From: Roseburia sp. 831b
GTDB taxonomy: Bacteria > Bacillota > Clostridia > Lachnospirales > Lachnospiraceae
NCBI RefSeq assembly: GCF_001940165.2
Contig: NZ_CP135162.1
Coordinates: 919,501 to 983,500 of the forward strand
DNA: 64,000 nt
Direction: 5' to 3'
Positions 1-64,000 of the stretch are shown piece by piece. Made by a program: the position numbers and the translations under genes. A model generated the notes under the pieces. It worked only from the letters and a program-made list of their open reading frames with translations, did no database searches and was not told where the DNA came from. How positions within the stretch are numbered: position 1 is the first letter of the stretch; every line of letters starts with the position of its first letter.

Positions 1-1
1 G

Positions 2-3000
2 AGCGTGTATGGAGCAGTTGCAACCGGGGAGGATGTTACGTTTACCATTCAGACCGGAACGGATATCAAAAATGTACGTCTTGTGGTAAAGGGTGTTGAA
101 AAGAAAGTATTACCACTCGAAAAAACAGGAGACGTTACAGACGGCGTACAAAAATGGAGCGTTACAACCAACTTTTCCAAAATCGGTGAAGTACAGTATT
201 ATTTTGTATTATCAAATGGTTCTGCAGTAAAAATTTATTCAGATGATGACGGATATTATGGAGAGGGAATGGTTACCGATTTAACCAATATCAAACCATA
301 CGATTTGGTTGTTTATCAGGATGGATTCAAGACACCGGACTGGATGAAGAATGCGGTAATCTATCAGATTTTCCCAGAACGTTTCTTTGACGGTGATGTC
401 TCAAATGATTTTGCACAGACATCTGCACGTGGCGAGACGGATTATGAATACATTACAGACTGGGATACATTACCGGAGAATCCAGAGCAGGAGACAAAAT
501 TAGACGAAGATACTTATAAGTCAACCGGAGCATACTATGGCGATGGCAATTGGAGTAATGAGATTTACGGTGGAGATTTAGCCGGTATCACAGACAAAAT
601 TGATTACTTAAAGGCACTTGGTGTCAATGTTATTTACATCAATCCGGTATTTTCTTCTATTTCCAGCCACCGTTATGACACCAGTGATTATGAGATGATT
701 GATCCAATCTTAGGCGATTTAGGTGACTTTAAGGAACTTGTAAAGACAGCAGAAGAAAATGATATGCACATCGTATTAGACGGTGTATTCAACCATGTTT
801 CTGATGATTCAAAATATTTTGACCGTTATTACAAATATTTAGAGGCTGGAACAACAGCAGTCGGTGCATACCCATATTGGGCTTATGTTTATGATAAAAT
901 GGCTGCTTCTGGCATTGACCAGGCAACAGCTGAAAAAGACGCAAAAGAATACTTTAAGACAAATTATGGAATTACAGACTTTTCTTATACAGAATGGTTT
1001 GCAGTTTCAAATGACAGCTACATTACAGATGACAACAAAGAGGTTGTCAAAGATAACGTTGGACTTCGTGCCGGAAAACCAGTGTACAGCTACGAAGGAT
1101 GGTGGGGTTATGACAGCATGCCTGTTATTAAGTCTACCAATGGTTCGGAATATCAGTCTGGAAACTGGGGCGAAAAGATTATTGGAAATGAAGATGGCAC
1201 AAGTGTAACCCAGTACTGGCTGAGCGAAGGCTCTAACGGATGGAGATTGGACGTAGCAAACGAGGTTTCCGATGAAACCTGGCAGAAATTCCGTGAATCG
1301 GTAAAAGCATTGGACAGCGATGCAGTGATTATCGGAGAAATCTGGGATGACGCAACCGAGTATCTGTTGGGAGATATGTATGATTCTGTTATGAACTATG
1401 TCTTCCGTAATGCAGTTCTCTCTTATGCAAAAGGTGGTTCCAAAGAGGATATGGAAAAGACCTTGGAAAAAATCAGAGAGCGTTATCCAAAAGAAGCATT
1501 TTACGCCATGATGAACCTGGTTGGTTCTCATGATACATCACGAGTTCTTTCTTACTTAGATGGAATCGATGACGACAGAAAAGATACCTCAATTGGGGCA
1601 GCATTCCCAACTTATGAGAAAACATCCGATCTTGCAAAACAAAGACAGTATCTGGTAGCATTTTTACAGTTTACGTATGCAGGTGCTCCAACCATCTATT
1701 ATGGAGACGAAATTGGTATGGTTGGTGCAGATGACCCGGATGACAGACGTGCATTTACCTGGGGAGAAGGAAATAAAGAGCTTGTTACCTGGTATGCAAC
1801 ATTAGCAGACATCAGATCGAACTACGCAGCACTTCGTACCGGAGATGTCACAGTCTTTGACGCAAAAGCAGAGGATGGTACAACATGTGACAGCATTGTT
1901 TCTTATGTAAGAAGTGATGATAAAGATACTTTGGTCGTTCTTGCAAACAATGCACAGGAAGAAAAGACAGTTGTAGTTGATTTGAATGAATTAGGTGTAA
2001 ATGAGACAGCTTTGACAGATTTGATTAGTGGAAGCGTAGTAAATGCGGCAGGTGGAAAAGTAACCGTTACGGTACCTGCACTTAGCGGCATGATTTTAAC
2101 AGCAGATGCAAAACAGACAACTGTTGATGAGGCTGCATTAGCACCAGCTTATGACCCGGCTTACAAAGTAGCACAAAGAGTGGTTGCAACAGATGTAACA
2201 TTAGCAAAAGACAAGATTACTTTAGACAGCGGTAAGACAGAAAGCTTAAAGGCAGTTGTGACACCAGACAACGCGACACAGGGTGGAGCTGTTGTATGGT
2301 CATCCAGCGATGAAAAAGTAGCTTCCGTTGATGCAAACGGCGTGGTAACAGCAGTAGGTGCAGGAAAAGCTGTGATTACGGCAACCGCAAAATACAGTGT
2401 AAATCAGGTATCTGCGTCCTGTGATGTTACCGTAAATGTGAAGAAGGATGATTCCGGCAAGGGCGATGATTCCAAGAAAGATGACGATTCTAAGAAAGAC
2501 GATGATTCCAAGAAGGATGATTCCAAGAAAGATGATGATACGAAGAAGGATGAATCCAAGGCAGAAGGCAAGGTTGTAAGCTATACGATTACAAGCAGTG
2601 CAGACTGGACAAAACTTGCGGATGAACTTGGAACCTTATCAGAGGATGCAGTTGTTGAGGTAACAGCAACCAAAGATACAGAGACAATTCCAAGTGGTGT
2701 GTTGTCAAAACTTGCAGGAACGAAGATTGTCATGAAAGTGAAACTTGAGAATGGCATTACCTGGAAGATAGATGGAAGCAAACTTACAGCAGGAAAAACA
2801 TATGCGGATGTCAATTTAGGCGTTACAAAGAATACCGCAAACATTCCAGCAGGTTTGATTCAGGCAATTCCAGATACCAAAGCAACCGTTCAGATTTCAC
2901 TTGCCCACAGTGGAGAATTCGGTTTTGAAATGACCATGAACGTTCCACTTGGAAGTGAGTACAAGGGCTTGTATGCAAACCTTTATTATTACAATCCAAG

Positions 3001-3244
3001 CACCGGTAAATTAGAATTCGTGCAGGCAGTAACAATTGGCGAAGATGGCTCTGCAGATTTGAAGTTTACACATGCAAGTGATTATGTAATCGCAATCAGC
3101 GAGAAAAATCTGGAACATGCAAATGTAACACCGGCAGTTGATACAGGAGACCATGCGCCAATGGCAATGCTGTTTGTCGTATTGCTTGGCATGGGATGTG
3201 TAGGAGCAGGTGTTTACCGAAACAGAAGACAAAAGAGAGCATAG
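2..3244 (+). CDS. Cell-surface GH13 alpha-amylase/neopullulanase-like enzyme, 5'-truncated
   Basis: Extracellular starch or maltodextrin hydrolase. The reading frame is open to the left edge, so the signal peptide and true start are missing; 1079 residues are visible from codon GTG 5. An N-terminal beta-sandwich-like part precedes the GH13 barrel (from about residue 110, motif YQIFPERFFDGD, as in neopullulanases). All four GH13 motifs are seen: DGVFNH; GWRLDVANE with nucleophile D416; GEIWDD with acid/base E445; GSHD with D510 (numbering from GTG 5). After the barrel come a Big_2-like domain (about 727-814), a Lys/Asp-rich low-complexity linker (about 815-855), a further beta-rich domain, then VDTGD, a hydrophobic helix and an RNRRQKR tail. 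This resembles a cell-wall sorting signal, but LPxTG is not canonical. Exact substrate (starch or pullulan) is not decided by sequence. Confidence 0.9.
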   Translation, partial: SVYGAVATGEDVTFTIQTGTDIKNVRLVVKGVEKKVLPLEKTGDVTDGVQKWSVTTNFSKIGEVQYYFVLSNGSAVKIYSDDDGYYGEGMVTDLTNIKPYDLVVYQDGFKTPDWMKNAVIYQIFPERFFDGDVSNDFAQTSARGETDYEYITDWDTLPENPEQETKLDEDTYKSTGAYYGDGNWSNEIYGGDLAGITDKIDYLKALGVNVIYINPVFSSISSHRYDTSDYEMIDPILGDLGDFKELVKTAEENDMHIVLDGVFNHVSDDSKYFDRYYKYLEAGTTAVGAYPYWAYVYDKMAASGIDQATAEKDAKEYFKTNYGITDFSYTEWFAVSNDSYITDDNKEVVKDNVGLRAGKPVYSYEGWWGYDSMPVIKSTNGSEYQSGNWGEKIIGNEDGTSVTQYWLSEGSNGWRLDVANEVSDETWQKFRESVKALDSDAVIIGEIWDDATEYLLGDMYDSVMNYVFRNAVLSYAKGGSKEDMEKTLEKIRERYPKEAFYAMMNLVGSHDTSRVLSYLDGIDDDRKDTSIGAAFPTYEKTSDLAKQRQYLVAFLQFTYAGAPTIYYGDEIGMVGADDPDDRRAFTWGEGNKELVTWYATLADIRSNYAALRTGDVTVFDAKAEDGTTCDSIVSYVRSDDKDTLVVLANNAQEEKTVVVDLNELGVNETALTDLISGSVVNAAGGKVTVTVPALSGMILTADAKQTTVDEAALAPAYDPAYKVAQRVVATDVTLAKDKITLDSGKTESLKAVVTPDNATQGGAVVWSSSDEKVASVDANGVVTAVGAGKAVITATAKYSVNQVSASCDVTVNVKKDDSGKGDDSKKDDDSKKDDDSKKDDSKKDDDTKKDESKAEGKVVSYTITSSADWTKLADELGTLSEDAVVEVTATKDTETIPSGVLSKLAGTKIVMKVKLENGITWKIDGSKLTAGKTYADVNLGVTKNTANIPAGLIQAIPDTKATVQISLAHSGEFGFEMTMNVPLGSEYKGLYANLYYYNPSTGKLEFVQAVTIGEDGSADLKFTHASDYVIAISEKNLEHANVTPAVDTGDHAPMAMLFVVLLGMGCVGAGVYRNRRQKRA

Positions 3245-3282
3245 ACAGCAAAGGTAAGACATTTTATAGAACTGAAAAAGTA

Positions 3283-3367
3283 AAAAAAGTCCCCCGAAGG
3301 GAATCTCAATATTACATTAGATTTCAAATCTAATAAAAGGAGAAACCTTCAGGGGATTTCTTATTTT
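3283..3367. terminator. Nested palindromes between amylase and larC (probable bidirectional terminator)
   Basis: An outer arm (AAGTCCCCCGAAGG, 3287-3300) can pair with CCTTCAGGGGATTT (3346-3359), with one wobble and one mismatch. It encloses a perfect inner palindrome, ATTAGATTT-C-AAATCTAAT (3316-3334). A-rich sequence lies before it and a T-rich stretch after it. The genes on either side converge here, so it can end transcription from both sides. The double hairpin is longer than an ordinary terminator and could also be a small palindromic repeat. Confidence 0.6.
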
Positions 3368-3424
3368 ATAAAATTTGGGTGCCGACAGGCAACTTATAGT
3401 TTTCTTGCGTTAATGTTATAAAAG

Positions 3425-4627
3425 CTAAGAGTTCCTGATTTCCCGATATACGTCTTCTAGAGAAACGTTATGGGTTTTTGCGGCTTTTTTAACATCGTCA
3501 TATTCTGGTTTCTGATGCTTGATGTTTGAACCTACACTTTCCTTTATCCGAATGTCGCCGTAAGGCGTCGAAACGGTGGAGGATGAGGAGATTAGTTTGG
3601 TGCGCTCATAAGATTGATAGCGCATGCCACGTGTCGTTGTGTGGGTAAAAATCAAATCGGTAAAGCGGTCTTTGTCCTTAGGGCTGCAAAGGCAGACGAA
3701 AAGAATGCCAGGCCGGTTCTTTTTCATTTGGATGGGTACGGTATATACGTCAAGAGCGCCCTGTTCCATCAGAAGTTCTGTTGCAAATCCGATTGCCTCT
3801 CCGGTCATATCATCCAAATTGCAGGAGATTTCCAGAACCTGATCTTTGTTAGCGGAAGGAGTGTTTTCGCCCCAAAAAGCGCGCACACAGTTGAGGGTTT
3901 TAAATTCTTTGTGACCCATACCATATCCAATCGCCTGAATATCAAAAACAGGCATAGAACAAAATTCATGCACGAAATGTTTTAAAATTGCGGCGCCGGT
4001 AGGGGTACACAGTTCGGAGACAATCTCTCCGCTGTAAGATGGAATCCCTTTTAAAATCTGTGCGGTTGCAGGAGCCGGAACCGGCAATATGCCATGCGCA
4101 CACTTGACAAAACCACTTCCGACATGGATAGGAGAACAAAGAATTTGTTCCGGTGCAATCAGGTAAATGAGGTAGGAACAGCCTACGATATCAACGAGTG
4201 CATCCAGGGTTCCAACTTCGTGAAAGTGAATCTGTTCTATGGTAGTGCCATGAACCGCTGCCTCTGCATCGCCAATCAGCTGGTAGATGGCGGCTGCATT
4301 CTCTTTTACAACAGAAGGAAGGTCGAGCGTTTTTATTTTGGCTAAGATATCCGAATAGCTGGCATGGTGATGATGGTGGTGTTCTTTTGTATGTTTTTTC
4401 TCAGGAAAATCATAGACCCCTTCTTCTTCGCCATGGATTAACACCTGCATCTGTGTTCCCATGATACCGTTTTTGGATACCTTAAGAGGAGTCAGCTTTA
4501 CTTCAGGAGAAAACAACTGATTCATGGTGGTAAGAAAGAGTTCTTTCTTTTCGCAGAGCTCAAAGAGAGACGACATTAACATATCACCTGCGGCACCCAT
4601 ATTGCATTCAAAATATAATGTTTTCAT
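3425..4627 (-). CDS. larC: LarC-type nickel-pincer cofactor biosynthesis protein
   Basis: LarC inserts nickel into the pyridinium bis-thiocarboxylate mononucleotide cofactor used by lactate racemase (LarA) and related enzymes. The 400-residue product starts MKTLYFECNMGAAGDM, the typical LarC N-terminus, and keeps HFHEVG, GSGFVKCAHG and SELCTPTGAA motifs. A HHHHHH stretch near residue 90 is a likely metal-binding segment. I chose the ATG at 4627 because AGGAGG lies 9 nt upstream; a 29-residue extension is possible but lacks this support. In some lactobacilli LarC is made by a programmed frameshift; here it is one uninterrupted frame. No larA, larB or larE is visible nearby. Confidence 0.88.
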   Translation of the reverse strand: MKTLYFECNMGAAGDMLMSSLFELCEKKELFLTTMNQLFSPEVKLTPLKVSKNGIMGTQMQVLIHGEEEGVYDFPEKKHTKEHHHHHHASYSDILAKIKTLDLPSVVKENAAAIYQLIGDAEAAVHGTTIEQIHFHEVGTLDALVDIVGCSYLIYLIAPEQILCSPIHVGSGFVKCAHGILPVPAPATAQILKGIPSYSGEIVSELCTPTGAAILKHFVHEFCSMPVFDIQAIGYGMGHKEFKTLNCVRAFWGENTPSANKDQVLEISCNLDDMTGEAIGFATELLMEQGALDVYTVPIQMKKNRPGILFVCLCSPKDKDRFTDLIFTHTTTRGMRYQSYERTKLISSSSTVSTPYGDIRIKESVGSNIKHQKPEYDDVKKAAKTHNVSLEDVYREIRNS

Positions 4628-4720
4628 TGAGATTATCCTCCTAAACGAAATGTTGGTTTCATTATACAAAATGAATCCGGGGATTGTAAAATAGTTTTTA
4701 GTACATTTTGCCAAAAACAG

Positions 4721-4806
4721 GAAACTAAATTTGGTAATTTAGTTTCTTGTCAAAGAAAAAAGCAGATGTTACAATATAGGAAACTAGAAAACTAAAAACA
4801 GTTTCC
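4721..4806 (+). promoter_or_regulatory. Promoter with two inverted-repeat operators for the TetR/galactoside operon
   Basis: A sigma-A promoter is clear: -35 TTGTCA (4747-4752), 17-bp spacer, -10 TACAAT (4770-4775). It is bracketed by two inverted repeats with the same half site: GAAACTAAAT/ATTTAGTTTC (4721-4746), ending just before the -35 box, and GGAAACT/AGTTTCC (4779-4806), just after the -10 box. Shared half sites directly ahead of a TetR gene suggest autoregulation. Confidence 0.75.
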
Positions 4807-4854
4807 AAGTGTCCACCGACATGCGGAACTAAGAAAAAAAGGCGGAGATGAGGA

Positions 4855-5424
4855 ATGGTACTGCGAGAAACGATATTAGATGGAACCATGCAGGTGTTCA
4901 ATCGAAAAGGGTTAAAATTTACAATGGACGATGTTGCAAGTGAATTAGGGATGAGCAAAAAGACAATTTACACCGTCTTTCGGGACAAAGAAACCCTGTT
5001 TTTAGAAATGGTTGATTACTGTTTTGACTCTATCAAAGAGAGTGAAAAAAGGGTGCTGGAGGATGAAAGTTTAGACACGGTAGGAAAGATTCGTGCAATC
5101 CTTGGCGTTTTGCCGGAAAGTTATCGCGACATTGATTTTCGTCAGTTATATTCGTTAAAAGATAAGTTTCCGAAGATTTATAAGAAAGTGGAAGAACGTT
5201 TAGAGACAGGATGGGAGACGACAATCCGTCTGATTGAGGAAGGAATTGAAGAAGGTTCGGTTCGTCCCATTTGCGTTCCGGTTTTAAAAACGATGTTAGA
5301 AGCGACGTTAGAGCAGTTTTTCCAGAGAGATGTTTTGATTCAGAATCAGATTTCTTATGGGGAAGCGTTAGATGAGGTTGTGAAAATCTTAGTTGATGGA
5401 ATTATCATTCATGAAAAGAAATAA
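4855..5424 (+). CDS. TetR/AcrR-family transcriptional regulator
   Basis: 189-residue DNA-binding repressor-type protein. The N-terminal TetR helix-turn-helix is evident (FTMDDVASELGMSKKTIYTVF, residues about 22-42), followed by an all-helical ligand/dimer domain with no assignable ligand. It is the first gene of the operon: the beta-galactosidase follows after 11 nt, and its stop overlaps the next gene's ribosome binding site region. The promoter upstream carries two matching inverted repeats, so autoregulation and control of the galactoside genes are likely. TetR regulators are less usual for sugar operons than LacI or AraC types. Start ATG 4855 has GGCGGA 8 nt upstream. Confidence 0.9.
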   Translation: MVLRETILDGTMQVFNRKGLKFTMDDVASELGMSKKTIYTVFRDKETLFLEMVDYCFDSIKESEKRVLEDESLDTVGKIRAILGVLPESYRDIDFRQLYSLKDKFPKIYKKVEERLETGWETTIRLIEEGIEEGSVRPICVPVLKTMLEATLEQFFQRDVLIQNQISYGEALDEVVKILVDGIIIHEKK

Positions 5425-5435
5425 GAGGAACATAT

Positions 5436-7880
5436 ATGGAAAAACGAATTTACTTAAATGACCATTGGAGATTTTGCGAAACATTCCGGGAAGAAATGTT
5501 AAAAAAAGAGTTTGATGCATCACAGCTAGAAGAGGTGCGTCTGCCACACACATGCAAAGAGGTTCCTTATCACTACTTTGATGAACACATCTATCAGATG
5601 GTGAGTGGATATGTGCGTACCATAGAGGCGAAAGAAGAATGGAGGGGAAAAGAAATTCTTCTTACGATTGACGGTGCAGCACATTACAGCGAAGTTTTTC
5701 TAAACGGAGAAAAAGTCGGGGAACATCATTGCGGGTACACTGCTTTTACGATTCGTCTGACGGAAAAACTGCTTTATGGACAGAAAAATACGCTCGTCGT
5801 AAAAGTGGACAGCAGAGAAAACTTAAATATCCCGCCATTTGGATATGTAATTGACTATATGACCTACGGTGGAATTTACCGTGATGTCTATCTGGATATC
5901 AAGAATGAAAGTTATCTGTCAGATGTGTTTGTGAAGCCGGAAGTCTTCCTGACAAAAGAAAAAAAGGCAGCAACCGCTAAGGCAAGACTTGCTTCTGAAA
6001 TCAGCCTGAATCAGATGAAACCACAGTTGTATGCAAGGCAGAGCTTAAGAAAGCGCGGACTACTTGTGCTAGAGCAGCAGGGAGAAAAGGAACCATTTCA
6101 ACTGCTCGGGGAAGCAGAACTTTGCGAAGGTGGAAATGAACTTTCTTTTGAACTGGATGAGGTCGAACTTTGGAGTACGGATGTACCGGTTTTATATGAA
6201 CTAAAGACAGAACTTTTAGAAGACGGAACGGTTATCGATGAAAAGGTTGTAAGATTTGGTTTCCGTAAAGCAGAGTTTCGGACAGATGGTTTTTACCTAA
6301 ACGGAGAAAAATTTAAAATCCGCGGATTGAACCGTCACCAGAGTTATCCATATGTTGGTTATGCAATGCCAGAATCGATGCAGAAATGGGATGCAGATTT
6401 GTTAAAAAGAGAGCTTGGTTTAAATGCAGTCCGAACTTCCCATTACCCGCAGTCCCATTATTTTTTGAACCGGTGTGATGAGATTGGACTCTTGGTATTC
6501 ACAGAGATTCCGGGATGGCAGCATATCGGAGATGCAGCATGGAAAGACCAGGCGGTTGAGAATGTAAAAGATATGGTGCTGCAATACCGCAACCATACCT
6601 CGATTATCCTTTGGGGTGTCCGAATCAATGAGTCGCAGGACGATGATGATTTTTACAAGCGGACCAATGAGATGGCACACAGATTAGACGATACCAGACC
6701 AACCGGTGGTGTTAGGGCCCACAAAAAGAGCAGCCTGCTAGAAGATGTATATACTTACAATGACTTTGTGCATGCGGGAAATAATATGGGATGTGAGCCA
6801 AAGAAAAATGTGACATCCGATATGAGCAAACCATATCTCATCAGTGAGTATAACGGGCATATGTATCCGACCAAGACATTTGACTGGGAAGAACACCGCG
6901 TAGAACATGCAATGCGTCATGCAAATGTCTTAAACGCAGTGATGGGCGAAACAGATATCGCGGGAAGTTTTGGCTGGTGTATGTTTGATTACAATACACA
7001 CAAAGACTTCGGAAGTGGTGACAGAATCTGTTATCACGGTGTCATGGATATGTTCCGGAATCCAAAGCTTGCGGCAATCATTTATCAGTGCCAGCAGGAA
7101 AAAGAATCGGTGTTAGAACTTAGTTCCACGATGGATATTGGCGAACATCCGGGATGTAATCGAGGAAGCACTTACATTTTTACCAATGCAGATTCCGTGC
7201 GCATGTATAAAAATGACCGCTTTATTAAGGAATATACCAAAGAACATTCTCCATATCCAAACCTTTTGCATGGTCCGATATTGATTGATGACTTTATTGG
7301 AAATGCGATTGAAGAAGGGGAGAAGTTCACGAAGAAACAGGCGGAGACTGTGAAAAAGATTATGAATGCCACCGCAAGATATGGGCTTTCAAATCTTCCA
7401 AAATCCATCTATCTGATGGGACTTCATCTGATTTTACGTTATCATATGAAACCGACAGAGGCGGTTGTCTTATACAACAAATACATAGGTGACTGGGGAG
7501 GAACCTCCACAACTTATCGTTTTGAGGCAATCAAAGATGGAAAAGTGGTCAAAACCATTGTGAAGGAGCCGATGACTTCTTTACAGATTGTAGCGGAGAC
7601 AGACCATCAGTTTTTGAAAGAAAAAACTTCTTACGATGTTGCGGCAGTCCGAATCAAGGCAGTGGATGAGAACCAGAACCTTTTGAGCTTCTTTGAAGAG
7701 CCGGTATGTTTCAAGACGGAAGGCCCGATTGAACTGATTGGCCCGTCTGTTACCACACTCCGGGGCGGCATGGGTGGTACTTATGTCAAGACAACCGGAG
7801 AGAGTGGAAAAGCCCGTTTGTTTATAAAAAATGAACAGGCAGAGGAACTCGTCATAGAATTCAACTGCGAATGTAATTAG
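5436..7880 (+). CDS. GH2 family beta-galactosidase-type glycoside hydrolase
   Basis: 814 residues with the GH2 order: N-terminal jelly-roll sugar-binding domain (about 1-170), immunoglobulin-like domain (about 180-275), TIM barrel (about 280-580) and a C-terminal beta region. The acid/base is E399 in WGVRINES, in the usual NE dipeptide, and the nucleophile is probably E471 in ISEYNGHM. No signal peptide is visible, so it acts in the cytosol on imported galactosides. GH2 also contains beta-glucuronidases and beta-mannosidases; beta-galactosidase is favoured by the neighbouring GPH symporter and alpha-galactosidase. Start ATG 5436 follows AGAGGA. Confidence 0.85.
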   Translation: MEKRIYLNDHWRFCETFREEMLKKEFDASQLEEVRLPHTCKEVPYHYFDEHIYQMVSGYVRTIEAKEEWRGKEILLTIDGAAHYSEVFLNGEKVGEHHCGYTAFTIRLTEKLLYGQKNTLVVKVDSRENLNIPPFGYVIDYMTYGGIYRDVYLDIKNESYLSDVFVKPEVFLTKEKKAATAKARLASEISLNQMKPQLYARQSLRKRGLLVLEQQGEKEPFQLLGEAELCEGGNELSFELDEVELWSTDVPVLYELKTELLEDGTVIDEKVVRFGFRKAEFRTDGFYLNGEKFKIRGLNRHQSYPYVGYAMPESMQKWDADLLKRELGLNAVRTSHYPQSHYFLNRCDEIGLLVFTEIPGWQHIGDAAWKDQAVENVKDMVLQYRNHTSIILWGVRINESQDDDDFYKRTNEMAHRLDDTRPTGGVRAHKKSSLLEDVYTYNDFVHAGNNMGCEPKKNVTSDMSKPYLISEYNGHMYPTKTFDWEEHRVEHAMRHANVLNAVMGETDIAGSFGWCMFDYNTHKDFGSGDRICYHGVMDMFRNPKLAAIIYQCQQEKESVLELSSTMDIGEHPGCNRGSTYIFTNADSVRMYKNDRFIKEYTKEHSPYPNLLHGPILIDDFIGNAIEEGEKFTKKQAETVKKIMNATARYGLSNLPKSIYLMGLHLILRYHMKPTEAVVLYNKYIGDWGGTSTTYRFEAIKDGKVVKTIVKEPMTSLQIVAETDHQFLKEKTSYDVAAVRIKAVDENQNLLSFFEEPVCFKTEGPIELIGPSVTTLRGGMGGTYVKTTGESGKARLFIKNEQAEELVIEFNCECN

Positions 7881-7897
7881 AAAGGTAATATAGAAAG

Positions 7898-9394
7898 ATG
7901 AAAGATAAGTCAAGTATTATTTTTGGAAATAAAATCAGTGATTCTGCATATAAAAAGGCAGTAAAATCCAAAAAGAAATATGCAAAAAAATTTGGAGATG
8001 ATTCCAATGTAAAATATCCTGCTGTTGTGCAGAAGAATCCATACATTGGAGATTCTTTGGGGGTACAGAATATTCTGGTTGGAGATTTAAAGCAGAACGT
8101 TCACTACAATGAGAAAGAGGGAACAACCGATACTTTTGATGTAGAAAAGGGAATTATCGTTGGAAATATCCGCATGGGATTTGGACATTATAGAATCTCT
8201 ATGGCAATTGCGTCCGCTGCAAAATCCATGGGATATACCCCATATTGGATGGACTTAAATTCCTACAAAGAGACAACCTGTACCAAAGTAATTGGTGCAC
8301 AGAATGATTTGTACTCGATGGGGTCAAGACTTTCCGGAAAGAGTAAGTTATTCAACAAATTTGTATGGGAGCCAATGAACTATGAAGGATTCCGCAAATT
8401 AACCTACAATGCAGCGGACCAGAAAAATGCAGAACTGATGGCACCTGTTTATGCGAATGTACCAAAGGAGATGCCGGTCGTTGCAACTCATGTATGGCCT
8501 GCACAGGCAGCAATCCATGCAGGAATGAAATATGTCGTAAATGCAATTCCGGACAACTGGCCAATGGCACTTCATTTTGCAGAGGGAAGCCTTCATACGA
8601 TTCAGACCCACAATGCATACCAGGGATACCGCATTTTAAATGGAATGCAGGGAAAAGATGTCTTAAAGGCAATGCCAGAAGCAGACCTTGCATACACAGG
8701 CCATTATATCGACCATGAATTGGTAAGCAACATTGAAGCAGACTGTGAAGCCAGAATGAGAAGAAAAGCAGAAGGAAAACCGATGCGTTTCTTATTAACC
8801 ATCGGTGGAGCCGGAGCACAGAAAGAAATTTTTGCAGCGATTATTAAAAATTTACTCCCGGCAATTAAAAGCAAAAAAGCAGCACTATATGTAAACGTTG
8901 GTGATTATAAAAATGTCTGGGATGAACTTTTAACAGAGATTCCAGAGATGAAAGCGTTAGCCGCCGAGCATTTTGACTCCTGGAGTGAGACCGAAAAATT
9001 TGCGAATGATGCCTTAACAGGTGACGTAGAAGGAATTCACGGATTCTGGCATCAAAATATTTTTGAAGCAGTTTACTGCACCAATCTTTTGATGAGAAGC
9101 TGCGACGTATTAGTTACAAAACCAAGTGAACTTGCATTCTATCCTGTGCCAAAACTCTTTATCAAACGAGTTGGCGGACATGAGCAGTGGGGAGCCATTC
9201 ATTCCGCTGAAATTGGTGATGGAACATTAGAGTGCAGAGACATTCCACATACCTTACAGATGATAGACTTGTTCTTAGAAGATGCGGGTGTTTTAAATGA
9301 CATGTGCGGATGCATCATGAGCAACAAAAAAGCGGGTATTTACGATGGCGCCTATAAAGTTGTAGAGTTAGCATTTGGTTTAAAAGAAAAATAA
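7898..9394 (+). CDS. Conserved protein with GT-B glycosyltransferase-like features, function unknown
   Basis: 498-residue soluble protein with no assigned function that I know. A lysine-rich N-terminal 45 residues precede VGNIRMGFGHYRISMAIASA, which resembles the glycine/histidine loop starting the N-terminal domain of MGDG-synthase/MurG-type GT-B enzymes. A second glycine-rich turn is LLTIGGAGAQKE (about residue 300). A C-terminal VTKPSELAFYPVPKLFIKR stretch resembles the VTKPG donor-site motif of the same superfamily. It sits 17 nt after the GH2 gene and 34 nt before the symporter gene, so it is co-transcribed with galactoside uptake genes. A glycosyl-transfer or sugar-nucleotide role is inference only. 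Confidence 0.6.
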   Translation: MKDKSSIIFGNKISDSAYKKAVKSKKKYAKKFGDDSNVKYPAVVQKNPYIGDSLGVQNILVGDLKQNVHYNEKEGTTDTFDVEKGIIVGNIRMGFGHYRISMAIASAAKSMGYTPYWMDLNSYKETTCTKVIGAQNDLYSMGSRLSGKSKLFNKFVWEPMNYEGFRKLTYNAADQKNAELMAPVYANVPKEMPVVATHVWPAQAAIHAGMKYVVNAIPDNWPMALHFAEGSLHTIQTHNAYQGYRILNGMQGKDVLKAMPEADLAYTGHYIDHELVSNIEADCEARMRRKAEGKPMRFLLTIGGAGAQKEIFAAIIKNLLPAIKSKKAALYVNVGDYKNVWDELLTEIPEMKALAAEHFDSWSETEKFANDALTGDVEGIHGFWHQNIFEAVYCTNLLMRSCDVLVTKPSELAFYPVPKLFIKRVGGHEQWGAIHSAEIGDGTLECRDIPHTLQMIDLFLEDAGVLNDMCGCIMSNKKAGIYDGAYKVVELAFGLKEK

Positions 9395-9428
9395 AATGAG
9401 AAAGCCGTTTTGAGCGGAGGAGAGAAAG

Positions 9429-10850
9429 ATGGAGACAAAGAAAAAATTAAGTGGCAAAGAAAAATTTGCCTACGGTATTGGGGCAGTCGGAAAAGACATG
9501 GTATACATGTTATCCGCATCTTACATTACAATTTATTTTGTAGATGTTATGGGAATCAGCGCAGCAGCAATCGCGGTATTGCTTATGGCTGCACGTGTAT
9601 TTGATGCTTTTAATGACCCGATTATGGGTGTTTTGGTTGCAAAGACAAAGACAAGATGGGGAAAATTCCGTCCTTGGCTTTTGATTGGTACTGTGACAAA
9701 CGCAGTGATGTTATATTTGATGTTTTCGATTCCACCAACCATGAATGCAAGTGGCATGCTGCTTTATGCATCTGTTACCTATATTTTATGGGGTGTTACC
9801 TATACCATGATGGATATTCCGTATTGGTCTATGGTTCCGGCGTTTACAGAGAGTGGAAAAGAGCGTGAGTCTCTTTCTGCATTTGCCCGTTCCTGCGCAG
9901 GTGTTGGTAGTGCCTTGATTTCGATTATCACGGTAAAAGTTGTCATTGCACTTGGAACAAAATTAGGTGGTGATACAGAAACAGAAATCAACCGTATCGG
10001 ATATAGTAAATTTGCATTGATTATTGCAGTACTTTTCGTTGTATTTACTTTAATTACATGTTTATGCATCAAAGAAAAATCATCGGTTGATATGCAGACA
10101 GCCTCTGTAAAAGATATGATTAAGGCCTTGGTTTCAAATAGTCAGGCAATGACAGTTGTAGTTGCAATTGTTATGATTAATACAGCACTTTATATCACTC
10201 AGACATTGGTTTACTTTTTCTTAAAATATGATTTTAGTCCTGCAAACTACGCAAATGACTTTACGTTATTTAACATTGTTGGTGGTGGGTTCCAGATTTT
10301 ATCCATGATGATCTTTTTCCCATTACTTCGTAAGGTGATGGATACGTTAAAGATTTTCTACACCTGTTTTTTCATGGCAGTGATTGGCTATGCGATGATT
10401 TTAATCGAATCCGTGGCAGGAGCAAATGATATTAAGTTATTGCTGATTCCGGCAGCTATCATTATGTCCGCTGTTGGTATGTTAAATGTTATCATTACCA
10501 TTTTCCTTGCAAATACAGTAGACTTTGGTGAGTGGAAGAACCATCGCCGTGATGAATCTGTTATCTTTTCCATGCAGACCTTCGTCGTAAAATTAGCATC
10601 CGGATTTGCAGCATTTATTTCCAATATGATTCTTGCTATTTTTGCAATCAGCAGCGACAAGGATGCCGTAGTGGTAGAACCGATTTCGGATGTTGCAAGA
10701 ATGGGACTTCGTGGAAGTATGACGATTATTCCAATGATTGTGCTTTGTATCGGATTTATTGTATTCAAGAAAAAATATATCTTAACAGACGCAAAATTAG
10801 AGGAAATTACTGCAGATTTACACAAAAGAAAAGAAGCAGCCACAAAGTAA
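9429..10850 (+). CDS. GPH-family (MelB-like) sugar:cation symporter
   Basis: 473-residue membrane transporter with about 12 hydrophobic segments. The N-terminal FDAFNDPIMG and the following KTRWGKFRPW are hallmark motifs of the glycoside-pentoside-hexuronide:cation symporter family (MelB type), where the acidic residues form the cation site. It presumably imports a galactoside with Na+ or H+ for the flanking GH2 and GH36 enzymes. The start ATG 9429 has GGAGG 8 nt upstream. Placement between beta- and alpha-galactosidase genes supports melibiose, lactose or a raffinose-family sugar, but the substrate cannot be fixed from sequence. Confidence 0.9.
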   Translation: METKKKLSGKEKFAYGIGAVGKDMVYMLSASYITIYFVDVMGISAAAIAVLLMAARVFDAFNDPIMGVLVAKTKTRWGKFRPWLLIGTVTNAVMLYLMFSIPPTMNASGMLLYASVTYILWGVTYTMMDIPYWSMVPAFTESGKERESLSAFARSCAGVGSALISIITVKVVIALGTKLGGDTETEINRIGYSKFALIIAVLFVVFTLITCLCIKEKSSVDMQTASVKDMIKALVSNSQAMTVVVAIVMINTALYITQTLVYFFLKYDFSPANYANDFTLFNIVGGGFQILSMMIFFPLLRKVMDTLKIFYTCFFMAVIGYAMILIESVAGANDIKLLLIPAAIIMSAVGMLNVIITIFLANTVDFGEWKNHRRDESVIFSMQTFVVKLASGFAAFISNMILAIFAISSDKDAVVVEPISDVARMGLRGSMTIIPMIVLCIGFIVFKKKYILTDAKLEEITADLHKRKEAATK

Positions 10851-10891
10851 TTGACAAATGAAAAAGAACAAAATAAGATGAAGAAAAAGGG

Positions 10892-10918
10892 ATAGGGACA
10901 TGTTTGACATGCCCCTAT
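10892..10918 (+). terminator. Intra-operon hairpin before the alpha-galactosidase gene
   Basis: ATAGGGACATG and CATGCCCCTAT pair in 10 of 11 positions around a TTTGA loop, followed by TTTCTG. The T-run is weak, so it may be a partial terminator or an mRNA-processing or stability element setting the level of the last gene. Confidence 0.45.
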
Positions 10919-10948
10919 TTCTGCCAAAGAAAGAGAGGCATTACAGAC

Positions 10949-13354
10949 ATGATAAAAGTAGAAAATCAGGTATTTTTGTTATCAACCAAACATACGACTT
11001 ATGCGTTTCGGGTAACGGAAACAAAACATTTGGAACACCTTTATTATGGAAGAAAGATTACCGTGAAAAATCCAGAGGCATTGATCGAAAAACATGCGTT
11101 TGCGCCTGGAAATACGAATACTTATGACCAGGAACATATGAATTTTTCCCTGGAGGATATGAGCCTTGAAATGTCGTCCTACGGAAAAGGGGATATCTGG
11201 GAACCATTTGTGGAAGTTGTTCACGCGGATGGAAGTTTTTCGTCTGATTTTCTGTTTGAGAAGGCAGAGGTGCTTGATGGAAAAGAAGAGTTTGAGACGC
11301 TTCCGGGTTCTTATGGAATCCCGGCATCTAAGGCAGAAGATGAGAATGCAAAAGGTGTTGTGGAACATTTATGTGTGACGTTAAAAGATAAGAATTACGG
11401 CTTGAAATTAGAACTGCATTATTATGTTTATGCTGACTGTGATGTGATTTGCAGAAGCAGCAAACTTTTCAATGAGAGTGAGAAAGAAATCCGCGTAAAT
11501 CGTCTGATGAGCACGCAGCTTGATTTTGATACGGCAGATTTTACCTTTACTTCTTTTAATGGAGCATGGGCGCGTGAGATGAAGCGTACCGATACAAAAG
11601 TCCGTGCCGGAAAAGTGGTGAACGCATCCTATACCGGAACATCTTCGAGCCGTGCAAATCCATTTGTCATGTTAAGTAAAGAAGAGACAACCGAAGACTT
11701 TGGCGACTGCTATGGGTTAAATTTAATTTACAGCGGAAATCATTACGAGGCTGCACAGGTGACTACTTACGGAAAGACAAGGGTTGTAACGGGAATTAAT
11801 CCACAGTCATTTACATATGTAGTTGAACCGGGTGAAGTGTTAGAAGCACCTGAGGCTGTTATGGCATATTCAAACGAAGGTTTTAACGGAATGAGCCAGT
11901 GTATGCATGCGTTTGTGCGCAACCACATTGTGCGTGGTGAGTGGCAGTATAAAGAGAGACCGGTGTTGTTGAACAGCTGGGAGGCTGCATACTTTGACAT
12001 CAATGAAAAGAAGCTGTTAAATCTTGCAAAAGCGGGAAAGGAAGTCGGAATCGAACTTTTCGTGATGGATGACGGCTGGTTTGGAGAGCGAAATGATGAC
12101 AAACATTCACTTGGTGACTGGTATGTAAACAAAAAGAAACTTCCAAATGGCGTGAAGGGACTTTGTGATAAAATTAACGCACTTGGACTTGATTTTGGTA
12201 TCTGGGTTGAGCCGGAGATGGTGAATGTGAATAGCGAACTTTACCAAAAACATCCAGAGTGGGTACTTGAGATTCCGGGCGTTGCACATTCCGAGGGAAG
12301 AAACCAGCGAATTCTGGACCTGACCAATCCAGAGGTTCAGGATTTTATCATTGCTTCCATGAGCGAGGTGTTTTCCTCTGCCAATATTGCATATGTGAAA
12401 TGGGATATGAACCGCACTTTCACGGATTATTTTTCCAAGAGTCTGCCGGCAGACAGACAGGGAGAGGTTGCACACCGCTATGTGATTGGGTTATATCGCA
12501 CCATGAAAGTGTTGACCGAGAAGTTTCCGCACATTTTATTTGAAGGATGCTGTGCAGGAGGAAACCGTTTCGACCTTGGTATCATGAGCTACTTTCCACA
12601 GATTTGGGCAAGTGATGATACCGACGCTGTTTGCAGAGCGCTAATACAGACCGGATGCAGTTACGGATATCCGATGTCAGTTGTGGGCGCACATGTTTCT
12701 TCCTGCCCAAATCATCAGACACTTCGCACTACACCGATTGAGACAAGATTCCATGTGGCAAGTTTTGGTGTATGTGGCTATGAATGTAATCTTTGCGATA
12801 TGAAGAGTGAAGATGTTGCTGCGATTAAGGCACAGATTGAACTTTACAAAAAGTGGAGAAGTGTGTTGCAGTTCGGTTCTTTTTATCGTGGAAGAAGTTT
12901 TTATACAGGAGATCAGGTCAGCCATATAGATGGTTCTGCCGGCAACATAACAGAGTGGACCTGCGTTGCACCAGATAAGAGTAAGGCAGTTGGAATGCTG
13001 ATGCAAAAGTTAGTTGAGCCTAACACGATGTATGCGTACTATAAAGCAAAAGGGTTAGATCCAGAGAAAGAATATCATTTCTATAATCGTATTTTAAAAT
13101 ATAGCGTGAAAAACTTTGGTGACCTTGTAAATACCGCAGCACCAATTCACGTGAAACCGGATTCCCTGCTTCACAATGTGATTGCAAAATTTGTTAAAAT
13201 GGATGGCGAGACAGAAGACTGTGATGTTTACGGAGATACCCTGATGTATCATGGTGTGAAATTAAAACAGGCGTTTGCTGCAACCGGATACAATGAAGAG
13301 ACCAGATATTTCCCGGATTTCGGCTCAAGAATGTATTTTATGGAAGAAAAATAA
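10949..13354 (+). CDS. GH36 alpha-galactosidase
   Basis: 801-residue cytosolic enzyme (no signal peptide) that removes alpha-1,6-linked galactose from melibiose or raffinose-type sugars. It has the GH36 layout: N-terminal beta-supersandwich, central barrel, C-terminal beta domain. The catalytic nucleophile is D486 in YVKWDMNR. The acid/base is D556 in WASDDTDA; the 70-residue spacing matches characterised GH36 enzymes. VMDDGWFG and GIWVEPEMVN are also typical. I place the start at ATG 10949 (MIKVENQ), because the 15-residue upstream extension overlaps the intergenic hairpin tail and looks unlike family N-termini. It is the last gene of the operon, with a terminator 26 nt downstream. Confidence 0.92.
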   Translation: MIKVENQVFLLSTKHTTYAFRVTETKHLEHLYYGRKITVKNPEALIEKHAFAPGNTNTYDQEHMNFSLEDMSLEMSSYGKGDIWEPFVEVVHADGSFSSDFLFEKAEVLDGKEEFETLPGSYGIPASKAEDENAKGVVEHLCVTLKDKNYGLKLELHYYVYADCDVICRSSKLFNESEKEIRVNRLMSTQLDFDTADFTFTSFNGAWAREMKRTDTKVRAGKVVNASYTGTSSSRANPFVMLSKEETTEDFGDCYGLNLIYSGNHYEAAQVTTYGKTRVVTGINPQSFTYVVEPGEVLEAPEAVMAYSNEGFNGMSQCMHAFVRNHIVRGEWQYKERPVLLNSWEAAYFDINEKKLLNLAKAGKEVGIELFVMDDGWFGERNDDKHSLGDWYVNKKKLPNGVKGLCDKINALGLDFGIWVEPEMVNVNSELYQKHPEWVLEIPGVAHSEGRNQRILDLTNPEVQDFIIASMSEVFSSANIAYVKWDMNRTFTDYFSKSLPADRQGEVAHRYVIGLYRTMKVLTEKFPHILFEGCCAGGNRFDLGIMSYFPQIWASDDTDAVCRALIQTGCSYGYPMSVVGAHVSSCPNHQTLRTTPIETRFHVASFGVCGYECNLCDMKSEDVAAIKAQIELYKKWRSVLQFGSFYRGRSFYTGDQVSHIDGSAGNITEWTCVAPDKSKAVGMLMQKLVEPNTMYAYYKAKGLDPEKEYHFYNRILKYSVKNFGDLVNTAAPIHVKPDSLLHNVIAKFVKMDGETEDCDVYGDTLMYHGVKLKQAFAATGYNEETRYFPDFGSRMYFMEEK

Positions 13355-13379
13355 AAAATTTATAGGGTGTCGCTTGCGT

Positions 13380-13426
13380 ATGCTTTGCAGTTTTTATATA
13401 ATGACTGCAAAGCATATTTTCTTTTT
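13380..13426 (+). terminator. Rho-independent terminator of the galactoside operon
   Basis: ATGCTTTGCAGT (13380-13391) and ACTGCAAAGCAT (13404-13415) form a perfect 12-bp stem with a 12-nt loop, followed by a T-rich run ending in TTTTTT. Confidence 0.8.
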
Positions 13427-13442
13427 TGCAAATCCCCACTAT

Positions 13443-13802
13443 ATGCCTTCTAAGAAAATTTTGAAACATGCGGAGGCAGTTTTAAAGTTATTAGAAGTAT
13501 TTACAGGTGATGAACGGTATCGTGCAATTGAAGAAGAAATAATCGAGCGAGTGGAAGAGGGAGGTGAATCATCAATGTGTGAATTTGCAGAACGTATGGA
13601 AAAACGTGGAATAGAGCAGGGAATAGAACAAGGAAAAGAACAAGGAAAAGAACAAGGAATAGAGCGTGGGATAGAGGCATTCATTCTGGATAACCTTGAG
13701 GAGCAGAAATCCAGGGAACAAATTCTAGAAAAGTTGAAAAAGAGATTTCAGTTAACAGAGGATCAGGCGAATATGTATTTGGAGCGTTATGCTGGAAAAT
13801 AA
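13443..13802 (+). pseudogene. C-terminal remnant of an Rpn/PD-(D/E)XK family transposase-like nuclease
   Basis: Only the tail of this family is left: MPSKKILKHAEAVLKLLEVFTGDERY, then a Glu/Gln/Gly repeat (EQGKEQGKEQGIERG) typical of the Rpn linker, and a C-terminal helical domain. The PD-(D/E)XK nuclease domain is missing. The open frame continues upstream to 13275, but that part overlaps the alpha-galactosidase gene and the terminator and does not look like protein of this family. The gene was therefore probably cut by an insertion or deletion next to the operon end. A short product from ATG 13443 cannot be excluded. Confidence 0.65.
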
Positions 13803-13846
13803 GGCAGGATTCTTTTTTTATAAAATCTTAAAATTTGGAATGTATA

Positions 13847-13875
13847 TTGTTCCTTCCGCATTCGGATGATATAAT
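13847..13875 (+). promoter_or_regulatory. Sigma-A promoter of the Rpn-family gene
   Basis: -35 TTGTTC (13847-13852), 17-bp spacer, perfect -10 TATAAT (13870-13875). Transcription would start about 20 nt before AAGGAG and the ATG at 13903. Confidence 0.65.
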
Positions 13876-13923
13876 AATCTTGGGAGAGTGGAAGGAGCCT
13901 GAATGGCAAAAAAATATGAGTAG

Positions 13924-14700
13924 TTGAATTTTACAGACGATTTCATGTTTTGTAAAGTTCTGACGAACAATCCACAGTTGTGTCACGAATTACTGGAACT
14001 TATAATCGGAAAGAAGGTTGGAAAGTTTCTAACTTTGGATAAACAAAAACCGATTGAGATTACAGCAGATGGAAAAGGAATTCGATTCGACGTGTATAGC
14101 GAGGATGACCAAAATGTTGTTTATGACTGTGAGATGCAGGCGGCAGACAATACGAATCTGCCGAAAAGAACGAGATATTATCAAGGAATGGTAGATTTGA
14201 ATCTGATTGAGCGTGGGGCGGATTACAGTGAACTAAAAAAGAGCTATCTTATTTTCATTTGTCCATTTGATGCGTTTGGACAGGGATTGCACAAGTACAC
14301 ATTTAAAAATTATTGTGAAGAGTTGCTAAAGCTTGCATTAGGGGATGAATCCATAAAAATTTTTCTGTGTGCAGAAGGAAATACAGATGATGTTTCCTTA
14401 GAAATGAGAGAATTTTTGAATTGGATGACAAGTGGACAAACGGGAAGCAGTAATCTTGTTAAGAATCTGGAGCGGGCGGTACAAAAAGCCAGAAATCATG
14501 AGGAATGGAGGACTGAGTATATGACATTACTTATGAGAGACAATAAAATGCGGGAAGAAGGTCGAGAGAAAGAAATTTTCCTAAGTGTACAGGAAGGAGA
14601 CTATGGAACAAAGCGAGGCGCAGAAAAGATGGGAATTACGGAGAAAGAATTCGTTAAACGGATGGAAGCAGCCGGATATAAAATTACAGAGAAGATATAG
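13924..14700 (+). CDS. Rpn family PD-(D/E)XK nuclease/putative transposase, with early in-frame stop
   Basis: 258-residue frame opening at TTG 13924. It keeps the Rpn/PDDEXK core: NFTDDFMFCKVL at the start, RFDVYSED...YDCEMQ as the nuclease D...ExQ motif, then RTRYYQGMVD and SYLIFICPFD. Related proteins act in recombination-associated DNA cleavage. The likely original start is ATG 13903, five bases after AAGGAG: it reads MAKKYE, then TAG at 13921-13923, then continues in frame. Family members commonly read MAKKYEELNFTDD here, so a single GAG-to-TAG change is the simplest explanation. The protein is either dead or made from TTG 13924 or a later codon. Unlike the fragment at 13443, the catalytic domain is complete. 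Confidence 0.7.
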   Translation: MNFTDDFMFCKVLTNNPQLCHELLELIIGKKVGKFLTLDKQKPIEITADGKGIRFDVYSEDDQNVVYDCEMQAADNTNLPKRTRYYQGMVDLNLIERGADYSELKKSYLIFICPFDAFGQGLHKYTFKNYCEELLKLALGDESIKIFLCAEGNTDDVSLEMREFLNWMTSGQTGSSNLVKNLERAVQKARNHEEWRTEYMTLLMRDNKMREEGREKEIFLSVQEGDYGTKRGAEKMGITEKEFVKRMEAAGYKITEKI

Positions 14701-14733
14701 ATAAGAGTTGAAATGTGCTGATACACTCAGACT

Positions 14734-14770
14734 AAAACAAGTGATTTTTCTTAGAAAAATCACTTGTTTT
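14734..14770. terminator. Long perfect hairpin terminator after the Rpn gene
   Basis: AAAACAAGTGATTTTTC (14734-14750) and GAAAAATCACTTGTTTT (14754-14770) pair perfectly over 17 bp around a TTA loop, ending in TTTT. A second short hairpin, TTTGTCTG/CAGACAAA (14785-14808), lies in the leader of the next gene. Confidence 0.75.
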
Positions 14771-14834
14771 ATGTTACAATAAAATTTGTCTGTGTAACTT
14801 CAGACAAAAAATAAGAAAGGTTTTCAACACTAAG

Positions 14835-16049
14835 ATGAATCAGAAAAAATGGAAAAAACAGATTGCATTGCTGCTTTGTGTGACGGCACTTTTTTTCACA
14901 GGATGCACAGAAAGCAGCCAGGAGCAGAGCAATCAAAATATATCAGGTACAGAGAAGGATACAGAGGCTGTACAGCAAGCGGATATCATGCAACAGGAAG
15001 AGACAAATCAACAGGAGATGTCAAGCCAGCAGGGAACAGAGGTATCAAATCAGACAGAGGGAGATTTGACGGTAACATTTCTTGATGTAGGACAGGGAAA
15101 TGCGGTATTGGTTCAAAGTGATGGACTTGCCATGCTTATAGATGGCGGAGACAGGGATAAATCATCTTATGTGGTTCGTTATTTAAAGGAACAGGGAATT
15201 GACGAGCTTGCCTATGTGATTTCATCGCATTATGATGCAGATCATCTGAATGGTGTGATAGGAGCACTGAATGTCTTTACCTGTGATGAAGTATTGTCCG
15301 CAGATTATAAGACGGATACCAAAGTGTATGATTCCTTTTGGAATACAGTATCTGAAAAAGAGATACCTCAGATTTTCCCTAAAATAGGAGAAAATTATGA
15401 GTTTGGAGATGCTTATTTTACTATCGTGTGTCCGGATAAATACGGATATTCGGAGGATAATGACAATTCGATTGGAATTCGTCTTGTATATGGAGAAAAT
15501 AGTTTCCTGATTTTAGGAGATGCAAGCAGTGAGATGGAACAGGTGATGATAAACAGTGGAGAAAATCTTGCTTCGGATGTTTATCTGGCAAGTCATCATG
15601 GAAGTGACACGGCTTCGTCATCGGCATTTTTAGAAAAAGTTTCGCCGCAGGTAATTGTCATTAGTTGTGGAGAGGGCAATTCGTATGGACATCCGGCAAA
15701 AGAAACAATGGAGCGGATTCAAAATACAGGTGCCAGTTTGTACAGGACGGATATTCAAGGAAACATTATTGTAACAAGCGACGGAACAAACTTAACCTGG
15801 AATGTGGAGCCATGCCAGGACTATCGAAGTGGGGATGAAATCCAGGCTGTTGCCTTAAAACAAAATCAAAATCAGGAAGAGACACAACAAGAAGAAACAT
15901 ATGTGCTAAACCAGAACACCAAGAAATTTCATCGACCGGATTGCAAAAGTGTTTCCACAATAAAAGAAGAGAATAAGGCAAACTTTACGGGGAGCAGACA
16001 GGAACTTCTTAATGCCGGATATTCGCCGTGTAAGAATTGTAATCCATAA
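14835..16049 (+). CDS. ComEC-like metallo-beta-lactamase-fold lipoprotein with C-terminal Cys/His domain
   Basis: 404-residue lipoprotein: lipobox LFFTGC with C24, then a Gln/Glu-rich low-complexity spacer (about 25-75). The MBL-fold domain resembles the soluble C-terminal domain of ComEC/Rec2: TFLDVGQGNAVLV, metal motif H132-x-D134-x-D136-H137, LGDAS and ASHHGS. The C-terminal 50 residues (VLNQNTKKFHRPDC...C..C) form a small Cys/His module like those appended to secreted nucleases. It probably acts outside the membrane as a phosphodiesterase or nuclease on DNA or nucleotides; the substrate is not shown. Transmembrane ComEC parts are absent. The nearest ribosome binding site, AAAGG, is unusually far (14 nt) from the ATG. 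Confidence 0.85.
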   Translation: MNQKKWKKQIALLLCVTALFFTGCTESSQEQSNQNISGTEKDTEAVQQADIMQQEETNQQEMSSQQGTEVSNQTEGDLTVTFLDVGQGNAVLVQSDGLAMLIDGGDRDKSSYVVRYLKEQGIDELAYVISSHYDADHLNGVIGALNVFTCDEVLSADYKTDTKVYDSFWNTVSEKEIPQIFPKIGENYEFGDAYFTIVCPDKYGYSEDNDNSIGIRLVYGENSFLILGDASSEMEQVMINSGENLASDVYLASHHGSDTASSSAFLEKVSPQVIVISCGEGNSYGHPAKETMERIQNTGASLYRTDIQGNIIVTSDGTNLTWNVEPCQDYRSGDEIQAVALKQNQNQEETQQEETYVLNQNTKKFHRPDCKSVSTIKEENKANFTGSRQELLNAGYSPCKNCNP

Positions 16050-16150
16050 AATTAAAACAAGATTTAATAAAGACACAAAGCACAGCCTTGCACAGAAAAA
16101 GTGGGAGGGTGTAGAATAGAAAAAGAAATAGAAAAAGAGGAGAGACGGCC

Positions 16151-17194
16151 ATGATACGTTTTGACAGTGATTATACAGAAGGATGTCATCCTTCTATTTT
16201 GAAAAGATTAGAAGAGACAAATATGGTTCAGACACCAGGATATGGAGAAGATGAATACTGCAAGAGGGCAGCTGCATTGATTAAGCAGGCGGCGGGTGCC
16301 CCAGAGGCAGATGTGCATTTTCTGGTGGGCGGAACACAGACGAATGTAACGGTCATTTCCGCTGCATTAAAGCACTATCAGGGAGCAATTACAGCGACAA
16401 CCGGACACATCAATGTGCATGAGACAGGTGCTCTAGAAGCGTGTGGTCATAAGTGCCTGAACCTGGATACTCCAGATGGAAAACTGACCGCAAAGCAGGT
16501 AGAAGATTATGTAGAAGCACATTTTGCAGATGAGAGTTTTGAACATATGGTACAGCCAAAACTTGTGTACATTTCAAATCCGACAGAAATTGGTACCATT
16601 TATTCCAAGGAAGAATTAAAAGCACTTTACGATGTCTGCAGAAAAAGAAATCTGTATCTTTTCTTAGATGGAGCCAGATTAGGTTATGCTTTGATGTGCA
16701 AAGAAAACGACATGACATTATCGGATATCGCAAAATATACAGATGTATTCTACATCGGTGGAACAAAGGTGGGAGCGTTATTTGGAGAGGCTGTCGTCAT
16801 CACCAATGACGAGTTGAAACAGGATTTCCGTTATAATATCAAACAGCGAGGAGGCATGCTGGCAAAAGGACGTCTTCTTGGAATTCAGTTTGAAATGCTG
16901 TTTGAGGAAAATCGATACTTCGAGATTTCCGCACATGCAGCACGCATGGTAGAAAAATTAAAAGAAGATTTAACAAATATGGGCGTAACATTTTACATTG
17001 ATTCGCCGACCAATCAGCAGTTCCCGATTTTGCCGGATACTGTTTTGGAAGAATTGAAAAAGAAATACAGTTTTTCTTATTGGAATCGCATGGATGAAAA
17101 ACACAGTGCGGTTCGAATTTGTACATCCTGGGCAACGAAAGAAGAAAATGTGGATGAACTACTTGCAGATGTCCGTAAACTGTTAAAGGCATAA
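16151..17194 (+). CDS. ltaE: Low-specificity L-threonine aldolase-type PLP enzyme
   Basis: 347-residue fold-type I PLP enzyme of the beta-eliminating lyase family that cleaves L-threonine or allo-threonine to glycine and acetaldehyde. The N-terminal FDSDYTEGCHP, ETGALEACGHK, YISNPTEIGTIYS and LFLDGARLGYAL motifs are typical. The PLP-binding lysine is K206 in YIGGTKVGALFGEA. ATG 16151 follows GAGGAGAG. The asparaginase gene follows after 65 nt, so the pair may form a small amino-acid catabolic unit. Related tyrosine phenol-lyase-like enzymes are excluded by length and motif set; exact stereopreference is unknown. Confidence 0.88.
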   Translation: MIRFDSDYTEGCHPSILKRLEETNMVQTPGYGEDEYCKRAAALIKQAAGAPEADVHFLVGGTQTNVTVISAALKHYQGAITATTGHINVHETGALEACGHKCLNLDTPDGKLTAKQVEDYVEAHFADESFEHMVQPKLVYISNPTEIGTIYSKEELKALYDVCRKRNLYLFLDGARLGYALMCKENDMTLSDIAKYTDVFYIGGTKVGALFGEAVVITNDELKQDFRYNIKQRGGMLAKGRLLGIQFEMLFEENRYFEISAHAARMVEKLKEDLTNMGVTFYIDSPTNQQFPILPDTVLEELKKKYSFSYWNRMDEKHSAVRICTSWATKEENVDELLADVRKLLKA

Positions 17195-17259
17195 GAAGGA
17201 TGGATTTGTCAAAAAAATACATACGTGAAAAAGTTTGAAAAAGAAGAAAGAGGACTGAT

Positions 17260-18270
17260 ATGAAAAAAGTATTGTTGATTGCAACGGGTGGGACGATTGC
17301 ATCTAAAAAATCGGACAATGGTTTAAAACCACAGATTACGCCGGAAGAGCTGCTAGAATATATTCCGCAGGTAAAAAATATCTGCGAAGTAAATGCAATC
17401 CAGTTACTGAATCTTGACAGCTCCAACATGGAGCCGTCTCATTGGAAAATGATGGTGCATTGTATTCGTGAAAATTATGACAAATACGATGGATTTGTCA
17501 TTGCACACGGAACCGATACGATGGCATACACTGCGGCAGCACTTTCTTATATGATTCAAAATTCCACAAAGCCGATTGTCATTACCGGAGCACAAAAGCC
17601 GATTGATTTGGAAATCACGGATGCAAAATCGAATCTGTTGGACAGTTTTTTGTACGCATCCGATGAAAAGTCACAGGGCGTATCCATTGTATTTGATGGA
17701 AAGGTCATTGCAGGAACAAGAGCCAAAAAAGTGCGTTCAAAAAGCTACAATGCATTTTCTTCCATCGATTTTCCATGTCTGGCAGTGATTCAGGATTTAA
17801 ACATTATGCGTTATATTCCGATGCTTCCGTTTGAAAAGCCGGTTGAGTTTTATGAGAATATGGACGAAAATATTTTCCTGATGAAGTTGATTCCTGGAAT
17901 TAAACCGCTTGTCTTAGAGGCAATTTTTGAACACTATGACTGCATCATTGTAGAAAGTTTTGGCGTTGGCGGAATCCCGCAGTCACTTGCAAAAGATTTT
18001 TATAAGCTATGTCAGGAGCATCCGGAAAAGCTTGTTATTATGGCGACACAGGTTGCGCACGAAGGCAGCGATATGACAGTTTATGAGGTGGGGCATGATA
18101 TGAAAAAATACTGCCGTTTCTTAGAATCCTACGATATGACATTAGAGTCTGTCATTGCAAAAACAATGTGGCTTCTTGGAAATACAGATGTTACCAAAGA
18201 AAACATCGAAGATGTCTTTTACAAAAGTGTCAATTATGACGTTATTTTTGGAAAAAACCGCAAATGTTAA
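17260..18270 (+). CDS. ansA: Cytoplasmic (type I) L-asparaginase
   Basis: 336-residue enzyme hydrolysing L-asparagine to aspartate and ammonia. The first catalytic threonine is T12 in ATGGTIAS and the second active-site block is VIAHGTDTMAYTAA. GAQKP and the C-terminal VGGIPQ/ATQVAHEGSDM segments are as expected for AnsA-type enzymes. There is no signal peptide, which fits the cytosolic low-affinity type. The stop codon lies inside the left half of the BirA-type operator that governs the next gene, bioY. ATG 17260 follows AGAGGA. Confidence 0.9.
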   Translation: MKKVLLIATGGTIASKKSDNGLKPQITPEELLEYIPQVKNICEVNAIQLLNLDSSNMEPSHWKMMVHCIRENYDKYDGFVIAHGTDTMAYTAAALSYMIQNSTKPIVITGAQKPIDLEITDAKSNLLDSFLYASDEKSQGVSIVFDGKVIAGTRAKKVRSKSYNAFSSIDFPCLAVIQDLNIMRYIPMLPFEKPVEFYENMDENIFLMKLIPGIKPLVLEAIFEHYDCIIVESFGVGGIPQSLAKDFYKLCQEHPEKLVIMATQVAHEGSDMTVYEVGHDMKKYCRFLESYDMTLESVIAKTMWLLGNTDVTKENIEDVFYKSVNYDVIFGKNRKC

Positions 18271-18317
18271 CTGTGATAAAATAAAAGGTTGACAATTGAG
18301 AGCGAGTTGCTTATGAT
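18265..18317 (+). promoter_or_regulatory. bioY promoter with overlapping BirA (biotin repressor)-type operator
   Basis: TGTTAACT (18265-18272), 14 bp, GGTTGACA (18287-18294) matches the bipartite Firmicutes BirA site in half-site sequence and spacing. The right half contains the -35 box TTGACA (18289-18294); a 17-bp spacer leads to -10 TATGAT (18312-18317). Binding of biotinoyl-AMP-charged BirA would block RNA polymerase. Confidence 0.75.
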
Positions 18318-18416
18318 AAAACTTGTGAGACGTGTGGTTATGAGTGCGCAGCATATCCATAAGGGCAGGATTGCCTGTCTCCTATATTTTACGACAGAAA
18401 AAGGATGGGTTTTATC

Positions 18417-18962
18417 ATGAAAGTTTCAACAAAGACAATTGTGACAGTAGGGATGTTTACAGCAGTGTTAGCAGTATTGTCAATTCTGACAATTCCGATG
18501 CCAAGTGGTGTTCCGGTAACATTGCAGACTTTTGCAATGGCATTATGCGGCTATGTATTAGGTGCAAAAAAAGGTACGCTTTCCACCGTATTATATGTTG
18601 TAATCGGTGCAATCGGTGTTCCGGTTTACGCTGGCATGTCAGGCGGAGTCGGTGCCTTGTTTGGCTACACAGGCGGTTTTATATTTGGATTTATTTTTAT
18701 GACACTGTTATGCGGATTAGGTCTTAGCATGAAAAATAAGGTGCTCCAGGTGGTATTTGGTCTGTTAGGATTGGTGGTATGCCATTTGTTCGGTGTTATC
18801 TGGTTCTCCGTTGTTGCAGCAAGTACATTTGTAAATTCATTTTTGGTGGTATCAGTTCCATATCTGTTAAAAGATGTGACTTCGGTTGTCGCAGCTTATT
18901 TTGTTGCAATCGCAATTCGTAAAGCATTATATGCATCAAAATTAATGGAAGCAAAAGCATAA
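18417..18962 (+). CDS. bioY: BioY biotin ECF transporter S component
   Basis: 181-residue integral membrane protein, the biotin-binding S component of an energy-coupling factor transporter. MKVSTKTIVTVGMFTAVLAVLS, PSGVPVTLQTFAM and GALFGYTGGFIFGF match BioY. The shared ECF ATPases (EcfA, EcfT) are not in the window. Start ATG 18417 is preferred over ATG 18405, because AAAGGA would touch the latter. The gene sits alone behind a BirA-type operator and promoter, so expression should rise when biotin is scarce. No biotin synthesis genes are visible. A structured repeat with a terminator overlaps the stop codon. Confidence 0.92.
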   Translation: MKVSTKTIVTVGMFTAVLAVLSILTIPMPSGVPVTLQTFAMALCGYVLGAKKGTLSTVLYVVIGAIGVPVYAGMSGGVGALFGYTGGFIFGFIFMTLLCGLGLSMKNKVLQVVFGLLGLVVCHLFGVIWFSVVAASTFVNSFLVVSVPYLLKDVTSVVAAYFVAIAIRKALYASKLMEAKA

Positions 18963-19058
18963 AAAATGCTTCGCAAGGATCGCACTGCGGCGGAGTTGAA
19001 CAATGTCGCAAATGCGATCCGCCGCAGGCGGAGAATCCCGCAAGCAGGATTCTTTTTG
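18961..19058 (+). repeat. 98-bp structured dispersed repeat, copy A, ending in a terminator hairpin
   Basis: Aligns without gaps to 41063-41160 with six differences before the final bases. It contains two crossing pairings: GGATCGCA (18977-18984) with TGCGATCC (19013-19020), and CTGCGGCGG (18985-18993) with CCGCCGCAG (19019-19027), which could form a pseudoknot or two alternative folds. The end is GAATCC/GGATTC plus TTTTT, a terminator for bioY. Confidence 0.75.
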
Positions 19059-19097
19059 CTTTGATTTTGAATGTGTTGGAAAGGTATGGGTATCAGG

Positions 19098-19535
19098 ATG
19101 AATGAATTTCGGGTGCATCACATTTTGTGTACCCCTTTATATGAAGGAAAAGGGTATAGTGGCGCCTTTTGCGAAAACATGACAAGAATCGTAGAAAAGC
19201 TACGTGCCTGTCCGAGCCAGCCGGTTTATCTTGTGTCACATCCGGATATGATTTGTAAAAATTGTCCGAATCTGACGCAGGAGGGAAGATGCAGGCAGGA
19301 TCAGGACCATGTGGTGGCAAAGGATGAGGCACTGCGTGAAGTGTTACAGCTAGAGAGTGGAAAATGTTATACCTATCGGGAATTGCTTGAAAGTGCACAA
19401 TGTTATGTCACAGAGCAGGAGTTTGAAAAGACCTGCCACAATTGCAAGTGGTATCAGACGGGAATCTGTACTTATGAAAAATTGCAGGAAGGGCTTGAAA
19501 GGAGCCTTCTTGGAGTCAAAGAAGCGATTTTATGA
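19098..19535 (+). CDS. DUF1284-family cysteine-rich protein
   Basis: 145-residue protein of the DUF1284 family, function unknown. The N-terminus FRVHHILCTPLYEGKGYSGAFCENM is the family signature. Conserved cysteines occur as C..CP...G.C (about 56-67) and C..C......C (about 113-122), suggesting an iron-sulfur cluster or metal site. I place the start at ATG 19098; ATG 19086 in the same frame would put the Shine-Dalgarno too close. The gene follows the bioY repeat and is closed by a terminator, so it is probably monocistronic. No neighbour suggests a pathway. Confidence 0.8.
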   Translation: MNEFRVHHILCTPLYEGKGYSGAFCENMTRIVEKLRACPSQPVYLVSHPDMICKNCPNLTQEGRCRQDQDHVVAKDEALREVLQLESGKCYTYRELLESAQCYVTEQEFEKTCHNCKWYQTGICTYEKLQEGLERSLLGVKEAIL

Positions 19536-19559
19536 TTGTGATTCGAAAAGGCAGATATT

Positions 19560-19621
19560 AAAAAATCCAACTTTGTTTTTATTTCGATTTAAGAAGAAAT
19601 AAATGCAAGGTTGGATTTTTT
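19560..19621. terminator. Terminator between the DUF1284 gene and the convergent CLC gene
   Basis: AAAAAATCCAAC (19560-19571) pairs perfectly with GTTGGATTTTTT (19610-19621). The loop is 38 nt and holds a further weak stem. Being A-rich on one side and T-rich on the other, it can work in both directions. Confidence 0.7.
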
Positions 19622-19667
19622 GTTGCCCTATATAAAACTACAACTGTAATTAAATACCAAAACGCCT

Positions 19668-20930
19668 TTAATGAGTCTTGCGGTTAATGTAGTTTGTTTT
19701 ATATTTCGAATAAATAATTTTCTGGCTGCTGTAAAGTCCATAATATCCCGACAGCATATAGCTAAAGGAGATTGCTAAAAGAAAATAAGGCATTCCGTCA
19801 TAGCCGAATAATTCAAAGCTGATAAGCAATGAGGTGATCGGACAGTTTGTGACGCCACAGAAAACGGCAGTCATACCGACAGCGGTACAAAGTGTCGGTG
19901 AGAAACCAAGCAGATTTCCAAAAAGACAGCCAAAAGCAGCGCCAATAAAGAAAGATGGGACAATTTCGCCACCTTTATATCCGGCACCAAGGGTAAGGGC
20001 AGTAAACAGCATTTTTAGGAAAAAAGCTTCCGGCCGGACACTTCCGTCAATGCACTGCGCGATAATGTTGATTCCGGTACCGTTGTAGCTTTGGTTGCCA
20101 ACAAGCAGTGTCAAAATAATGATAAGGCATCCACCGACAATAACGCGAAGATATGGATTCGGGAAAAACCGTTTGTAAAAATGTTCAGACTGATGGAGCA
20201 TCATGCAAAAAAGAATGCTGATTACGGCACATAAAATCGCCAAAAAAGAAATTTTTATGGCATTTACCGGATTGAATGCAGGAATGACGTCAATCAAAAA
20301 AAGTTCCGGGGAGATGCCAAATGAGGAGGCAATTCCGTGTGCAATCAAAGCGGAGATGACACATGGAACCAAAGCAGCATAATACATAATGCCGACGCTT
20401 ACCACTTCCATGGAAAAGATGGCGGCTGCCATCGGTGTGCCAAACAGCGCGGAAAACGCTGCACTCATGCCGCACATAATCATGATGTGTTTGTCTTTTT
20501 CATCAAAGCGGAACAGCTTTCCAAGGGCATTTCCAATACTTCCACCAAGCTGGAGAGCGGCTCCCTCACGTCCGGCAGAACCACCGAACAGGTGCGTGAT
20601 TAAGGTTGAGATATAAATCAAAGGTGCCATGCGAAGCGGCAGATTTTCGTCCGAGTGAATCGCGGAGAGAACCAGGTTGGTTCCGGTATCTTTTTCATCA
20701 TGAAGCAGCCGGTAAAAGGCGACAATCATGATACCTCCGATTGGAAGCAAAAAGATGAGCCACGGATTTTTCTGGCGAAGCAGCGTGACAAAGGACATCG
20801 AAAAATAAAAAGATGTTCCAACCGCACCCACGATAAGTCCGGATAAGATGGAAAAAACAACCCATTTGACAGAGGTTTGTAATCGATGCCAGTTATGTTT
20901 TAGTTTATGCTTTTGTGTCTCGTTTAACAT
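19668..20930 (-). CDS. CLC-family anion transporter, probably CLC-F type fluoride/proton antiporter
   Basis: 420-residue integral membrane protein of the CLC family. The gating glutamate is E122 in GGSAGREGAALQLGG. The canonical GSGIP anion-site motif is replaced by GTNLVL (residues 83-88). The later loop reads GYKGGEIVPSFFIGA, like the CLC-F clade that exports fluoride. This favours a fluoride/proton antiporter over a chloride channel. I saw no fluoride (crcB) riboswitch consensus upstream, although many CLC-F genes have one. The promoter lies at 20997-21025. The gene is divergent from the LacI gene and convergent with the DUF1284 gene. Confidence 0.8.
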   Translation of the reverse strand: MLNETQKHKLKHNWHRLQTSVKWVVFSILSGLIVGAVGTSFYFSMSFVTLLRQKNPWLIFLLPIGGIMIVAFYRLLHDEKDTGTNLVLSAIHSDENLPLRMAPLIYISTLITHLFGGSAGREGAALQLGGSIGNALGKLFRFDEKDKHIMIMCGMSAAFSALFGTPMAAAIFSMEVVSVGIMYYAALVPCVISALIAHGIASSFGISPELFLIDVIPAFNPVNAIKISFLAILCAVISILFCMMLHQSEHFYKRFFPNPYLRVIVGGCLIIILTLLVGNQSYNGTGINIIAQCIDGSVRPEAFFLKMLFTALTLGAGYKGGEIVPSFFIGAAFGCLFGNLLGFSPTLCTAVGMTAVFCGVTNCPITSLLISFELFGYDGMPYFLLAISFSYMLSGYYGLYSSQKIIYSKYKTNYINRKTH

Positions 20931-20996
20931 GAGAAAAGTACCTTTCTTTCTAATAAAAGTTATCGAAGTGATGCCTTGTATACAGTATCTACAAAA

Positions 20997-21025
20997 ATAG
21001 TAACATCTTGTTTCTACTTTTACAA
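20997..21025 (-). promoter_or_regulatory. Probable promoter of the CLC gene
   Basis: Read on the minus strand: -35 TTGTAA (21025-21020), 17-bp spacer, -10 TACTAT (21002-20997). It lies in the 315-bp divergent region between the CLC and LacI genes; the right half of that region holds the LacI promoter and operators. Confidence 0.45.
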
Positions 21026-21110
21026 GGGATGCTTTGGCAGGAGTTCTCGGTAATTTGCATAAAAACCAAAAGATAAAATTGTGAGAAAGTCCAAAAATAC
21101 AAGCAGAATC

Positions 21111-21175
21111 TTGCGAAAATGAAAAAAGGAGAGTAAGATAAAATCATGTCTGGTAACGTTACCGAAAACGTTTTT
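21111..21175 (+). promoter_or_regulatory. lacI-type gene promoter with two adjacent LacI-family operators
   Basis: -35 TTGCGA (21111-21116), 17-bp spacer, -10 TAAGAT (21134-21139). Just downstream lie two CG-centred palindromes: GGTAACGTTACC (21152-21163) and GAAAACGTTTTT (21164-21175), with centres 12 bp apart. Both fit LacI-family recognition; the second also resembles a catabolite-responsive element. Position after the start site suggests autorepression. Confidence 0.6.
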
Positions 21176-21245
21176 ACCATTTTCAGAGAACATTTTGAAA
21201 AATTTACGAAAAAAAACGAAAAAATAGTAGACAGGAAAGAAAAAT

Positions 21246-22250
21246 ATGGTTACGATAAAAGACATAGCCAGGGAATCGGGTTATTCCGTAAGTACAGTTT
21301 CCCGTGTGCTGAATCACCGGAGTGATGTCAGTCCGGATGCAAAACAAAAAATCGAAGAGATTGTAGAAAAATATCACTTTGTGCCAAACAACAATGCCAA
21401 GCATTTGAAACAAAATGCGACGCAGACGATTGCTGTTTTGACAAAGGGAACGTCAAACACGCTGTTTGCCAATATTTTAGAAGAGATTCAAAGAATTATG
21501 GAGAAGAGCAGCTATTCAGTTGTGGTTTCTTATCTGGATGAAGAGGCGAACGAAGTGGAACAGGCGGTGCAGATTTTAAAAGAACGAAAACCGATGGGAA
21601 TTCTGTTTTTAGGTGGAAATCCGGATTTTTTCAAAGAAGGATTTGCAAAGATTGATATTCCATGCGTTCTGGTGACGACCTGTGTCCCTTTTTTACAATT
21701 TCCGAATTTATCAAGCGTTGGAATCGACGATGTCGCAGCGGCAAAATGCGCAGTGGATGCATTGATGGAGGCTGGACATGAGAAGGTTGGAATTATCGGT
21801 GGTGACATTCATAATTCCTATACGTCACAGCTTCGTTATCAGGGGTGCAGACAAAGCTTTTTGGAACACCATCATACGTTTGAGGAAGCATATTATTCTA
21901 AGGCAAGATTTTCGTTTGAGGATGCATACCGTGCGACAAAGCGGTTGATGAAGCAGTCACCGGATCTGACGGCAATTTTTGCAATGTCAGATGTGATGGC
22001 GATAGGAGCAATACGGGCATTGATTGACTTGAACTATAAAGTCCCGGGTGATCTATCAGTTATTGGGTTTGATGGAACAGCATTAGCGGAATATTACAAT
22101 CCGAAGTTAGCAACAATCAAGCAGCAATACCAGACACTTGCGATGAGAAGCGTGGAACTTTTGTTCGGACAGTTAGAATTAAAACGGAGTCCGGTACATG
22201 AGATGGTTCCATTTGAATTTGTAAGTGGTGAAAGTATACGAAACATATAG
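21246..22250 (+). CDS. LacI-family transcriptional regulator, probable maltose/maltodextrin regulator
   Basis: 334-residue repressor. The N-terminal helix-turn-helix is VTIKDIARESGYSVSTVSRVL (residues 2-22) with the hinge helix following; the rest is a periplasmic-binding-protein-like sensor domain ending FEFVSGESI. malQ follows after 24 nt in the same direction. This context makes a MalR-like role in maltodextrin use likely. Two palindromic operators lie between its promoter and its start. The ligand cannot be read from sequence. Confidence 0.88.
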   Translation: MVTIKDIARESGYSVSTVSRVLNHRSDVSPDAKQKIEEIVEKYHFVPNNNAKHLKQNATQTIAVLTKGTSNTLFANILEEIQRIMEKSSYSVVVSYLDEEANEVEQAVQILKERKPMGILFLGGNPDFFKEGFAKIDIPCVLVTTCVPFLQFPNLSSVGIDDVAAAKCAVDALMEAGHEKVGIIGGDIHNSYTSQLRYQGCRQSFLEHHHTFEEAYYSKARFSFEDAYRATKRLMKQSPDLTAIFAMSDVMAIGAIRALIDLNYKVPGDLSVIGFDGTALAEYYNPKLATIKQQYQTLAMRSVELLFGQLELKRSPVHEMVPFEFVSGESIRNI

Positions 22251-22274
22251 AATAAGAGTAGGAGGAACTTCGTT

Positions 22275-23807
22275 ATGAGAAGTAGTGGTGTTTTAATGCA
22301 CATTTCATCTTTGCCATCTCCTTATGGAATTGGTACGATGGGAAAAGAAGCAAGAAAATTTGTTGACTTTTTGGAAAAGGGAGGTCAGAAATACTGGCAG
22401 ATTCTCCCAATCTGTCCGACAAGTTATGGAGATTCTCCATACCAGTCATTTTCCAGTTTCGCAGGAAATCCATATTTTATTGACTTAGAGTATCTTTGCA
22501 AGGACAAATTGCTTACCAAGAAAGAATGTGAGTCCTTCGACTGGGGCGGAAGTGTCCGTTATGTAGATTATGGTACCATGTATGAATCCAGATATGCATT
22601 ATTAAAGAAAGCATATGCAAGATTTTTGAAAAATGAACCGGCAGATTTTGCAGAGTTTTGTAAAAAAGAAGCGGACTGGTTAGAAGATTACGCATTGTTT
22701 ATGGCACTCAAGGATGCAAACGATGGTGTTGCATGGTTTGAGTGGGATGAGAAGTTAAAACTTCGCGATGCAAAAGCAATCGAAGAAGCAAGAAAAGAAT
22801 ATGCAGAGGATATTAATTTCTATCGCATGCTTCAGTATTTCTTCTTCAAACAGTGGTGGGATTTAAAAGAGTATGCAAATGAGCGCGGAATCGAAATCAT
22901 CGGTGATGTTCCAATTTACGTTGCCGGAGACAGCGCAGATGTATGGGCAAATCCAAAACAGTTCTATTTAGATGAAGAGTTAAATCCAATCGATGTTGCA
23001 GGATGCCCTCCAGATGCATTTTCTGAGGACGGTCAGCTTTGGGGCAACCCATTATTCCGCTGGGATGTCATGAAAAAAGATGGCTATACCTGGTGGACAA
23101 AGCGTATCGGCGCAATGTCAAAACTTTACGATATCGTCCGTATCGACCATTTCCGTGGATTTGATTCTTACTATGCAATTCCAGCAAAAGATGATACCGC
23201 AAAAAATGGTGAGTGGAGAAAAGGTCCTGGAATGGATTTGTTCAACACCTTAGAGAAAAAACTTGGAAAATTATCCATTATCGTAGAAGACTTGGGATTC
23301 TTGACACCATCCGTTATCAAATTAGTAGAAGATTCCGGATTCCCAGGTATGCGTGTGGTACAGTTTGCGTTTGACAGCAGAGATGACAGCAATTATCTGC
23401 CACATAACTACTGTGAGCACAGTGTTGTATACACAGGAACACATGATAACGACACCATTATGGGATGGTTTAAGACAGCTCCAAAGGCAAGTGTCAAATT
23501 TGCAAAAGAGTACTTAAATCTGACCAAAGAAGAAGGCTACAACTGGGGTATGATGCGTGGCGCATGGTCAAGTGTCAGCGAACTTGCCATCGTTCCAATG
23601 CAGGATTTAATTGGAGCTGGCTCTGAGGCGCGTATGAACACACCTTCTACCTTAGGAAATAACTGGAAATGGCGTGCAACATCCGACCAGATTACCAATG
23701 CCCTTGCAAAACGTCTCGACAAATATATGCAGATGTATGGCCGTTCTTACCATTTGAAAGACGAAAAAGCAAAAGAAGCTGCCACAAAAGAGGCAGAAAC
23801 CAAATAA
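22275..23807 (+). CDS. malQ: 4-alpha-glucanotransferase (amylomaltase, GH77)
   Basis: 510-residue cytosolic GH77 enzyme that transfers glucan chains between maltodextrins, releasing glucose. The start RSSGVLMHISSLPSPYGIG is the family signature. Catalytic blocks are VRIDHFRGFD (nucleophile Asp), IVEDLGFLTP (acid/base Glu) and GTHDNDTIMGW (Asp). ATG 22275 follows AGGAGG at 9 nt. With the adjacent LacI regulator and the surface amylase at the window's left end, it fits uptake and recycling of starch breakdown products. Transcription may end at the hairpin at 23832-23914. Confidence 0.95.
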   Translation: MRSSGVLMHISSLPSPYGIGTMGKEARKFVDFLEKGGQKYWQILPICPTSYGDSPYQSFSSFAGNPYFIDLEYLCKDKLLTKKECESFDWGGSVRYVDYGTMYESRYALLKKAYARFLKNEPADFAEFCKKEADWLEDYALFMALKDANDGVAWFEWDEKLKLRDAKAIEEARKEYAEDINFYRMLQYFFFKQWWDLKEYANERGIEIIGDVPIYVAGDSADVWANPKQFYLDEELNPIDVAGCPPDAFSEDGQLWGNPLFRWDVMKKDGYTWWTKRIGAMSKLYDIVRIDHFRGFDSYYAIPAKDDTAKNGEWRKGPGMDLFNTLEKKLGKLSIIVEDLGFLTPSVIKLVEDSGFPGMRVVQFAFDSRDDSNYLPHNYCEHSVVYTGTHDNDTIMGWFKTAPKASVKFAKEYLNLTKEEGYNWGMMRGAWSSVSELAIVPMQDLIGAGSEARMNTPSTLGNNWKWRATSDQITNALAKRLDKYMQMYGRSYHLKDEKAKEAATKEAETK

Positions 23808-23821
23808 ATTGAATTAAGCAT

Positions 23822-23914
23822 ACATAATGAGTACCTCATTCTCATATAGATAGAACAAACAGGAATCAGGATGACAGCTGATACATAAAGTTTGATCCAT
23901 CAGAGAATGAGGTA
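23822..23914 (+). promoter_or_regulatory. Long-range hairpin covering the spoIVA ribosome binding site, with candidate sigma-E promoter
   Basis: TACCTCATTCTC (23832-23843) pairs perfectly with GAGAATGAGGTA (23903-23914), followed by TTTTT and the spoIVA ATG at 23920. The 3' arm contains GAGG, the only good Shine-Dalgarno. A candidate sigma-E promoter is -35 ACATAAT (23822-23828), 14 bp, -10 CATATAGA (23843-23850). A start about 8 nt after it would omit the 5' arm and leave the binding site free. Confidence 0.5.
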
Positions 23915-23919
23915 TTTTT

Positions 23920-25407
23920 ATGGAAAAAATAAGTGAAAACAGAGAATTCAATCTCTATCAGGATATGAAAGAGAGAACCAACGGAGAACTCTATATCGGG
24001 GTGGTAGGTCCGGTCCGAACCGGAAAATCGACGTTTATCAAAAGGTTTATGGATTTGATGGTGCTCCCTTTTATGGAAGATGAGGCGATGAAGGAGCGAA
24101 CCATGGATGAACTGCCACAGTCTGCGGCGGGCAAGACGATTATGACAACAGAGCCAAAGTTTATACCACAGGAGGCGGCACAGATTCGCTTAAACGATGA
24201 AAATACGATAAAGGTTCGCCTCGTGGACAGTGTTGGTTTTATGGTAAATGGTGCATCCGGTCATATGGAGGGAAATGGAAACCGTATGGTAAAAACGCCT
24301 TGGTCAGAGGAGGAAATTCCATTTGTGGAGGCAGCGCAGATTGGAACCGAAAAAGTGATTAAGGACCATGCGACGATTGGCATTGTCATCACAACGGACG
24401 GAACGATTGGTGAAATTGAGAGGGAAGCCTATGTGGAGCCGGAACTTAAAGCAGTGTCACAGCTTAGCCAGATTGGAAAACCATTTGTAGTTGTATTGAA
24501 TTCCAAGAAGCCTTACAGTGATGAGACGATAAAACTGGCACAATCGCTGCAGGAAGAATATGTAACGCCTGTCATTCCGGTAAACTGTGAACAGCTTCGA
24601 AAAGAGGATGTCAACCGGATTTTAGAAAGCATGTTATACGAATTCCCAATCAGCCGGGTAGAATTTAAAATCCCAAAATGGACGGAGATGCTGCCACAGG
24701 ATCACCGCATGAAACAGGCCATGATAGCGAAGGCAAAAGAAATTTTATCTTCCATGCGAAAAGCAAGAGATGTTGCGAAAAAATACGAAAATCCAGAGGA
24801 ATATATCAGCAATATTATCTTAGAAGAACTTGACCTTTCCAATGGCTGTGTAAAAATCCGGATGGATCTTTTTGAAAAATATTATTACGAGAATATGAGC
24901 GAACTTACCGGTGTGCCAATTCAGGGAGAATACCAGTTGATAGCAATGGTAAAAGAGATGGCAGAACGGAAAGAATCCTATGAAAAAATTGCGGACGCCT
25001 ACGAGGCGGTTCAGATGAAAGGGTATGGCGTGATTCGCCCACAGTTATCGGACATTTCCCTAGAGGAGCCGGTATTGATTCGCCATGGAAACAAATTTGG
25101 GGTAAAGATGAAAGCGACATCCCCTTCGGTACATATGATTAAGGCGAATATTGAGACAGAGATTGCGCCGATTGTCGGAAATGAAGAGCAGGCAAACGAT
25201 TTGATTGCTTATATCAAGCAAGGGGCGCAGAGCGATGAGGGTGTCTGGGAGACGAGTATTTTTGGAAAATCATTAGGAGAACTGATGGAAGACGGCATCC
25301 GCAATAAGATTATGTTAATGGATGATGAATGCCAGATGAAGCTGCAGGATACCATGCAAAAAATCGTCAATGACAGCAACGGAGGACTTGTCTGCATTAT
25401 CATTTAA
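23920..25407 (+). CDS. spoIVA: Stage IV sporulation protein A (spore coat morphogenetic ATPase)
   Basis: 495-residue ATPase that polymerises on the forespore surface to form the base of the spore coat. The Walker A loop is GPVRTGKST (residues 30-38). The TRAFAC-class GTPase-like fold and the C-terminal VCIII match SpoIVA. VDSVGF near residue 107 is the Walker B region. It is made in the mother cell in known spore formers, usually under sigma-E. It is isolated between malQ and a purine gene. Its ribosome binding site lies in the arm of a long hairpin. Confidence 0.95.
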   Translation: MEKISENREFNLYQDMKERTNGELYIGVVGPVRTGKSTFIKRFMDLMVLPFMEDEAMKERTMDELPQSAAGKTIMTTEPKFIPQEAAQIRLNDENTIKVRLVDSVGFMVNGASGHMEGNGNRMVKTPWSEEEIPFVEAAQIGTEKVIKDHATIGIVITTDGTIGEIEREAYVEPELKAVSQLSQIGKPFVVVLNSKKPYSDETIKLAQSLQEEYVTPVIPVNCEQLRKEDVNRILESMLYEFPISRVEFKIPKWTEMLPQDHRMKQAMIAKAKEILSSMRKARDVAKKYENPEEYISNIILEELDLSNGCVKIRMDLFEKYYYENMSELTGVPIQGEYQLIAMVKEMAERKESYEKIADAYEAVQMKGYGVIRPQLSDISLEEPVLIRHGNKFGVKMKATSPSVHMIKANIETEIAPIVGNEEQANDLIAYIKQGAQSDEGVWETSIFGKSLGELMEDGIRNKIMLMDDECQMKLQDTMQKIVNDSNGGLVCIII

Positions 25408-25486
25408 ATATGTGGAAAAAAGCAGGGAAATTTGTTATACTAATAACAGGTAAAATCGAATGAAAAAGAGACAGAGGAGGAGAAAA

Positions 25487-26323
25487 ATGAATCCAGTATA
25501 CGAAAAATTATTAAAATGTTTTGAAAGTTATCAAAAGAAAATTGATTTTAAGCCAGAGGTGGCATTGATTCTTGGCTCAGGACTTGGCGATTACGCAGAT
25601 GATATAAAAGTAGTGGATACGTTAGATTATCACGATATCGAGGGATTTCCGGTATCTACCGTTCCAGGCCACAAAGGAAGATTTATTTTTGGATATGTTG
25701 GGGATGTTCCGGTTGTCTGTATGCAGGGACGTGTGCATTATTATGAAGGATATGAGATGTCCGACGTTGTGCTTCCAACCAGATTGATGAAGATGATGGG
25801 CGCTAAAGTATTGTTTTTGACAAATGCTGCAGGCGGTATCAAACAGGGATTCCAGGCGGGAGATTTCATGCTGATTACCGGTCAGATTTCCAGCTTTGTT
25901 CCATCCCCGCTTCGCGGAGCAAACATCGATGAATTAGGAACCAGATTCCCGGATATGAGTCATATTTACGATGAGGATTTGCAGACCATTGTAAAGAAAA
26001 CAGCGTTAAACCTTAACATTCCATTAAAAGAGGGCGTTTACGTTCAGTTTTCCGGTCCGGCATACGAATCCCCGGAGGAGATTACAATGGCACGCATGAT
26101 TGGAGCGGATGCAGCCGGCATGAGTACGGCATGTGAGGCAGTTGCTGCAAACCATATGGGAATGAAGATTGTAGGAATTTCCTGTATTTCCAATATGGCA
26201 TCCGGAATCTCACCGGTTCCTCTGACACATACAGAGATTCAGGAGACCGCAGACCGTGTTGCTCCGATGTTTAAACAGCTTGTGACAGAGGCCATCAAGA
26301 ACATCAGCAAAAGTCTTGCTTAA
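25487..26323 (+). CDS. punA: Purine nucleoside phosphorylase (class II, trimeric type)
   Basis: 278-residue enzyme splitting inosine or guanosine with phosphate into base and ribose-1-phosphate. LILGSGLGDYAD, VPGHKGRF, GRVHYYEGY, TNAAGG and GADAAGMSTACEAVAA motifs are classic for PNP class II. ATG 25487 with GAGGAGG 6 nt upstream is preferred over an ATG nine codons earlier. A TATACT -10 box at 25436-25441 may serve it. The MBL-fold gene follows after 65 nt and may be co-transcribed. Confidence 0.93.
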   Translation: MNPVYEKLLKCFESYQKKIDFKPEVALILGSGLGDYADDIKVVDTLDYHDIEGFPVSTVPGHKGRFIFGYVGDVPVVCMQGRVHYYEGYEMSDVVLPTRLMKMMGAKVLFLTNAAGGIKQGFQAGDFMLITGQISSFVPSPLRGANIDELGTRFPDMSHIYDEDLQTIVKKTALNLNIPLKEGVYVQFSGPAYESPEEITMARMIGADAAGMSTACEAVAANHMGMKIVGISCISNMASGISPVPLTHTEIQETADRVAPMFKQLVTEAIKNISKSLA

Positions 26324-26388
26324 ATAAAAAGATAAACAGTGTGAAAAATTTCACAATTGTTTCAGACAGAAAGAGAAACGAGGAGAAG

Positions 26389-27147
26389 ATGAAAGTCGAA
26401 TTTTTACATCATAGCAGTTTCTTGATTGAGGTTGACGATAAGGTTCTTATTTTCGATTATTTCCAGGGAGACAGAGTAAAGAATTATCATTTTACAGGCG
26501 TATTGCCGGAATATGAAAGCGATACGCCAATCTACCTGTTTGCCAGCCACAAGCATCAGGATCATTTTGACTTGGACAACCTTAGATTGGCAGAAAAGTA
26601 TTCGAATATCCATTTTATTTTTTCAAAGGATACCAAAAGCAGTCCGAATTTTTTGAAAAGACATGGAATCAACCCGGACGTCACAAAAAAGATTTGTTAT
26701 GTCGGACCAAATGCAAAATACAAGGTAGAGGATTTAAACATCGAGACGTATCGCTCCACGGATGCGGGTGTTGCTTTTTATGTGGAGACGAACGGCGCTG
26801 CCTTTTTCCATGCAGGGGATTTGAACGACTGGAAGTGGGAAGGTGCAGGAGACCTTGTCAATGGCATGATGGAATCGAATTACAAGGCACAGATTCGCAA
26901 GCTTGCGAATAAACCGATCAATCTTGCTTTTGTTCCGATGGATCCGCGCATGGGAAAATACCAGGATGCGGGAATCGATTATTTTTTGCGTCACACGGAT
27001 GCTGAGTATGTGTTTCCAATGCATATGTGGCAGGACTATTCCGGGATAGAACGGTATTGTAAAAAGCTTTCGAATGCACAGATGGCACAAAGAATTGTTC
27101 CAATTGTACATGAAAATCAGATTTTTGATATTTTAGAGAAAAAATGA
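26389..27147 (+). CDS. MBL-fold metal-dependent hydrolase (UlaG-like)
   Basis: 252-residue soluble protein of the metallo-beta-lactamase superfamily. EFLHHSSFLIEVDDKVLIFDYF starts the fold. The metal motif is SHKHQDHFD (HxHxDH), HAGDLNDWKWEG gives later ligands, and PMHMW is near the C-terminus. It resembles UlaG-like hydrolases; the substrate is unknown. I place the start at ATG 26389, after AGGAG with a rather short 3-nt gap. A GTGAAAAATTTCAC palindrome at 26341-26354 precedes it. Clustering with PNP does not identify its substrate. Confidence 0.82.
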   Translation: MKVEFLHHSSFLIEVDDKVLIFDYFQGDRVKNYHFTGVLPEYESDTPIYLFASHKHQDHFDLDNLRLAEKYSNIHFIFSKDTKSSPNFLKRHGINPDVTKKICYVGPNAKYKVEDLNIETYRSTDAGVAFYVETNGAAFFHAGDLNDWKWEGAGDLVNGMMESNYKAQIRKLANKPINLAFVPMDPRMGKYQDAGIDYFLRHTDAEYVFPMHMWQDYSGIERYCKKLSNAQMAQRIVPIVHENQIFDILEKK

Positions 27148-27160
27148 GAGCAGGTAGTTG

Positions 27161-27189
27161 TTGAATTCAGGGACTATATGAGCTATAAT
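27161..27189 (+). promoter_or_regulatory. Sigma-A promoter ahead of the small membrane gene and alaS
   Basis: -35 TTGAAT (27161-27166), 17-bp spacer, perfect -10 TATAAT (27184-27189). A short hairpin, GACTTTG/CAAAGTC (27202-27221), follows in the transcript. Confidence 0.65.
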
Positions 27190-27258
27190 AAAATGGTGTA
27201 GGACTTTGAATAGGCAAAGTCTGCTTTGGTATCAATTACGAAAGGATTGGTAGAGTAT

Positions 27259-27420
27259 ATGACATTATTAGGATGGTTTTTGCAGTATTTTATTATTTTT
27301 GTGATTTTAGTTGCAATTGCAGTACTTGGTGTGTTCTGTGGTAAGAAATTACGTGAGAACAAAGACAGAAAAGAAGCCGCAGATGCAATGATTCATTCTG
27401 ATTCACAGGATGTAAAATAA
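27259..27420 (+). CDS. Small single-pass membrane protein, unknown function
   Basis: 53-residue protein: one hydrophobic helix (LGWFLQYFIIFVILVAIAVLGVFCG, about residues 4-28), a basic stop-transfer GKKLRENKDRK and a short polar tail. The start is uncertain: ATG 27259 gives the most typical membrane-protein start, while a TTG-type start 11 codons earlier is possible. It has its own sigma-A promoter and lies just before the alaS leader. I do not recognise a family; similar tiny proteins occur next to alaS in clostridia, but I cannot confirm homology here. Confidence 0.55.
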   Translation: MTLLGWFLQYFIIFVILVAIAVLGVFCGKKLRENKDRKEAADAMIHSDSQDVK

Positions 27421-27430
27421 ATAAAAACGC

Positions 27431-27483
27431 ACCCTTTGGTGTGGACAAGGGTACCGGAGTCGTTTTGGAACACAAAACGACTC
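27431..27483 (+). promoter_or_regulatory. alaS leader with two stem-loops
   Basis: ACCCTT (27431-27436) pairs with AAGGGT (27447-27452). Directly after it, GAGTCGTTTTG (27457-27467) pairs perfectly with CAAAACGACTC (27473-27483) around GAACA. No T-run follows the second stem, and the T-box core GGTGGNACCGCG is absent, so this is neither a clear terminator nor a T-box. It may affect mRNA stability or alaS translation. Confidence 0.5.
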
Positions 27484-27525
27484 ATTAAAATGTGCCCAAA
27501 TACAGTTTTTGGAGGAAGTTTAAAA

Positions 27526-30186
27526 GTGAAGAAGTTTTACGGAGAAAACGAACTGCGTAGAATGTACCTTGACTTTTTTGAGAGCAAGGGACATCTTAAG
27601 ATGAACAGTTTTTCATTAGTACCACATAATGATAACAGTTTATTATTGATCAATGCCGGAATGGCACCATTAAAACCATATTTTACAGGACAGGAGATTC
27701 CACCAAGAAGAAGAGTGACAACCTGTCAGAAATGTATTCGTACCGGCGATATTGAAAACGTTGGTAAGACAGCAAGACATCTGACATTCTTCGAAATGTT
27801 GGGTAACTTTTCTTTTGGTGATTATTTTAAACATGAAGCAATTGCCTGGAGTTGGGAATTCTTAACCAAAGTATTAGGCTTGGAAGAAGACAGACTTTAT
27901 CCTTCCATTTACGGAGAGGATGATGAGGCTTTTGATATCTGGACCAAAGAAGTGGGTGTTGCACCGGAACGTATCACAAGATTTTACCGTGATCCGGAGA
28001 CCGGAGAGTGCGATAACTTCTGGGAACACGGCGCAGGACCATGTGGACCATGTTCTGAGATTTATTATGACCGTGGAGAAAAATACGGTTGTGGCAGCCC
28101 TGACTGTAAAGTTGGCTGTGACTGTGACCGTTTCATGGAAGTTTGGAACAACGTATTTACCCAGTTTGAGGGAGATGGCAAGGGCGGTTATACAGAACTT
28201 GCCCAGAAGAACATTGATACCGGTATGGGATTAGAGAGACTTGCAGTTGTAATGCAGGATGTAGATTCTGTTTTTGACATTGATACAATGAAAGCAATCC
28301 GTGATAAAGTCTGTGAAATCTCCGGCAAGACATATCAGACAGATGCAATGGATGATGTATCCATTCGTCTGATTACAGACCATATCCGTTCTTCAACTTT
28401 CATGGTATCCGATGGAATTATGCCTTCCAATGAAGGACGCGGTTATGTGCTCCGCCGTATCATCCGTCGTGCAGCACGTCATGGAAAGATGTTAGGAATT
28501 CAAGGCAATTTCTTAGACAAGATCGCAATGGTTGTCATCAACGAAAGTAAAGACGGCTATCCGGAATTAGAAGAGAAGAAAGATTTCATTTTGAAAGTCT
28601 TAACGCAGGAAGAAGAAAAATTTGCAAAGACAATCGATCAGGGTCTTGCAATTTTAGATGAGATGGAGAAGAAAATGCAGGAGAAAGGACAGAAGGTACT
28701 GTCCGGTGACGATGCATTTAAGCTTTATGATACTTATGGATTCCCAATGGATTTGACACAGGAAATCTTAGAGGAAAAAGGCTTCACCATTGACGAGGAA
28801 GGCTTTCAGAAGGCAATGGATGTGCAGAGAGAGACTGCAAGAAAGAATCGTAAGACAACAAACTATATTGGTGCAGATGCAACCGTATATGATGAGATTG
28901 ATCCAGCCATCACATCTGAATTTGTTGGCTATGACAATCTGAGTGTTACATCAAAAGTATCGGTTCTTACCACAGAGACAGAGCTTGTAGAAGCATTGTC
29001 GGAAGGTGAAGTGGGAACTATTATCGTAGAAAAGACACCATTTTATGCTACCATGGGTGGCCAGCAGGGCGATAAAGGTGTGATTCGTACTGCAAACGGT
29101 GAATTCAAGGTCGAAGATACCATCAAATTATTAGGTGGAAAAGTAGGTCATATCGGTAAAATGGTAAGCGGTATGATTCAAAATGGCGAGGAAGTGGAGC
29201 TTGTTGTTGACGCAGCACTTCGTGCAAAGACATGTAAGAACCATTCTGCAACCCACCTGTTACAGAAAGCACTCCGTGAAGTACTTGGTACACATGTAGA
29301 ACAGGCAGGTTCTTATCAGGATGCAGACAGAACACGTTTTGACTTTTCACATTTCCAGGCTATGACACCAGAGGAAATTGCAAAAGTAGAACAGATTGTC
29401 AACGAGAAGATTGCAGATGCTCTTCCGGTTGTGACAGAAGTAATGTCTGTGGAAGATGCGAAAAAGACAGGTGCAATGGCACTCTTTGGTGAAAAATATG
29501 GCGAAAAAGTACGTGTCGTATCCATGGGAGATTTCTCAAAGGAATTCTGTGGTGGTACCCACGTAAAGAATACCGCAGAGATTACAACTTTCAAGATTAT
29601 ATCTGAGAGTGGTGTTGCTGCTGGTGTACGCCGTATTGAGGCAATCACAGGCGAGAATGTTTTTGCATATTATAAAAATATGGAGGATGAGCTTGAGAAG
29701 GCTGCAAAAGCTGCAAAAGCAACTCCGGCAACTTTGGTAGAAAAGATTGAACACATGATGACAGAAATCAAGAGCCTTAACAGCGAGTTAGAGTCTTTAA
29801 AGAGCAAGGCTGCAAAAGAAGCACTTGGTGATGTTATGGATCAGGTTGTGGATGTAAAAGGCGTTAAACTTCTTGCAACAAGTGTTCAGGGCGTTGATAT
29901 GAACGGTCTTCGAGATTTAGGAGATCAGTTGAAAGGCAAGCTTGGCGAAGGCGTTGTTGTTTTAGCATCCGAGTCAGACGGTAAAGTGAACTTAGTTGCA
30001 ATGGCAACAGAGGAAGCAATGAAGAGCGGAGCTCATGCTGGAAATCTGATTAAGGCAATCGCCGGAAAAGTTGGCGGTGGCGGCGGCGGCCGTCCAAACA
30101 TGGCACAGGCAGGAGGAAAAAATCCTGCTGGTATTCCAGATGCAATTGCAGAGGCAAAGACAGCTTTGGAGAGTCAGGTAAAATAG
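27526..30186 (+). CDS. alaS: Alanyl-tRNA synthetase
   Basis: 886-residue class II synthetase charging tRNA-Ala. I place the start at GTG 27526 (KKFYGENELRRMYLDFFESKGH follows), with GGAGG 10 nt upstream; 30 further upstream codons would translate the leader hairpins. Motifs: FFEMLGNFSFGDYF in the aminoacylation core, the editing-domain zinc ligands HSATHLLQ (HxxxH) and CGGTHVKNT (CxxxH), and the C-terminal GGGGGGRPNMAQAGG of the C-Ala domain. It is a single-copy housekeeping gene with a strong terminator downstream. Confidence 0.96.
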   Translation: MKKFYGENELRRMYLDFFESKGHLKMNSFSLVPHNDNSLLLINAGMAPLKPYFTGQEIPPRRRVTTCQKCIRTGDIENVGKTARHLTFFEMLGNFSFGDYFKHEAIAWSWEFLTKVLGLEEDRLYPSIYGEDDEAFDIWTKEVGVAPERITRFYRDPETGECDNFWEHGAGPCGPCSEIYYDRGEKYGCGSPDCKVGCDCDRFMEVWNNVFTQFEGDGKGGYTELAQKNIDTGMGLERLAVVMQDVDSVFDIDTMKAIRDKVCEISGKTYQTDAMDDVSIRLITDHIRSSTFMVSDGIMPSNEGRGYVLRRIIRRAARHGKMLGIQGNFLDKIAMVVINESKDGYPELEEKKDFILKVLTQEEEKFAKTIDQGLAILDEMEKKMQEKGQKVLSGDDAFKLYDTYGFPMDLTQEILEEKGFTIDEEGFQKAMDVQRETARKNRKTTNYIGADATVYDEIDPAITSEFVGYDNLSVTSKVSVLTTETELVEALSEGEVGTIIVEKTPFYATMGGQQGDKGVIRTANGEFKVEDTIKLLGGKVGHIGKMVSGMIQNGEEVELVVDAALRAKTCKNHSATHLLQKALREVLGTHVEQAGSYQDADRTRFDFSHFQAMTPEEIAKVEQIVNEKIADALPVVTEVMSVEDAKKTGAMALFGEKYGEKVRVVSMGDFSKEFCGGTHVKNTAEITTFKIISESGVAAGVRRIEAITGENVFAYYKNMEDELEKAAKAAKATPATLVEKIEHMMTEIKSLNSELESLKSKAAKEALGDVMDQVVDVKGVKLLATSVQGVDMNGLRDLGDQLKGKLGEGVVVLASESDGKVNLVAMATEEAMKSGAHAGNLIKAIAGKVGGGGGGRPNMAQAGGKNPAGIPDAIAEAKTALESQVK

Positions 30187-30193
30187 AAAAGAG

Positions 30194-30226
30194 GCTGTCA
30201 CATAGTAAAAGTGTGACAGCTTTTTT
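30194..30226 (+). terminator. alaS terminator
   Basis: GCTGTCACA (30194-30202) pairs with TGTGACAGC (30212-30220), followed directly by six T. This separates alaS from the exosortase-G locus. Confidence 0.85.
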
Positions 30227-30243
30227 ACAATAAAAGGATTCTT

Positions 30244-30597
30244 ATGAAATATTATGTATTGAAATATCGGCTACCGATGAGCCACAGCAGTACCATGCAA
30301 AAAGAAAACAGTCATCATCATGTCATCGAAATAACGGTGCAGGCGGAATACGACCAGCAGACATTTATTGAATTCCAGGATATGGAAAAGGTGCTAAATC
30401 AATGTCTGAACCCATATAAGAATCAATATCTCAATGAGATGGAAGAGTTTCATGAGGATACCAGTATCGAGAATATCACAGAAGTATTTTATGAGAAATT
30501 ATCACAGGCATTTGCAAATGAGGGGTGGAACCTTACCAAGATAGAAGTTGGCGAGAATCCGCTAAGGGTCTACATCATACAAACCAATCATGTTTAA
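30244..30597 (+). CDS. 6-pyruvoyltetrahydropterin synthase-like protein of the exosortase G system (1)
   Basis: 117-residue small protein with a 6-pyruvoyltetrahydropterin/6-carboxytetrahydropterin synthase-like fold signature, matching the PTPS-related protein of exosortase-G loci. Three histidines expected to bind zinc are present: H14 and H24-x-H26. The catalytic cysteine that normally precedes the HxH motif is not seen, and the protein is shorter than pterin enzymes (about 120-150 residues), so ordinary pterin synthesis is doubtful. It opens the locus, directly after the alaS terminator and 15 nt before the Firmicu-CTERM protein. A paralogue lies at 35596. Confidence 0.7.
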   Translation: MKYYVLKYRLPMSHSSTMQKENSHHHVIEITVQAEYDQQTFIEFQDMEKVLNQCLNPYKNQYLNEMEEFHEDTSIENITEVFYEKLSQAFANEGWNLTKIEVGENPLRVYIIQTNHV

Positions 30598-30611
30598 GGG
30601 AGGAAGGAAAA

Positions 30612-32522
30612 GTGAGTCTGAAAAAATTACTAGGAACGTCGTTGCTATGTTTTTCATTGGTGTTGTCGAATGTGACAGCATTAGCAGCAGATCAAAACAA
30701 TGTGTCAGACAATAAGGAACTGACATCGGAAACACAGGAACAAACAGATACTATGCAGGAAGTACAGACACAGTCAGAATCTCAAGAAAATGAAGATGGT
30801 TCTGCGACTCCAGAACAGAGCGAAGAAAACCCGGATGCACAGGATACAAATGAGAATGGCAGGGGGGAGCAGACCACAGAAGGACAGAACGAAGAAATAC
30901 AAAATACAGAGTCTGAGGAAGCGGGTGTGGAAACGCAAAGCGCAGATGGAGTTTCCCTGGAACAATATGCAGGGGGCAGAACGATTCAGGTAGATGGAGA
31001 TCCAAAAGAGTGGGATGGAATTCCTTCTTATACTTCAAATGATGGCAGTGTTGCAAAATGGTCTGTTGCACAGAATGATGAGTATGTGTATTTTTATGTG
31101 CAGGAAAATGGCGGAAACAAGTGGGGATTACCAATCACGAATACAAAAGCCGCGATTTCCTACGCATCAGGACTTTCTAACAGTAATTTGAATGGAATCG
31201 GATTCGCATTTGAAAACAGCAGTCTTGTTTTAAAAGATGGCTGGTATGGAAACATCAATGGAACACTGTCTGGTTTTTCACCGAGCCAGGAGCAGGATAA
31301 ATATGAGATTGAGTTTGCAGTGCCACAAAGTTATTTCGCAGAACCTGATTATACACTTACATATTGCGGTACGAGCATTGCATCAGGTGATATTCCCGTA
31401 CTAAATACATTCCCGGAATACGAAGAAGAAAAACCGGTCTATAACGGAATTACAATCGATGGTAACTTCTCTGACTGGAATGCGGTAGAAAAGACGTCTG
31501 TCGACGATGGCAGCATTATCGATGCAGCAATGGTATTTGATGGAGACTGGATTTATATTTACTTAAAGGATACTGGAAACGGTGCGGCATTCCATGCAGG
31601 TGAAAGAAGTCATGGTACCTATGAACTTTTAACGGATACCGGAAGAAGAACCAGTTTTGTATTAAGAGAAAATGGGATTGAAGGAGTAAAGGATGCTAAG
31701 GTGAAGTATTCAAACGATCAATATGAGATTGCAATCCCGGCTTCAAACCTAAAAAAATACCGCTCTACGATTTCATTTGGATATGCGCAGGCAAAGACAC
31801 CAATGATAAGCGGTGTATCGAATCTGCAGGGCGGCGGTAACATCGACGGCTCATTTTCGGGAATTACAATTGATGGTAATTTTGATGACTGGGCAGATTA
31901 TAACCATCAATTGATTGAATATTCTACGAATGGTGATTATGGAGATGATGCGGACGGTGCCTTATATCTGAGTGATCATACCCTATATGGTCATGTGAAA
32001 ACATATCGTCTGAGAAATAACAATCCATATTATCAGGTGGAACTGCGCTTTAATGAGGTTGACAGTCAAAACATTTACTTTCAGTTTATTACAGTAGACG
32101 ATAGCGGTAACATCAACTGGAATCCGCAGATGGATTATGACGGAACGACAAAAGAGTACTATATGATTGATATGAGAGGCTGGCATGGGGCATCTACTTT
32201 GACAGAACTCGAAGACGAAGGATATGGAAATAAGATTTTAGGTCATGCTTATATTCGAATGGGCAGCAGTGATGATACAGAGTTAGAATATGAGATTGAT
32301 TTGGAAAAACTGTCTTCTTACATTTCAACAAGCAACAGTACGCCTTATGAAATGTCTGTAACAGATATGAAGACGATTCAGGCAAAATACCAGAATATCG
32401 GTGACCAATGGGTAACCATTGCAGGTACTTCATCAGGTCCGGTTGTCGGTGTTGTGTTATGTATCTCCACCGTTGCATGTGTATTGGCATATCGAAGAAG
32501 AAAACAAAAAGGAATTGCATAA
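30612..32522 (+). CDS. Firmicu-CTERM surface protein with three carbohydrate-binding-like modules (exosortase G substrate)
   Basis: 636-residue exported protein. GTG 30612 follows GGAGGAAGG; a signal peptide (LLGTSLLCFSLVLSNVTALA) is cut about ALA|AD. A Glu/Gln/Thr-rich low-complexity region follows (about 30-115). Three repeats start with VDGDPKEWDG, IDGNFSDWNA and IDGNFDDWAD (about residues 124, 280 and 418), each followed by beta-rich sequence resembling CBM9/DOMON-like domains. The C-terminus is a Firmicu-CTERM-type signal: SSGPVVGVVLCISTVACVLAYRRRKQKG. The next gene is the exosortase XrtG, which I infer processes this tail. Confidence 0.8.
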   Translation: MSLKKLLGTSLLCFSLVLSNVTALAADQNNVSDNKELTSETQEQTDTMQEVQTQSESQENEDGSATPEQSEENPDAQDTNENGRGEQTTEGQNEEIQNTESEEAGVETQSADGVSLEQYAGGRTIQVDGDPKEWDGIPSYTSNDGSVAKWSVAQNDEYVYFYVQENGGNKWGLPITNTKAAISYASGLSNSNLNGIGFAFENSSLVLKDGWYGNINGTLSGFSPSQEQDKYEIEFAVPQSYFAEPDYTLTYCGTSIASGDIPVLNTFPEYEEEKPVYNGITIDGNFSDWNAVEKTSVDDGSIIDAAMVFDGDWIYIYLKDTGNGAAFHAGERSHGTYELLTDTGRRTSFVLRENGIEGVKDAKVKYSNDQYEIAIPASNLKKYRSTISFGYAQAKTPMISGVSNLQGGGNIDGSFSGITIDGNFDDWADYNHQLIEYSTNGDYGDDADGALYLSDHTLYGHVKTYRLRNNNPYYQVELRFNEVDSQNIYFQFITVDDSGNINWNPQMDYDGTTKEYYMIDMRGWHGASTLTELEDEGYGNKILGHAYIRMGSSDDTELEYEIDLEKLSSYISTSNSTPYEMSVTDMKTIQAKYQNIGDQWVTIAGTSSGPVVGVVLCISTVACVLAYRRRKQKGIA

Positions 32523-33119
32523 ATGAAGTATCTCATAGGTCTGATTCTTGGAATCATTTGGTTATATGTATTACACGTATTAAAGAAAAGTAAATTGAAT
32601 TTCTGGCACTTCGCAGTGGGAAGTGCCGGACTTTTCATTTTTATGATGGTATATTTGCGTCCGGTGCTTACACAGCCGTCGGCTAGAATTATTGCGGCGA
32701 TTGCCGGAATTCCAGGAAATCTGTTTCACTTATATACCGCGTATTTTAAATATGGAATTATCTTTGTACAGTCAAAACAGGGAGCCATTTCTTTGATGAT
32801 AGACTTTGAGTGTTCTGGAATCATCGAAATCATGGCATTTCTTTCACTGCTTTTGTTTTACAATGTGTATACAAGGGTGGAAAAAGTCATTGTCGGGCTG
32901 TCCGGAATCAGTGCGCTTGTGGTTGCAAATGCAATCCGCATTACAATTATCTGCGTCATCATTCATTTTATGGGGGTGTCAGCATATTATGTGGCGCATG
33001 CATTTATCGGACGAATCGTTTTTTATGCATTTTCCGTTGCCTTGTATTTCTATGTTTTCACAAAACCACAGATTATCAAGCAAAGGGTAGGTGGCTTCCG
33101 CTATGCAAATCATAAATAA
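32523..33119 (+). CDS. xrtG: Exosortase family protein XrtG
   Basis: 198-residue multi-pass membrane transpeptidase-like protein. The exosortase/archaeosortase catalytic triad is complete: C97 in DFECSGIIE, R139 in ANAIRITI and H159 in YVAHAFIGR. About six hydrophobic segments surround it. It starts immediately after the stop of the Firmicu-CTERM protein and overlaps the next glycosyltransferase gene by 17 nt, indicating tight co-translation. By analogy with other exosortases it should cut the C-terminal sorting signal and join the protein to a surface acceptor; the acceptor for XrtG is not known to me. Confidence 0.88.
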   Translation: MKYLIGLILGIIWLYVLHVLKKSKLNFWHFAVGSAGLFIFMMVYLRPVLTQPSARIIAAIAGIPGNLFHLYTAYFKYGIIFVQSKQGAISLMIDFECSGIIEIMAFLSLLLFYNVYTRVEKVIVGLSGISALVVANAIRITIICVIIHFMGVSAYYVAHAFIGRIVFYAFSVALYFYVFTKPQIIKQRVGGFRYANHK

Positions 33120-34467
33120 TTTTGTGAATTCGTTTGTCTTTTGGGCGGCGTGGATTATTATTCCTGTGATTATGGAGATTGTTCCGGCGTTTGGAAGCAT
33201 TTATGTTTTAATCAAAAAGCATATCAAAAAGAAGGTTTACGAAGACCCGATTATGTACCCGGAGATTACTCTGATTATCCCGGTCTACAATTCGCAGGAC
33301 TCGTTAGAAGAGTGCATTCGCTCCATTCATGAGAGCGATTATCCGAATGACAAAATCAAAATTTATCTGGTGAACAATCAGGGGCAGGATAATAGTTTTG
33401 AGGTTTTCCATGAATGTCAGGAAAAATATCCAAATCTTATGATGCAATGGATGAACGCGATGCAGGGAAAATCCAAAGCATTAAACCTTGCACTGTTTAA
33501 CAGTGACGGAAAGTACATCATTCACATTGACAGCGATGGACAACTTGAAAAGAATGCCCTAAAAAATATGGTAAAAAAATTTGAGGCGGATTCGTCGGTT
33601 GACTGTATGACAGGAGCAATTTTGACAGAGCCTTCCATGATTGAGCAGTATCACGGAATCTTTGCAAAGCTGCTTCGAAAGTTAGAGTTTATGGAGTATG
33701 CACAGGCGTTTTTGGCAGGAAGAAACTATGCGTCTGAAACGAACAATATTTATACGTTATCAGGGGCTTTTTCTGCGTTTCGAAAATCAGCCGTGTTAAA
33801 ATCACAGCTTTATAACACGGACACCATTTGCGAGGATACCCAGATTACGTTCCAGATGCGCTATATCCAGAAGAAAAAGGTACATATCTGTGAAAATGCG
33901 ATTTTCTTTGTAGACCCGATTGAGGACATGAACAAATTGTATACACAAAGACAACGTTGGCAGCGCGGCAGTCTTGAGGTGTCGCATCAGTTTTTAAAGA
34001 AGGAGCTTCATCCATACAAATTATTTACCAATGTAACGGTTCGTACGCTCATGTATGACCATACGTTCGCATTCCCTAGAATGATCTGGTATCTGGCGTT
34101 GCTTTGCCTGCTTTGTATGAATTATTCGTTTTCTTTGATTATTTATTCGACGTTGTTTATTTTCTTTTTGTATATTGTGATTGGCTATTTTTACTTTGCC
34201 TCGACAATCGGGTTTTTATCTGAGTTTAAAGAACTCCGCAGCTATTATAAAAAACAGTGGTACGTGGTTGCATTATTGCCGCTTTTTAATTTTCTGGTCT
34301 TTTTCATCCGTTTTGCAGGGGTAATCAATAGCATTAACACAGACAGTGCATGGAAAACAAGAAATTTAACCGAGGAAAAACAGGCGTTTATGGATACGGT
34401 AAAGGATGATGTAAAAGGAATATCCGGTTTTTATCAGAAAATAAAGGACTGGGTAAACGCGCAGTAG
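33103..34467 (+). CDS. Processive GT2 glycosyltransferase of the exosortase G system
   Basis: 454-residue membrane glycosyltransferase. One N-terminal transmembrane helix is followed by a GT-A domain with ITLIIPVYNSQDSLEEC, the metal-binding HIDSDG (DxD type), the EDTQITF acid block and YTQRQRWQRGS (the QxxRW signature of processive enzymes such as cellulose or hyaluronan synthases). Several C-terminal helices follow. ATG 33103 follows AGGTGG and overlaps the end of xrtG. It probably builds or extends the glycan to which the XrtG product is attached; sugar and linkage are unknown. Confidence 0.88.
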   Translation: MQIINNFVNSFVFWAAWIIIPVIMEIVPAFGSIYVLIKKHIKKKVYEDPIMYPEITLIIPVYNSQDSLEECIRSIHESDYPNDKIKIYLVNNQGQDNSFEVFHECQEKYPNLMMQWMNAMQGKSKALNLALFNSDGKYIIHIDSDGQLEKNALKNMVKKFEADSSVDCMTGAILTEPSMIEQYHGIFAKLLRKLEFMEYAQAFLAGRNYASETNNIYTLSGAFSAFRKSAVLKSQLYNTDTICEDTQITFQMRYIQKKKVHICENAIFFVDPIEDMNKLYTQRQRWQRGSLEVSHQFLKKELHPYKLFTNVTVRTLMYDHTFAFPRMIWYLALLCLLCMNYSFSLIIYSTLFIFFLYIVIGYFYFASTIGFLSEFKELRSYYKKQWYVVALLPLFNFLVFFIRFAGVINSINTDSAWKTRNLTEEKQAFMDTVKDDVKGISGFYQKIKDWVNAQ

Positions 34468-34504
34468 CAGGAGAGCGTGAAAATGGCACAGGAATGGAGA
34501 TTTT

Positions 34505-35566
34505 ATGGACACAAAGCATAAAAAGTATTTTATGAGAGTTACCGTGGTTGTGTTTGTGATTGCGGTGCTGATTGGAGTATTTGGTTACTACGAAGTAAGA
34601 CAGTATGACGAGAGTATTTTAGAGATATATGCAGAACAGCAGGATTCTTATGTAAAACTGGTATTAGATCAGATTAATCTCCAAAAAGACAGAACAGATG
34701 ATGAGATGATTGATGATATTTTAAATTCTTTGGTTGCCTCAGATAAAAGATATTGGACGCTTACAAAAGACCAGGATATTTTGTATGTGAAAGATGTTTC
34801 CGAGACAAATCGATACAAAGGATTTACCTCGGACAGTTATTATCTTTCAACCGGCGGAAAAGCGTTTGTAGACAGCTTAGAGACAGACCGTATTATTCAC
34901 GATATGATTGAGATTGATCAGGAGAGATATGTCGCATCCGGCACGAAATTTTCCTACTTAGGCAATGAGTATAAAATCTGTCTTTTGACTTATGAAAAGG
35001 TTATTTTAGATAACAATAAGCTGTTACAAACCAGAATTATGATTTGTATCGTATTATTTGAGTTACTTCTTATTTTAATTCTTGCAATAATGGCTGGAAC
35101 ACAGCTGATTGACAAGAAAAACGAGAAGATAGAAAAGCTTAGCCAAAGGGTTGTTACGCTGAACAAAGAAGTAGAAGGCTTGGAAGATAAGCTGGCAATG
35201 GAGTTTTCTTATAATGCCGGAAACAGTATTTTCCATGAGAGTGTACTGACGCAATTCCTTGAAAAATTGGAAAAACGCAAAGTTGCACCGCTCACACTGG
35301 CGATGTTTCAAAGAGACAAAAAGGCAGATATCAGAGAGTTTTTTAAGAAAGTTGACAAAAGTGCAGGAAAAAAATATCTGAAATTTGAAATCGGGTCAGA
35401 CCGGCTGCTGTTACTTTTTTTTAGTATGAAAGATGTGGAATTAGAGCCGAAACTTCAAAAGATAGAGCAGGAAGGAATCACGTATCTTTGTGAATTTACG
35501 ATAGAGGATGATTACCAGACCTATCAGAGCCAATATGAAAAGTTTTTAAAGAAAAATAGTTTGTAA
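34505..35566 (+). CDS. Two-transmembrane sensor-like protein of the exosortase G locus, unknown family
   Basis: 353-residue protein: TM helix about residues 10-28, an extracellular domain of about 150 residues with CACHE-like character (YWTLTKDQDILYVKD...), a second TM about 175-198, a coiled coil (KNEKIEKLSQRVVTLNKEVEGLEDKL) and a cytoplasmic domain of about 110 residues. The last domain (PLTLAMFQRDKKADIREFFKK...DRLLLLFFSMKD) has the rhythm of a degenerate GGDEF domain but no GG(D/E)EF motif. It may sense an external cue and control polymer synthesis through protein contact. ATG 34505 follows GGAG. I cannot place it in a named family. Confidence 0.6.
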   Translation: MDTKHKKYFMRVTVVVFVIAVLIGVFGYYEVRQYDESILEIYAEQQDSYVKLVLDQINLQKDRTDDEMIDDILNSLVASDKRYWTLTKDQDILYVKDVSETNRYKGFTSDSYYLSTGGKAFVDSLETDRIIHDMIEIDQERYVASGTKFSYLGNEYKICLLTYEKVILDNNKLLQTRIMICIVLFELLLILILAIMAGTQLIDKKNEKIEKLSQRVVTLNKEVEGLEDKLAMEFSYNAGNSIFHESVLTQFLEKLEKRKVAPLTLAMFQRDKKADIREFFKKVDKSAGKKYLKFEIGSDRLLLLFFSMKDVELEPKLQKIEQEGITYLCEFTIEDDYQTYQSQYEKFLKKNSL

Positions 35567-35595
35567 GAAAAGTTTGATAAAAGGATGCAAAAAGA

Positions 35596-36063
35596 ATGAT
35601 TGAAAAACAGTTATTTCGTGAATACCGTTTTAAATTTTATCTGAATATGAACCATTATATTATTATCAATGGAGCAGAGGGACAGCTTCATCCGCATACC
35701 TGGGAGTTTACCTTCCTTGTTATCAAAGAAAAAAGCGATTTTGTGCAGTTTAATGTATTTGAACGGTTGATAGAGGATTACCTTGAAACATACCAGGGAA
35801 AGATTTTAAATGAGATGGACCCGTTCCAGACCATTGTTCCTACCTTAGAAAATGTGACGGACTGCTTTAGTGAGGATATTCGAAAGATTTTAAAAGAGCA
35901 TGGCGGTGAACTGATTTCGACAGAAAGCAGTGAGACACCGACACGAAGCTACATTATCAATTATGAGAAGGAGCCTGACTTTTTAAAACAGATGGAACGG
36001 ATTAAGCAGGACCGGATGGATGAAATTATTGATGAAGTGTTAGACAGTGTTTTAGAGTCATAA
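35596..36063 (+). CDS. 6-pyruvoyltetrahydropterin synthase-like protein of the exosortase G system (2)
   Basis: 155-residue paralogue of the protein at 30244. The PTPS-type zinc histidines are H20 (NMNHYIII) and H32-x-H34 (LHPHTWEF); again no catalytic cysteine precedes HxH. The C-terminal 30 residues (QMERIKQDRMDEIIDEVLDSVLES) form an extra charged helix absent from the first copy. It follows the sensor-like gene after 29 nt and precedes the PTPS_related membrane protein by 12 nt. Two PTPS-like copies in one locus suggest a structural or ligand-binding role rather than pterin synthesis. Confidence 0.72.
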   Translation: MIEKQLFREYRFKFYLNMNHYIIINGAEGQLHPHTWEFTFLVIKEKSDFVQFNVFERLIEDYLETYQGKILNEMDPFQTIVPTLENVTDCFSEDIRKILKEHGGELISTESSETPTRSYIINYEKEPDFLKQMERIKQDRMDEIIDEVLDSVLES

Positions 36064-36075
36064 GGAGCAGGAAAA

Positions 36076-38520
36076 TTGCGCAAAAAGTTACAGTTCATAG
36101 GTTGTATTGCGATATATGGAATTTTAGCAGCGGGACTTGTATGGTTGCTTTATGAAAAAAATGTTTTCCCGATGGGGGAACATATATGGGAGTCTTTGTA
36201 CAAGGCTGACTATCTGTTAGATGGAATAAAAAGTGGAAATGGCATTTTATATTATGATTCCTTTAGCGGAAACGGTTCCGAATTCGTTCGTTTCGCAGAG
36301 CCGCTTCCGTGTATTCTGCTAACCTTTTTTGCATTCCTTGGAAACCAGAATGCAGTAGTAACGTATGCTTTATTTGTGGGCACCGTTTTTTTCTTGTCTG
36401 CAAGCAGTATTTTTTGGATCGGAAGAAAAGAAAACAGAAGTTTTATGGGATTCTTGCTTGGACTGGCATATTTTTTCATGCCGGCAAACCTTCATATGCT
36501 CTTTTCTAAGGGAAATGTAGGAGAAAGTATTGTACTGGCATTTTTACCACTGTTCTTCTGGCAGTGCTATCGTTTTGTAGAAGAAAAAAGCTTAAAAGCA
36601 GTTGTGGCGGTTTCGATTCTTTCCGTTCTTTTTGTGATGTGCAGCGTTTCTTATACCATAATGGTAGTAACGGCAGCTGTTTGTTACCTGTTATTGGATG
36701 GAATCATAAATGGAACCTTTCGAAATGGCTTAAAACTTGTTCCGGCGTTCCTGCTTGCCTTTTTGTGGAATGGCATCTGGTTATGTGCCTATTTAAAAAA
36801 ATATGGCACAATTCCAAAAACGAGTGCAGAAAAAGCATCTTTTTATCAGGCACTTTTGGATTCATTAAACCCAATGCAGGCAATGAGAGAGGGTACACAG
36901 TTTTGGTATCTGGGAGTGTCCGTTTTCGTCTTATTATTGTTTGGAATTTTATTTAGTAAACGGAAAACAAGTTCCTTTTTTGCGGCAGGGATTTTGTTTG
37001 TGATTTTTTCGACAACGGCATTATCCGGTGTGATAAAAAGCCTGCCGGGCTTTAAAAATATGGACATGGCTGCATTTTTCCCAATGGTGACAGCTTTCGT
37101 TTTGGTGGGATTTTTGTTATGGAAGACACTTAGAAAAGAACTGGTGTTCATCTGTGCAATCGGATTGTTTTTCGATCTTATGGTGGCAGTATCCGGCTAT
37201 GCGCCAACCCTGTTATCACAGGATATAAACGGTCAGTTACAGAAGGAAGCAGATACGATGTTTATCGAAGAAGCAGGAAGCCTTACGCAGCAAAGAGTTG
37301 CAATTTTTGCAGAGCAAAAGGAACGTTCCATTGCAAAATACCTGCTTTCAAAAAGCGGAAAAGAACTTTCGGTGACACAAGGATGTGAGTATGAAGCGGC
37401 AAGTATTCCAAATTACCTGGGACAGTTAGAACAGGCATTATCAGATGGAAAATATCTCTATCTGTTTGACCGCTGTCTGGAACTTGGGGATGATACAGTT
37501 ATTGTTGAAAAAGAGAAACTCTGGAATGGAGACGATGATGTTAAAAAATTAACAAACTGTGCAGAGCAGGTCGGATACGTGAAAAAAGAGGAGAACAATA
37601 AATACCTGATGTTCCATATTAAGACAGACGGAACGTTTGGAGTTAAGAGTGAATACCAGGCGATTGGAATCGGAAGCAGCGCCGGTATGATGGCATTGCA
37701 ATATCCAAACATGCAAGAGACCTCCTCTACGAATCTAAATGACTATACCTATGAACAACTGTCAAAGTATCAGTGTATTTATTTGAATGGATTTACCTAT
37801 GATGATAAGGCGGCGGCAGAGCAGCTTATTACAAAACTAGGAGAAAACGGTGTAAAGGTCGTAATTGAGGCGAGTGGAATACCGGCTGATATTGTTTCAA
37901 AGAATCGGGAATTCTTAGGCGTGACATGCAATGATATTTCTTTTGAAAAAGGTTATCCCATTCTTTATACGGAGTCTGCAACGTATGACTGTAACCTGTT
38001 CGCAGATGGCTATGAGGACTGGAGGACGGTCTATGTGATAGGACTTACAAAAGAGCTTGGCTATTTTTATGAGAATCAGGATAAAATTGATTTTATAGGA
38101 ACCGCTGGAAACGATAATATTATCGTCATCGGGCTAAACTTAGGTTACCATGGAGCGTTGACAGGCGATCCGATGGTGGAAGAAATCTATGACGGATTGT
38201 TTGGGGTAGACCAGGATGTGCTGCCAGAGAGGGAACTTGTTCCGGTTCAGATTACTTACCGGGGAAATTCACTCTCCATCAAGGCAGACTCGGCTGTGAA
38301 TACAACACTTGCTTACCATGATACTTTTACCTGTGACAAGGAAGTGACGGAGCAAAACCAGTTACTTTATGTAAAAAAAGGAACAACGGACATCTCCATA
38401 AAGCCAGCCTATATAGGCGCAGGAGCATTTTTGATTTTTGTAGGATTTGCATTTGCAGTTCCGTATTATGATTATCTGATTGAGACCTCAAAGGGAAGGA
38501 AACAAAAAAATGAAAGGTGA
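36076..38520 (+). CDS. Large PTPS_related multi-pass membrane protein (GT-C-like)
   Basis: 814-residue membrane protein starting at TTG 36076, 8 nt after GGAG. About ten hydrophobic helices in the first 400 residues resemble a GT-C (YfhO/PTPS_related-type) membrane glycosyltransferase; LFSKGNVGESIVLAFLPLFF is the conserved loop. A large extracytoplasmic domain (about 400-780) and a final TM (about 775-800) follow, ending in a basic tail. An early acidic loop, KADYLLDGIKSGNG, may hold the catalytic aspartate. It probably transfers a lipid-linked sugar outside the membrane. It overlaps the next lipoprotein gene by 11 nt. Confidence 0.72.
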   Translation: MRKKLQFIGCIAIYGILAAGLVWLLYEKNVFPMGEHIWESLYKADYLLDGIKSGNGILYYDSFSGNGSEFVRFAEPLPCILLTFFAFLGNQNAVVTYALFVGTVFFLSASSIFWIGRKENRSFMGFLLGLAYFFMPANLHMLFSKGNVGESIVLAFLPLFFWQCYRFVEEKSLKAVVAVSILSVLFVMCSVSYTIMVVTAAVCYLLLDGIINGTFRNGLKLVPAFLLAFLWNGIWLCAYLKKYGTIPKTSAEKASFYQALLDSLNPMQAMREGTQFWYLGVSVFVLLLFGILFSKRKTSSFFAAGILFVIFSTTALSGVIKSLPGFKNMDMAAFFPMVTAFVLVGFLLWKTLRKELVFICAIGLFFDLMVAVSGYAPTLLSQDINGQLQKEADTMFIEEAGSLTQQRVAIFAEQKERSIAKYLLSKSGKELSVTQGCEYEAASIPNYLGQLEQALSDGKYLYLFDRCLELGDDTVIVEKEKLWNGDDDVKKLTNCAEQVGYVKKEENNKYLMFHIKTDGTFGVKSEYQAIGIGSSAGMMALQYPNMQETSSTNLNDYTYEQLSKYQCIYLNGFTYDDKAAAEQLITKLGENGVKVVIEASGIPADIVSKNREFLGVTCNDISFEKGYPILYTESATYDCNLFADGYEDWRTVYVIGLTKELGYFYENQDKIDFIGTAGNDNIIVIGLNLGYHGALTGDPMVEEIYDGLFGVDQDVLPERELVPVQITYRGNSLSIKADSAVNTTLAYHDTFTCDKEVTEQNQLLYVKKGTTDISIKPAYIGAGAFLIFVGFAFAVPYYDYLIETSKGRKQKNER

Positions 38521-40663
38521 GAGAAGAAAAAAAGTGTTTTTGATGGGCGCACTGCTTTTTTGTGCGCTTTTGCTTGTGGGTTGTAACGGGAAAAGTGAAA
38601 ATCCACAGGAACCGGCAGATACCAAGGCAAGCCAGGCACAACAGTCTAAGGAAAAGAAAGAATATTATTTTAAAACAGAGGACAGCTATTTTGCAGTTTA
38701 TAATGGAAAAACTTATGAAAAAACCTATTTAAACGGCGTAAACTTAGGGTCTGGAAAGCCGGGATGTTTTCCGGGGGAACTTGGAATTACAAAGGAAGAG
38801 TACCTTCGCTGGTTTCAAGAGATTTCACAGATGAATTGTAATACCATCCGTGTCTATACAGTAATGATGCCATGTTTTTACGAAGCACTTTATGAGTACA
38901 ACGAGGCGGCAGAAAATAAACTGTATCTGTTTCAGGGAGTGTGGTATGACGAAGACCAGATTGTGAAGACGGAGGATGCCTACGATATCTATGATGAGGC
39001 ATTGTCAGATGCTTATGATTTGGTTGATATTATCCATGGCGATGCCGACCTAAAGCAAAAAGCAGGAAAAGCTTATGGAAAATACCAGTATGATGTCTCG
39101 GAATATGTGATTGGCTGGATTTTAGGGATTGAGTCGGATGCAGAGTTCGTGGGCGGAACAAATGAAAAGCATGCAGCGGAGTGCAGTTACCAGGGAGATT
39201 ATCTTGGTACCACGGAGGATGCAAATCCGTTTGAAACTTTTATGTGTAAACTCGGTGACCAGACACTTTCCTATGAGATGAAAAAATATCAGATGCAGCG
39301 TCCCATCAGCTGGAGCAACTGGCCGACGGCTGATATGCTTTCTCATCCGAATGAACCGGGGGCAGATCATGAAGATGCGGTGACCATCAATGTAGAACAT
39401 ATAAAAGCGACAGATGCATTTGAGGCAGGTGTTTTTGCATCGTATCACGTTTATCCATATTATCCAGAGTTTATCATGTATGATACGAAATATGCATCTT
39501 ACCAGAAAGAGGACGGAACACCGGATAATTATAAGGCATACCTGGAGGATTTGATTGCACAGCACACAGTTCCGGTTCTTGTGGCAGAGTATGGCGTTCC
39601 ATCTTCTAGAGGCTGTACCCATGAGAATCCGCTGACAGGATTTAACCAGGGCAATCTGTCGGAAAAGCAGCAGGGCGAGATGCTTGCGTCCATGGCGACG
39701 GATATCTATGACAGTGGTTATTGTGGTGGAATTGCTTTTACTTGGCAGGATGAGTGGTTTAAGAGAACCTGGAACACGATGGATTACTCAGATTCGGAGC
39801 GGAGAGCATATTGGAGTGATGTGCAGACCAGCGAGCAAAATTTTGGCTTGCTTGCATTTGATCCTGGAAAAGAGGAAACCGTGGCAAACGTGGATGGAGA
39901 CTTATCCGAATGGGAAGAAAGTGATGTGGTAGCCGGCGATGATTCCCTATCCATCTCGCTAAAGCAGGATGCGAGATACCTTTACATGCTGGTGCAGGGA
40001 AAAGACTTAAATCCGGAAAATCAAAGGATTTTAATTCCGCTCGATATTACACCGCAGTCCGGTTCAACAAAGTATGACACATTCGCATTTTCCCGTGCTG
40101 TGGATTTTGTGATAGATTTAAATGGAAAAGAAGACAGTTCCGTAAAAGTGCAGCATTATTACGACCGCTATACGTTTAGCTATCAACAGCTGGATAAGAG
40201 CCTGGATTTGACCGGATATGAGGATAAACAGGCGGATTCTTTTGTCCCGGTCTATCTGTGCTTAAACAAAGAGCTGGTTTTCCCGGAAACAAAGCAGGTA
40301 TTGGAATTTTCCAAATATGATACCGGAAAACTGCAATACGGAAATGGCAATCCGGATGCGGCAGATTATGACTCGTTATCGGACTTTTGTTATGGAGACC
40401 ATGCAGTGGAACTTCGGATTCCGTGGTCCATGTTAAACTTTAGAGATCCTTCCACAAAAGAAATCGAGGCAGATTTCCATGGAACAGGTGAATTAAGCGG
40501 ATACCAGATTGATGAGATTTATGCGGGTGTATGCACGGAAAATCAGTCTGTGGAGATGCAATCTTATACTTGGGATAACTGGGACCAGGTGATTTATCAT
40601 GAGAGATTAAAACAGTCCTATGACATTTTAAAGGATTGCTATGCAAACCTTAAGGTGCATTAA
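38510..40663 (+). CDS. Glycosidase-like lipoprotein with C-terminal carbohydrate-binding-like module
   Basis: 717-residue lipoprotein: lipobox LLVGC with C25, polar spacer, then a TIM-barrel domain (about 60-420). NGVNLGSGKPGCFPGELGITKEEY and NCNTIRVYTVM resemble clan GH-A beta-glycosidases or transglycosylases. Candidate catalytic glutamates are E208 (GWILGIESD) and E360 (VLVAEYGVP). From about residue 460, VDGDLSEWEESD begins a module like the three in the Firmicu-CTERM protein. It is the last gene of the locus. A role in trimming or remodelling the locus polymer is inferred; I cannot name the GH family. Confidence 0.72.
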   Translation: MKGERRKKVFLMGALLFCALLLVGCNGKSENPQEPADTKASQAQQSKEKKEYYFKTEDSYFAVYNGKTYEKTYLNGVNLGSGKPGCFPGELGITKEEYLRWFQEISQMNCNTIRVYTVMMPCFYEALYEYNEAAENKLYLFQGVWYDEDQIVKTEDAYDIYDEALSDAYDLVDIIHGDADLKQKAGKAYGKYQYDVSEYVIGWILGIESDAEFVGGTNEKHAAECSYQGDYLGTTEDANPFETFMCKLGDQTLSYEMKKYQMQRPISWSNWPTADMLSHPNEPGADHEDAVTINVEHIKATDAFEAGVFASYHVYPYYPEFIMYDTKYASYQKEDGTPDNYKAYLEDLIAQHTVPVLVAEYGVPSSRGCTHENPLTGFNQGNLSEKQQGEMLASMATDIYDSGYCGGIAFTWQDEWFKRTWNTMDYSDSERRAYWSDVQTSEQNFGLLAFDPGKEETVANVDGDLSEWEESDVVAGDDSLSISLKQDARYLYMLVQGKDLNPENQRILIPLDITPQSGSTKYDTFAFSRAVDFVIDLNGKEDSSVKVQHYYDRYTFSYQQLDKSLDLTGYEDKQADSFVPVYLCLNKELVFPETKQVLEFSKYDTGKLQYGNGNPDAADYDSLSDFCYGDHAVELRIPWSMLNFRDPSTKEIEADFHGTGELSGYQIDEIYAGVCTENQSVEMQSYTWDNWDQVIYHERLKQSYDILKDCYANLKVH

Positions 40664-40705
40664 ATGTGTGAATTGTCTGAATTTTTCTAAATATAAGAAA
40701 AACTA

Positions 40706-40733
40706 TTGACGTATATATTTTTTCTGTTATAAT
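40706..40733 (+). promoter_or_regulatory. rpsU promoter
   Basis: -35 TTGACG (40706-40711), 16-bp spacer, perfect -10 TATAAT (40728-40733), giving a leader of about 75 nt with GGAGGGAGG at 40792-40800. Confidence 0.75.
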
Positions 40734-40814
40734 AATATACAGTGCAGTAAAATATATGACCCAAACAGTTGAATATGCACAATACGCAACTGGAGGGAGG
40801 TTAGGTGTGAGATA

Positions 40815-40991
40815 ATGTCTAGTGTAATAGTAAAAGAGAACGAGACTTTAGATAGCGCTTTACGTCGTTTCAAGAGAAACTGTGCAAAAGCAGGTATCCA
40901 GCAGGAAATTCGTAAAAGAGAACATTACGAAAAACCAAGCGTAAAACGTAAAAAGAAATCTGAAGCTGCAAGAAAAAGAAAATATAACTAA
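40815..40991 (+). CDS. rpsU: 30S ribosomal protein S21
   Basis: 58-residue basic ribosomal protein. It reads [20 protein letters not shown], then [20 protein letters not shown] and a lysine/arginine-rich tail ending KRKYN, which is unmistakable S21. It assists translation initiation on the 30S platform. GGAGG motifs end 14 nt before ATG 40815, a long gap; AGGTGTGA is closer. It is monocistronic, with a strong promoter upstream and three consecutive hairpins downstream. In many Firmicutes rpsU is followed by a GatB/YqeY gene; here it is not. Confidence 0.95.
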
Positions 40992-41000
40992 TACGCACTT

Positions 41001-41030
41001 GAAGCTGTCGCATATGCGACAGCTTCTTTT
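41001..41030 (+). terminator. rpsU terminator (perfect 26-nt palindrome)
   Basis: GAAGCTGTCGC/GCGACAGCTTC around ATAT (41001-41026), followed by TTTT, ends rpsU transcription. Confidence 0.85.
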
Positions 41031-41031
41031 T

Positions 41032-41061
41032 ATGTAATAGGAAATTTCGTTCCTATTACAT
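41032..41061. repeat. Second hairpin after rpsU
   Basis: ATGTAATAGGAA (41032-41043) pairs perfectly with TTCCTATTACAT (41050-41061) around ATTTCG. It lies between the rpsU terminator and repeat copy B and has no poly-T tail of its own. Confidence 0.6.
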
Positions 41062-41062
41062 A

Positions 41063-41160
41063 AAAAAATGCTCCGCAGGGATCGCACTGCGGTGGAGTTG
41101 AACAATGTCGCAAATGCGACCCGCCGCAGGCGGAGAATCCTGCAAGCAGGCTTCTTTTTT
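41063..41160 (+). repeat. 98-bp structured dispersed repeat, copy B
   Basis: Gap-free match to 18961-19058. The pairing CTGCGGTGG/CCGCCGCAG is kept with a G-U wobble where copy A has C-G, while GGATCGCA/TGCGACCC loses one pair. It ends in GAATCCTGCAAGCAGGCTTC plus TTTTTT, a terminator-like hairpin. It stands in non-coding sequence between rpsU and the convergent LUD gene. Confidence 0.75.
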
Positions 41161-41231
41161 ATGTAAAACTTCGTTTAGATTAGTAAAATATTCTATCAAA
41201 AAAGTGTGCGTGGGGACGCACACTTAATGTT

Positions 41232-41870
41232 TTAATATCCGAAATCCTGTCCAATCAAGATAACCTTGATTCGTCCGGGCTGACCGCTTCGTTTTGTTAT
41301 GACAGCCTGGTTACAGATGCAGTTCGGTGACAGACAGCTTGAACAGACGCAGGTGGTAGCACAAGGGGTCTTTATGCCAAGCCGGATGCAGTTCTTTGGA
41401 ACAGCAATCTGATGGATACGATGGAAAGCATCGTCTACCGTAGCAACAATTTTATTCATACCAGCCATGACAATGACCTGTTTTGGGCCATAGATAAGGG
41501 CGGCAACACGATTGCCGGTACCATCGATGTTGACAAGTTCACCAGCCTCGGTGATGGCATTGCTGCTCATAAAAAAGGTATCGCAGGAGAGTGCCTCGTG
41601 ATACAGTTTATCCCGTTCTTCCTGTGTTTTTGTATTTGCACGATCCAGTAACGTAAAATCAGAATCATAGCGGAGGGCAGTCATCATACCACATTCTTCT
41701 AAAGTCATAGAACCGCCATAGGAAACGGTTTCCCCTTTTTGAATGAAAGAGAGGGCTTTTTCCACTGCATCCATTGCAGTTTCACAATAATAACCTTCCA
41801 TATTTCTTTTTTTTAGATTCTCAATGACCGTCTGGGCAAGATGTTCGTTATAAATTTTTTGTGTACTCAT
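41232..41870 (-). CDS. LUD (lactate utilisation) domain protein
   Basis: 212-residue protein of the LutC/YkgG-like LUD domain family, which in other bacteria takes part in lactate oxidation. GETVSYGGSMTLEECGM, NAITEAGELVNIDGTGNRVA and VIVMAGMNKIV are typical. Near the C-terminus C.TTC.CSSC....CIC gives a cysteine cluster suggesting a metal or iron-sulfur site. lutA and lutB partners are absent, as for the many stand-alone LUD proteins of clostridia. Start MSTQKI at 41870 was chosen; an ATG four codons earlier would leave almost no gap to AAGGA. Confidence 0.85.
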   Translation of the reverse strand: MSTQKIYNEHLAQTVIENLKKRNMEGYYCETAMDAVEKALSFIQKGETVSYGGSMTLEECGMMTALRYDSDFTLLDRANTKTQEERDKLYHEALSCDTFFMSSNAITEAGELVNIDGTGNRVAALIYGPKQVIVMAGMNKIVATVDDAFHRIHQIAVPKNCIRLGIKTPCATTCVCSSCLSPNCICNQAVITKRSGQPGRIKVILIGQDFGY

Positions 41871-42080
41871 AGTAATCACCATATCCTTCCGTGAATGTGT
41901 AAATTTTTACACAATATTATCTTTTTCATCTTCACTATTTCAAGTTAAGTCTAATACTTTTGATTTCAGAATACAATGACTTGTTTCGCAGAAATTAGAA
42001 TGAAAAATGGATATCTTCTTCTTGCTTTTTTCAACTGGAATGATAGAATAGAAAAATATGGCATTTTAAGGAGGAAAGTG

Positions 42081-43817
42081 ATGAAACAGAATTTGAAAAA
42101 AATGTTATCGTACTATAAAAAGCACCAGAAGATGTTTTGGGCAGATATGTTTTTTGCAGCGTTATCAGCGGCGATTGCATTAGCGCTGCCACTTGTCATT
42201 CGTTATGTGACATCTACGCTTATCTATGAGGATGTAGCGGTTTTGACTAAACGGATTGCAATCATTGCAGTGGTGCTTCTTGTGATGGTTGCGATAGATT
42301 GTTATAGTAAATTTTTTATTTCCTATTATGGGCATATCATGGGAGCAGAGATTGAGTATGAAATGAGAGCGGAGATTTTTGAGCATTATCAAAAACTTTC
42401 CTTTTCTTTTTTTGATAATCAAAAAGTAGGGCAGCTAATGTCAAGAATTACGGCTGATTTGTTTGATATCAGTGAGTTGATGCACCATGGACCGGAAAAT
42501 CTGATTCTTTCTATTTTTAAGATTGTAGGTGCGTTTGTGATTCTAATGAACATCAGTCCTGCACTTGCAGTGGCAGCGTTTGCAATTCTGCCGGTGATGA
42601 TTTTTTATGCATTCCATTTGAATGTCAGGATGGGAAAAGCATTCAAGCGGAATCGTGTCGAGATTGCTGAGATTAATGCACAGATTGAGGACAATCTTTC
42701 GGGTATCCGTGTGGTGAAATCTTTTGCAAATGAGGAAATTGAGAAGAAAAAGTTCCAAAAGGGAAATGATGGCTTTTTAAGTGCAAAACGAAACAGCTAT
42801 TTTTATATGGGAAGTTTCCATGCAGGCCTCGGTTCCTTTACCACATTGATTCAGATTAATGTTATTGTGGTGGGGGCACTTTTGATTGCAAAGGGAAGTT
42901 TAAATGTGACGGATTTGCTTACTTTTTTGCTTTATATCAGTGTCTTTACAGACCCTGTCCGTACTTTGATTGATTTTACGGAGCAGTTTCAAAATGGTTA
43001 CTCAGGGTTTGAACGTTTTCAGGAAATCATGGCAGTGGAGCCGGATATCAAGGACAAAAAAGATGCCGTGGAACTGACCAATGTAAAAGGCGATATCGAA
43101 TTTAAAGATGTCTCGTTCCAGTACGAAGAAAATACAGAAAAAGTATTGAATCATATTAATTTAAAAGTGGAGGCAGGGGCTTATATGGCATTGGTTGGTT
43201 CATCCGGTGCGGGAAAAAGTACGCTTTGTTCCCTGATTCCACGTTTTTACGATGTGACAGATGGAGCCGTTCTTATCGATGGAAAAGATATCCGTGACCT
43301 AAAATTAAAGAGTTTGCGTGACCACATCGGAATTGTACAGCAGGACGTGTATCTGTTCGTCGGTACCGTTTACGATAATATCCGCTATGGAAAGCCGGAT
43401 GCAACGAGGGAAGAAGTGATAGAGGCAGCAAAAAATGCCAATGCCCACGATTTTATCATGTCGCTGCCAAACGGATATGAGACGGATATCGGACAAAGAG
43501 GAATTAAACTTTCCGGTGGACAAAAACAGCGTCTTTCCATCGCACGTGTCTTTTTAAAGAATCCTCCGATTCTGATTTTTGATGAGGCGACATCGGCGCT
43601 TGACAATGAGAGTGAGAAGGTGGTGCAGGAATCACTCGAAAAACTGGCAAAAAACAGAACTACATTTGTAATTGCACACCGTTTGTCTACGATTAAAAAT
43701 GCACAGAAAATTCTTGTATTGTCAGATGTTGGAATTGAAGAGCAGGGAACACATGAAGAATTGATGCAAAAGGGCGGTATTTATGAGAATTTGTATCAAA
43801 TGCAGTTCTCCAAATAG
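42081..43817 (+). CDS. ABC exporter, fused permease/ATPase (MsbA/BmrA type)
   Basis: 578-residue half-transporter. Six transmembrane helices (about 20-310) precede a nucleotide-binding domain with Walker A GSSGAGKST, Q-loop IVQQDVYLF, signature LSGGQKQR, Walker B ILIFDEATSALD and the H-loop IAHRLST. It would dimerise to export a lipid, drug or peptide; the substrate is unknown. Start ATG 42081 has AAGGAGG 6 nt upstream, so the 35-residue longer frame is rejected. No paired half-transporter gene is adjacent, so it probably works as a homodimer. Confidence 0.92.
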   Translation: MKQNLKKMLSYYKKHQKMFWADMFFAALSAAIALALPLVIRYVTSTLIYEDVAVLTKRIAIIAVVLLVMVAIDCYSKFFISYYGHIMGAEIEYEMRAEIFEHYQKLSFSFFDNQKVGQLMSRITADLFDISELMHHGPENLILSIFKIVGAFVILMNISPALAVAAFAILPVMIFYAFHLNVRMGKAFKRNRVEIAEINAQIEDNLSGIRVVKSFANEEIEKKKFQKGNDGFLSAKRNSYFYMGSFHAGLGSFTTLIQINVIVVGALLIAKGSLNVTDLLTFLLYISVFTDPVRTLIDFTEQFQNGYSGFERFQEIMAVEPDIKDKKDAVELTNVKGDIEFKDVSFQYEENTEKVLNHINLKVEAGAYMALVGSSGAGKSTLCSLIPRFYDVTDGAVLIDGKDIRDLKLKSLRDHIGIVQQDVYLFVGTVYDNIRYGKPDATREEVIEAAKNANAHDFIMSLPNGYETDIGQRGIKLSGGQKQRLSIARVFLKNPPILIFDEATSALDNESEKVVQESLEKLAKNRTTFVIAHRLSTIKNAQKILVLSDVGIEEQGTHEELMQKGGIYENLYQMQFSK

Positions 43818-43854
43818 AAAAATATGATTTTTTTCTAAAACTTTTGCATATTGT

Positions 43855-43883
43855 TTGCAAAATGGGAAAAAATCGAGTAAAAT
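43855..43883 (+). promoter_or_regulatory. Promoter of the CobW-type gene pair
   Basis: -35 TTGCAA (43855-43860), 17-bp spacer, -10 TAAAAT (43878-43883). No Zur-type palindrome was recognised around it. Confidence 0.55.
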
Positions 43884-43954
43884 ACAACTGTTTGCAGAAA
43901 AAATGAGCAGACAGAAATGTGTGAGAATAATGTAATGGAAAGAAGGAAATAGAC

Positions 43955-45115
43955 ATGACAAAAATTGATATTATATCAGGATTTTTGGGAGCTGGAAAGA
44001 CAACCTTCATCAAAAAGATGATTGATGAAGTATTTCAGGGAGAAAAGATTGCCTTGATTGAAAATGAATTTGGGGAAGTCGGAATCGATGGAGGATTTTT
44101 AAAGGATTCCGGTGTTCAGATTACAGAGATGAATTCCGGTTGTATCTGCTGTTCTTTGGTAGGTGATTTTGGAAAGAACTTAAATGAAGTAATTACCAAA
44201 TATCATCCAGACCGTATTATCATCGAGCCATCCGGTGTAGGAAAGCTTTCCGATGTTATGAAGTCTGTGATTGATGTTGAAAAAGAACAGGATGTCAAAT
44301 TAAATGGTTTAATTACAGTTGTAAATGCATTAAAAGCCAGCAAACAGATGAAAGCATTTGGCGAATTTTTCAACAACCAGATTGAATACGCAACTACGGT
44401 TGTACTTAGCAGAAGTCAGAATGCAACACCGGAGCAGTTAGAGCTTTGTGTAAAACAGATTCAGGGATTGAATCCAAAGGCTGCAATTATTACAACTGCA
44501 TGGAATCAGATTAAGGGCGAGCAGATTTTAAAAGTAATCGAAGGACAGGATTCTTTGGAAGTGAAACTGATGGCAGAGGAACATGCAAAAGAGGAGCACG
44601 AACACCATCATCATGACCATGACGAACATGAGCACCATCACGACCATGAAGAGCATGACCACGACCATCACGATCATGACGAAAACTGCACTTGCGGCTG
44701 CCATGACCACGACCATGACGAACATGAACATCACCATGACCATGAGGAGCATCATCATGACCACGAGCACCATCATGACCATGACGAGAATTGTACCTGT
44801 GGCTGCCATGACCACGATCATGACCACCATCATGCAGATGATGTATTCACAAGCTGGGGAAAAGAGACACCTCACAAGTTCACAAGAGAAAAGATTGAGG
44901 AAGTCTTAAAGACACTTAGTGAGACAGATGCATACGGAACCATCCTTCGTGCAAAAGGTATGGTAGAAGATGTCAATGGTTCCTGGATTTACTTCGATAT
45001 GGTTCCAGGTGAGTACGAGTTACGTGACGGAGAGCCGGATTATACAGGAAGACTTTGCGTAATCGGTACTGATATTGAAGAGCACAGATTAGAAGAATTA
45101 TTTGGAATCGCCTAA
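43955..45115 (+). CDS. CobW/COG0523-family GTPase metallochaperone with long His-rich insert
   Basis: 386-residue G3E GTPase. The P-loop is GFLGAGKTT (residues 9-17), the metal-binding CxCC is C63-I-C65-C66, and EPSGVGKL follows. Between the GTPase and the C-terminal CobW domain lies an insert of about 90 residues, almost only His, Asp and Glu, with two DENCTCGCHDHDHD units. Such inserts buffer zinc, nickel or cobalt. The C-terminal domain ends WIYFDMVPGEYELRDG. It probably delivers a metal to a client protein. It lies 30 nt before a second CobW-like gene; metal identity is not given by sequence. Confidence 0.9.
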   Translation: MTKIDIISGFLGAGKTTFIKKMIDEVFQGEKIALIENEFGEVGIDGGFLKDSGVQITEMNSGCICCSLVGDFGKNLNEVITKYHPDRIIIEPSGVGKLSDVMKSVIDVEKEQDVKLNGLITVVNALKASKQMKAFGEFFNNQIEYATTVVLSRSQNATPEQLELCVKQIQGLNPKAAIITTAWNQIKGEQILKVIEGQDSLEVKLMAEEHAKEEHEHHHHDHDEHEHHHDHEEHDHDHHDHDENCTCGCHDHDHDEHEHHHDHEEHHHDHEHHHDHDENCTCGCHDHDHDHHHADDVFTSWGKETPHKFTREKIEEVLKTLSETDAYGTILRAKGMVEDVNGSWIYFDMVPGEYELRDGEPDYTGRLCVIGTDIEEHRLEELFGIA

Positions 45116-45145
45116 GAATTTTAGGTATAGAAAGGTATAAAAAGT

Positions 45146-46087
45146 ATGGATGAAGTAGGAGTATATCTGTTTACCGGATTTATGGACAGCGGTAAGACAT
45201 CCCTGATTAAGGATACGTTGATTGAAAACGGATTTGCAGAGCAGGGAAACAGTCTTATCATCTGTTGTGAGGACGGAGACGTAGAATACGAAAAAGAAGA
45301 ACTCGATAAAATCAATACACAGATTGTTTATATTGAAAAAGAAGAAGAGTTCACCGAAGAAAAATTAAACGAGTGGAATAACGAATATCATCCAGACCAG
45401 GTTTTCATTGAGTACAATGGAACCTGGGGAATGGACACCATCTTAGAGATGAAGCTTCCAAAAGAATGGGTGATTGTGCAGTCTCTTGCAACGGTAGATG
45501 CCACCACTTTTGATATGTATCTTGGCAACATGAGAGCTATGATTTTAGAGCAGCTTTTCTCAGCTGATGTCGTGATTTTCAACCGCTGTGATGACAATAC
45601 AGACAGAGGAAAATACCGTCGTACTGTAAAGGCTAACAATCGGAAAGCCCAGATTGTCTATGAGAGAAAAGATGGTACTATCGATGAAAGACCGGAAGAA
45701 CTTCCGTTCGATTTAAACCAGGATGTCATTGAAATCACAGATGCCGATTATGCCATCTGGTATATGGATGCATTGGATAATCCAAAGAAATATCAAGGGA
45801 AAAAAGTAAAATTCCTTGCACTTGTCTACAATCCGGACAAGCTGAAAAAAGGTATTTTTGTTCCAGGCCGTTTTGCGATGACCTGTTGCATCGAGGATGT
45901 TACCTTTATTGGATTTAAGTGTAAATATAAAGAGGAAGATCAGATTCCACATAAATCATGGATTCATATTACCGCAGAAGTGCAGGTAGAATTTGCAAAA
46001 GAATACAAAGGAAAAGGACCGGTTCTTTATCCGGTATCCATCGAGCCGGCAGAAAAACCGGAAGATGAACTTGTATATTTTTCTTAA
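45146..46087 (+). CDS. CobW-like GTPase fused to a DUF1980/YcgQ-like C-terminal domain
   Basis: 313-residue protein. The N-terminal half is a G3E GTPase: P-loop GFMDSGKT (residues 11-18), VFIEYNGTW in place of the EPSG block, VIFNRCD as the guanine-specificity region. It lacks the CxCC of its neighbour. From about residue 210 the sequence (VKFLALVYNP...FVPGRFAMTCCIEDVTFIGF...WIHITAEV) resembles the C-terminal domain of YcgQ/DUF1980 proteins, which are often encoded beside COG0523 GTPases. This is therefore a fusion of two normally separate partners. It follows the first GTPase by 30 nt and ends at a terminator. Confidence 0.75.
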   Translation: MDEVGVYLFTGFMDSGKTSLIKDTLIENGFAEQGNSLIICCEDGDVEYEKEELDKINTQIVYIEKEEEFTEEKLNEWNNEYHPDQVFIEYNGTWGMDTILEMKLPKEWVIVQSLATVDATTFDMYLGNMRAMILEQLFSADVVIFNRCDDNTDRGKYRRTVKANNRKAQIVYERKDGTIDERPEELPFDLNQDVIEITDADYAIWYMDALDNPKKYQGKKVKFLALVYNPDKLKKGIFVPGRFAMTCCIEDVTFIGFKCKYKEEDQIPHKSWIHITAEVQVEFAKEYKGKGPVLYPVSIEPAEKPEDELVYFS

Positions 46088-46124
46088 AAAAGAATGGCGT
46101 ACCAAATGGTTCGCCATTCTTTTT
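46087..46124. terminator. Terminator between the CobW pair and the hemerythrin gene
   Basis: AAAAAGAATGGCG pairs with CGCCATTCTTTTT (ending 46124). It is symmetric in A and T flanks and serves both convergent genes. Confidence 0.85.
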
Positions 46125-46172
46125 GGATATGGATGCACACCCTGAATTTCAAATCATCTTTCCATAAACAAC

Positions 46173-46982
46173 TTAATTCAAAGAAGCTGCATATTCCCCA
46201 ATTTTTTTATCCATTTTTAAAATATGTACAATAAGCCAGTTCAGCAAAAAGTCAACCAGTTCTTCTAGGTAAGCCTGCTGATTGTCGTCCATCTCATCCA
46301 GATTAATCTCATTTAACTTGTCACAGAAAGAAGTGTGTGCATACTGCTGTGCAACCAATCCCGGATAGCCGATTTTCTTCATATAAGCTTCCTCGTGCTG
46401 GAAATGTTTAACGGTGTAATCTTTTAGTTTGGAAAGAACAGCCATAATAGCATCGTATTTATCGTGAAGCAAATCCGCATGAATCAAATCATTGGCTTCC
46501 TTGATGATGGCAAACAGCTGTCTGTGTTCTGTATCAATCTGTTCCACTCCGGTCAGATATTCATTGGTAAAGGAAAATGGAGACTGGAATTTCCCAATCA
46601 TAATATCGCTTCCTAAAATATGACCGAACAGCCAGTGAACCAGGTAGTTTAAAAGGTCAAGCAATGCATAACGGAGCGCAGAATCTGAAAAACCGGATAA
46701 GTCGGTCTGGTTGATTCTTGCGACAAAGGCAGCATGTTCCTCTTTCTGGCGTGCTAATTCCGGGTCATGGATGCTTTCCATATAAGCCTCCTCGTTGGAA
46801 AAATGTTTGATGGTATAGTCCACTAATTTTTTTAGTACGGATGCGGATAAGGTACGCAGTTGACTGGAATCAGCTTTATCTAAAATATCCTGCAGTTCAT
46901 TTACCAGTTGGAACAGCTGTCTGTGTTCCTCATCTATTTCTGGAATTCCGATCATACAATCGTCTGTAAATTGATAATGCAT
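46173..46982 (-). CDS. Double-domain bacteriohemerythrin
   Basis: 269-residue cytosolic protein with two tandem hemerythrin domains (about 1-130 and 138-269) that bind a di-iron centre and oxygen. Ligands in domain 1: H20, H60, E64, Q79, H83, H121, D126. Domain 2: H153, H193, E197, Q212, H216, H253, D258. The position that is His in classical hemerythrins, four residues before H83 and H216, is Gln in both domains. ATG 46982 follows GGAGG at 8 nt; an upstream 26-residue extension is rejected. It may sense or scavenge oxygen in this anaerobe. It is monocistronic. Confidence 0.9.
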   Translation of the reverse strand: MHYQFTDDCMIGIPEIDEEHRQLFQLVNELQDILDKADSSQLRTLSASVLKKLVDYTIKHFSNEEAYMESIHDPELARQKEEHAAFVARINQTDLSGFSDSALRYALLDLLNYLVHWLFGHILGSDIMIGKFQSPFSFTNEYLTGVEQIDTEHRQLFAIIKEANDLIHADLLHDKYDAIMAVLSKLKDYTVKHFQHEEAYMKKIGYPGLVAQQYAHTSFCDKLNEINLDEMDDNQQAYLEELVDFLLNWLIVHILKMDKKIGEYAASLN

Positions 46983-47127
46983 AAACAATGCCTCCTGTCT
47001 TTTGAAATGATGTAGGCAAATGCATAAATTAAAAAATTGCCTCTCTTTATGATAACACAAAAAGACAACGGGGGAGGGACTGATTCAGGCAAAGTTAGGG
47101 TTGAAAATGTATATTTCAAAAATTGTG

Positions 47128-47156
47128 TTGACAAAAACAATTTAAAGTCGTAAAGT
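47128..47156 (+). promoter_or_regulatory. Promoter of the T-box/trpXYZ transcript
   Basis: -35 TTGACA (47128-47133), 17-bp spacer, -10 TAAAGT (47151-47156), placing the start just before the T-box stem I. Confidence 0.7.
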
Positions 47157-47162
47157 GTTGAT

Positions 47163-47426
47163 ATAAGAAAAACCGATGAGAAAGAGTAGTAAGTAGTTCA
47201 TCGAAGTTACAGAGAGTCGCAGATGGTGGAATTGCGATACGAAGAGGATTACAGAATGGACTTTTGAGGGCGGCCTGAACATACAGTAGGAGTCGCCGGG
47301 ATCCAAACCCGTTATCAAGTTGGCATGTATAGTTGTACATGATAGAGTGGACATTTTGTCAAGATGAGTGGTACCGCGATAATAAGAATTTATTACCGTC
47401 TCAAGCGTTAGCTTGGGGCGGTTTTT
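47163..47426 (+). ncRNA. Tryptophan T-box riboswitch leader
   Basis: Canonical T-box leader. Stem I starts GATGAGAAAGAGTAGT, has AGAGAG (47211-47216) and an apical GATGGTGGAAT loop. The specifier is TGG (Trp) at 47257-47259, in the expected GAA-NNN-A context. The stem II AGTAGG motif and stem III with CCCGTTATC follow. The T-box core TGGTACCGCG is at 47369-47378. The terminator, ACCGTCTCAAGC/GCTTGGGGCGGT plus TTTT (47395-47426), competes with the antiterminator. Uncharged tRNA-Trp should switch on the transporter genes. Confidence 0.9.
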
Positions 47427-47462
47427 GTTTTATAAGAAAGCAGCCTTTCTTATAAAACAAAA
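47423..47462 (+). repeat. 18-bp perfect hairpin just after the T-box terminator
   Basis: TTTTGTTTTATAAGAAAG (47423-47440) pairs perfectly with CTTTCTTATAAAACAAAA (47445-47462) around CAGC. It shares the terminator T-run, so read-through transcripts begin the coding part behind a very stable stem. No T-run follows, so it is more likely an mRNA-stability or processing element than a second terminator. Confidence 0.65.
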
Positions 47463-47538
47463 TGTTTCGCAAAGATATGACCCAGGTTTTTCTAAAGAAT
47501 AAAATGAGGTATGCCAATAGGCAGGAATGGAGGAAATT

Positions 47539-48612
47539 ATGAAAAAGAAAATGATGGCAGTAATGATGGTATTGGCAATGGCTTCGGTATCCATGATGGG
47601 ATGTGGAACAGGCGCATCAGGTGATGCAGCGGCATCAGCCAAGACAGCATCAACAGAAAATGGAAGTGCAAAAGAAGGAGACGTATATAAAGTTGGAATT
47701 GTGCAGTATGTTGACGATGCATCCTTGAATCAGATTGAAGCAGCAATCGAGGAAGAACTTGCAGCAAAGGGGGCAGAACTTGGGGTTACTTTTGATTTCG
47801 CAGATTATAAATATAATGGTCAGGCAGATTCGACTAATCTGAATCAGATTGCAACGGATTTGGTTGCAAAAGATGTGGATGTGATTATTCCAATTGCGAC
47901 ACCTGCAGCAATGATTATGCAAAATGCGACAGAAGATAATCAGATTCCGGTTGTATTTTCCGCAGTTTCAGATCCAGTAGGTGCAGGACTGGTAGAAAGT
48001 ATGGATGCACCGGGAGCAAATATTACCGGAACATCGGATGCTCTTGACACCAATGCTATTATGGAACTGATGCTTGCAGCAAATCCAGATTTGAAGACAT
48101 TAGGTTTACTTTATGATAAGAGCCAGGACGGTTCCATCGGTGCGATTGAGGATGCAAAGGCTTTTTGTGACGAACATGACATTGCTTATGTAGAAAAAAC
48201 AGGAACAAATAACGGAGAGATTTCCTTAGCGGCAGATGCACTTGTGGCAGCCGGAGTAGACGCAGTCTTTACCCCAACCGACAATACCGTTATGACAGCA
48301 GAACTTGCAATCTATGAGAAATTTGTGGATGCAAAGATTCCACATTATACAGGAGCAGATTCCTTTGCATTAAACGGAGCATTCTGCGGATACGGTGTCA
48401 ACTATGCAGAACTTGGAACGGCAACTGCGGATATGGTAGCAGACATTTTGGTAAATGGAGCAAAACCAGAGACAACACCGGTTAAAACCTTGGATAACGG
48501 AATTGTGACGGTCAACACAGAGACAGCCAAGGCAATTGGACTGGATTATACCATGTTTGCCGATATGGCAGAAGCACTGGTTGAGACAAAGACAGCAGAG
48601 GAATTCCAGTAA
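47539..48612 (+). CDS. trpX: TrpX-type ABC transporter substrate-binding lipoprotein (tryptophan)
   Basis: 357-residue lipoprotein: lipobox SMMGC with C22, a short Ala/Ser-rich spacer, then a COG2984-type periplasmic binding fold (YKVGIVQYVDDASLNQIE, VDVIIPIATPAAM, VFTPTDNTVM). Tryptophan specificity comes from the Trp T-box in its leader; trpXYZ transporters regulated this way are known in Firmicutes. ATG 47539 has GGAGG 5 nt upstream; a start four codons earlier is less likely. Permease and ATPase genes follow directly. Confidence 0.88.
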   Translation: MKKKMMAVMMVLAMASVSMMGCGTGASGDAAASAKTASTENGSAKEGDVYKVGIVQYVDDASLNQIEAAIEEELAAKGAELGVTFDFADYKYNGQADSTNLNQIATDLVAKDVDVIIPIATPAAMIMQNATEDNQIPVVFSAVSDPVGAGLVESMDAPGANITGTSDALDTNAIMELMLAANPDLKTLGLLYDKSQDGSIGAIEDAKAFCDEHDIAYVEKTGTNNGEISLAADALVAAGVDAVFTPTDNTVMTAELAIYEKFVDAKIPHYTGADSFALNGAFCGYGVNYAELGTATADMVADILVNGAKPETTPVKTLDNGIVTVNTETAKAIGLDYTMFADMAEALVETKTAEEFQ

Positions 48613-48654
48613 GATAAACGGAATAAAATTTAGAAATAAGGGGCGGAGAAGAAG

Positions 48655-49626
48655 ATGGGTTCTATTTTTTCAATTACGATTATACAAAGTGCATTAGAGC
48701 TTGGATTTATATATTCCTTAGTAGCGTTAGCACTGTTTATTTCTTTTTCCATTTTAAATATTGCAGATTTATCGACAGACGGCTGTTTTACATTAGGATG
48801 TGCGGTCTGCGCAACGGTGACACTGGCAGGTCATCCAATCCTTGGCCTTTTTGCAGCGATGGGAGCGGGCATCTGTTCCGGCTTTATCACAGCCTTTTTA
48901 CAGACCAAAATGGGAATTGAATCTATTTTAGCTGGTATCATTGTAAACACTGGATTGTATACCATCAATATTGCGGTGATGGGATTTGCGTCCAACATCA
49001 ATCTGTTTAGCTGTGATTCAGTGTTCAGTTATGCAAAAAATCTGATTGGAGGAACCTGGTATAAGCTGATTGTCGTAGCAATTGTCGTTGTTGTGATAGG
49101 AGTTCTTCTCGCATTTTTCTTAAATACAAGGCTTGGTCTTTCGGTAAGGGCAACCGGGGATAATCCGGATATGGTAAGGGCATCGAGCATTAACACAAGT
49201 TTTATGATTACCATCGGACTTTGTGTTGCAAATGCCTTGACCGGTCTTTCCGGTGGACTTTTGGCGCAGTATCAGAAATCCTGTGATATTAACCTTGGAA
49301 CCGGAATGGTAACCATTGCGTTGGCGAGTCTGATTATCGGAGAAACGATTTTTGGAAAAGGCGGCATGGTAAGACGTGTGATTGGTGTTGTGGTCGGCAG
49401 CTGCCTGTATCGTTTTATGGTGGCGGTTGCCTTATCGCTTAGTATTCCGGCAGAATGTCTAAAACTGGTTTCAGCCCTGATTGTAGCGGTGGCAATTGCA
49501 CTTCCATACATAAAAAAGCAGGCGGGATTCTACAAACAGAAACGCTTAGCAAAAGAGCAGAACCATGTCTACTATGAAGAGATTGTGGCAAAACAAAATG
49601 AAGAGGGAGGAAACGCATCATGTTAA
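48655..49626 (+). CDS. trpY: TrpY-type ABC transporter permease
   Basis: 323-residue membrane permease of the branched-chain-amino-acid type (COG4120), with about eight hydrophobic helices. LFISFSILNIADLSTDGCFTLG and RATGDNPDMVRASSINT are characteristic, the latter being the ATPase-coupling loop. It follows trpX by 42 nt and overlaps the ATPase gene by 7 nt. It should form a homodimeric channel for tryptophan uptake. Confidence 0.88.
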   Translation: MGSIFSITIIQSALELGFIYSLVALALFISFSILNIADLSTDGCFTLGCAVCATVTLAGHPILGLFAAMGAGICSGFITAFLQTKMGIESILAGIIVNTGLYTINIAVMGFASNINLFSCDSVFSYAKNLIGGTWYKLIVVAIVVVVIGVLLAFFLNTRLGLSVRATGDNPDMVRASSINTSFMITIGLCVANALTGLSGGLLAQYQKSCDINLGTGMVTIALASLIIGETIFGKGGMVRRVIGVVVGSCLYRFMVAVALSLSIPAECLKLVSALIVAVAIALPYIKKQAGFYKQKRLAKEQNHVYYEEIVAKQNEEGGNASC

Positions 49627-50432
49627 TTATGAAAAATATCAGTAAAACCTTCCATCCGGGCACGGTCAATGAGAAAAAGGCATTACAGAACCTGAATTTA
49701 GAATTAAAAGATGGAGATTTTGCAACAATTATAGGAAGTAACGGAGCAGGAAAATCGACACTGTTCAACGCTATTACGGGTTCTTTTTTCGTGGATGAAG
49801 GGCTTATTTTATTGGATGGGGAAGATATTACCTACCAGAAAGAACATGTCAGAAGTAAAGTGATTGGCCACCTGTTTCAGGATCCATTAAAGGGAACGGC
49901 ACCTCATATGACAATAGAAGAAAATATGGCACTTGCGTATCTTCGTTCCAAAACGGCAAAAAATGCTTATTTTAGCAGAATCAGACAAAGCGATAAAAAG
50001 ATGTTCCGTGAGTATCTCGAACGCTTGCATATGGGCTTAGAGGACCGCATGAAAGAGCCGGTAGGACTGTTATCCGGAGGACAAAGACAGGCACTTACGC
50101 TTTTGATGGCGACGATGGTTACTCCAAAAATCTTACTTTTGGATGAGCATACGGCAGCACTTGACCCTGCCACGGCGCAAAAGGTATTAGCGCTGACGAA
50201 GGAAATCATATCGGATCGGAACATAAGCTGTCTGATGGTCACACACAACATGCACCAGGCATTGGAACTTGGAAACAGGACCTTAATGATGGATTCTGGA
50301 AAAATTGTGTTAGATGTATCGGGAGAAGAGCGTGAACGTATGAATGTGGATGATTTGTTAGAACAATTTTCCATCCATGCCGGGAAAAAACTGGATAATG
50401 ATCGTATTTTGTTTTCAAAAGTAGAAGAATAA
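49620..50432 (+). CDS. trpZ: TrpZ-type ABC transporter ATP-binding protein
   Basis: 270-residue ABC ATPase (COG1101). Walker A is GSNGAGKST, the signature LLSGGQRQALT, Walker B ILLLDEHTAALD, and the switch His lies in VTHNMHQA. ATG 49620 overlaps the end of trpY and has GGAGG inside it. It energises tryptophan import with TrpX and TrpY. The operon ends at the terminator at 50455. Confidence 0.9.
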   Translation: MLIMKNISKTFHPGTVNEKKALQNLNLELKDGDFATIIGSNGAGKSTLFNAITGSFFVDEGLILLDGEDITYQKEHVRSKVIGHLFQDPLKGTAPHMTIEENMALAYLRSKTAKNAYFSRIRQSDKKMFREYLERLHMGLEDRMKEPVGLLSGGQRQALTLLMATMVTPKILLLDEHTAALDPATAQKVLALTKEIISDRNISCLMVTHNMHQALELGNRTLMMDSGKIVLDVSGEERERMNVDDLLEQFSIHAGKKLDNDRILFSKVEE

Positions 50433-50454
50433 AAAATATTTGTCAATTTTATCA

Positions 50455-50492
50455 GAAAAGTCGTTGCTATTTTGCGGCTTTTCCTTTATTAT
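50455..50492 (+). promoter_or_regulatory. trpXYZ terminator overlapping the nfnAB promoter
   Basis: GAAAAGTCG (50455-50463) pairs with CGGCTTTTC (50475-50483), followed by CTTTATT. Within the same stretch, -35 TTGCTA (50464-50469), 17-bp spacer and -10 TATTAT (50487-50492) form a promoter for nfnA. The terminator loop thus doubles as a promoter element. Confidence 0.55.
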
Positions 50493-50536
50493 GGTAAAGT
50501 GTGAGTGTATATACAAAAAGATTTAGGAGGAAGAAA

Positions 50537-51415
50537 ATGTATCCAATCGTTAGAAGAGAAAAACTTGCAGATAAAATTTATCTGATGGATGTAAAAGCAC
50601 CTCGTGTGGCAAAACATTGCCAGCCAGGTCAGTTCGTTATCGTAAAAATCGATGAGGAAGGAGAACGTATTCCATTAACCATCTGTGATTATGATAGAGA
50701 AGCAGGTACGATTACCATCGTGTTCCAGACTGTCGGAGCATCAACAGAGCGTATGGTTTCCTTACAGGAAGGGGATGCATTCCAGGATTTTGTCGGACCG
50801 TTAGGCTGTCCGTCTGATTTGATTGAAGAAGATGTGGAAGAGTTAAAGAAGAAAAAGATTGTCTTTGTTGCCGGTGGTGTAGGAACAGCTCCTGTATATC
50901 CACAGGTAAAATGGCTTCATGAACATGGCGTTGACTGTGATGTTATCATGGGTTCTAAGACAAAAGATCTTTTGATTTTAGTAGAAGAAATGAGAAAAGT
51001 TGCAACAAATTTATATGTTACAACAGATGATGGTACTTATGGATTCCATGGTATGGGAACCAACCAGTTACAGGAACTTTGGGATAAAGGTATCCGTTAT
51101 GATCATTGTGTTGCAATCGGACCAATGATTATGATGAAATTTGTCTGCAAACTGACAAAAGAATTAGGAATTCCAACCGTTGTTTCCATGAACCCGATTA
51201 TGGTAGATGGAACTGGTATGTGTGGAGCCTGTCGTCTTGTTGTAGGCGATGAGGTGAAGTTTGCCTGTGTAGACGGACCAGAGTTTGATGGACATAAAGT
51301 AGATTTTGATCAGGCCATGAGAAGACAGGCGCAGTATAAGACAGAGGAAGGCCGTGCAATGTTAAAATTACAGGAGGGTGATACCCATCACGGTGGATGT
51401 GGAAACTGTCAGTAA
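50537..51415 (+). CDS. nfnA: NfnA-type ferredoxin-NADP reductase subunit (sulfide/dihydroorotate dehydrogenase-like FAD/NAD protein)
   Basis: 292-residue FAD- and NAD-binding subunit with one [2Fe-2S] cluster. An FNR-type FAD domain (RIPLTICDYD) is followed by a nucleotide-binding domain (FVAGGVGTAPVYP) and a C-terminal cluster motif MCGACRLVV with a further Cys in KFACVDGPEF. With the next gene it forms the electron-bifurcating NADH-dependent reduced ferredoxin:NADP+ oxidoreductase that supplies NADPH in fermenting clostridia. ATG 50537 follows AGGAGG at 6 nt; a 12-residue extension is rejected. Gap to nfnB is 48 nt. Confidence 0.9.
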   Translation: MYPIVRREKLADKIYLMDVKAPRVAKHCQPGQFVIVKIDEEGERIPLTICDYDREAGTITIVFQTVGASTERMVSLQEGDAFQDFVGPLGCPSDLIEEDVEELKKKKIVFVAGGVGTAPVYPQVKWLHEHGVDCDVIMGSKTKDLLILVEEMRKVATNLYVTTDDGTYGFHGMGTNQLQELWDKGIRYDHCVAIGPMIMMKFVCKLTKELGIPTVVSMNPIMVDGTGMCGACRLVVGDEVKFACVDGPEFDGHKVDFDQAMRRQAQYKTEEGRAMLKLQEGDTHHGGCGNCQ

Positions 51416-51463
51416 AGTTTGCGTTTTTAAATCGAAGAATATGTAAGAAAAAGGAGAATTTTC

Positions 51464-52849
51464 ATGGACGTTTTAAATAGAGTACCAGTTCGCGAGCAGG
51501 AACCACTTGTTCGTGCAGAGAATTTTGAAGAGGTATGTTTAGGATATAATGAAGAAGAAGCAATGGCAGAGGCAGCTAGATGTTTAAACTGTAAGAATGC
51601 ACAGTGTATGAAAGGCTGTCCTGTTTCCATCAATATCCCAGGTTTTATCGCAGAGGTAAAAGAGGGCAATTTTGAGGCTGCATATCAGATTATCAGCGAG
51701 TCCTCCGCACTCCCAGCAGTCTGTGGACGTGTTTGCCCACAGGAGAACCAGTGTGAGGGTAAATGTATCCGTGGAATCAAAGGAGAAGCGGTTGCAATCG
51801 GAAAATTAGAGCGTTTTGTTGCAGACTGGGCAAGAGAGCATGGAATCAAGCCAAAAAAAGCAGAGAAAATGAATGGACATAAGGTTGCTGTCATTGGTTC
51901 TGGCCCTGCCGGACTTACCTGTGCGGGTGATCTTGCAAAACTTGGCTATGATGTTACAATTTTTGAAGCATTACATGAAGCAGGTGGTGTTTTGGTATAT
52001 GGTATTCCAGAATTCCGTCTTCCAAAAGATAAAGTGGTAGCTGCTGAGGTAGAGAATGTAAGATCCCTTGGTGTTAAGATTGAGACAAACGTTGTCATCG
52101 GTAAATCAACAACAATTGATCAGTTGATGGAGGAGGAAGGATTTGAGGCTGTCTTTATCGGTTCCGGTGCAGGACTTCCAAGATTTATGGGAATCCCGGG
52201 TGAACAGGCAATGGGTGTATTCTCTGCAAATGAGTTCCTGACCAGAAACAACCTGATGAAAGCATTTAAAGACGGTTATGATACACCAATTAAGGCTGGA
52301 AAGAAAGTCATTGTTGTCGGCGGTGGTAACGTTGCCATGGATGCTGCAAGAACCGCAAAGAGATTAGGAGCTGAGGTTCATATTGTATACCGTCGTGGTG
52401 AAGAAGAACTTCCGGCACGTAAGGAAGAAGTTCATCATGCAAAAGAAGAGGGTATCATCTTTGATCTTCTTCAGAATCCAACCGAGTTGTTGGTAGATGA
52501 GAATGGCTGTGTAAGAGCAGCAAAAGTAATCAAGATGGAATTAGGAGAGCCAGATGCATCCGGAAGAAGAAGTCCGGTTGAAATTCCAGGTTCTGAATAT
52601 GAGATTGAGGCAGACACTGTTATCATGTCTCTTGGTACCTCTCCAAACCCATTGATTTCCTCTACCACCAAAGGACTTGAGACAAACAGAAGAAAATGTA
52701 TCGTTGCAGAAGAAGAAAATGGTGCAACTTCAAAACCAGGCGTATTTGCAGGTGGTGATGCCGTAACAGGTGCTGCAACCGTTATCCTTGCAATGGGAGC
52801 CGGTAAAGCTGCTGCCAAGGGTATTCATGAATACTTAAGCAATAAATAA
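51464..52849 (+). CDS. nfnB: NfnB-type subunit (GltA-like NADPH oxidoreductase)
   Basis: 461-residue flavoprotein with two [4Fe-4S] sites in the N-terminal domain (CLNCKNAQCMKGCP and CGRVCPQENQCEGKC), an FAD-binding GSGPAGL and an NADPH-binding GGGNVAMDAARTAKRLG. It is homologous to the small subunit of glutamate synthase and is often annotated that way. Pairing with nfnA and the absence of a large GltB subunit favour the bifurcating NfnAB complex. The gene ends at a strong terminator. Confidence 0.92.
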   Translation: MDVLNRVPVREQEPLVRAENFEEVCLGYNEEEAMAEAARCLNCKNAQCMKGCPVSINIPGFIAEVKEGNFEAAYQIISESSALPAVCGRVCPQENQCEGKCIRGIKGEAVAIGKLERFVADWAREHGIKPKKAEKMNGHKVAVIGSGPAGLTCAGDLAKLGYDVTIFEALHEAGGVLVYGIPEFRLPKDKVVAAEVENVRSLGVKIETNVVIGKSTTIDQLMEEEGFEAVFIGSGAGLPRFMGIPGEQAMGVFSANEFLTRNNLMKAFKDGYDTPIKAGKKVIVVGGGNVAMDAARTAKRLGAEVHIVYRRGEEELPARKEEVHHAKEEGIIFDLLQNPTELLVDENGCVRAAKVIKMELGEPDASGRRSPVEIPGSEYEIEADTVIMSLGTSPNPLISSTTKGLETNRRKCIVAEEENGATSKPGVFAGGDAVTGAATVILAMGAGKAAAKGIHEYLSNK

Positions 52850-52880
52850 GAAAGACGAATGTAGTTAAATTACAAAATAG

Positions 52881-52917
52881 AAAAAAGATATCCGCATGAT
52901 ACGTGGATATCTTTTTT
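52881..52917 (+). terminator. nfnAB terminator
   Basis: AAAAAAGATATCC (52881-52893) and GGATATCTTTTTT (52905-52917) form a perfect 13-bp stem with an 11-nt loop. Confidence 0.85.
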
Positions 52918-53029
52918 GTTTTAGAAATGGAAATCATTCTGAAACTTTTCTTAAAATATCATAAAAATGCAGTTACACCTGCCGAAAAAGGTTATACTAT
53001 GGATAGGATAGGAGTTCAAGAGGAAAGGC

Positions 53030-55468
53030 GTGATCATTTCGATGGAACAGGAGAAGAAGGAAGAAGAACATCTGGTACAAAGAGTTTTGGCAAACCCGCA
53101 GTTTGGCTTAAGTTTTGAGCAGGTCAAAGAGCGTGAGGAAGTAAATGCGACAAATCAGGCGGTAGATTCTGCAACAAAATCGGTGCGTGAGATTATAAAG
53201 TCAAATGTATTTACTTACTTTAATCTTATTTTTGCAATTTTAGCGGTTCTGCTGATTGCGGTTGGCGCTTTCCGTGACCTTACTTTTTTGCCGATTATCG
53301 TGGCAAATACCTGCATCGGTATTATTCAAGAAGTCCGATCGAAAAAGGTGCTGGACGATTTGTCACTTTTGCATACACCAAAAGCAGTGGTAATCCGGGA
53401 GGGACAGAAAAAGGAGATGCCGGCAGAGCAGCTGGTTTTAGATGATATTGTACTTTTAGGGGCCGGGGATCAGATACCGGCGGATGCAACGGTATTAGAA
53501 GGTGAGGTTCAGGTAAATGAATCGTTACTGACAGGGGAAGCGGATGAGATTAAAAAGTCAAAGGACGATGGCCTTCTTTCTGGAAGCTTTGTGGTGTCTG
53601 GAAATTGCGTCGCCCGATTAGAAAAGGTAGGAGCTGACTCTTATTTATCCCAATTGACACTGCAGGCAACCAAGTCCAAAGAAGGGGAACAGTCGGAAAT
53701 GATACGTTCCTTGGACAAGCTAGTAAAGGCAGTCGGAATTGTGATTATTCCAATCGGAATTACGTTGTTTGTGCAGCAATATATCTATTCTGGTGCAACG
53801 CTAAAGGAGAGTGTAACAAGTATGGTTGCGGCAGTGATTGGCATGATTCCGGAAGGACTCTATTTGCTGGCAAGCGTTGCAATGGTTGTAAGCGCAATGC
53901 GTCTGGCAAAGCAAAAGGTGTTGCTGCATGATATGAAATGCATTGAGACACTTGCAAGGGTAGATGTATTGTGCGTCGATAAAACAGGAACCATTACCGT
54001 GCCGAAGATGGAAGTGGCAGAGCTTGTCCTTCCAGATGGGCAGGAGACGAATACAGAGCGTATTACAAAAATCAGTCAGCTTATCACAGATTTTGCCGGA
54101 AATATGACGGCTGATAATGAGACCATGCGTGCCATCAAGGACTACTTTAATGGAAATGTAAAAAGAAAGGCAGACCAGATTTTTTCTTTTTCATCGGAAT
54201 ACAAATATAGTGCCGTGCAGTTTGAAAAGGAACGGTATGTGTTAGGAGCACCGGAATTTGTGCTGCGTGACGCTTATTTGGAATATGCGAATCAGATTGA
54301 AACATATAGCAGCCAGGGCTATCGTGTGCTGGTATTTGCAGAATATGAAGGAAAGCTGACCGGCGAACGGTTGTGTGATGCTGCAAAGCCGCTTTCTTTT
54401 CTTTTACTAAACAATGCGATTCGAAAAGGTGCCGTGGAAACGTTTTCTTATTTTGGAAAACGAGGCGTGGAGATAAAGGTTATTTCCGGGGATAATCCAA
54501 AGACGGTATCCCAGATTGCAAAAAAGGCAGGAATCGCAAAGGCAGAGCGCTATGTGGATGCGTCAACCTTAAAGTCCAAGGAGGCAATCGAGCGTGCGGC
54601 AGGTCTTTATACCGTGTTTGGCCGTGTGACACCACAGCAGAAGAGGATGCTTGTCGGAGCATTAAAGAAAAAAGGAAAAACAGTTGCGATGACGGGAGAC
54701 GGTGTCAATGATGTTTTGGCATTAAAAGACGCGGACTGCAGTATTGCGATGGCATCTGGAAGTGATGCGGCGTCCCAGGTAGCGCAGCTTGTCCTTTTAG
54801 ATTCTGATTTTTCCAGAATGCCTTCCGTTGTGATGGAGGGCAGACGTGTTGTAAATAATATTCAAAGAACTGCAAGCCTTTATCTGGTGAAAAATATTTT
54901 CTCGATGTTGTTAGCCGTCTTTTCGATGATTCTGATGTTAGATTATCCATTAGAACCGTCACAGGTTTCTTTGATTAGTATGTTTACCATTGGAATTCCG
55001 TCCTTTGTACTTGCCTTAGAACCAAACAAAGAGCGGATTCAGGGACATTTTTTAAGCAATGTTCTCCTAAAAGCATTGCCGGCGGGACTTACAGATTTTC
55101 TTGTGGTAAGTGGACTTGTTATTTTCTGTAGGGAGTTTGGGGTAGATAAAGATTGTGTTTCTACCTCTTGTACGATTATTGTCGCAATTGTTGGTTTTAT
55201 GATTTTACACCGGATTGCGCAACCAATGACAAGAGGCCACAAAGTGTTGATGATAGGTGTGATTGCAGGCTGGCTCTTTTGTATGCTTTTCATTCGCCCT
55301 CTGTTCGCAATTCAGGGAATCTCAAAACAGTGCGCGATGTTGCTGGTACTGTTTGCAATTATTACAGAGCCACTTTTAAGATACTTATCCCTTTTGGTGG
55401 AGTACCTAAGAAAGCTTGTGTTACATGAAAGAAAAGCATTGTCTGCAAAAAAGAATGCTGGTATGTGA
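53030..55468 (+). CDS. P-type cation-transporting ATPase of the PEGL (CtpE-like) type
   Basis: 812-residue ion pump. The phosphorylated aspartate is D317 in VDKTGTIT; the actuator TGEAD, hinge MTGDGVNDVLALKDAD and several transmembrane helices are present. The ion-site helix reads IGMIPEGLYLL: the PEGL motif marks a group that includes mycobacterial CtpE, a calcium uptake pump, so Ca2+ is a reasonable guess. GTG 53030 with AGG close by is taken as the start; ATG 53042, four codons on, is an alternative. The gene is convergent with the aminotransferase gene, ending 6 nt from it. Confidence 0.88.
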   Translation: MIISMEQEKKEEEHLVQRVLANPQFGLSFEQVKEREEVNATNQAVDSATKSVREIIKSNVFTYFNLIFAILAVLLIAVGAFRDLTFLPIIVANTCIGIIQEVRSKKVLDDLSLLHTPKAVVIREGQKKEMPAEQLVLDDIVLLGAGDQIPADATVLEGEVQVNESLLTGEADEIKKSKDDGLLSGSFVVSGNCVARLEKVGADSYLSQLTLQATKSKEGEQSEMIRSLDKLVKAVGIVIIPIGITLFVQQYIYSGATLKESVTSMVAAVIGMIPEGLYLLASVAMVVSAMRLAKQKVLLHDMKCIETLARVDVLCVDKTGTITVPKMEVAELVLPDGQETNTERITKISQLITDFAGNMTADNETMRAIKDYFNGNVKRKADQIFSFSSEYKYSAVQFEKERYVLGAPEFVLRDAYLEYANQIETYSSQGYRVLVFAEYEGKLTGERLCDAAKPLSFLLLNNAIRKGAVETFSYFGKRGVEIKVISGDNPKTVSQIAKKAGIAKAERYVDASTLKSKEAIERAAGLYTVFGRVTPQQKRMLVGALKKKGKTVAMTGDGVNDVLALKDADCSIAMASGSDAASQVAQLVLLDSDFSRMPSVVMEGRRVVNNIQRTASLYLVKNIFSMLLAVFSMILMLDYPLEPSQVSLISMFTIGIPSFVLALEPNKERIQGHFLSNVLLKALPAGLTDFLVVSGLVIFCREFGVDKDCVSTSCTIIVAIVGFMILHRIAQPMTRGHKVLMIGVIAGWLFCMLFIRPLFAIQGISKQCAMLLVLFAIITEPLLRYLSLLVEYLRKLVLHERKALSAKKNAGM

Positions 55469-55474
55469 AAAACC

Positions 55475-56566
55475 TTACTTTCTGGTAAGACATTCTAATA
55501 ATCTGTCATTATCTTCTGGATTCATGATACAGAAACGGATGTATTTGTTGTCTAAAAATGGGAAAGTAGAGCAGTCACGAATCATCATTTTCTCACGGAT
55601 GGCGCGGTCAAACAATTCAGATGAAGTCAGGTCATCCCGTAAAATGCGGACTAAAATAAAGTTTCCATTTGGCTTGTACACTTTAAAATCTGGATTTTTT
55701 GACAGTGCATCGTACATTCTGTCGCGCTCGGAGGAAATGAGCTTTCTTGTCTTGTTGATGTAGTCTTGATCCATAAACATGGTTTCACCGGCAACAACGG
55801 CAAGAGAGTTGATGGTCCATGGATTTTTTCTGGTGTTGATGGACTTGATCAAATCACGGTTTCCGGTGATGGCATAGCCAAGACGAAGTCCAGGTGCCGC
55901 AAAAAACTTGGAAGTACCGCGCAGGATAACAATGTTATTGTAATAGTTTGTGAGCGGTACGGCAGAGATTTCATCCATGTTGTCTGCAAATTCAACGTAT
56001 GTCTCATCGACCATGACATAGATGTCGTGCTCTTTACAGGCATCTAAAATCTGTCGCATTTGTTTTCTCTTAATACAGGAGGATGTCGGGTTGTTTGGGT
56101 TGCAGATGACAAGAAGGTCAATGCTTTCATTTAAGTGTGTCAGAAAATCATCGACATCAAGCGCAAAGTCATCTTTTTCTTTTAACGGATAGTAAAGTGT
56201 CGTTCCACCACCGAGTGCAATTTCACGTTCATATTCCGAATAGGTTGGTCCAATTACCATTGCTTTCTTAGGGTGTTCAATCTGGATGAATAAGGAAATC
56301 AATTCTGTGGAACCGTTTCCGACGATTACATTCTCAACGTCAGTGCCACAGTAAGAGGCAATACATTTGCGAAGAGAGACATATTCGCGGTCCGGGTAGC
56401 TTGTGATAGCATCGATTTTTTCTGCAAGTGTAGTGCGCAAAAGAGGTGAGACACCTAAGGGATTCACATTAGCAGAAAAACTGACAATCTCTTCCTTTTT
56501 AATTCCATAAATTTCTTCTATTTTCTCTAGGTCACTTCCGTGAAAATGGTCTTTGTGTTTTATCAT
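55475..56566 (-). CDS. CobD/HisC-like class I/II PLP aminotransferase
   Basis: 363-residue fold-type I PLP enzyme. HGSD near the start and FSANVNPLGVSP resemble threonine-phosphate decarboxylase (CobD); NPNNPTS, DETYVEF and the PLP lysine block TSKFFAAPGLRLGYA are shared with histidinol-phosphate aminotransferase. No cobalamin or histidine genes are nearby, so the substrate is open. Start ATG 56566 has GGAGG 8 nt upstream; a TTG five codons earlier would lie in the Shine-Dalgarno itself. It is divergent from the DUF5717 gene. Confidence 0.82.
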   Translation of the reverse strand: MIKHKDHFHGSDLEKIEEIYGIKKEEIVSFSANVNPLGVSPLLRTTLAEKIDAITSYPDREYVSLRKCIASYCGTDVENVIVGNGSTELISLFIQIEHPKKAMVIGPTYSEYEREIALGGGTTLYYPLKEKDDFALDVDDFLTHLNESIDLLVICNPNNPTSSCIKRKQMRQILDACKEHDIYVMVDETYVEFADNMDEISAVPLTNYYNNIVILRGTSKFFAAPGLRLGYAITGNRDLIKSINTRKNPWTINSLAVVAGETMFMDQDYINKTRKLISSERDRMYDALSKNPDFKVYKPNGNFILVRILRDDLTSSELFDRAIREKMMIRDCSTFPFLDNKYIRFCIMNPEDNDRLLECLTRK

Positions 56567-56596
56567 TGATAACTCCTCCAATTTAGTTTATAATCT

Positions 56597-56624
56597 ATTA
56601 TAGTCATTGTGAATAAAAAAGCAA
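56597..56624 (-). promoter_or_regulatory. Promoter of the CobD/HisC-like gene
   Basis: On the minus strand: -35 TTGCTT (56624-56619), 16-bp spacer, perfect -10 TATAAT (56602-56597). Confidence 0.6.
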
Positions 56625-56654
56625 TAATAGTTTGGCAGAAAAGCAGGTGTCATT

Positions 56655-59600
56655 TTGCGTAAACGGATACAACAGTTAGCGAACGGACAATTCGAATACG
56701 CGGAGCCTATTCTTTCACTTTCGACAGACAAGGTTGTAATAGAGGTATTAGAGGGAAGAGATTTTACCGGTGATTTTGTAATCACAAGTCAGAATCATGT
56801 TAAAATACGTGGAATGGTCTATTCCTCGAATCCGAGGATGGAGTGCCTGACACCTCAGTTTGAAGGTGAGGAAGTAAGGATTCGTTATCAATTTCATAGT
56901 GAAGGTTTGATGGAAGGTGATATTCAAAAAGGTGAATTTTTCATTATTTGCAATCAGGGAGAATATAACCTTTCTTTTGTTGCGTCCATTTCTAAGCTAT
57001 ATGCGACAACCTCGGTGGGTGAGATACGTTCTTTGGACGATTTCGTGATGCTGGCGAAAGAAAGCTGGGACGAAGCATACCGGCTTTTCTATTCGAACTA
57101 CTTTTGTAATTTGATAAAACCGAAGGAGAGCGCACAGGCACTTCTTTATGAGGGACTTGGAAAAGGTGTGGCATCCAGTCAGAATCTGGAAGAATTTCTG
57201 ATTGGAATTCACAAGAAGAAAAAAATAAATTTTTCCCTAAACCCTGGCAGAACTTCCTTTTATGAGGTAACAGAATCGAGAAAAGAACGGATTGAGGTTC
57301 GGAAAGACCAGTGGGGATATGTTTCCATCAAGGTTTCGAGTGACGCTCCTTTTTTAATTCCGGACAAAGAACATTTATCAAATGACGACTTCTTTGGAAG
57401 CGTGTGTCCATTTGAGTATTATATCCGGGAAGAGGCACTACACGATGGTAAAAATTATGGCAGACTTACGTTTGAGAATGCATATCAAAAGGAAAGTGTG
57501 GAAATCTGTGTCAGCAGGCAAGAGGAGAAGGAACCGGAATTAAAAAGTGTACACAGACAGGTAAAGGAGGCAAAGCTTGTGCTTATGCAGCTTTATCTTT
57601 CCTATCGTTTCAAGCAGATTGTGACCGGTACATGGGCGACAGGGTCGGTGGAACTTTTGAATCATCTGATGGCGTTACAGCCGGAAAATCCAATGTACGA
57701 GCTGATGAAGGCACAGGCACTTTTGATTAATAAACAGACACAGGAGGCAAGCTGGATTTTAGAACGGTTCAAAAGAGAGTATGAATTCCGCGATACACCG
57801 GTGTATGGCTATTATCTGTACCTTTGCACGCTGGCAGAGAGGGAAGAATCCTATGTGAATCGTCTGACGAATGAGATTGAGTCTATTTTCCGAAAACATC
57901 CGAAAAGTGATTTGCTGTTCTGGATTTTGCTGTTTTTAAAGGACGGGTATTACAACAACAATGCGAGGAAACTCCGTGCCATTTCAGAATGGATGGCAGA
58001 TGGACGGGTATCTCCATATTTTTATATAGAGGCATATTATTTTATCTGGCAGGAGCCATATTTGCTGCACAGTTTAGATGAGTTTGAAATCCGCTTATTA
58101 ACCTGGGCAAAAAGATATGTAAAGATGACAAAAGATGTGGCTCGCCAGGTGATTGCCTTAGCGGAAAAAAAGCGCGAATATGACGAGAGACTGGTTACAC
58201 TTTTGATTTCCTGCTATCAGGTTTTAGAGGATGATGAGAGTCTTTTTGCAATATGCAGTTATCTGATAAAAGGGAATTGCTACAAGGAGATGTACCATAA
58301 GTGGTACCGTGCCGGTATAGAGGAAAATTTACGCATTACTGGGTTGTATGAGGCGTATTTGATGTCGATGGAACAAAGAGGTGTCACGGAACTGCCATCC
58401 ATTTTGAAGCGATATTTTCAGTACCGGTGCAATCTTCCTTACCAGTATCAGGCAGTGTTGTATGTGAATATTATTGCCGGAAAAGAAAGACAGCCGGATG
58501 TCTACTGGAATTATCGTAAGGTGATGGAACATTTTGCGATGGAACAGATTGAACTGGGACACATCGACGATAATCTGGCAGTTATCTATGAAGAAATGAT
58601 TGGAACAGGGGTCTTAAACGAAGAATTAGCATCCTGCCTTTCCAAGATTCTTTTTACACATAAAATTACCTGTTTTGACGAACGTGCCAAAAGAGTTATT
58701 ATCTATCAGAAACCGCTTAAGGAGCCACAGATTGTCACGTTGAATAAAGGCGTTGCATATTTTGCACTTTATTCGAATGAATATGTGATTCTTTTAGAGG
58801 ACGCCAATCAGAACCGTTATGGAATGAGTTTTTCCTATCAGTTAGAGCGGTTGATGAAGGCGAGTGCCTATATTCGAAAATGTTTTGAATTAGCACCAGG
58901 GGAGCTCCCGTATCTGATTTACCATCTTGAAAATCATGCGGTGTACCAGCAGATTTCCAACGAGGACTGGTTGTATTTTGGCTTCCTGCTTGAACATAAC
59001 GCAGTGCGGGAAGAATATAAGCAAAAAATTGGTTCCAAGATGGTTGCTCTTTGCCAGAACGACGATTGTAGTTATAACGAAGCACTAGAAACTTATATCC
59101 AAAGAGCAGATTATGAAAAACTTTTGCCAGAGGAAAGAAATCAGATTTTGTTACTTTTGATTAAGATGCGCCGTTATGGAGAAGTGTATGAACGGATGCA
59201 GCAGTATGGCTATGAACAGATGGATGCGTCGGCACGCGTTGCGGTTTGCAGTTATGAGATTACCGAATTAGAATACGAGGAGGATGATTTCCTGCTCACG
59301 CTGGTGGCAGATACTTATCAAAAGGGAAAATTCAATGATATCATGATGATTTATCTTTCGAAGTACTACAATGGACCGACGAAGCAGATGGAGCGCCTTT
59401 ATCTGGATGCCTGCGAATTTGAGATTGACACGTTTGATTTGGAGGAGCGCATTTTAACGCAGATGCTCTACACGGCAGGTTACATAGAAAATGCTGCAAA
59501 AATATTTGACGCATATGAGGCGGCAGGCGGTAGTGAACTGGTATGCATGGCATATTTGAGTTATTTTTCCTATCAGTATTTTGTAAAAGGAATGGTAATT

Positions 59601-60203
59601 CCCGACAATGTTTTCCCGCAGATAGAACAGCGGCTAAGAAGAGAGGATGAGGTGACGGCAGCATGCCGTCTGGCATTGCTGCTGCATTATTCAGAAATTA
59701 CCTTAACGGGAGAACAATCTGGTTATGCAGAACAACTATTGTCTGAATTTATGAAAAAGAATATGTTGTTTGCATTTTATAAAAAATTCGACCAAAGGGT
59801 CATTCAAAAATACCAGTTATATGATAAGGTGATTTTTGAATACCGGAGCAAACCAAAGCGGCGTGTTACGATTCATTTTCGGATGGAGGACAGTAAAAAC
59901 CAATTTACAACAGAGCCAATAAAAGAAGTCTATGAAGGCATTTATGTAAAGGAATTTATTGTATTCTTTGGGGAGCATCTTCAGTATTATGTGACAGAGG
60001 AATGGGATGGAAAAAGCGAAATCACCGAGAGCGGCACGATTGTAAATAAGGATATCATGTCAGAAAAGACGCACGGACGGTATCATATGCTAAATGAAAT
60101 GATGATGCTAGAGGCGTTTGGCGATGATGAAAAACTTTTGAAACAGATGCAGGAATATCAACAGATGGACAGAATGACGGAAACATTCTTTACATTATTG
60201 TAA
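56655..60203 (+). CDS. DUF5717-family large protein, unknown function
   Basis: 1182-residue protein starting at TTG 56655 (AGGTG 5 nt upstream). I recognise it as the DUF5717 type found in Lachnospiraceae; no function is known to me. The first 290 residues are beta-rich (RKRIQQLANGQFEYAEPILSLS, repeated short strands), resembling tandem immunoglobulin-like domains. Residues about 300-1050 are almost wholly helical, with TPR/HAT-like spacing (LEALQPENPMYELMKAQALL...). The last 130 residues are again beta-rich. There is no signal peptide and no membrane helix. It heads a four-gene operon, with the actin-fold DUF5716 gene 33 nt downstream. It may act as a cytosolic scaffold. Confidence 0.72.
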   Translation: MRKRIQQLANGQFEYAEPILSLSTDKVVIEVLEGRDFTGDFVITSQNHVKIRGMVYSSNPRMECLTPQFEGEEVRIRYQFHSEGLMEGDIQKGEFFIICNQGEYNLSFVASISKLYATTSVGEIRSLDDFVMLAKESWDEAYRLFYSNYFCNLIKPKESAQALLYEGLGKGVASSQNLEEFLIGIHKKKKINFSLNPGRTSFYEVTESRKERIEVRKDQWGYVSIKVSSDAPFLIPDKEHLSNDDFFGSVCPFEYYIREEALHDGKNYGRLTFENAYQKESVEICVSRQEEKEPELKSVHRQVKEAKLVLMQLYLSYRFKQIVTGTWATGSVELLNHLMALQPENPMYELMKAQALLINKQTQEASWILERFKREYEFRDTPVYGYYLYLCTLAEREESYVNRLTNEIESIFRKHPKSDLLFWILLFLKDGYYNNNARKLRAISEWMADGRVSPYFYIEAYYFIWQEPYLLHSLDEFEIRLLTWAKRYVKMTKDVARQVIALAEKKREYDERLVTLLISCYQVLEDDESLFAICSYLIKGNCYKEMYHKWYRAGIEENLRITGLYEAYLMSMEQRGVTELPSILKRYFQYRCNLPYQYQAVLYVNIIAGKERQPDVYWNYRKVMEHFAMEQIELGHIDDNLAVIYEEMIGTGVLNEELASCLSKILFTHKITCFDERAKRVIIYQKPLKEPQIVTLNKGVAYFALYSNEYVILLEDANQNRYGMSFSYQLERLMKASAYIRKCFELAPGELPYLIYHLENHAVYQQISNEDWLYFGFLLEHNAVREEYKQKIGSKMVALCQNDDCSYNEALETYIQRADYEKLLPEERNQILLLLIKMRRYGEVYERMQQYGYEQMDASARVAVCSYEITELEYEEDDFLLTLVADTYQKGKFNDIMMIYLSKYYNGPTKQMERLYLDACEFEIDTFDLEERILTQMLYTAGYIENAAKIFDAYEAAGGSELVCMAYLSYFSYQYFVKGMVIPDNVFPQIEQRLRREDEVTAACRLALLLHYSEITLTGEQSGYAEQLLSEFMKKNMLFAFYKKFDQRVIQKYQLYDKVIFEYRSKPKRRVTIHFRMEDSKNQFTTEPIKEVYEGIYVKEFIVFFGEHLQYYVTEEWDGKSEITESGTIVNKDIMSEKTHGRYHMLNEMMMLEAFGDDEKLLKQMQEYQQMDRMTETFFTLL

Positions 60204-60236
60204 GACGTCTTGATGTGAAAAGAAAGGAGGATAGGC

Positions 60237-61472
60237 ATGGCAGACAGCAAAAGAGCGTATGATATTGGAATCGATTTCAGCCAGGACGTGGCAATGATTA
60301 GTTACTGGAGAGAAGGCGAGGAAGAGCCGGTCACAATGAGTACGGTTGCAGGAAGCGAGGCCTATCAGATTCCAATACTCCTGGCAAAAAAAAGAGGGAT
60401 TGGACAATGGTTTTTCGGGGATGAAGCAAAAAATGTGGTGGGCTTGGACACCAGTTTGTGCGTGGACAATCTTTTGTTACGGGCAAAACGCAGGGAGAAG
60501 GTTTTAATTGAAGACATGGAGTATGATGCGTTGGATTTGTTTGCGCTGTTTGTACAAAAAGTGATGCAGCTTCCAGGAAAACTTGGAAATCCAATGATAC
60601 CGGACAGGCTTGTGATTGTCTTAAAAGAGGTGGAGGAGGAGACGGTCTCTTTATTTTTATCCATTCTGCCACAGCTTGGAATGAAACAAAGTCAGCTGCT
60701 TGTGATTGACCAGAAGGAAAGTTTTTATTATTTTGCCTTTCATCAAAGAAAGGAGTTATGGTTTCATGATGTCTGCCTGTTCGACTGTGAACAGGGAAAA
60801 ATCAAAACCTATTATGCGACGAGAAACCAAAAGACAGATCCGCAGATGATTGAAATCACAGAGGATGAGATGTTATTTTCAGATTCTGATAAGGATGGAC
60901 AGTTTTATCATTATGCGCTTGGCCTTTTTCAAAAAAAGATGATATCAAGTGTCTACCTGATAGGGGACGGATTTGATGGAAACTGGATGAAACAGTCACT
61001 TGCTTTTTTGTGTAAGGGAAGAAGGGTTTTCCTTGGAAAAAATCTGTACTCAAAGGGCGCCTGTTACGCAGCGATTTGCAAGCAGCAGGAGACAGACTGG
61101 CCGTTTGTCTATATGGGCGATAATGAGATGAAGGTGAATGTCAGCCTTAAGGTAAGAGATGGCGGCGAAACTAGATTTTTCACCCTCATTACGGCAGGCG
61201 AAAACTGGTATGAGACAAACGGAAGCTGCGAAGTAATTCTGGATGGAACAAAAGAGATTCAGTTTTGGTTACAGCTTCCAAACAGCAGAGAGGCTAAAAT
61301 AGAGACATTAGAACTTTCCGATTTGCCCAAAAGGCCAAATAAAACGACGAGGCTTCGCATTTTTGCAAAACCGTTATCCGATGAAACAGTGAGCATCCGT
61401 ATTACAGACCTGGGATTTGGGGACTGGTTTGAAAGCTCACAAAAGACGTGGGGATATACAATGACATTGTAA
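60237..61472 (+). CDS. DUF5716-family protein with actin/Hsp70-like fold
   Basis: 411-residue protein. The N-terminus YDIGIDFSQDVAMISYW matches a phosphate-1 loop of the actin/Hsp70/sugar-kinase superfamily. DVCLFDCEQGKIKTYYA resembles the phosphate-2 strand, and SVYLIGDGFDGNWMKQ the adenosine loop. The C-terminal 130 residues (VNVSLKVRDGGETRFFTLITAGENW...) form a beta-sandwich like an Hsp70 substrate-binding domain. This suggests an Hsp70-like ATPase whose clients or partners are the neighbouring operon proteins. GGAGG lies 6 nt before ATG 60237. Function is unknown. Confidence 0.72.
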   Translation: MADSKRAYDIGIDFSQDVAMISYWREGEEEPVTMSTVAGSEAYQIPILLAKKRGIGQWFFGDEAKNVVGLDTSLCVDNLLLRAKRREKVLIEDMEYDALDLFALFVQKVMQLPGKLGNPMIPDRLVIVLKEVEEETVSLFLSILPQLGMKQSQLLVIDQKESFYYFAFHQRKELWFHDVCLFDCEQGKIKTYYATRNQKTDPQMIEITEDEMLFSDSDKDGQFYHYALGLFQKKMISSVYLIGDGFDGNWMKQSLAFLCKGRRVFLGKNLYSKGACYAAICKQQETDWPFVYMGDNEMKVNVSLKVRDGGETRFFTLITAGENWYETNGSCEVILDGTKEIQFWLQLPNSREAKIETLELSDLPKRPNKTTRLRIFAKPLSDETVSIRITDLGFGDWFESSQKTWGYTMTL

Positions 61473-61488
61473 GATAAAGGGGAAACAT

Positions 61489-62322
61489 ATGGGAGAATTA
61501 TTATTATGTAAAAGCCAGATAGCGGAACATCCTTTTTATATCGAAAGCGGTGCCTGTAACGTTTATTCCATGGAAGAATTGTGCTATTTCATGGAACAAT
61601 ACACGTACCTTTTAGACAATGACTTTATGAGCGCAGCATTGTGTAACTGGATTGAACAGGAACAAGGGTTAGAGGCGCTTGCAAATAAACTGCGCATGAT
61701 TCGAACAGAAAATGGCAGTTTAGAGGATTTTGTGTTTGCAATTGAACAGGAAGTCTCCTATGCGTCACCGCAGGTTTTAGCAGAGATGAAGCAGGAATTC
61801 TTACGGTTTGAGGAAAAGCCGGATTTAGAACGCAAAAAGCTTCGGATTGATCAGATGGTTCAAAAGAAAAAATATTGTGCCGCTATCGAGGCATATCATC
61901 AGTTGCTTCTCTCGCAGGAGGAATTAGACGGGATACTCCTTGGAAGTATCTGGCACAACTTAGGAACAGCGTATGCGAGAATGTTTTTGTTTCAGGAAGC
62001 ATCCCTTTGTTATCGGACTGCGTACGAATGGAATCAGAAGGAAATATCCAAAAAAGAATACCTGCTGTCGGTCTGGTGTATGCAGAGTGAGCCGCGATTT
62101 AAGCAGGCAACGCAGGCATACTGTATGAGCCAGGAAGAAGAAAATGAGCTGTTAAGGCAGATTGCAATCGTAAAGCAAGAGGATGAAATCCTAAACTTCA
62201 AACAGCAGTTAGAAGCACTATTTCAGCTAAAAAAGCAAGGCAGGATGCAGGCGTTTGAACAGGACTATTCGGAAATGATAGCCAAATGGAAAAGTGAGTA
62301 CAGAAGAATCTGCAAGAAATAA
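61489..62322 (+). CDS. Helical-repeat protein in the DUF5717/DUF5716 operon, unknown function
   Basis: 277-residue soluble helical protein without a family I recognise. A TPR-like pair is visible at about 125-195 (KKKYCAAIEAYHQLLLSQ...IWHNLGTAYARMFLFQEASLCYRTAYEWN), and the last 60 residues are coiled-coil-like. It starts 17 nt after the DUF5716 stop and ends 13 nt before the next gene, so it belongs to the same transcript. It probably serves as an adaptor among the operon products. Confidence 0.65.
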   Translation: MGELLLCKSQIAEHPFYIESGACNVYSMEELCYFMEQYTYLLDNDFMSAALCNWIEQEQGLEALANKLRMIRTENGSLEDFVFAIEQEVSYASPQVLAEMKQEFLRFEEKPDLERKKLRIDQMVQKKKYCAAIEAYHQLLLSQEELDGILLGSIWHNLGTAYARMFLFQEASLCYRTAYEWNQKEISKKEYLLSVWCMQSEPRFKQATQAYCMSQEEENELLRQIAIVKQEDEILNFKQQLEALFQLKKQGRMQAFEQDYSEMIAKWKSEYRRICKK

Positions 62323-62334
62323 AAGGGGAAGAAC

Positions 62335-63501
62335 ATGTTATTTTTTAAAAAGAGAAGAAAAAAACAAACAGAAGAAACCTTCGAGGAACTTGAAAGCGAA
62401 GGCACCGAAAAGAAAGCAACAGCGAAAAAAAGCATCGAACATATTGCCATTGAAAACTGCGAGCAATTGATAGAACTTTCCGGGGAACTTGAGGATGCCA
62501 AAAATGAATACCGCGTGATAACGTCTTATTTAGGAGATGTTGAATTGTTGGAAAATCTCCCACCGGATGAGGCGAAGATGGTTGCAGATATTGCGCAGAA
62601 TGTGGTACAGCTTAATAACGCACGGGATGAGTTTTTGCAGACATCCAAGAAGATTTCAGATGCACATTTCATCCAGATGCAGCAGGAGGAGGCAAATATG
62701 CCGGCTGCAATCAAAAGATTACAGTCGAATGAACTTTACCAGATGACGGTAAAACGTGATATGACTTACTTAGAAGGCAAAAAACATCAGTGGGCATATC
62801 ACAAAGAGGAGATGATCCGCCAGAAGAAAATTATGAAAAATGCGGCATACGCACTTCTTGGTGTCTTTGTGATTGCGGCGATTGTTCTAACTACACTTAC
62901 AGTTGGATTTGACGCAGATACAAAGGTTGCGTGGACGATTTTGCTGTTTGCTGCAACTGTCTGCGGTATCTACATTTTTTATAAAATGCAGGATGCTGCT
63001 TTTGAAATCAAACAGTCGGATGTCAACATCAACGGTGCAATTACACTGTTAAATAAAGTGAAAATCAAATATGTCAATATCACAAACGCCGTAGACTATG
63101 CGTGTGAGAAATTTCATGTAAAAAATGCCTACGAATTAAATTACGTGTGGGAACAGTACATGGAAACGGTAAAGGAAAAAGAAAAATATGAAAGAACCAA
63201 TGAGGATTTGGAATATTTCAACGGAAGACTGATTCGTGTACTAGAACAGTACCATCTGTATGATTCTAAAGTATGGGTGGCACAGGCAAATGCCCTGACG
63301 GATAAAAAAGAGATGGTGGAAGTAAAACACGAACTTTTAGTGAGAAGACAAAACGCACGTGACCAGATTGCATTTTACTTAAAAGAAATGAAAAAGGAAC
63401 GCAGGGACGTGAAACGCATGATGAAAAAAATGGGTTCCCATACGGAAAAAGTACAGGAAATCCTAGATGCGATAGATCGTATGAGCGGGTTAGAAAAGTA
63501 G
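62335..63501 (+). CDS. Coiled-coil protein with two transmembrane helices in the DUF5717/DUF5716 operon
   Basis: 388-residue protein. A basic start (LFFKKRRKKQ) is followed by a long helical, coiled-coil-prone region (about 35-165), a hairpin of two transmembrane helices (NAAYALLGVFVIAAIVLTTL and WTILLFAATVCGIYIFY, about 175-220), and a second helical region (about 230-388). Both coiled-coil ends should lie in the cytoplasm. It would tether the operon's soluble proteins to the membrane. No family recognised. It is the last gene of the operon; 72 bp later comes cotJA. Confidence 0.65.
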   Translation: MLFFKKRRKKQTEETFEELESEGTEKKATAKKSIEHIAIENCEQLIELSGELEDAKNEYRVITSYLGDVELLENLPPDEAKMVADIAQNVVQLNNARDEFLQTSKKISDAHFIQMQQEEANMPAAIKRLQSNELYQMTVKRDMTYLEGKKHQWAYHKEEMIRQKKIMKNAAYALLGVFVIAAIVLTTLTVGFDADTKVAWTILLFAATVCGIYIFYKMQDAAFEIKQSDVNINGAITLLNKVKIKYVNITNAVDYACEKFHVKNAYELNYVWEQYMETVKEKEKYERTNEDLEYFNGRLIRVLEQYHLYDSKVWVAQANALTDKKEMVEVKHELLVRRQNARDQIAFYLKEMKKERRDVKRMMKKMGSHTEKVQEILDAIDRMSGLEK

Positions 63502-63512
63502 TGTCTTAAGAT

Positions 63513-63540
63513 GCACCTTTTTTGAAATGTTTCATACGTT
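63513..63540 (+). promoter_or_regulatory. Candidate sigma-E promoter of cotJ
   Basis: -10 CATACGTT (63533-63540) is close to the sigma-E consensus CATAcAnT. A weak -35, GCACCTT (63513-63519), lies 13 bp upstream. Its place before a mother-cell coat gene supports it. Confidence 0.35.
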
Positions 63541-63572
63541 ATGGTGTAGGAACATCAAGGGAGGGAAAGAGC

Positions 63573-63800
63573 ATGAGAAATTGCATGATGCAGGATTCCA
63601 TGGAAACGTCTTGCCGAGAAAATAGCAGGGAAAACGTTTCCGGTAAATCCGTTGCGATGGCATACGTTCCGTGGCAATATTTTCAGAATGTATATGAACC
63701 GGAAAAAGCGCTAGAGGTTGGAACAATTTTTCCAGAGTTAGATAAACCGTTTCTTGGAACAGACCAGGTATTTCGTTCAAGAAGGGGGATGATGCATTGA
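63573..63800 (+). CDS. cotJA: Spore coat-associated protein CotJA
   Basis: 75-residue coat protein. The conserved core AYVPWQYFQNVYEPEKALEVG and GTIFPELDKPF is diagnostic for CotJA. A Ser/Cys/Glu-rich N-terminal tail of about 30 residues is variable. ATG 63573 follows GGGAGGG. Its stop TGA overlaps the ATG of cotJB (ATGA), the usual cotJ operon junction. It is expected in the mother cell during sporulation. Confidence 0.88.
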   Translation: MRNCMMQDSMETSCRENSRENVSGKSVAMAYVPWQYFQNVYEPEKALEVGTIFPELDKPFLGTDQVFRSRRGMMH

Positions 63801-64000
63801 TGAATTACAATTGTCAGACACTCAATCAGGGACAGCTGCTGCATTATATCAATGTGGTAAGCTTCGCTGCGTTAGACGCTGCACTTTATCTGGATACGCA
63901 TCCAAAGGATGAGGCTGCGCTTTCGTATTTTAACCAGTATGAGGATTTAAGACGCACTGCACTGAAAACTTATGCAGAACATTTTGGACCACTTACCTTA
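63800..64000 (+). CDS. cotJB: Spore coat protein CotJB, 3'-truncated by window end
   Basis: 67 codons are visible from ATG 63800, which overlaps the cotJA stop. The sequence NYNCQTLNQGQLLHYINVVS, then AALDAALYLDTHPKDEAAL and YAEHFGPLTL at the edge, matches CotJB. A cotJC (manganese-catalase-like) gene is expected next, beyond the window. Confidence 0.88.
   Translation, partial: MNYNCQTLNQGQLLHYINVVSFAALDAALYLDTHPKDEAALSYFNQYEDLRRTALKTYAEHFGPLTL

Follow-up and report, generated by a model that had tools for sequence, protein, structure and literature searches.

What does exosortase G (XrtG) do in a locus where it is accompanied by one candidate substrate and a set of glycosyltransferases? The XrtG family is established (NCBIfam), and our literature search found no published test of its chemistry; XrtG was named only in a report of transcripts (PMC12854382). 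The question is raised by a locus in the window (the whole stretch of DNA analyzed, 64,000 nucleotides from Roseburia sp. 831b). Taken alone the window is of moderate interest; comparative evidence makes XrtG function directly testable, and relatives with fused genes suggest how the enzyme works.

Gene Content and Boundaries of the Locus

An earlier note on this DNA had described eight genes on one strand with overlaps or short gaps between 30244 and 40663; all ORF coordinates agree with that description, and the strand is plus. The features are as follows:

30244..30597, + strand, PTPS-like protein a (PTPSa; TIGR03112, 88.1 bits, cut-off 69.35)
30613..32522, + strand, Firmicu-CTERM surface protein (TIGR04145, 130.1 bits, cut-off 50)
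32523..33119, + strand, XrtG exosortase (TIGR03110, 187.7 bits, cut-off 102.75)
33091..34467, + strand, XrtG-associated GT2 of processive-synthase type (TIGR03111, 629.7 bits, cut-off 363.95)
34505..35566, + strand, sensor: transmembrane (TM) segment, extracellular Cache domain, TM segment, coiled coil, and predicted degenerate GGDEF fold
35596..36063, + strand, PTPS-like protein b (PTPSb; TIGR03112, 126.1 bits, cut-off 69.35)
36076..38520, + strand, PF10131 membrane protein with predicted GT-C glycosyltransferase fold and GATase-like domain (361.5 bits, cut-off 26.4)
38480..40663, + strand, lipoprotein with C-terminal DGxxxEW module, probably a glycosidase of clan GH-A type
41001..41026, + strand, strong terminator-like hairpin past the last gene (11 pairs, 7 of them G-C, T run)

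A search with the exosortase-G family models, proposed in the earlier note, placed XrtG, GT2, the CTERM protein, and both PTPS-like proteins over the curated NCBIfam cut-offs. The locus is a real XrtG-type locus and looks intact. The island is flanked by alaS (27436–30186) on one side and by a LUD-domain gene on the opposite strand (41232–41882) on the other. For the CTERM gene, GTG 30613, preceded by a Shine-Dalgarno-like GGGAGG, is a more likely start than 30525, and the lipoprotein gene probably starts at ATG 38510. No Rfam element was detected in positions 24000–46000 of the window and no c-di-GMP riboswitch among 14 relatives searched. An 11-pair hairpin with a T-rich tail lies within the start of xrtG (32602–32630), which may be an attenuator or a chance product of coding sequence; this stretch has 18 terminator-like sites, more than expected from shuffling (mean 7.8).

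The complete genome contains one XrtG and one Firmicu-CTERM protein (two model matches in a single frame), and the pairing is therefore one to one. The earlier note's reading of the locus as complete and as having a substrate of its own is supported, with a single candidate for that substrate.

Joint Occurrence and Synteny

Among 200 genomes of the family, XrtG is present in 14. The CTERM model matches the same 14 genomes plus one more weakly (G133, E 3.7e-4, below cut-off), and TIGR03112 is above cut-off in exactly these 14, with weak sub-cut-off matches in four others. Strong PF10131 matches occur in 13 of these genomes; in the remaining one (G166) the XrtG contig is 7.6 kb long and ends 0.7 kb past the downstream PTPS gene.

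Scanning GTDB contigs yielded 67 XrtG loci, 47 of which have enough flank for neighbor counts (20 with short flanks were left out). The downstream PTPS gene is present in all 47, GT-C in 46, CTERM in 46, and the sensor in 45 (the latter two by profile); in the sole CTERM profile miss (L077), a CTERM-like protein was recognized by eye. GT2 is listed for all 67 loci, its count of 46/47 in the flank-limited set being due to L023, where the GT2 frame overlaps XrtG. The upstream PTPS gene and the lipoprotein gene were found in 32 and 17 of the 47 loci, respectively. Thus, the gene set consists of a stable core and optional parts, and the grouping is far beyond chance. Loss of synteny in relatives, one of the outcomes that the earlier note had named as speaking against its reading, did not occur across the 67 loci (47 with enough flank), and the polymer-making set that it had placed beside XrtG was borne out by strong synteny.

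Judged by XrtG, the closest relatives come from Lachnospiraceae records. The system extends over Lachnospiraceae, Syntrophomonas-type bacteria, and a conjugative Lactococcus plasmid; no XrtG was found in phages. At one locus (L121, 9028–10530), XrtG and a shortened GT2 are merged into one frame, which may indicate a decaying locus.

XrtG and Its Firmicu-CTERM Partner

The triad of XrtG is C97, R139, and H159, as previously claimed from the sequence, and it does not vary in any of the 80 sequences aligned (the window and 79 relatives, some of them near-copies). In a larger set of 99 XrtG rows, representing 96 different sequences, the Cys is kept in 95, and the four exceptions are all fused, motif-less forms. 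Copies of the window (L001–L003), a fragment (L083), and a locus without profile hit (L017) were left out of the trees; the merged frame of L121 was not in the 99-row tree, and a weak match (L122) was not counted as XrtG.

The CTERM protein is built of a signal peptide, repeated DGxxxDW modules, the sorting motif IAGTSSGP, a TM helix, and a basic tail. A633, G634, and S636 (numbering of the frame from 30525) are invariant in 29 sequences, and AGxS is present in 54 of 63 separate CTERM frames (L018–L084). We take the modules to be carbohydrate-binding-like because of the DGxxxDW motif; no carbohydrate-binding Pfam match was detected in the 29 CTERM members, and no matching carbohydrate-binding family was found for the CTERM modules or the C-terminus of the lipoprotein. 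Membership of the modules in CBM9 was considered and dropped, as there was no Pfam match in these members, no solved homologue, and no hhalign link to the lipoprotein.

Fusions of the Ectodomain and a Cys-Less XrtG Class

In seven protein clusters and in L057, a near-copy of one of them, CTERM is fused to XrtG such that the sorting helix is continuous with the first TM segment of XrtG. An assembly error at L057 is unlikely, as P0009, which is 98% identical, has 20 member sequences. All eight motif-bearing fusions keep the Cys (8/8) and an AGAS motif (8/8), indicating that catalysis matters in those lineages. The Cys-bearing fusions have at least two origins according to a separate tree; the 99-row quick tree, which only compares fused groups with each other, gives three changes overall between fused and unfused forms.

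A different situation was observed in a deeper lineage (L113, L114, L116, and L117), in which a homologous ectodomain is fused to an XrtG whose Cys is replaced by Asn. Homology was tested for L114, whose fused ectodomain is 38% identical (E 4e-42) to the stand-alone partner protein of L115, a locus whose XrtG has the Cys. A wider search revealed 45 clusters of such Cys-less fused proteins (388–406 amino acids), some of them named Syntrophomonas. In place of C97, 32 of these clusters have N, 12 have S, and one has R; R139 is retained in 44 and H159 in 41. The DGxxxDW-type start of the ectodomain is retained in 44 of 45 cases, and the junctions contain neither AGxS (0/45) nor PxLG (0/45). The latter, not AGxS, is the presumed signal of Cys-bearing members of the deeper lineage and precedes the TM helix in five of them (L112, L115, L118, L119, and L120). 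On the tree, the four Cys-less rows group together, so that the joint loss of Cys and motif may be a single event and thus one natural experiment. Both Cys-less loci retrieved with enough flank (L114 and L117) still adjoin GT2 and PTPS-GT-C genes. A Cys at position 104, which might stand in for the missing C97, is found in 39 of the 45 Cys-less proteins and is also present in the Cys-bearing L115; six Cys-less proteins do not have it, and two have no Cys anywhere in the XrtG part.

With Cys and signal lost but Arg and mostly His kept, these fusions suggest that the CTERM signal is what the Cys acts on and that the important result is an ectodomain kept at the membrane next to the synthase. They also suggest a second, noncatalytic role for the XrtG core.

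The ectodomain is also found on another partner: in L112, L118, L119, and L120, a CTERM domain lies at the end of GT-C, past a signal-peptide-like stretch (homology tested for L112). The searches behind P0009–P0015 and the 45 Cys-less clusters admitted only fused lengths, and the search for PTPS fusions described below excluded single-domain lengths; therefore, cluster counts are uninformative on the frequency of fusion.

PTPS-Like Proteins

The zinc-ligand histidines of PTPSa (H14, H24, and H26) are present in 39 of 39 sequences. In PTPSb, H20, H32, and H34, which correspond to the three-His zinc site, as well as E110 and E113, are invariant (63/63). On the other hand, no Cys occurs at positions 20–34 in any of the 63 sequences, and where PTPS enzymes have the catalytic Asp-His, position 66 is Y or F and position 67 is Q in 61 of them. 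PTPSb therefore has neither the catalytic Cys nor the Asp-His pair of PTPS/QueD enzymes, and the QueD model gives only 20.5 bits against a cut-off of 89.25. A PTPS-III-like arrangement, with Glu in place of the Cys, was ruled out, since 56 of the 63 sequences have Q, K, or R at position 28.

PTPS-like domains also occur as parts of larger proteins. Direct sensor-PTPS fusions occur in L088 and L091, and PTPS is fused N-terminal to GT-C in L077, L091, L092, L095, and L098 and in seven deeper loci (L112 and L114–L119); L091 has both types. In 45 clusters of multidomain PTPS proteins, 12 resemble the sensor-PTPS fusions in having two TM segments before PTPS (P0062 has an unrelated start and is possibly chimeric), and in 24 PTPS comes first and a hydrophobic segment follows it. 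Single sequences show fusion to a histidine kinase (P0069) or a Crp-type HTH (P0072). From the sensor-PTPS and PTPS-GT-C fusions we infer that the PTPS-like domain acts as a tethered module that passes signals from the receptor to the glycosyltransferase. No link of 6-pyruvoyl with exosortase was found in our literature search.

Sensor

According to structure prediction, the sensor combines a Cache receptor with a degenerate GGDEF fold. The GG[DE]EF motif of diguanylate cyclases is absent from all 61 sensors, and an ORF with this motif is present in only 5 of 84 loci. By sequence, the sensor gave three matches to solved chains, all weaker than E 0.5.

A c-di-GMP connection is suggested by a plasmid. 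In the XrtG locus of the conjugative Lactococcus lactis plasmid pBV60 (L085, 4413–10691), genes for a YGGDEF cyclase and an EAL protein adjoin CTERM-XrtG-GT2-PTPS; such a pair lies beside XrtG in only one of three plasmid loci. Other proteins were also noted near PTPSb: at L092 (5711–8332) a YfhO-family membrane protein occupies the position of the sensor, between GT2 and PTPSb, and at L089 (12117–13544), where no sensor was found, the gene immediately after PTPSb encodes an MCP-type protein that carries a zinc-binding CZB domain.

Glycosyltransferases and Lipoprotein

The QRQRW motif pointed out previously in GT2 lies at residues 286–290 and is invariant in 80 of 80 sequences, as are D147, D149, and D249 (motifs DSD, ED, and QRQRW). 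Against the PgaC/IcaA model, GT2 scores 132.1 bits, below that model's cut-off. GT2 is fused to an OpgB-like domain in 12 of 67 loci, a 13th being cut by the contig end. An LtaS-type assignment of the fused domain was dropped in favor of OpgB-like (1.9e-10 vs. 1.5e-49 in L043). A search of the window's genome for a homologue of this domain, run without a positive control, gave no match.

The membrane protein that the earlier note had called PTPS_related matches PF10131. Its fold is predicted to be that of a GT-C glycosyltransferase; by sequence, no solved chain matched at E 0.1. In the first outer loop, Asp is found in 40 of 43 relatives, and the others have N (L030 and L043) or E (L048). The window protein has H36 in this column, so that an acidic residue is missing there; E35 and E39 are nearby. 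At L057 (13184–17182), a single open frame encodes both GT-C and an RmlD-type (dTDP-rhamnose pathway) domain, possibly a hint that the sugar is rhamnose.

The lipoprotein had been called glycosidase-like, a label with weak support: the GH113 match (E 0.0034) is below cut-off, and no solved homologue was found by profile, but the lipobox C35 and the candidate clan GH-A residues E218 and E370 are invariant in 20 sequences.

Possible Function of the XrtG Locus

Considering the observed family membership, joint occurrence, residue conservation, and natural fusions, together with the predicted folds of two locus proteins, we consider it somewhat probable that the locus encodes a glycan synthase complex that is controlled by a signal and whose XrtG secures a single dedicated ectodomain at the membrane. 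The substrates, signal, and regulation, as well as the direction and end product of the XrtG reaction, are what we infer here. One membrane assembly would produce a cell-surface glycan when it is needed. The sensor would detect an outside signal with its Cache domain, and the signal would reach the glycosyltransferases by way of the degenerate GGDEF fold, the zinc-binding PTPS-like modules, or both; the ligand of these modules may be of purine or pterin type. GT2 would polymerize and export the chain, the GT-C protein would add sugars outside from a lipid-linked donor, the OpgB-like domain may add phosphoglycerol in some relatives, and the lipoprotein glycosidase may trim the product. XrtG would act at the AGxS sorting signal of the CTERM protein, and its job would be to fix the carbohydrate-binding-like DGxxxDW domain at the membrane beside the synthase. 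At the window itself, three points count against this model: the proteins are unfused, GT-C does not have the loop Asp, and no Rfam riboswitch was detected nearby. Among relatives, further points against it are the Cys kept in motif-bearing fusions, the possibly single origin of the Cys-less class, the Cys at position 104 as a potential substitute, the PxLG signal of the deeper lineage, and the small numbers of loci with a GGDEF/EAL pair or a GG[DE]EF ORF; the missing match of the CTERM modules and the lipoprotein C-terminus to a carbohydrate-binding family is another.

Alternatively, as in the reading of the earlier note, XrtG may be a classical sorting transpeptidase that cuts CTERM at AGxS and links it covalently either with a lipid or with the locus glycan. 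The invariant triad and the tripartite CTERM signal speak for this, and archaeosortase ArtA processes and lipid-anchors C-termini, as described in the portion of PMC7157517 available to us. It is the Cys-less fused class (45/45), with GT2 and PTPS-GT-C neighbors kept in L114 and L117, that argues against attachment to a mobile glycan, since ligation to a mobile polymer is evidently unneeded there; lipid anchoring as in ArtA is compatible with this class, and a lipid end product would still keep the domain at the membrane. We regard the transpeptidase as possible but rather unlikely. Another reading, in which XrtG serves the GT2 synthase mainly as a membrane subunit with a structural or glycan-handling role and CTERM is its uncleaved regulatory ectodomain, could explain why Cys-less fused forms mostly retain R139 and H159 and why the sorting helix doubles as the first TM segment of XrtG in Cys-bearing fusions. 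However, the Cys in 95 of 99 XrtG rows, with all four exceptions fused and motif-less, and the AGxS conservation in 54 of 63 separate CTERM proteins make this highly improbable.

A further alternative concerns the PTPS-like proteins, which might be enzymes making a pterin for the pathway. Invariant zinc ligands and ligand-motif glutamates in PTPSb would suit an enzyme, but the catalytic Cys and Asp-His positions are replaced, and relatives in which the proteins are fused to the sensor or GT-C, or are membrane-tethered, better suit a signaling module; there is little chance that pterin synthesis is the explanation.

Returning to the synthase complex, we tentatively propose a more specific version, which is more likely to prove wrong than right: XrtG would be an assembly enzyme and not an exporting sortase, fixing one glycan-binding ectodomain at the synthase and keeping it there, possibly as a lasting acyl-enzyme; fusion could replace the reaction, whereupon the Cys is lost; and the PTPS-like proteins would be a new class of ligand-sensing modules linking Cache receptors to membrane glycosyltransferases. 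Beyond what the earlier note had described, the analysis adds the predicted folds of two proteins (degenerate GGDEF for the sensor and GT-C for the PF10131 protein), the absence of catalytic residues from the PTPS-like proteins, and the network of fusions. The fusions open specific and cheap tests, namely, of Cys-less XrtG in glycan formation, of ectodomain location, and of PTPS-like modules as nucleotide or pterin sensors.

Comparison with Known Systems

Compared with the known XrtG/Firmicu-CTERM system, whose models TIGR03110, TIGR03111, TIGR03112, and TIGR04145 are all above cut-off here, the window adds the Cache-degenerate GGDEF sensor, the GT-C protein, and the glycosidase-like lipoprotein. 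The TIGR03766 transferase occurs on the Lactococcus plasmid and matches no window protein. The fusion network was not found in print in our literature search. Transcripts of an XrtG system have been reported in Lactiplantibacillus plantarum strains that also self-aggregate, according to the part of PMC12854382 available to us. A functional parallel is the gts operon of Lactobacillus acidophilus, for which the accessible part of PMC6123363 describes GtsA, GtsB, the c-di-GMP-binding PdeB, and a link to exopolysaccharide. Both loci combine a synthase-type GT2 with a degenerate c-di-GMP-type protein, but the degenerate partner is EAL there and of GGDEF fold here (PMC6123363, as far as accessible), and exosortase is never mentioned in the main text of that paper as available to us.

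The C-terminal domain of fused GT2 proteins resembles OpgB (phosphoglycerol transferase I) in matching NF009027 (E 1.5e-49 in L043); unlike OpgB, it scores 169 bits against a 572-bit cut-off and is fused to GT2. Finally, XrtG shares with the ArtA/PGF-CTERM system a membrane enzyme and a tripartite C-terminal signal. Unlike ArtA, which in the accessible part of PMC7157517 serves diverse substrates together with the lipid-head enzymes PssA and PssD, XrtG has one dedicated candidate substrate beside glycosyltransferases.
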